From NCBI GenBank assembly GCA_019751475.1, contig JAIENH010000167.1, positions 1-14,667 on the forward strand: a stretch of DNA of 14,667 nucleotides, in the 5' to 3' direction. The translations under genes and the position numbers were made by a program. How positions within the stretch are numbered: the first letter of the stretch is position 1; each line of letters opens with the position of its first letter. Source of the stretch: Cyclobacteriaceae bacterium. GTDB lineage: Bacteria; Bacteroidota; Bacteroidia; Cytophagales; Cyclobacteriaceae. Shown here one piece after another: positions 1 through 14,667 of this stretch. The notes below the pieces were generated by a model. The model was given only the letters and a program-made list of their open reading frames with translations. It did no database searches and was not told the origin of the DNA.

Positions 1-1
1 A

Positions 2-91
2 GAACAGACCTACTCCGTAGACGGATTGATCGTAGCGAAACGACCGGGAGCACCGGGACCAGACTCGCTCACCATTTCAAAACGGGCCTAA
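2..91 (+). CDS. C-terminal end of an unidentified protein (partial)
   Basis: An open frame enters from the left edge and ends at TAA (89-91). The 29 visible residues begin EQTYSVDGLIVAKRPG and end SLTISKRA. The hydrophobic strand-like segment followed by a basic, proline/glycine-rich tail looks like the last strand and tail of an enzyme, but too little is present to assign a family. It runs towards the FkbM methyltransferase gene and overlaps its end by 15 bp. A polysaccharide-related role is possible only by neighbourhood. Confidence 0.45.
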   Translation, partial: EQTYSVDGLIVAKRPGAPGPDSLTISKRA

Positions 92-868
92 GTCCTTGCG
101 CACGGCCAGGTAGTTGGCCGATTGAAACACTTCGAGCTTTTCTGAATACGCTTTCAATGGCCAAAGCCCGTCTGAAACAATGCGATACAAATCGAACCCC
201 GATGAAAAGAACTGATAGTAATCTTTAAAAAACGTTCGTGAGTCGATGTTGCAGCCGCCAAACTCAAATTGGACTACACTCACCCGCTTGTTTTCAAACA
301 TCTTCTTTCCTCCTTTCAACACTGCCAATTCATGACCTTCAACATCCAACTTAAGAAAGTCAATTGCTGACAACCCATGTTGCTCACAAAAAATATCCAG
401 TGTAGTTAGCTCGATGGTTTCTTTTTCAGAGAATTGAATGTTGGCATGATTCAAATCGCGTTGATAGACTGAAGCGAGCCCTGACCCTTTCTTATCGTAG
501 AATAAGTCTGCATGACCAGGTGCATCACTAAAGCCAGCATTGATCAAATGAACATTTGCCGATGACGGAATAGAACTCTTTAATAGTTTGAATGTCTCCT
601 GCGATGGTTCAAAAGCATACAGTTGAAAATTCTTATTTGTATGCTGCAGCACCCGCTTCACAAACTCTCCTTTATTGGCGCCAACATCAAAGACCACTGG
701 TGCGGACACGGCCAATGTTTTCATGACCGCATCTAAAACAAACGCCTCACCGTTGTGCGCATAGTCGCTGGCCCTGCCAAAATTCAGTCCCTTTAATGCT
801 GCGGAATGAAGTTTTTGAAAGAATGACTGAAGACTTTTTTTACCCAGCAATGAATTGAATGCACCCAC
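77..868 (-). CDS. FkbM family SAM-dependent methyltransferase
   Basis: A 263-residue soluble class I methyltransferase of the FkbM type, expected to methylate a hydroxyl group on a sugar, glycan or similar metabolite using S-adenosylmethionine. The SAM-binding glycine loop is at residues 58-69 (VVFDVGANKGEF). The acidic end of the next strand is FEPS (86-89). The family signature IDFLKLDVEGHE lies at 169-180. The likely start is GTG at 868: an in-frame stop lies only 10-12 bp upstream and no ATG occurs before residue 49, which would remove the N-terminal helix. The gene is divergent from the flippase gene and probably belongs with it to an exopolysaccharide or O-antigen region. The real substrate cannot be read from the sequence. 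Family assignment is firm; role is inferred. Confidence 0.9.
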   Translation of the reverse strand: MGAFNSLLGKKSLQSFFQKLHSAALKGLNFGRASDYAHNGEAFVLDAVMKTLAVSAPVVFDVGANKGEFVKRVLQHTNKNFQLYAFEPSQETFKLLKSSIPSSANVHLINAGFSDAPGHADLFYDKKGSGLASVYQRDLNHANIQFSEKETIELTTLDIFCEQHGLSAIDFLKLDVEGHELAVLKGGKKMFENKRVSVVQFEFGGCNIDSRTFFKDYYQFFSSGFDLYRIVSDGLWPLKAYSEKLEVFQSANYLAVRKDLGPF

Positions 869-920
869 CTGACACGATTAAGTATTGCAAATAAAGTATT
901 TTGCGTCCAGATATTTTTTC

Positions 921-2420
921 ATGGGTGTAGTTATTCGTCAAAGCATCACATCAACCGTGATCTCCTACGCAGGCGTGGTGATTGGTTACATCAATTTGCT
1001 ATACCTGTATCCCCGCTTCCTGGCACCCGAGCAAATTGGCACCATGCGCGCCATGCAGGATGCCGCCATCCTCATGGCACAGTTTGCCCAATTTGGACTC
1101 GCGCAAAGCATCATCCGGTTTTTTCCGCGCTTTGCAAGCACACCCACCGAATCGCGAAAGTTCTTCAACTTGGTGGTAATGCTCGCAGGTCAGGCCTTCG
1201 GAGTGTTTTTGATTCTCTATTTGATTTTTGAATCGTCCATTCTTGGCTACTTTCAGCAAAATGCCGCTGACTTTATTCAATATTCAAGACTCACACTCTA
1301 CCTCACCGCCACCACCGTGCTGGTGACACTCATGGAAGTGTACTCACGATCACTGCTCAAGACTATTGTGCCCAATCTTCTGAAAGAAATTGCGGTGCGT
1401 GTACTGCTCGGGCTTCTCAGCCTGGGCTATTTTCTGGAGTGGATTTCCTTTCAGGAACTAATGGAGCTTTCGGTGGCAGTGTACATGATTTGCCTTTTTG
1501 CTTTAGGTTGGTATTTGTACGCTCAAAATGAATTAGGTACGTCTGTCATGAAATTAAAGGAGCTGCCCAAGCCGCTGCTGCGGGAGTTTCTTCTCTTTAG
1601 CTTGCTGAGTTTTACCGGCACAGCCGGACTTATCATAATCGGCAAGGTAGACAGCCTCATGGTAGCCGGATTGCTCGGTTTGGCACCTGTAGCCGTCTAC
1701 ACTACTTCATTTTACATGGCCACAGTGATTGAGATCCCCAAGCGTGCAATGACACAAATCGCTTCGCCCCTCATTGCCCGTGGATTTGAAAAAGAAGACT
1801 GGGCGGAAGTAAAAAAAATATATCACAAGACTGCACTGCATCAATTCATACTGGGCAGTCTTTTGCTGCTGGGCATTGCTGCGAATCTTTCTTCCATTTT
1901 TGTTTTGATGCCCAAAGGAGAAATCTACGAAGCGGGCACGTGGGTGGTGATCATTGTGGGGGCAGGAAAATTGGTGGACATGCTTTTCGGCCCCAGCAGT
2001 GAGATCATTGTCTTTTCGAAATATTATTCCTTCAACATTGTACTGATTGTCATGCTTGCAGCCATGATTATCACAGCCAATAACCTGTTGATTCCATCGT
2101 ATGGCATTGAAGGTGCAGCCATTGGCACCGCGTTGACGCTGGTCGTCTTCAATCTTATCAAATTTATTTTCATTTGGTGGAAAATCCGGATTCAACCATT
2201 CTCTACAGCCTTTGTAAAAGTGGTACTGATTTCCGCTGTAGCGTGGGGCGCACAATACATTTTGCCAAGAATCGATTCGACTATCCTAGACATCATCATC
2301 CGCTCCGGGGTAATCACCGCTGTATTTGGTGCGCTGGTCTATTGGACAAACGTCTCCCCGGAAGGCAACGAGCTGGCTAGGAAGTCACTTGCCTGGCTCG
2401 GCCTTACAAAGAAATCATAG
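921..2420 (+). CDS. Polysaccharide flippase-like membrane protein (MOP superfamily, Wzx-like)
   Basis: A 499-residue integral membrane protein with about 12 to 14 hydrophobic helices, fitting the oligosaccharide flippase/polysaccharide biosynthesis branch of the MOP superfamily, whose members move lipid-linked glycans across the inner membrane. The N-terminus (GYINLLYLYPRFLAPEQIG) has the usual pattern of helix 1 followed by a loop ending in E-x-x-G. The middle segment GKVDSLMVAGLLG followed by VAVYTTSFYMA is typical of the second half of these proteins. I chose ATG at 921; the frame is open upstream to a TTG at 885, which would add 12 residues. It ends convergently with parC, overlapping by 6 bp. 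The exact glycan substrate is unknown. An exporter of another lipid-linked molecule cannot be excluded. Confidence 0.85.
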   Translation: MGVVIRQSITSTVISYAGVVIGYINLLYLYPRFLAPEQIGTMRAMQDAAILMAQFAQFGLAQSIIRFFPRFASTPTESRKFFNLVVMLAGQAFGVFLILYLIFESSILGYFQQNAADFIQYSRLTLYLTATTVLVTLMEVYSRSLLKTIVPNLLKEIAVRVLLGLLSLGYFLEWISFQELMELSVAVYMICLFALGWYLYAQNELGTSVMKLKELPKPLLREFLLFSLLSFTGTAGLIIIGKVDSLMVAGLLGLAPVAVYTTSFYMATVIEIPKRAMTQIASPLIARGFEKEDWAEVKKIYHKTALHQFILGSLLLLGIAANLSSIFVLMPKGEIYEAGTWVVIIVGAGKLVDMLFGPSSEIIVFSKYYSFNIVLIVMLAAMIITANNLLIPSYGIEGAAIGTALTLVVFNLIKFIFIWWKIRIQPFSTAFVKVVLISAVAWGAQYILPRIDSTILDIIIRSGVITAVFGALVYWTNVSPEGNELARKSLAWLGLTKKS

Positions 2421-5246
2421 TTCCAACTCAATGGTCTGACCAGCAGTAAAGACTCCCGGCTTCGGAGTAGCTTTCGGTTGCTTTACTGGTGGAGTCGGCT
2501 TGGTCTTTTTAGTAACAGGATTAGCGCTTTTTTCTGACGGGCTTTCCCCGAACAGGCTTCCCTGGCTTGCCGGCTCTGGTCGCGACTTTACCTTTTTTTC
2601 CGGGCTTTCCGCTTTTGGCGACTGGCTTTCCTGCCGGGGCTTTTCCTCTTCCAATTTTTTTTTTGGCGACTGCGGGGCCTTGTCGGCTTCAGTCACCTCT
2701 TCTTGTGCTTCGTCATCTTCCAGGCCTGAGTCTTCGGGGTCTTCCACCGGCTTCACGCGTGTCACTTTGTATTGAGACAACCGGTTGCCCATGGCCTTCC
2801 ACCCTTTCACATCAATGATGTCTTCCAAATTGACTACCTCCGCCTCCTTGTCCTTGCCTTTTCCTTTTACGATCTCTACCTCCACCTCAGGTGTATCGGC
2901 TGTAGTGACAAACTCCAATCGCGAGCCGATTGATTCGGATATAAATCCAAATTCCTTGTCGTTTGTATTGGTTTCAATTTTAAACCGTTTAACAAAATGC
3001 TGCTTGCTATCGCCATCCCAATACACAGCGGAGATCACTTTTTTAGGATTAAACTTCTCCACGAGAATAGTCTTCTCCTGCTCAAAACGTGTAGCCAGAT
3101 CATAGCCGGTAATCTTGTAGTTACCACTTTTGGTAATAGCAAGAATCTGATCGTCTCCGTCAAACTTACCAACATGCTTGCCGCGCTTCTCTTTGTTCAA
3201 TCGACCGGAGGATTCATCAAACCAAAGCTCCAATCCGCTAAGGGTTGAAACACCTGCCTGGAGCAGATCAACTCTTCGCACGGGATACTTGGTGATCGTA
3301 TTACCTCGGGCTCCGCGACCTTTCACTTCCATCTCCGAAAAATCAAACTCGAATATCTTCTTTCGAGCCGTACTACTCTGACTCAACTTCACCTCCACTA
3401 CTTCAGCTTCGCCATTAGGATTTGCCGAGAGGTAGTGTACGCGTGAATTGGGGTTGCCCTGATCGAGATTGTATTCTTTATCGCGAATGATGCCGGGCAT
3501 GGTAAACCGCTTGGCAAATGACTTACCCGACTTACCATCGCTGTAGATCATGTTGTACACCATTCGTTCATCGCCCTTTTTCCAGACACCAGCAAACAGG
3601 ATGTCTTTGCCCATAAAGACTTTTTCTGAAATACGGCTTACCAATGCCTTGCCGTCTCTGCGAATGGCAATGATATCATCCAACTCAGAGCAGTCGCAAA
3701 TGAATTCATCTTTCTTCAGGCCCCAGCCAATAAATCCATCCGCACGGTTGACATACAATTTTTGATTATTGGCAATTACCTCTACAGCCGTCACCGACTG
3801 GAAGCTCTTGATCTCCGTTCTCCGCTCGCGGCCTTTACCGTATTTATCCAAAAGGTTTTGATAAAACGAAATAGCATACTCCACCAAGTGTTTTAAATGA
3901 TGCTGAGTTTGTTTCAATTCGTCTTGCAAGGCCTTCATCAACTCATCGGCCTTGAACGAATCGTACTTTGAAATGCGCTTGATCTTTATTTCCGTCAAAC
4001 GCACTACATCGTCATCCGTGATCTCACGATAAAATTGTTTTTTGAATGGATTGAGTCCTTTATGAATAACCTTGATAACAGCCTCGAAGGTCTCGCACTC
4101 TTCAATGTTGCGGTAGATTCGGTTCTCGATAAATATTTTCTCAAGAGATGAAAACAGGATACGCTCCATCAGGTTAGCCTTCTTGATCTCAAGCTCCTTC
4201 TTCAGCAGTTCTACGGTCAAGTCAGTGTTGTACTTGAGAATTTCATTCACTTTCATGAACTGCGGCTTGTCTTCCACAATCACGCAGGCATTTGGTGAAA
4301 TGCTGATCTCACAATCCGTAAAGGCATACAAGGCATCCATGGCGATCTCTGGCGATTGCCCTGGTTGCAAGTGAATTACGATCTCTACGTCCTTGGCGGT
4401 ATTATCTACCACCTGCTTCACCTTGATCTTGCCTTTTTCACTCGCCTTCACAATCGACTCCATGAGAGACGTAGTGGTGGTGCTAAACGGAATCTCTTTA
4501 ATAACAAGAGTCTTCTTATCCACCGCCTCGATGCGGGCACGCACTTTTACTTTACCTCCACGATAGCCCTGATCGTATTCCGAAAAATCAGCAATACCAC
4601 CGGTGAAAAAGTCGGGGTAGATTTTGGGATTCTTGCCTTTCAAAACATCAATAGATGCTTTGATCAACTCACAGAAGTTGTGGGGCAGAATTTTAGTTGA
4701 AAGACCTACAGCAATACCATCCACGCCCTGTGCTAGCAGCAGTGGAAACTTTACAGGCAGTGTGATCGGTTCTTTTTTGCGTCCATCATATGACAACTGC
4801 CATTCAGTAAGGTCAGCATTGTACACGATGTCAAGCGCAAACTTAGAAAGGCGTGCTTCAATGTAACGCGGAGCAGCTGCACTGTCTCCTGTGCGCACAT
4901 CTCCCCAGTTACCCTGCGTATCCAGCAAAATATCTTTCTGGCCGATATTAACGATGGCTTCCCCAATGGCAGCATCCCCGTGAGGATGATATTGCATCGT
5001 GTTACCGATCACGTTGGCTACTTTATTGAAGCGGCCATCATCCATTTCCTTCAGCGAGTGCATGATTCTTCGCTGCACAGGTTTGAAGCCGTCTTCGATG
5101 CGGGGCACGGCCCGCTCAAGGATCACATACGATGCGTAATCGAGGAACCAGTTTTCGTACAATCCGTCAATGGAGACCAACTCGTGCGCTACTTCTTCGT
5201 TTGAATCGCTGCTTGCTTTGCGCTTGGCTGTTTTCTTTTTACTCAT
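2415..5246 (-). CDS. parC: DNA topoisomerase IV subunit A
   Basis: A 943-residue type IIA topoisomerase breakage-reunion subunit, which with ParE decatenates and relaxes DNA. The winged-helix/tower domain starts near residue 24. The catalytic arginine-tyrosine pair is R127-Y128 in AAPRYIEARL. The quinolone-pocket region reads HPHGDAAIGEA (87-97), with Ala92 and Glu96 where E. coli GyrA has Ser83 and Asp87. The C-terminal half carries the beta-pinwheel-like repeats, with GRGARGNT as a GyrA-box-like turn, so ParC rather than GyrA is the better name, also because parE is nearby. Residues about 834-943 form a charged Ser/Pro/Lys/Glu-rich, probably disordered tail ending in GQTIELEL. The start codon overlaps the stop of the small membrane gene (ATGA), which suggests translational coupling. 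Confidence 0.95.
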   Translation of the reverse strand: MSKKKTAKRKASSDSNEEVAHELVSIDGLYENWFLDYASYVILERAVPRIEDGFKPVQRRIMHSLKEMDDGRFNKVANVIGNTMQYHPHGDAAIGEAIVNIGQKDILLDTQGNWGDVRTGDSAAAPRYIEARLSKFALDIVYNADLTEWQLSYDGRKKEPITLPVKFPLLLAQGVDGIAVGLSTKILPHNFCELIKASIDVLKGKNPKIYPDFFTGGIADFSEYDQGYRGGKVKVRARIEAVDKKTLVIKEIPFSTTTTSLMESIVKASEKGKIKVKQVVDNTAKDVEIVIHLQPGQSPEIAMDALYAFTDCEISISPNACVIVEDKPQFMKVNEILKYNTDLTVELLKKELEIKKANLMERILFSSLEKIFIENRIYRNIEECETFEAVIKVIHKGLNPFKKQFYREITDDDVVRLTEIKIKRISKYDSFKADELMKALQDELKQTQHHLKHLVEYAISFYQNLLDKYGKGRERRTEIKSFQSVTAVEVIANNQKLYVNRADGFIGWGLKKDEFICDCSELDDIIAIRRDGKALVSRISEKVFMGKDILFAGVWKKGDERMVYNMIYSDGKSGKSFAKRFTMPGIIRDKEYNLDQGNPNSRVHYLSANPNGEAEVVEVKLSQSSTARKKIFEFDFSEMEVKGRGARGNTITKYPVRRVDLLQAGVSTLSGLELWFDESSGRLNKEKRGKHVGKFDGDDQILAITKSGNYKITGYDLATRFEQEKTILVEKFNPKKVISAVYWDGDSKQHFVKRFKIETNTNDKEFGFISESIGSRLEFVTTADTPEVEVEIVKGKGKDKEAEVVNLEDIIDVKGWKAMGNRLSQYKVTRVKPVEDPEDSGLEDDEAQEEVTEADKAPQSPKKKLEEEKPRQESQSPKAESPEKKVKSRPEPASQGSLFGESPSEKSANPVTKKTKPTPPVKQPKATPKPGVFTAGQTIELEL

Positions 5247-5584
5247 GAATTCAGTTCAATCAGGTTTTTGGAAATAAGGTAGTACCCAATGGCAACTAAT
5301 ATGGAAATCAGGTTGCCAATGAGAAAGAAATCATTTGAAACTTTGTCTTCCGTGTCCTTTATACGAGTGGCTATTTTTAATGCACCCAAAAAAGTAATCG
5401 ATTGTGTCATATTGAAATGAAGTGACATTACGATAAATGCCCGCTCAAGTATACCCTTAAGAATGCTGGCCCGGCTAATTTTATCCTTATTGGTTTTGCC
5501 GATAAATTTACTGATCAGAAAAAATAGGATGTGAATGACAATCTCACCTACCACGATAACACCAATGAACTGCATTAAGACCAT
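5243..5584 (-). CDS. Small membrane protein resembling the membrane half of DUF3307 proteins
   Basis: A 113-residue protein with three or four hydrophobic segments (about 5-28, 47-69, 86-105) and a basic loop near 29-43. Residues 42-76 (LKGILER, then LGALKIATRIK) and 84-104 (NDFFLIGNLIS and onwards) resemble, from memory, the C-terminal membrane part of DUF3307 proteins, which often neighbour satD. The usual N-terminal DUF3307 region is absent. ATG at 5584 overlaps satD by 10 bp. A second ATG at 5575 would give a one-base TAATG junction with the satD stop and may be the true start. Its own stop overlaps the parC start by 4 bp. Probably an inner-membrane partner of SatD; the function is unknown. 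Confidence 0.75.
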   Translation of the reverse strand: MVLMQFIGVIVVGEIVIHILFFLISKFIGKTNKDKISRASILKGILERAFIVMSLHFNMTQSITFLGALKIATRIKDTEDKVSNDFFLIGNLISILVAIGYYLISKNLIELNS

Positions 5585-6213
5585 TTCGCGGTTGGGTTTA
5601 CGATGAGTAATATCAGGCGCTTGATGTAATTACATTCATCAATCATAAGTGAGCGCCTACGCCTCCAGATGGCAGTCGGATCTTTCTTCAGCGTTTTTGC
5701 CACTTCACGATAGTCTGCTTCTGAAAGCAAATGCACCGCCACCTTGCGTTGGGCGGGTGTCCAACGGTCTACTATGCCCTGGTAGACCAGCGCACCATAG
5801 GTAAGCTTTTCAGAGATAGCTTTATTTGTTGTTGAAATAAAGAATCTCTTTTTTGAGCCCTTTAGCTCCGTTAGCTGCTTCCGTGCCTGCGTAAGCCCCG
5901 GGCCGAGCATCGCATAAGAGTTTACCCGGTTGACAACCGTATCAATTTCACCTTCGTGCAGCACATAGCGTAGCTGGAAGGGCGATTTAATACTCATCAG
6001 ATGGTGCTCAAGCGCAAACATTATTTTCAATGCCTCATACATGTTCTTTACAACACCCTGGAATTCATCGCCCAATGTGATGGTGAGGGGTGACAGGATG
6101 TTGCGCTTATGTTCTTTATTTATCGAATCTACTGCCTCCTTAAAATCATGCATCAGCGCTTTCCCCCGCTTCTTGGAACTCCCCACAATGTCGGCCATCA
6201 TGATTACTTTCAT
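5575..6213 (-). CDS. satD: SatD family protein (cyclase-like fold plus C-terminal HTH)
   Basis: A 212-residue soluble protein of the SatD family, named after the acid-tolerance sat operon of Streptococcus mutans; the biochemical role is not established. The N-terminus MKVIMMADIVGSSK (1-14) and LTITLGDEFQGV (43-54) are the hallmark motifs. Their pattern, together with QLRYVLHEGEID (80-91) and LGPGLTQARKQL (103-114), resembles the metal-binding strands and hairpin of class III nucleotide cyclases or GGDEF-type palm domains. Residues about 151-194 (ending YREVAKTL followed by TAIWRRRRSL) look like a sigma-region-4-type helix-turn-helix. It sits between parE and the small membrane gene and is preceded by three spaced palindromes, so autoregulation is likely. 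The family call is firm; the cyclase and DNA-binding readings are inference. Confidence 0.85.
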   Translation of the reverse strand: MKVIMMADIVGSSKKRGKALMHDFKEAVDSINKEHKRNILSPLTITLGDEFQGVVKNMYEALKIMFALEHHLMSIKSPFQLRYVLHEGEIDTVVNRVNSYAMLGPGLTQARKQLTELKGSKKRFFISTTNKAISEKLTYGALVYQGIVDRWTPAQRKVAVHLLSEADYREVAKTLKKDPTAIWRRRRSLMIDECNYIKRLILLIVNPTAKWS

Positions 6214-6224
6214 GGTCTTCAGTT

Positions 6225-6299
6225 ATTGCAGAAAAAATGCAATATATGAGTTATTGCAGAAATTCTGCAATAGACAAAAAATTACAGAAATTCTGCAAT
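6225..6299 (-). promoter_or_regulatory. Three 19-bp palindromes at exact 28-bp spacing upstream of satD (candidate operator)
   Basis: Three copies lie at 6225-6243, 6253-6271 and 6281-6299, each starting 28 bp after the previous one. The middle copy, ATTGCAGAAATTCTGCAAT, has perfect 9-bp arms around one central base. The right copy differs from it at one base (ATTACAG). The left copy keeps only the outer ATTGCA/TGCAAT arms around an A-rich centre. The array fills most of the 114-bp gap between parE and satD and ends 11 bp before the satD start. A weak promoter-like pair on the minus strand (TTG at 6270-6268, TATATT at 6246-6241) would overlap the middle site and lie beside the left one, fitting repression. 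SatD's own HTH is the first candidate to bind it. Confidence 0.75.
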
Positions 6300-6327
6300 G
6301 GGCATTTTGGGTGACCTTAACCATTTC

Positions 6328-8208
6328 TTACGCTTCCACAGGTGAAAATTCTTCCTTCTCTTCCACCACATCCAACTCTATGCGCAGGTTATCGATGATA
6401 AAATCCTGGCGGTCGGGCGTGTTTTTGCCCATATAAAATTCCAGGGTCTTCACCAGGTGCTTCTCCTTATCAATAAATACCGGCTGGAGGCGAATGTTCT
6501 CATTGATAAACGTACCAAACTCCTCGGGTGAAATCTCACCCAGCCCTTTGAACCGGGTGATCTCGGGCTTGCTGCCAAGCTTCTCCATCGCTTCCTGCTT
6601 TTCCTCCGGACTGTAGCAATAGATAGTTTCTTTCTTATTCCGGACACGGAACAGCGGTGTCTCTAATATATACACATGGCCTGCTTTCACCAGGTCGGGG
6701 AAGAACTGTAGAAAAAATGTCATCAGCAGCAGGCGAATGTGCATGCCGTCTACATCAGCATCCGTAGCGATAATAACTTTATTGTATCGAAGTCCATCCA
6801 GGCCATCTTCAATATTGAGTGCGTGCTGAAGCAGGTTAAACTCTTCGTTTTCATACACTACTTTCTTGGTCAAGCCAAAACAATTCAAGGGCTTACCACG
6901 CAAGCTGAAAACGGCTTGCGTCTCCACATCGCGTGACTTAGTAATAGATCCACTGGCCGAATCTCCCTCTGTTATGAAGATAACCGACTCCTTGCCTCGC
7001 TCATCTTTGCCTTCATCAAAGTGAAAACGACAGTCGCGAAGTTTGCGGTTATGAAGATTTGCTTTCTTGGCCCGCTCGTTGGCCAGCTTCTTAATACCCG
7101 CAATCTCTTTGCGCTCGCGCTCCGACTGCAAAATGCGTTTGAGCATTGCATCGGCAACAGAAGGATTTTTATGGAGGTATATCTCCAACTCCTTGGCGAC
7201 AAAATCACCCACAAAGCTTCGCACCGAAGGCCCATCCGGTGCCATATTAACAGAGCCCAGCTTGGTTTTTGTTTGCGATTCAAATACAGGTTCTTGCACA
7301 CGCACCGCGATAGCGGCCACTACACTGGCGCGAATGTCAGCGGCATCAAACTCTTTTTTATAGAAATCGCGTACAGCCTTCACCATCCCCTCGCGAAATG
7401 CGGCCAGGTGTGTACCTCCCTGGGTGGTGTTTTGTCCATTCACAAATGAGTAATATTCTTCACCGTATTGATTGCCATGGGTAAGAGCCACTTCAATGTC
7501 TTCACCCTTCAAGTGAAGAATCGGGTAGCGTATTTCTTCAGGGTCTGACTTTTGTGTCAAGAAGTCGAACAGTCCATCTTTCGAATAAAACTTCCGGCCA
7601 TTGTAGTTGATGGTAAGTCCCGCGTTGAGAAAGGCGTAATTCCACATCAAATCATCCAGGTACTCCGGGATGAAATGATAATTCTTAAACATGGAGTTAT
7701 CGGGTTCAAACTCCACGAGCGTGCCGTTGCGTTCGCTGCTCTTGCCAATCTTCGGATCGCTAGTCAAAACGCCTTTCTTGAATTCCGCCAGCTTGGTTTG
7801 TCCTTCGCGGAATGCCTGTACTTTAAAATAGTTGGAGAGCGCATTCACCGCCTTGGTACCGACCCCGTTAAGGCCTACTGATTTCTGAAAGGCCCCCGAA
7901 TCATACTTGGCCCCGGTGTTGATCTTGGAGACAACGTCCACCACCTTGCCCAGCGGGATGCCTCGACCATAGTCGCGCACTACCACCTTTTGGTCTGTGA
8001 TTTTAACATCGATGGCTTTGCCATAGCCCATCATGTGCTCGTCAATACAGTTGTCGACTACTTCTTTTACCAAAACATAGATGCCATCATCTTTGGCTGA
8101 GCCATCGCCCAACTTGCCGATGTACATGCCCGGTCGCAGCCGGATATGTTCGCGCCAGTCAAGCGATCGAATGCTTGACTCATTGTATTCTGAGGTTTCT
8201 TTTGCCAT
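6328..8208 (-). CDS. parE: DNA topoisomerase IV subunit B
   Basis: A 626-residue ATPase subunit of topoisomerase IV, the partner of ParC. The GHKL ATP site shows E49 and N53 in [17 protein letters not shown] (79-85) and [14 protein letters not shown] (112-125). The transducer loop is QTKTKLGS (312-319), with the ATP-contacting lysine at 314. The Toprim domain follows: [10 protein letters not shown] (412-421) with Glu414, and ATDADVDG (481-488) with the magnesium-binding aspartates. LRGKPLN and RFKGLGE are also conserved. The length of about 630 residues and lack of the large GyrB insertion favour ParE. ATG at 8208 is the natural start. It heads the parE-satD-membrane protein-parC order; the cassette between the two subunits is unusual. 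Confidence 0.95.
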
Positions 8209-8250
8209 TCAGCGTTGTTCGTTAATGATGTGGTTACGTGCGCAGGTGCC

Positions 8251-8278
8251 AAAAAATTATGCAGGATGGTTCATCCTG
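8251..8278 (-). terminator. Possible hairpin terminator after the 8428-8868 gene
   Basis: On the minus strand CAGGATG and CATCCTG form a 7-bp stem with a 3-base loop (8262-8278). A five-base gap then leads to six T residues (8256-8251). It lies about 150 bp beyond the stop of the four-helix membrane protein and 43 bp before parE, so it could separate the two genes. The stem is short and the T-run is offset, so a leader hairpin of parE is equally possible. Confidence 0.3.
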
Positions 8279-8427
8279 ACAGCTAAAAAAATCGGGTGCG
8301 TCACGAACTGGTCTAAGAACGGAAATTTTGCAGACAATCCAATCACTCGCAGATAATTTTGAACTACAAATTTTCAGCAATGAAGTTGCATTAAATAATT
8401 GATAGTCAGTTGATAATACGAGTGGCT

Positions 8428-8868
8428 TCAAACAGCCGGTTTACTAAAAATTCGATTTACCGCGGCATAGATTGGCCAGGAACAAGACCAAACTACCACC
8501 AGCGCAACGCTTAGGTAAATGATGTAGCCAATGCTGCCATAATCAAAGCGCTCGGCACTGTTGTAAAGACTTAGGAACTGGAGCGCTACGATAAAAAACA
8601 GGTTAAAAAATACAATCAGTCCATAAAACCAAGCCTTGAAATAGCCATCTTGTTGGGAATAAAGGCGAGCAATGACAAACACCAGCGAATTAAATAAAGC
8701 AAGTACCACCACCATGATGTAGAATATGGCATTGCGCGACAGCGCAAGCCGGCTCTCATCTGAAAAAATTTGTACCTGCTCCGGCAAGGAAGCATATGTG
8801 TACATGAAAACAGCCAGCACGCCCAGCAATGAAAGCACCCACACCCCTTTAAAAATCTTAACTATCAT
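8428..8868 (-). CDS. Four-helix inner-membrane protein of unknown function
   Basis: A 146-residue protein that I do not recognise with certainty. It has four hydrophobic helices at about 7-26, 48-70, 78-101 and 112-136. The first helix is followed by SLPEQVQIFSDE (27-38), and the next helix is preceded by LSRNAIFY. That layout recalls the DUF1648/SdpI-type pattern (helix, LP-x-x-V, short polar loop, helix), but the usual HFN motif is not present, so this is only a hint. ATG at 8868 is the start. The gene is divergent from the desaturase-like gene (38 bp apart) and upstream of parE in the same direction, separated by about 219 bp. Confidence 0.75.
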   Translation of the reverse strand: MIVKIFKGVWVLSLLGVLAVFMYTYASLPEQVQIFSDESRLALSRNAIFYIMVVVLALFNSLVFVIARLYSQQDGYFKAWFYGLIVFFNLFFIVALQFLSLYNSAERFDYGSIGYIIYLSVALVVVWSCSWPIYAAVNRIFSKPAV

Positions 8869-8906
8869 CTCGCTATTTTTACGGTCGCAAATAACGAAAG
8901 AAAGCT

Positions 8907-10133
8907 TTGAACCTCAATCCCATCGTATTATCAATACCCATCTTTTTTATCTTGATTGGTATTGAGTTGGTTGTGGAGCGATTGTCACACCGGAAGTTGT
9001 ATCGTCTCCCCGATTCAATTGCAAACCTGAGTTGTGGCATCACATCACAGTTGTCAGGTTTGTTTATGCGGGTGCTTGCCATTGGTGTGTACGAAGTGAT
9101 TTATTCCCAGGGGGCCTTCTTTCATCTCGAAAAAAATTGGATATACTGGGTAGCCCTTATCTTACTGGTAGACCTCGCCTATTATTGGGCCCACCGTATG
9201 AGTCATGAGATCAATTTGTTTTGGGGAGGCCATGTAGTGCACCATCAAAGTGAAGAGTATAATCTTTCGGTGGCTTTGCGCCAAAGTTCCCTTCAGGTGG
9301 TTTGGACGTTTGCCTTCAATCTGCCCCTTGCGGTGATTGGGTTTGATACACTTGATTTTGCGTTGATCTCAGCACTCAATACGCTGTATCAATTCTGGAT
9401 TCATACCGAAGCGATCAACAAGATGGGCTGGCTTGAGTACGTGTTTAACACACCCTCGCATCACCGCGTACATCACGGGCGAAACCCCAAGTACATCGAT
9501 AAAAATCACGCAGGCTCGCTTATTATCTGGGATAAGATGTTTGGCACATTTCAGGCAGAAGAAGAGCGACCTGTCTATGGCATTACCAAACCGATCAACA
9601 GTTGGAATGCAGTTTGGGCCAATGTTAATCATTACGCTACCATGGCATCTGAATTGAAAATGATTCATTCCTGGCGAGATAAGATCCGGTATCTTTTCAA
9701 CAAACCCGGATGGCTGCCCGAAAATCTTGGCGGCTATCGACCTGCCCCCGCGATTGACAGTGCGCACTTCCACAAGTACGACACTCCGGCACCGGTTGCA
9801 TTAAACTATTACGTGTTGTTTCAATACATCATTTGCCTGGCAGGCACGGGTGCCTTTTTGTTCAGTCAAGCCAAATTCAGTCTGGGAGAAAAAGCACTGG
9901 TGTCGGTTTTAATCTCGATTGTAGCGGTGAATTGCGGAGTACTTTTTGAAAACAAACGATGGGTTTTTATTTCCGAATGGCTGCGAATAATTCTCTATCC
10001 CCTAGCGGCTATTGTCTTGTGTATCTATTTTCAGTTACCTCTTTACTACACTGTGTTAGCCGCTGTGTACATGGTTGTTTCCGTCAGTTGGTTTTACATC
10101 GTTTACAAAAAAATTCATGCGCCTACATCGTAA
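8907..10133 (+). CDS. Sterol desaturase/fatty acid hydroxylase family protein, alkylglycerol monooxygenase-like
   Basis: A 408-residue multi-helix membrane di-iron enzyme. The histidine clusters are HRMSH (96-100), HVVHH (109-113) and HHRVHH (185-190), with additional His166 in FWIHTE and His242. The stretches SEEYNLSVALRQS, NTPSHHRVHHGRNP and GSLIIWDKMFGTF closely follow the pattern of animal alkylglycerol monooxygenase (AGMO/TMEM195), which cleaves ether lipids with tetrahydrobiopterin. The C-terminal helices after residue 290 also fit that longer form rather than the short bacterial desaturases. The likely start is TTG at 8907: an in-frame stop lies at 8892-8894 with no ATG in between, and GAAAGAAAG precedes it. 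The downstream lipoprotein gene overlaps its end by 17 bp. Family is firm; the ether-lipid substrate is inferred. Confidence 0.88.
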   Translation: MNLNPIVLSIPIFFILIGIELVVERLSHRKLYRLPDSIANLSCGITSQLSGLFMRVLAIGVYEVIYSQGAFFHLEKNWIYWVALILLVDLAYYWAHRMSHEINLFWGGHVVHHQSEEYNLSVALRQSSLQVVWTFAFNLPLAVIGFDTLDFALISALNTLYQFWIHTEAINKMGWLEYVFNTPSHHRVHHGRNPKYIDKNHAGSLIIWDKMFGTFQAEEERPVYGITKPINSWNAVWANVNHYATMASELKMIHSWRDKIRYLFNKPGWLPENLGGYRPAPAIDSAHFHKYDTPAPVALNYYVLFQYIICLAGTGAFLFSQAKFSLGEKALVSVLISIVAVNCGVLFENKRWVFISEWLRIILYPLAAIVLCIYFQLPLYYTVLAAVYMVVSVSWFYIVYKKIHAPTS

Positions 10134-10494
10134 CGTTGCCGTTGTTATCCTACTGGTACTCGTAGCATGCGGCAAGAGCCTCCCCGATCTGCAGGGCATT
10201 GATTTGGATCGTTGGAAGGATGACAAGAATGGCTGCCAGGGTCATCGCATCGTGATGGAGCCCGCCCTCACCTCCGAACTAACCAAACTCAAAGGTCTTG
10301 CCGAGATGGACATCATTCATTTATTGGGACGGCCCGATCAAAACGAACTGTACAAACGCAATCAGAAATTCTATTTTTATTTTATTCACGCTGGTCCACC
10401 CTGCCCACAAGCTGATAGCACCCAAAAGCGACTATCGATACGTTTCAATGCGATGGGCTTTGCTAAAGAAGTGGCAATCGAAGACATCAACTAA
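10117..10494 (+). CDS. BamE-like lipoprotein
   Basis: A 125-residue predicted lipoprotein. The signal peptide MRLHRNVAVVILLVLVAC has a basic start, a hydrophobic core and a lipobox LVAC, with the lipid-bearing cysteine at 18. The mature part contains LKGLAEMDIIHLLGRPD (58-74) followed by KFYFYF, the pattern of SmpA/BamE-type domains (a glycine turn, a helix, LG-x-P, then paired strands). Two further cysteines (40 and 96) could form a disulfide. I chose ATG at 10117 because the signal peptide begins there; an upstream start at 10075 would put a non-signal extension in front. It overlaps the monooxygenase gene by 17 bp, so the two are probably co-translated. Its 3' end overlaps the converging gene by 8 bp. 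The domain hint is moderate. Confidence 0.8.
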   Translation: MRLHRNVAVVILLVLVACGKSLPDLQGIDLDRWKDDKNGCQGHRIVMEPALTSELTKLKGLAEMDIIHLLGRPDQNELYKRNQKFYFYFIHAGPPCPQADSTQKRLSIRFNAMGFAKEVAIEDIN

Positions 10495-11062
10495 ACAAGG
10501 CGTTCTTAGGCAGAGGCTGAACATTTTTCTTAGCCTCACCGATCTTTTTGCGCAATACGTCCACCAGCGCATCTTTCTTCTTGAAGTTGAATGGATAAAG
10601 AAGCGATGGCTTGAAATAAAATTTCTTTCCCATAAACTCGGGTTGGTAAAGATCCACCCTATACACCCCTCCCAGTGAGACAATATCTACATCCTTAATA
10701 TTCTCCAAAGGAATGAGAACATCATTTTTCGGAAGAATCAAATACAAGAATTTATCATCAAACTCCACTCGGTAAACATTCCGGTTTACACGTATCCAGA
10801 GGTAAATAAAGTAAAGCCATTGTCCATACATTAAAATCCCAAAAGGATTAAACCGATCACTCTTGATCCAGCTATAGAAAAAAGTGATTGCCAATGCACA
10901 AAGCAGAATCAATACACTGTTTTTGTAAAATCCAAGGTAGCGCGTTGACAGGCTCTTAATGCGATTTGGCTGAATAGCGCTCAAACGAAATTTTAAGTTT
11001 TTCCAAAATAACAATAGTTCAGCAAACAAGCCCCACAATATGCCCGCTGCCGAAGTAAACAA
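10487..11062 (-). CDS. Membrane protein with possible PH-like C-terminal domain
   Basis: A protein of up to 191 residues that I do not recognise by name. Two clear membrane helices lie at about 46-65 and 75-92, and a shorter hydrophobic stretch at 5-20. From residue 95 a soluble part alternates short strands (VYRVEFDDKFLYLI, NDVLIPLENIKDVDIV, GKKFYFKPS) and ends in a basic helix (KKDALVDVLRKKIGEAKKN). That is the general pattern of bacterial PH-like domains on a membrane anchor. The first possible start is TTG at 11062 (an in-frame TGA lies 12 codons upstream, with no ATG); a later TTG near residue 18 is also possible. It is divergent from the ArsC-fold gene. Confidence 0.7.
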   Translation of the reverse strand: MFTSAAGILWGLFAELLLFWKNLKFRLSAIQPNRIKSLSTRYLGFYKNSVLILLCALAITFFYSWIKSDRFNPFGILMYGQWLYFIYLWIRVNRNVYRVEFDDKFLYLILPKNDVLIPLENIKDVDIVSLGGVYRVDLYQPEFMGKKFYFKPSLLYPFNFKKKDALVDVLRKKIGEAKKNVQPLPKNALFS

Positions 11063-11067
11063 TCCGA

Positions 11068-11098
11068 TTGACTTCGAGCATTTTTTAAAGTAGTTTCA
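11068..11098 (+). promoter_or_regulatory. Possible Bacteroidota promoter for the ArsC-fold gene
   Basis: TTG at 11068-11070 and TAGTTTCA at 11091-11098 are separated by 20 bp. They resemble the Bacteroidota -33 (TTTG) and -7 (TAnnTTTG) elements, with one mismatch in the -7 core. The ATG follows 22 bp later. Confidence 0.3.
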
Positions 11099-11120
11099 TC
11101 CTGCCTAACCCAAAAAACCT

Positions 11121-11531
11121 ATGCAATTTCATCAAAATGAACTGTACCTGCTGTACAACCCGCAGACCAACGTGGGTAAGCAGACCAAGGCCCTGGCCAC
11201 TGACATTTGTAATAACATCAACGAAGTAGATGCCGTGCACACCCGGCTTTCGCCAATGTATTGGAAGGAAATCGTTACGATGTTAGGGCTTTCGCCCGAT
11301 GATCTTCTTGATCATTCGCATGTTGACTACAAAACAAAAATTGCTAATAACCAGTACACCATGAACGGCTGGCTTGATGTGCTTTCACAAAATGCCCATT
11401 TGGTAAAAGCTCCGATCGCCATTTATCATGGCAAGGCCGCTTTGTGTCAAACCCCTACCGATATTATGAAGTTGGGCGGGGCCGTGTCGCAGGGCGACAA
11501 GGTGCTACCACACCTGAAGAAATACCACTGA
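11121..11531 (+). CDS. ArsC/Spx-fold protein lacking the catalytic cysteine
   Basis: A 136-residue soluble protein with the thioredoxin-like ArsC/Spx layout. The first strand and loop read LLYNPQTNVGKQTKALA (10-26), which lines up with the HNPxCSxSRxTLxLL motif of arsenate reductase, but the catalytic cysteine is replaced by Thr16. The later LSPMYWKEIVTMLG resembles the P-P-S-x-x-E-L region. LVKAPIAIYHGKAALCQTPTDIMKL aligns with the conserved L-x-x-RPI-x-x-x-x-x-AxxGRP end, with Lys in place of the arginine before Pro. It is therefore unlikely to reduce arsenate; an adaptor or binding role is more likely. The two cysteines present (Cys30 and one near residue 109) are outside the usual active site. 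It precedes the dehydrogenase gene by 79 bp. Confidence 0.75.
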   Translation: MQFHQNELYLLYNPQTNVGKQTKALATDICNNINEVDAVHTRLSPMYWKEIVTMLGLSPDDLLDHSHVDYKTKIANNQYTMNGWLDVLSQNAHLVKAPIAIYHGKAALCQTPTDIMKLGGAVSQGDKVLPHLKKYH

Positions 11532-11583
11532 CACGTTCACCGTTTTATTTTACAGGCCCGCATACCTTGCATGGATGTAATTC

Positions 11584-11591
11584 TATATTTG
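11584..11591 (+). promoter_or_regulatory. Perfect Bacteroidota -7 element upstream of the dehydrogenase gene
   Basis: TATATTTG matches the TAnnTTTG consensus at all fixed positions and lies 19 bp before the ATG at 11611, giving a very short leader. No good TTTG is found about 20 bp upstream; the nearest TTG (11567-11569) is only 14 bp away. Confidence 0.4.
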
Positions 11592-11610
11592 CCATTCGAA
11601 AATTGCAAAC

Positions 11611-12501
11611 ATGAAGCACATTACTGTAATAGGTTCAGGCACCATGGGCAACGGCATAGCGCACGTATTCGCCCAGCATGGTTATAAGGTATCATTGGTT
11701 GATATTTCAGAAGAATCGCTTAAGAAGGGTATTGCCACCATTGAGAAAAACCTTGGACGACAAGTAGAAAAAGGTACCCTTACCGAAGAAGGTAAAAAGC
11801 AAGCCTTAGCTAATTTGACCACCACCACTTTTTTGAAGGAGGGTGTAAAAGATGCCGAGTTGGTAATTGAAGCTGCGACTGAAAATATTGACCTCAAATT
11901 AAAAATCTTCAAAGAGATTGATGAGAACACCAAACCAGGTACCATTCTCGCTTCCAACACATCTTCCATCTCCATTACCAAAATAGCTTCTGTTACCAAG
12001 AGTCCCGACAAGGTTATTGGCATGCACTTCATGAATCCCGTGCCAATCATGAAATTGGTTGAGGTGATTCGCGGCTACAGCACCAGCCAATCGGTGACAA
12101 CCACTATCATGGATTTGTCCGTGGCGCTGGGCAAGGTCCCGGTTGAAGCGAATGACTATCCAGGTTTTGTGGCCAATCGCATTCTCATGCCAATGATCAA
12201 CGAAGCAATCTATTCTCTCTATGAAGGTGTAGCAGGTGTGCATGAGATTGACACGGTCATGAAGTTGGGCATGGCTCATCCGATGGGACCGCTTCAGTTG
12301 GCTGACTTTATAGGTCTGGATATATGTCTCTCTATTTTGAATGTGCTTAACAATGGCTTTGGCAATCCTAAATATGCGCCTTGCCCGCTGCTGGTAAACA
12401 TGGTACAAGCAGGACACAAAGGCATCAAGTCAGGCACTGGGTTTTACAAGTACACACCCGGCAGCAAAGAATTGATAGTGGCTGATCGGTTTAGAAAATA
12501 A
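11611..12501 (+). CDS. hbd: 3-hydroxybutyryl-CoA dehydrogenase
   Basis: A 296-residue soluble, NAD(H)-dependent 3-hydroxyacyl-CoA dehydrogenase of the short, single-function type, converting 3-hydroxybutyryl-CoA to acetoacetyl-CoA or the reverse. The Rossmann loop is GSGTMGNGIAHVFAQHG (8-24), with an acidic residue ending strand 2 (VDIS, 30-33). The catalytic motif GMHFMNPVPIMKLVE (137-151) places the catalytic His at 139 and the partner Glu at 151. The substrate-binding NTSS (116-119) and DYPGFVANR (182-190) are intact. Length is normal for the family (about 280-300). The stop overlaps by one base with an ATG (TAATG) that begins the disrupted small membrane gene, implying an operon. Use in fatty acid breakdown, butyrate or polyhydroxybutyrate metabolism cannot be told apart here. 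Confidence 0.93.
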   Translation: MKHITVIGSGTMGNGIAHVFAQHGYKVSLVDISEESLKKGIATIEKNLGRQVEKGTLTEEGKKQALANLTTTTFLKEGVKDAELVIEAATENIDLKLKIFKEIDENTKPGTILASNTSSISITKIASVTKSPDKVIGMHFMNPVPIMKLVEVIRGYSTSQSVTTTIMDLSVALGKVPVEANDYPGFVANRILMPMINEAIYSLYEGVAGVHEIDTVMKLGMAHPMGPLQLADFIGLDICLSILNVLNNGFGNPKYAPCPLLVNMVQAGHKGIKSGTGFYKYTPGSKELIVADRFRK

Positions 12502-12548
12502 TGCACGAAAGAGACGAGAAGTTCATTCAATACTAGAGCCGTCTTAGG
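12501..12548 (+). other. Disrupted 5' segment of the small membrane gene, with in-frame TAG
   Basis: ATG at 12501 overlaps the dehydrogenase stop by one base (TAATG) and reads MHERDEKFIQY, then TAG (12534-12536), then SRLR in frame into the open part that starts at 12549. Related Bacteroidota small membrane proteins, as I recall them, begin with a charged segment ending FIxYW, so TAG probably stands where TGG (Trp) is expected. This could be a nonsense mutation, a read error or recoding. Confidence 0.6.
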
Positions 12549-12779
12549 GTGCGAGGGAAAAAGCGCTATTTATTTATGGCTCTTGTCTGGGTGGCTTTTC
12601 CATACATCATTCTCAAAGAGCTTACTGACTCTACGCTATTCAATCGCAGTGATTATGTTTTTAATTTTTACAAAGTAGTTATAAGCACGGTAGTGGCCGC
12701 CTGCATAACCCTGCTCTTCGCTCACTGGCAGTGGAAAGCTAGTGAGAAAAAATACAAAGAACTCACATCCGAAAAATAA
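12549..12779 (+). CDS. Small two-helix membrane protein, probably truncated at its N-terminus
   Basis: The open part encodes 76 residues from GTG at 12549, or 67 from ATG at 12576. Two membrane helices lie at about 8-24 and 41-60, and the end is charged (WQWKASEKKYKELTSEK). The helix, soluble loop, helix and H-W/R-Q-W-x-x-x-E-x-x-Y-x-E-L ending fit a widespread small membrane protein family of Bacteroidota of unknown function that is usually about 90-100 residues. The missing N-terminal residues are found in the same frame just upstream, behind an amber codon. If the GTG is used, the cell still makes most of the protein. Its stop codon lies inside the T-run of the opposing mscL terminator. 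Family identity is from memory, hence moderate. Confidence 0.6.
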   Translation: MRGKKRYLFMALVWVAFPYIILKELTDSTLFNRSDYVFNFYKVVISTVVAACITLLFAHWQWKASEKKYKELTSEK

Positions 12780-12800
12780 AAAAGAGGGCATCTGCCCTCT
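12772..12800 (-). terminator. Rho-independent terminator of mscL
   Basis: On the minus strand AGAGGGC and GCCCTCT form a 7-bp GC-rich stem with a 4-base loop (12783-12800), followed at once by T-rich sequence (TTTTTTATTTTT). It lies 25 bp beyond the mscL stop. In the plus direction the stem is followed by only a weak T-run, so it works mainly for mscL; its tail overlaps the stop of the opposing gene. Confidence 0.8.
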
Positions 12801-12824
12801 CTTCATAATAACTATAACTAAAAA

Positions 12825-13199
12825 TTATTTCTTGAGCAGATCGCGAATCTCTGTAAGCAATTGCACATCGGCTGGAGGCGGAGCCGGTGCAGCTGGTGCC
12901 GTCTCCTCTTTCTTCTTGGATGCATTCATACCTTTTACAATCAAAAAGAGTACGAAGGCAACAATGATAAAGTTGATAGTGGCACCGATGAACTTGCCGT
13001 ATTTCACAGCACCAAAGGCAGTGAGATCTTCCAGCTTACTCATTTGAGCAGCATCAAGAGCCGGCTTGAGCAGCAAGGGTGTGATCACATCATTAATCAG
13101 TGAGTTGACGATCGCGCCAAAAGCGCCCCCGATAATCACACCTATGGCCAGGTCGACCACATTGCCGCGCATGGCAAAAGCTTTGAATTCTTTTAACAT
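12825..13199 (-). CDS. mscL: Large-conductance mechanosensitive channel MscL
   Basis: A 124-residue channel subunit that forms a homopentamer in the inner membrane and opens under high tension to release solutes during osmotic downshock. The N-terminal amphipathic helix is MLKEFKAFAMRGNVVDLA. The pore helix is AIGVIIGGAFGAIVNSLINDVITP (18-41), with the small-residue pattern that lines the gate. The second helix is INFIIVAFVLFLIVKGMN (about 75-92). A linker of Ala/Pro precedes the C-terminal bundle helix PADVQLLTEIRDLLKK. The periplasmic loop is short (about 45-70). Length and all segments are normal. It is divergent from the PAS-domain sensor gene, with 97 bp between them, and is closed by a clear terminator, so it is probably a single-gene unit. 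Confidence 0.97.
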   Translation of the reverse strand: MLKEFKAFAMRGNVVDLAIGVIIGGAFGAIVNSLINDVITPLLLKPALDAAQMSKLEDLTAFGAVKYGKFIGATINFIIVAFVLFLIVKGMNASKKKEETAPAAPAPPPADVQLLTEIRDLLKK

Positions 13200-13237
13200 A
13201 GAGATGTTGGTTTAGGTTGGGTTTAGTTTACAATTGG

Positions 13238-13268
13238 CGAAAATATTACATCAAAAACGGTATTCCAA
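13238..13268 (-). promoter_or_regulatory. Possible mscL promoter
   Basis: On the minus strand TTG (13268-13266) and TATTTTCG (13245-13238) are 20 bp apart and match the Bacteroidota -33/-7 pattern with one mismatch in the -7 core. The same 20-bp spacing is seen in the candidate promoter of the ArsC-fold gene. The implied leader is about 30 nt. Confidence 0.3.
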
Positions 13269-13296
13269 TCTTCTTGGCTTAATTTGGAGTTAAACA

Positions 13297-14667
13297 ATGA
13301 AAGTAAGCGACCAACACCTGCGAAGTATGATCGAAAGCCAGCAAGGCTTGGTGGTGTTTTCGCTTGATCGCGATTATCGATATACCTTTTATTCTGCTTC
13401 ACATTTTCAAACGATTGAAAGTATATGGGGTGAAAAAATCAGTCTTGGCAAAAGCATGCTGGACGTGATCAAAAATCCAGCTGACCGCGCGAAAGCCAAA
13501 GCCAATTTTGACCGGGCACTGCAAGGCGAGTCATTTGTGTTGGAGGAAGAATACGGTGACCGGCAACTTGAACGAAACTTCTACGAAAACCGGTACAACC
13601 CCATCAAAGACAGCAAGGGAAACATAACAGGTCTCTCTGTATTTGTCATTGATATCACCCGCATAAAAAAAGTAGAGACAGCCCGTCAGGAAATAGAGTC
13701 TGCTTACAAAGTCCTATTTGATAACACCACAGACGCTATCTTCATCATGAAAGCCGATGGCGAGGATATTGGTAAAATTGTATCGGCCAATAGCGCTGCC
13801 GCCACGATGCATGGCTATTCGCTGGAAGAGTTTTTGCAACTGAATATAAAAGATCTCGACACTCCTGAAGAAGTCGTACGCTTTAAAGATCGTATTGATC
13901 GAATCTTAAATGGTGAAAAAATCTCCTTCGAGATCACGCACAAAAAGAAAGCCGGCAGTCTTTTTCAACTGGAGGTATCGGCAGGTCTTATGGAAGTAGG
14001 TGGTCAAAAATATATCATGGCTATTGACCGCGATATAACCGAGCGCAAAGAGAGAGAACGTGAACTCCAAGAAAGTGAGCAATTCATAAAAAAGATTACG
14101 GAGTCATCTCCCGATTTTATTTACGTAATGGACTTGACCCGTAACAAGATCATTTTCAGAAATCGTCATATTGGAGAATCGCTAGGTTATTCCGAAGAAG
14201 AAATACAAGCTATGCATGGTGATTTCTTTTCACTTGTCGGGCATCCGGAAGATGTCGCTAAAATGCACATGCTACTTTCCCGATGGGATGGTGTAGCCGA
14301 CAATGTTATCCTGGAGAATGAGTTTCGTTTAAAGCACAAAGACGGAGAGTGGCGATGGTTTCTCACGCGCGACACCGTGTTTAAGCGCGACAGCCAGGGC
14401 AAGGCGATTGAGGTGATTGGCACTGTGCGCGATCGCACCGACAAGAAAAAGTCGGAACTTGCGCTACGGCAATCGCTCTCCTTGCTCAATGCCACCCTGG
14501 AATCAACCGAAGACGGGATTCTCGTGGTGGACAAATCGAAAAAGATTACCGCCTTCAACAAAAAATTCTTAAGCCTCTGGCGCATACCTCCTGAAATGGC
14601 TGAATCAAAATATGATGATGCCCTGCTCGCCCACGTGATTGACCAATTGGCTGACCCTGAGAAATTT
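13297..14667 (+). CDS. Multi-PAS sensor protein, probably a histidine kinase (partial, runs off the window)
   Basis: Starts at ATG 13297 and stays open to the end of the window (457 residues seen). No signal peptide or membrane helix is visible, so it looks cytoplasmic. At least four PAS-like units occur in a row. Unit 1 ends at VFVIDITRIKK (115-125). Unit 2 runs from YKVLFDNTTDAIFIM (about 137-151) to AIDRDITERKERE. Unit 3 runs from KKITESSPDFIYVMD (265-279) to GTVRDRTDKKKSE. Unit 4 begins LLNATLESTEDGILVVD (396-412), followed by ITAFNKKFLSLWRIP. The D-[IR]-T-x-[RK]-K ends are the usual PAS-to-helix junctions. In this lineage such proteins usually end in a histidine kinase module, but the output domain lies outside the window; a GGDEF or other output is possible. 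Divergent from mscL. Confidence 0.85.
   Translation, partial: MKVSDQHLRSMIESQQGLVVFSLDRDYRYTFYSASHFQTIESIWGEKISLGKSMLDVIKNPADRAKAKANFDRALQGESFVLEEEYGDRQLERNFYENRYNPIKDSKGNITGLSVFVIDITRIKKVETARQEIESAYKVLFDNTTDAIFIMKADGEDIGKIVSANSAAATMHGYSLEEFLQLNIKDLDTPEEVVRFKDRIDRILNGEKISFEITHKKKAGSLFQLEVSAGLMEVGGQKYIMAIDRDITERKERERELQESEQFIKKITESSPDFIYVMDLTRNKIIFRNRHIGESLGYSEEEIQAMHGDFFSLVGHPEDVAKMHMLLSRWDGVADNVILENEFRLKHKDGEWRWFLTRDTVFKRDSQGKAIEVIGTVRDRTDKKKSELALRQSLSLLNATLESTEDGILVVDKSKKITAFNKKFLSLWRIPPEMAESKYDDALLAHVIDQLADPEKF

Follow-up and report, generated by a model that had tools for sequence, protein, structure and literature searches.

The three palindromes lying between parE and satD in a Cyclobacteriaceae bacterium (GenBank contig JAIENH010000167.1; the window, that is, the whole 14,667-nucleotide stretch analysed here) are best explained as an autoregulatory operator of satD that is bound by SatD and most likely represses its gene, a reading to which we assign a probability of about 0.86. 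We computed the array itself, its conservation at other satD genes, its fixed step, a link between its spelling and residue 184 of SatD, and its near-exclusive location at satD at up to one mismatch. The features concerned are:

6328..8208, minus strand, parE, the upstream neighbour
6281..6299, plus strand, palindrome 1, distal to the satD start, ATTACAGAAATTCTGCAAT, 1 mismatch
6253..6271, plus strand, palindrome 2, perfect, ATTGCAGAAATTCTGCAAT, 0 mismatches
6225..6243, plus strand, palindrome 3, proximal and most degenerate, ATTGCAGAAAAAATGCAAT, 3 mismatches
5575..6213, minus strand, satD (PF16264), 212 amino acids
5243..5584, minus strand, small conserved partner gene, hydrophobic, overlapping satD; four helices predicted
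2415..5246, minus strand, parC (topoisomerase IV A), its start overlapping the stop of the partner gene

All three sites are located inside the 114-bp gap between parE and satD and follow each other at steps of exactly 28 and 28 bp. The original prediction had placed three 19-bp inverted repeats, one of them perfect, at starts 6225, 6253 and 6281 between these genes, and all were recovered at those coordinates, with the names and positions of the two minus-strand genes confirmed. Its step of about 2.7 helical turns computes to 2.67 turns at 10.5 bp per turn, and the most degenerate copy does sit nearest the start codon, with 11 bp between its end and the satD ATG. That the repeats and their strict periodicity are hard to obtain by chance agrees with an expectation of 0.01 for the palindromes at up to 3 mismatches in the window and with three sites in 0 of 200 shuffles. 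At 0-1 mismatch the 17-bp core occurs nowhere outside the array in the 3.93-Mb, 813-contig genome from which the window comes, and at up to 3 mismatches it occurs at 48 places, compared with 17 for the reversed control pattern. Downstream of the array, the overlaps between satD and the partner gene and between the partner gene and parC lead us to read the three as a probable operon. The essential topoisomerase gene parC thus falls downstream of the predicted satD operator (window 2415-6213).

Similar arrays were present at most other satD genes. The first relatives (L012, L052 and L053) had three sites each in other spellings, and these loci together with the window supplied the scoring motif TTKCA-N7-TGMAA with steps of 27-30 bp; the scoring was run after 80 upstreams had been inspected, with motif letters from the four earlier loci. 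For 75 of 78 other satD upstreams the score was at least 22 of 30, as against 2 of 345 non-satD upstreams of the same loci, and for 69 of 78 it was at least 24 of 30, as against 0 of 345 control upstreams, in a sample that comprises the best 80 of 370 relatives and leans to closer SatDs. This count omits 4 of 82 upstreams as motif sources or near-copies (the window, L053, L076 and L120) and keeps L126, a near-copy of the omitted L120, and near-duplicate loci (for example L095, L096, L102, L104 and L106) make the counts overstate independence. Dinucleotide shuffles reached 22 in 42 of 1560 cases and 24 in none of the 1560. The original prediction had staked itself against the absence of the repeats before satD orthologues; they were instead present at nearly all those tested (75/78). 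Its expectation of the same site in relatives was borne out for the position before satD, at nearly all loci, and failed for the spelling, which differs, at a step of 28 or 29. Exceptions were L067, L072 and L079, which scored below 20 (3/78 satD upstreams), the distant relative L054 (24% identical), where no array was seen by eye, a Fusobacterium relative (L171) with no array, and L160, with one site in its upstream.

The steps of the arrays were mostly 28 or 29 bp. Inter-site distances peaked at 28 (51 cases), 29 (89), 56 (21) and 58 (43), and of the 69 best arrays 41 had steps of 29,29, 20 had 28,28 and 8 had other combinations. When steps of 18-45 bp were permitted and no motif was given, 66 of 82 upstreams had both steps at 28 or 29, as did 14 of 26 newer loci, some of them very divergent, compared with 2 of 216 two-base-block shuffles. 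Scoring on palindromy alone performed less well, with 55 of 82 upstreams at 15/18 or above versus 81 of 1640 shuffles, because the sites are often mixed, with for example TTTCA in one arm and TTGCA in the other. The half-sites vary among relatives (TTGCA, TTGTA, TTTCA and TTTCC) at a constant step. ATAAGG..CCTTAT-type arrays at 29,29 were found at divergent SatD-like genes of the same order (L163, L164, L166, L167 and L168), GTTTCC..GGAAAC sites at 29,29 at L153, and TTAGCCC..GGGCTAA-type sites at 28,28 on a Sphingomonas plasmid. Pairs at 29 were seen on the haloarchaeal plasmids L138, L169 and L170, the first two being close kin, and at L161 and L162, and weak pairs at L136 from Agrobacterium. 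Shuffles matched the pairs in 0 of 300 cases for Sphingomonas, 2, 1 and 3 of 300 for the three haloarchaeal plasmids, 0 and 1 of 300 for L161 and L162, and 15 of 300 for Agrobacterium, counts that flatter the match since each divergent locus had its arm and spacer lengths set after inspection. Across the sequences compared, array geometry is conserved more than sequence. By eye, L164 has an apparent fourth like site that lengthens its array. L138 and L169 have TTCGCC/TTCGGT palindromes with one 29-bp pair and, by eye, a second pair nearer the start codon, and their satD partner is annotated DUF3307.

The changing spelling followed the protein. In a column scan covering the 73 of 82 loci with an extended score of at least 25, the SatD column that best predicted the third base of the half-site was residue 184 (adjusted eta2 0.865), and the next-best columns, 178 and 181, are both in the putative helix-turn-helix (HTH). 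With Lys184, TTTCA half-sites occurred in 41 of 41 loci (2 of these 41 having mostly TTG types), and with Arg184 in 0 of 32, where TTG types alone were present; the window SatD carries R184. Arginine reading guanine is textbook chemistry. After addition of 13 more loci, the Lys/TTT versus Arg/TTG agreement was 86 of 86 scored loci, the labels of the 13 being assigned by hand. The 86 come from 94 loci, and by eye seven of the eight left out (L055, L067, L072, L079, L094, L107, L109 and L111) show the half-site class predicted by the residue, L079 having no array. A tree built from the N-terminal domain, leaving out the HTH, shows 14 inferred switches each for residue and operator, and independent pairs on well-supported branches were concordant in 5 of 5 cases (sign test p 0.0625). 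Within genus g24, TTTCA and TTGCA sites are mixed at the single Lys protein, and the five Arg relatives have TTG types only. The step length also changed 14 times on the tree, and a step of 29 goes mostly with Lys, a link that is not strict. This tracking of half-site spelling by a recognition-helix residue points to SatD itself as the most likely binder of the array. The original prediction had tied a protein array to the HTH of SatD, and both the arrays at orthologues and the link to residue 184 argue for this at the level of sequence. L122 and L153 combine TTTCC half-sites with Lys184, differ elsewhere in the recognition helix, and may form a third recognition class.

The SatD protein of the window matches the Pfam SatD family (PF16264) at 59.6 bits, the gathering cut-off being 29, and had no match to another Pfam family at E 0.001. 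Its structural model (mean pLDDT 93.9) has a cyclase-fold domain at about residues 1-150 and a C-terminal helical domain at about 153-205, with helices at 153-164, 168-175, 179-188 and 191-205. We read these helices in the model as a probable HTH with 179-188 as the recognition helix, in keeping with the HTH originally predicted for the gene beside the array, and residue 184 lies within this helix in a confident model. The N-terminal domain is predicted to adopt a class III nucleotidyl cyclase fold. Class III cyclases have two metal-binding aspartates, at the end of strand 1 and in the hairpin of strands 2-3; D8 and D49 of SatD are candidates for this pair, standing at the expected places in the model and being invariant in 82 of 82 sequences. 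A search of solved structures with a SatD sequence profile gave nothing credible (best E 0.055), and PADLOC models matched neither SatD nor its partner (0 families at E up to 1).

Among the best 80 of 370 relatives, 75 loci have a conserved small membrane-type protein encoded after satD. The partner protein of the window had no Pfam match above the cut-off and resembles by eye the haloarchaeal partners annotated DUF3307; its model has four helices (mean pLDDT 89.1), and Foldseek returned nothing at E 0.001 or below (best 2.7) and no functional clue. A satD match was present in 0 of 35 other genomes examined from the same genus, and among 58 genomes checked satD was found in the window's own and in one of another family. 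Congeners without satD were also without the array, and single cores at up to one mismatch occurred in 8 of 61 other genomes of the genus, never two per contig. In 27 of 29 parE loci from the same genus, no more than about 600 bp separate the end of the parE match from the parC start, and the parE and parC matches are less than 100 bp apart in the eight same-genus junctions shown. Among the other satD loci (again the best 80 of 370 relatives), 16 of 80 have satD placed between an upstream parE and a downstream parC; the parE match ends less than 150 bp before satD in 13 of these 16, and the record titles are mostly Cytophagales. In genus g24, which belongs to the window's family, satD is preceded at L053 and further loci by what looks by eye like the same parE tail. 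The satD module thus appears patchy with a recurrent place in the parE/parC operon, and loss and transfer would both fit. None of 61 viral-contig stretches that fit a peptide pattern is a SatD relative and phages gave no SatD match; on plasmids, the window SatD matched 6 records and two SatDs found there matched 4 and 7.

The array type appears largely confined to satD in the genomes searched. For the Lys-type TTTCA doublet, searched in genomes chosen from Lys-type loci (18, then 25 handles giving 24 genomes), matches at up to one mismatch were present in 22 of 24 genomes. There were 41 such places, 40 of them falling one to a genome or as two that overlap and one being a stray, compared with 0 places for the reversed control, and the 22 matches fetched, one per genome, were satD arrays in 22 of 22 cases. 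This looks like autoregulation, with no sign of a regulon that uses arrays of this type. At up to 3 mismatches the 18 genomes gave at least 116 places versus 47 for the reversed control among the matches listed, 35 of the former being at up to one mismatch; given this excess, weaker or single sites may exist elsewhere in the genomes.

From these features we infer binding, cooperativity, repression and sensing. A SatD dimer, the dimeric state being suggested by the palindromes, would occupy each 19-bp site, and three dimers at the fixed 28- or 29-bp step would touch along the DNA, a contact we propose because the step is conserved with unlike spacers. The satD-partner operon would be regulated in this way, most likely by repression of a promoter that many relatives seem to have inside the array; in the window the same transcript would continue into parC, and the cyclase-fold domain may act as a sensor that modulates DNA binding. 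Repression is favoured because 30 of 41 Lys-type arrays have a -7-like element, TANNTTTG, which we take to be the Bacteroidota -7 box, within one of their sites (29 of the 41 in site 2 or site 3), compared with 43 of 354 control upstreams that have TANNTTTG anywhere in 120 bp, a Lys-class count that is partly non-independent as the TG of TANNTTTG also belongs to the palindrome. No sigma-70-type promoter was found. Within the Arg class, to which the window belongs, such an element lies inside a site in 1 of 32 arrays, and repression there is a less secure reading drawn by analogy with the Lys class. The 31 of 32 Arg arrays that cover no such element, together with an array-to-start-codon distance that varies widely among loci, would suit a SatD-bound operator that activates or switches states through recruitment or DNA bending. 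We consider this unlikely, however, since the position of the element in site 2 or 3 of the Lys-type arrays and a third site that ends 6 bases into satD in 11 of the 69 scoring loci both fit repression better.

Still less probable, to the point of being remote, is that another regulator binds the array or that it is a structural or recombination site travelling with satD. The patchy occurrence of satD and its linkage to its array are compatible with such an origin, but the half-site tracks the SatD recognition-helix residue at all 86 scored loci through repeated switches, and loci with different neighbours retain the array at the satD start. Upstream regions are AT-rich in many relatives, and an origin of the array by chance or as a simple AT-rich repeat is nevertheless contradicted by the shuffles and the 345 control upstreams, so that we count it as refuted.

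Read as a self-bound repressor array, the operator recalls that of phage lambda, where CI acts at OR and OL as an autoregulatory HTH repressor on multiple operators. The likeness lies in three palindromic, near-evenly spaced sites over the promoter region of the regulator's own gene. Unlike in lambda CI-type arrays, the satD step stays at 28-29 bp across very distant relatives as the half-site spelling changes, and the doublet has no second target at up to one mismatch in 24 genomes, bar the one stray. PucR/CdaR-type regulators combine a GGDEF-like domain with a C-terminal HTH, and SatD resembles them in that a single chain is predicted to carry a cyclase/GGDEF-like palm domain ahead of an HTH; the Rv2242 fragment 9f80 ranked 17 in the SatD structure search, with a loose superposition (rmsd 14.1). 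Pycsar PycC (7r65, rank 7) and Panoptes OptS (9mnr, rank 38) appeared in the same search, and the likeness, with these systems as described in PMC12657218, is a small cyclase-fold protein beside a membrane-type protein. SatD differs from both in its predicted HTH and in that it and its partner lack a PADLOC match, and a word search of the main text of the Panoptes papers found neither SatD nor DUF3307. The Streptococcus SatD of the sat operon shares the name, and the comparison draws on PMC11323703 alone: the portion of that paper considered describes satD by acid tolerance and Tn-seq essentiality, reports SatD of Streptococcus pyogenes as both essential and accessory, and does not mention an operator or DNA binding. 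Among the matches listed, in which subscription literature is thinly covered and which include parts of PMC11323703 and PMC10326533, no paper treats SatD as a DNA-binding protein. Nor did any paper listed address the molecular function of SatD, and nothing on point concerned tandem operators of this kind.

If the predictions hold, SatD acquires a concrete role open to experiment: it would bind DNA to regulate its own gene, with a cyclase-like sensor, a one-residue code and an operator of fixed geometry. The relatives offer dozens of natural operator/regulator pairs in which to follow the rewiring of a recognition code under constant array geometry. More speculatively, and we regard this as doubtful in its entirety, SatD might represent a widespread class of nucleotide-sensing regulators that joins a cyclase-fold sensor and HTH to a small membrane effector and a three-dimer operator, keeps a 28-29 bp geometry from Bacteroidota to haloarchaea and is rewired in recognition at one helix position. 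Such a module may serve as a switch in cyclic-nucleotide signalling or in defence, placed in Cytophagales so that the essential parC would come under its control.

Elsewhere in the window, an ORF at 12825-13199 on the minus strand encodes a product that appears to resemble the large-conductance mechanosensitive channel MscL.
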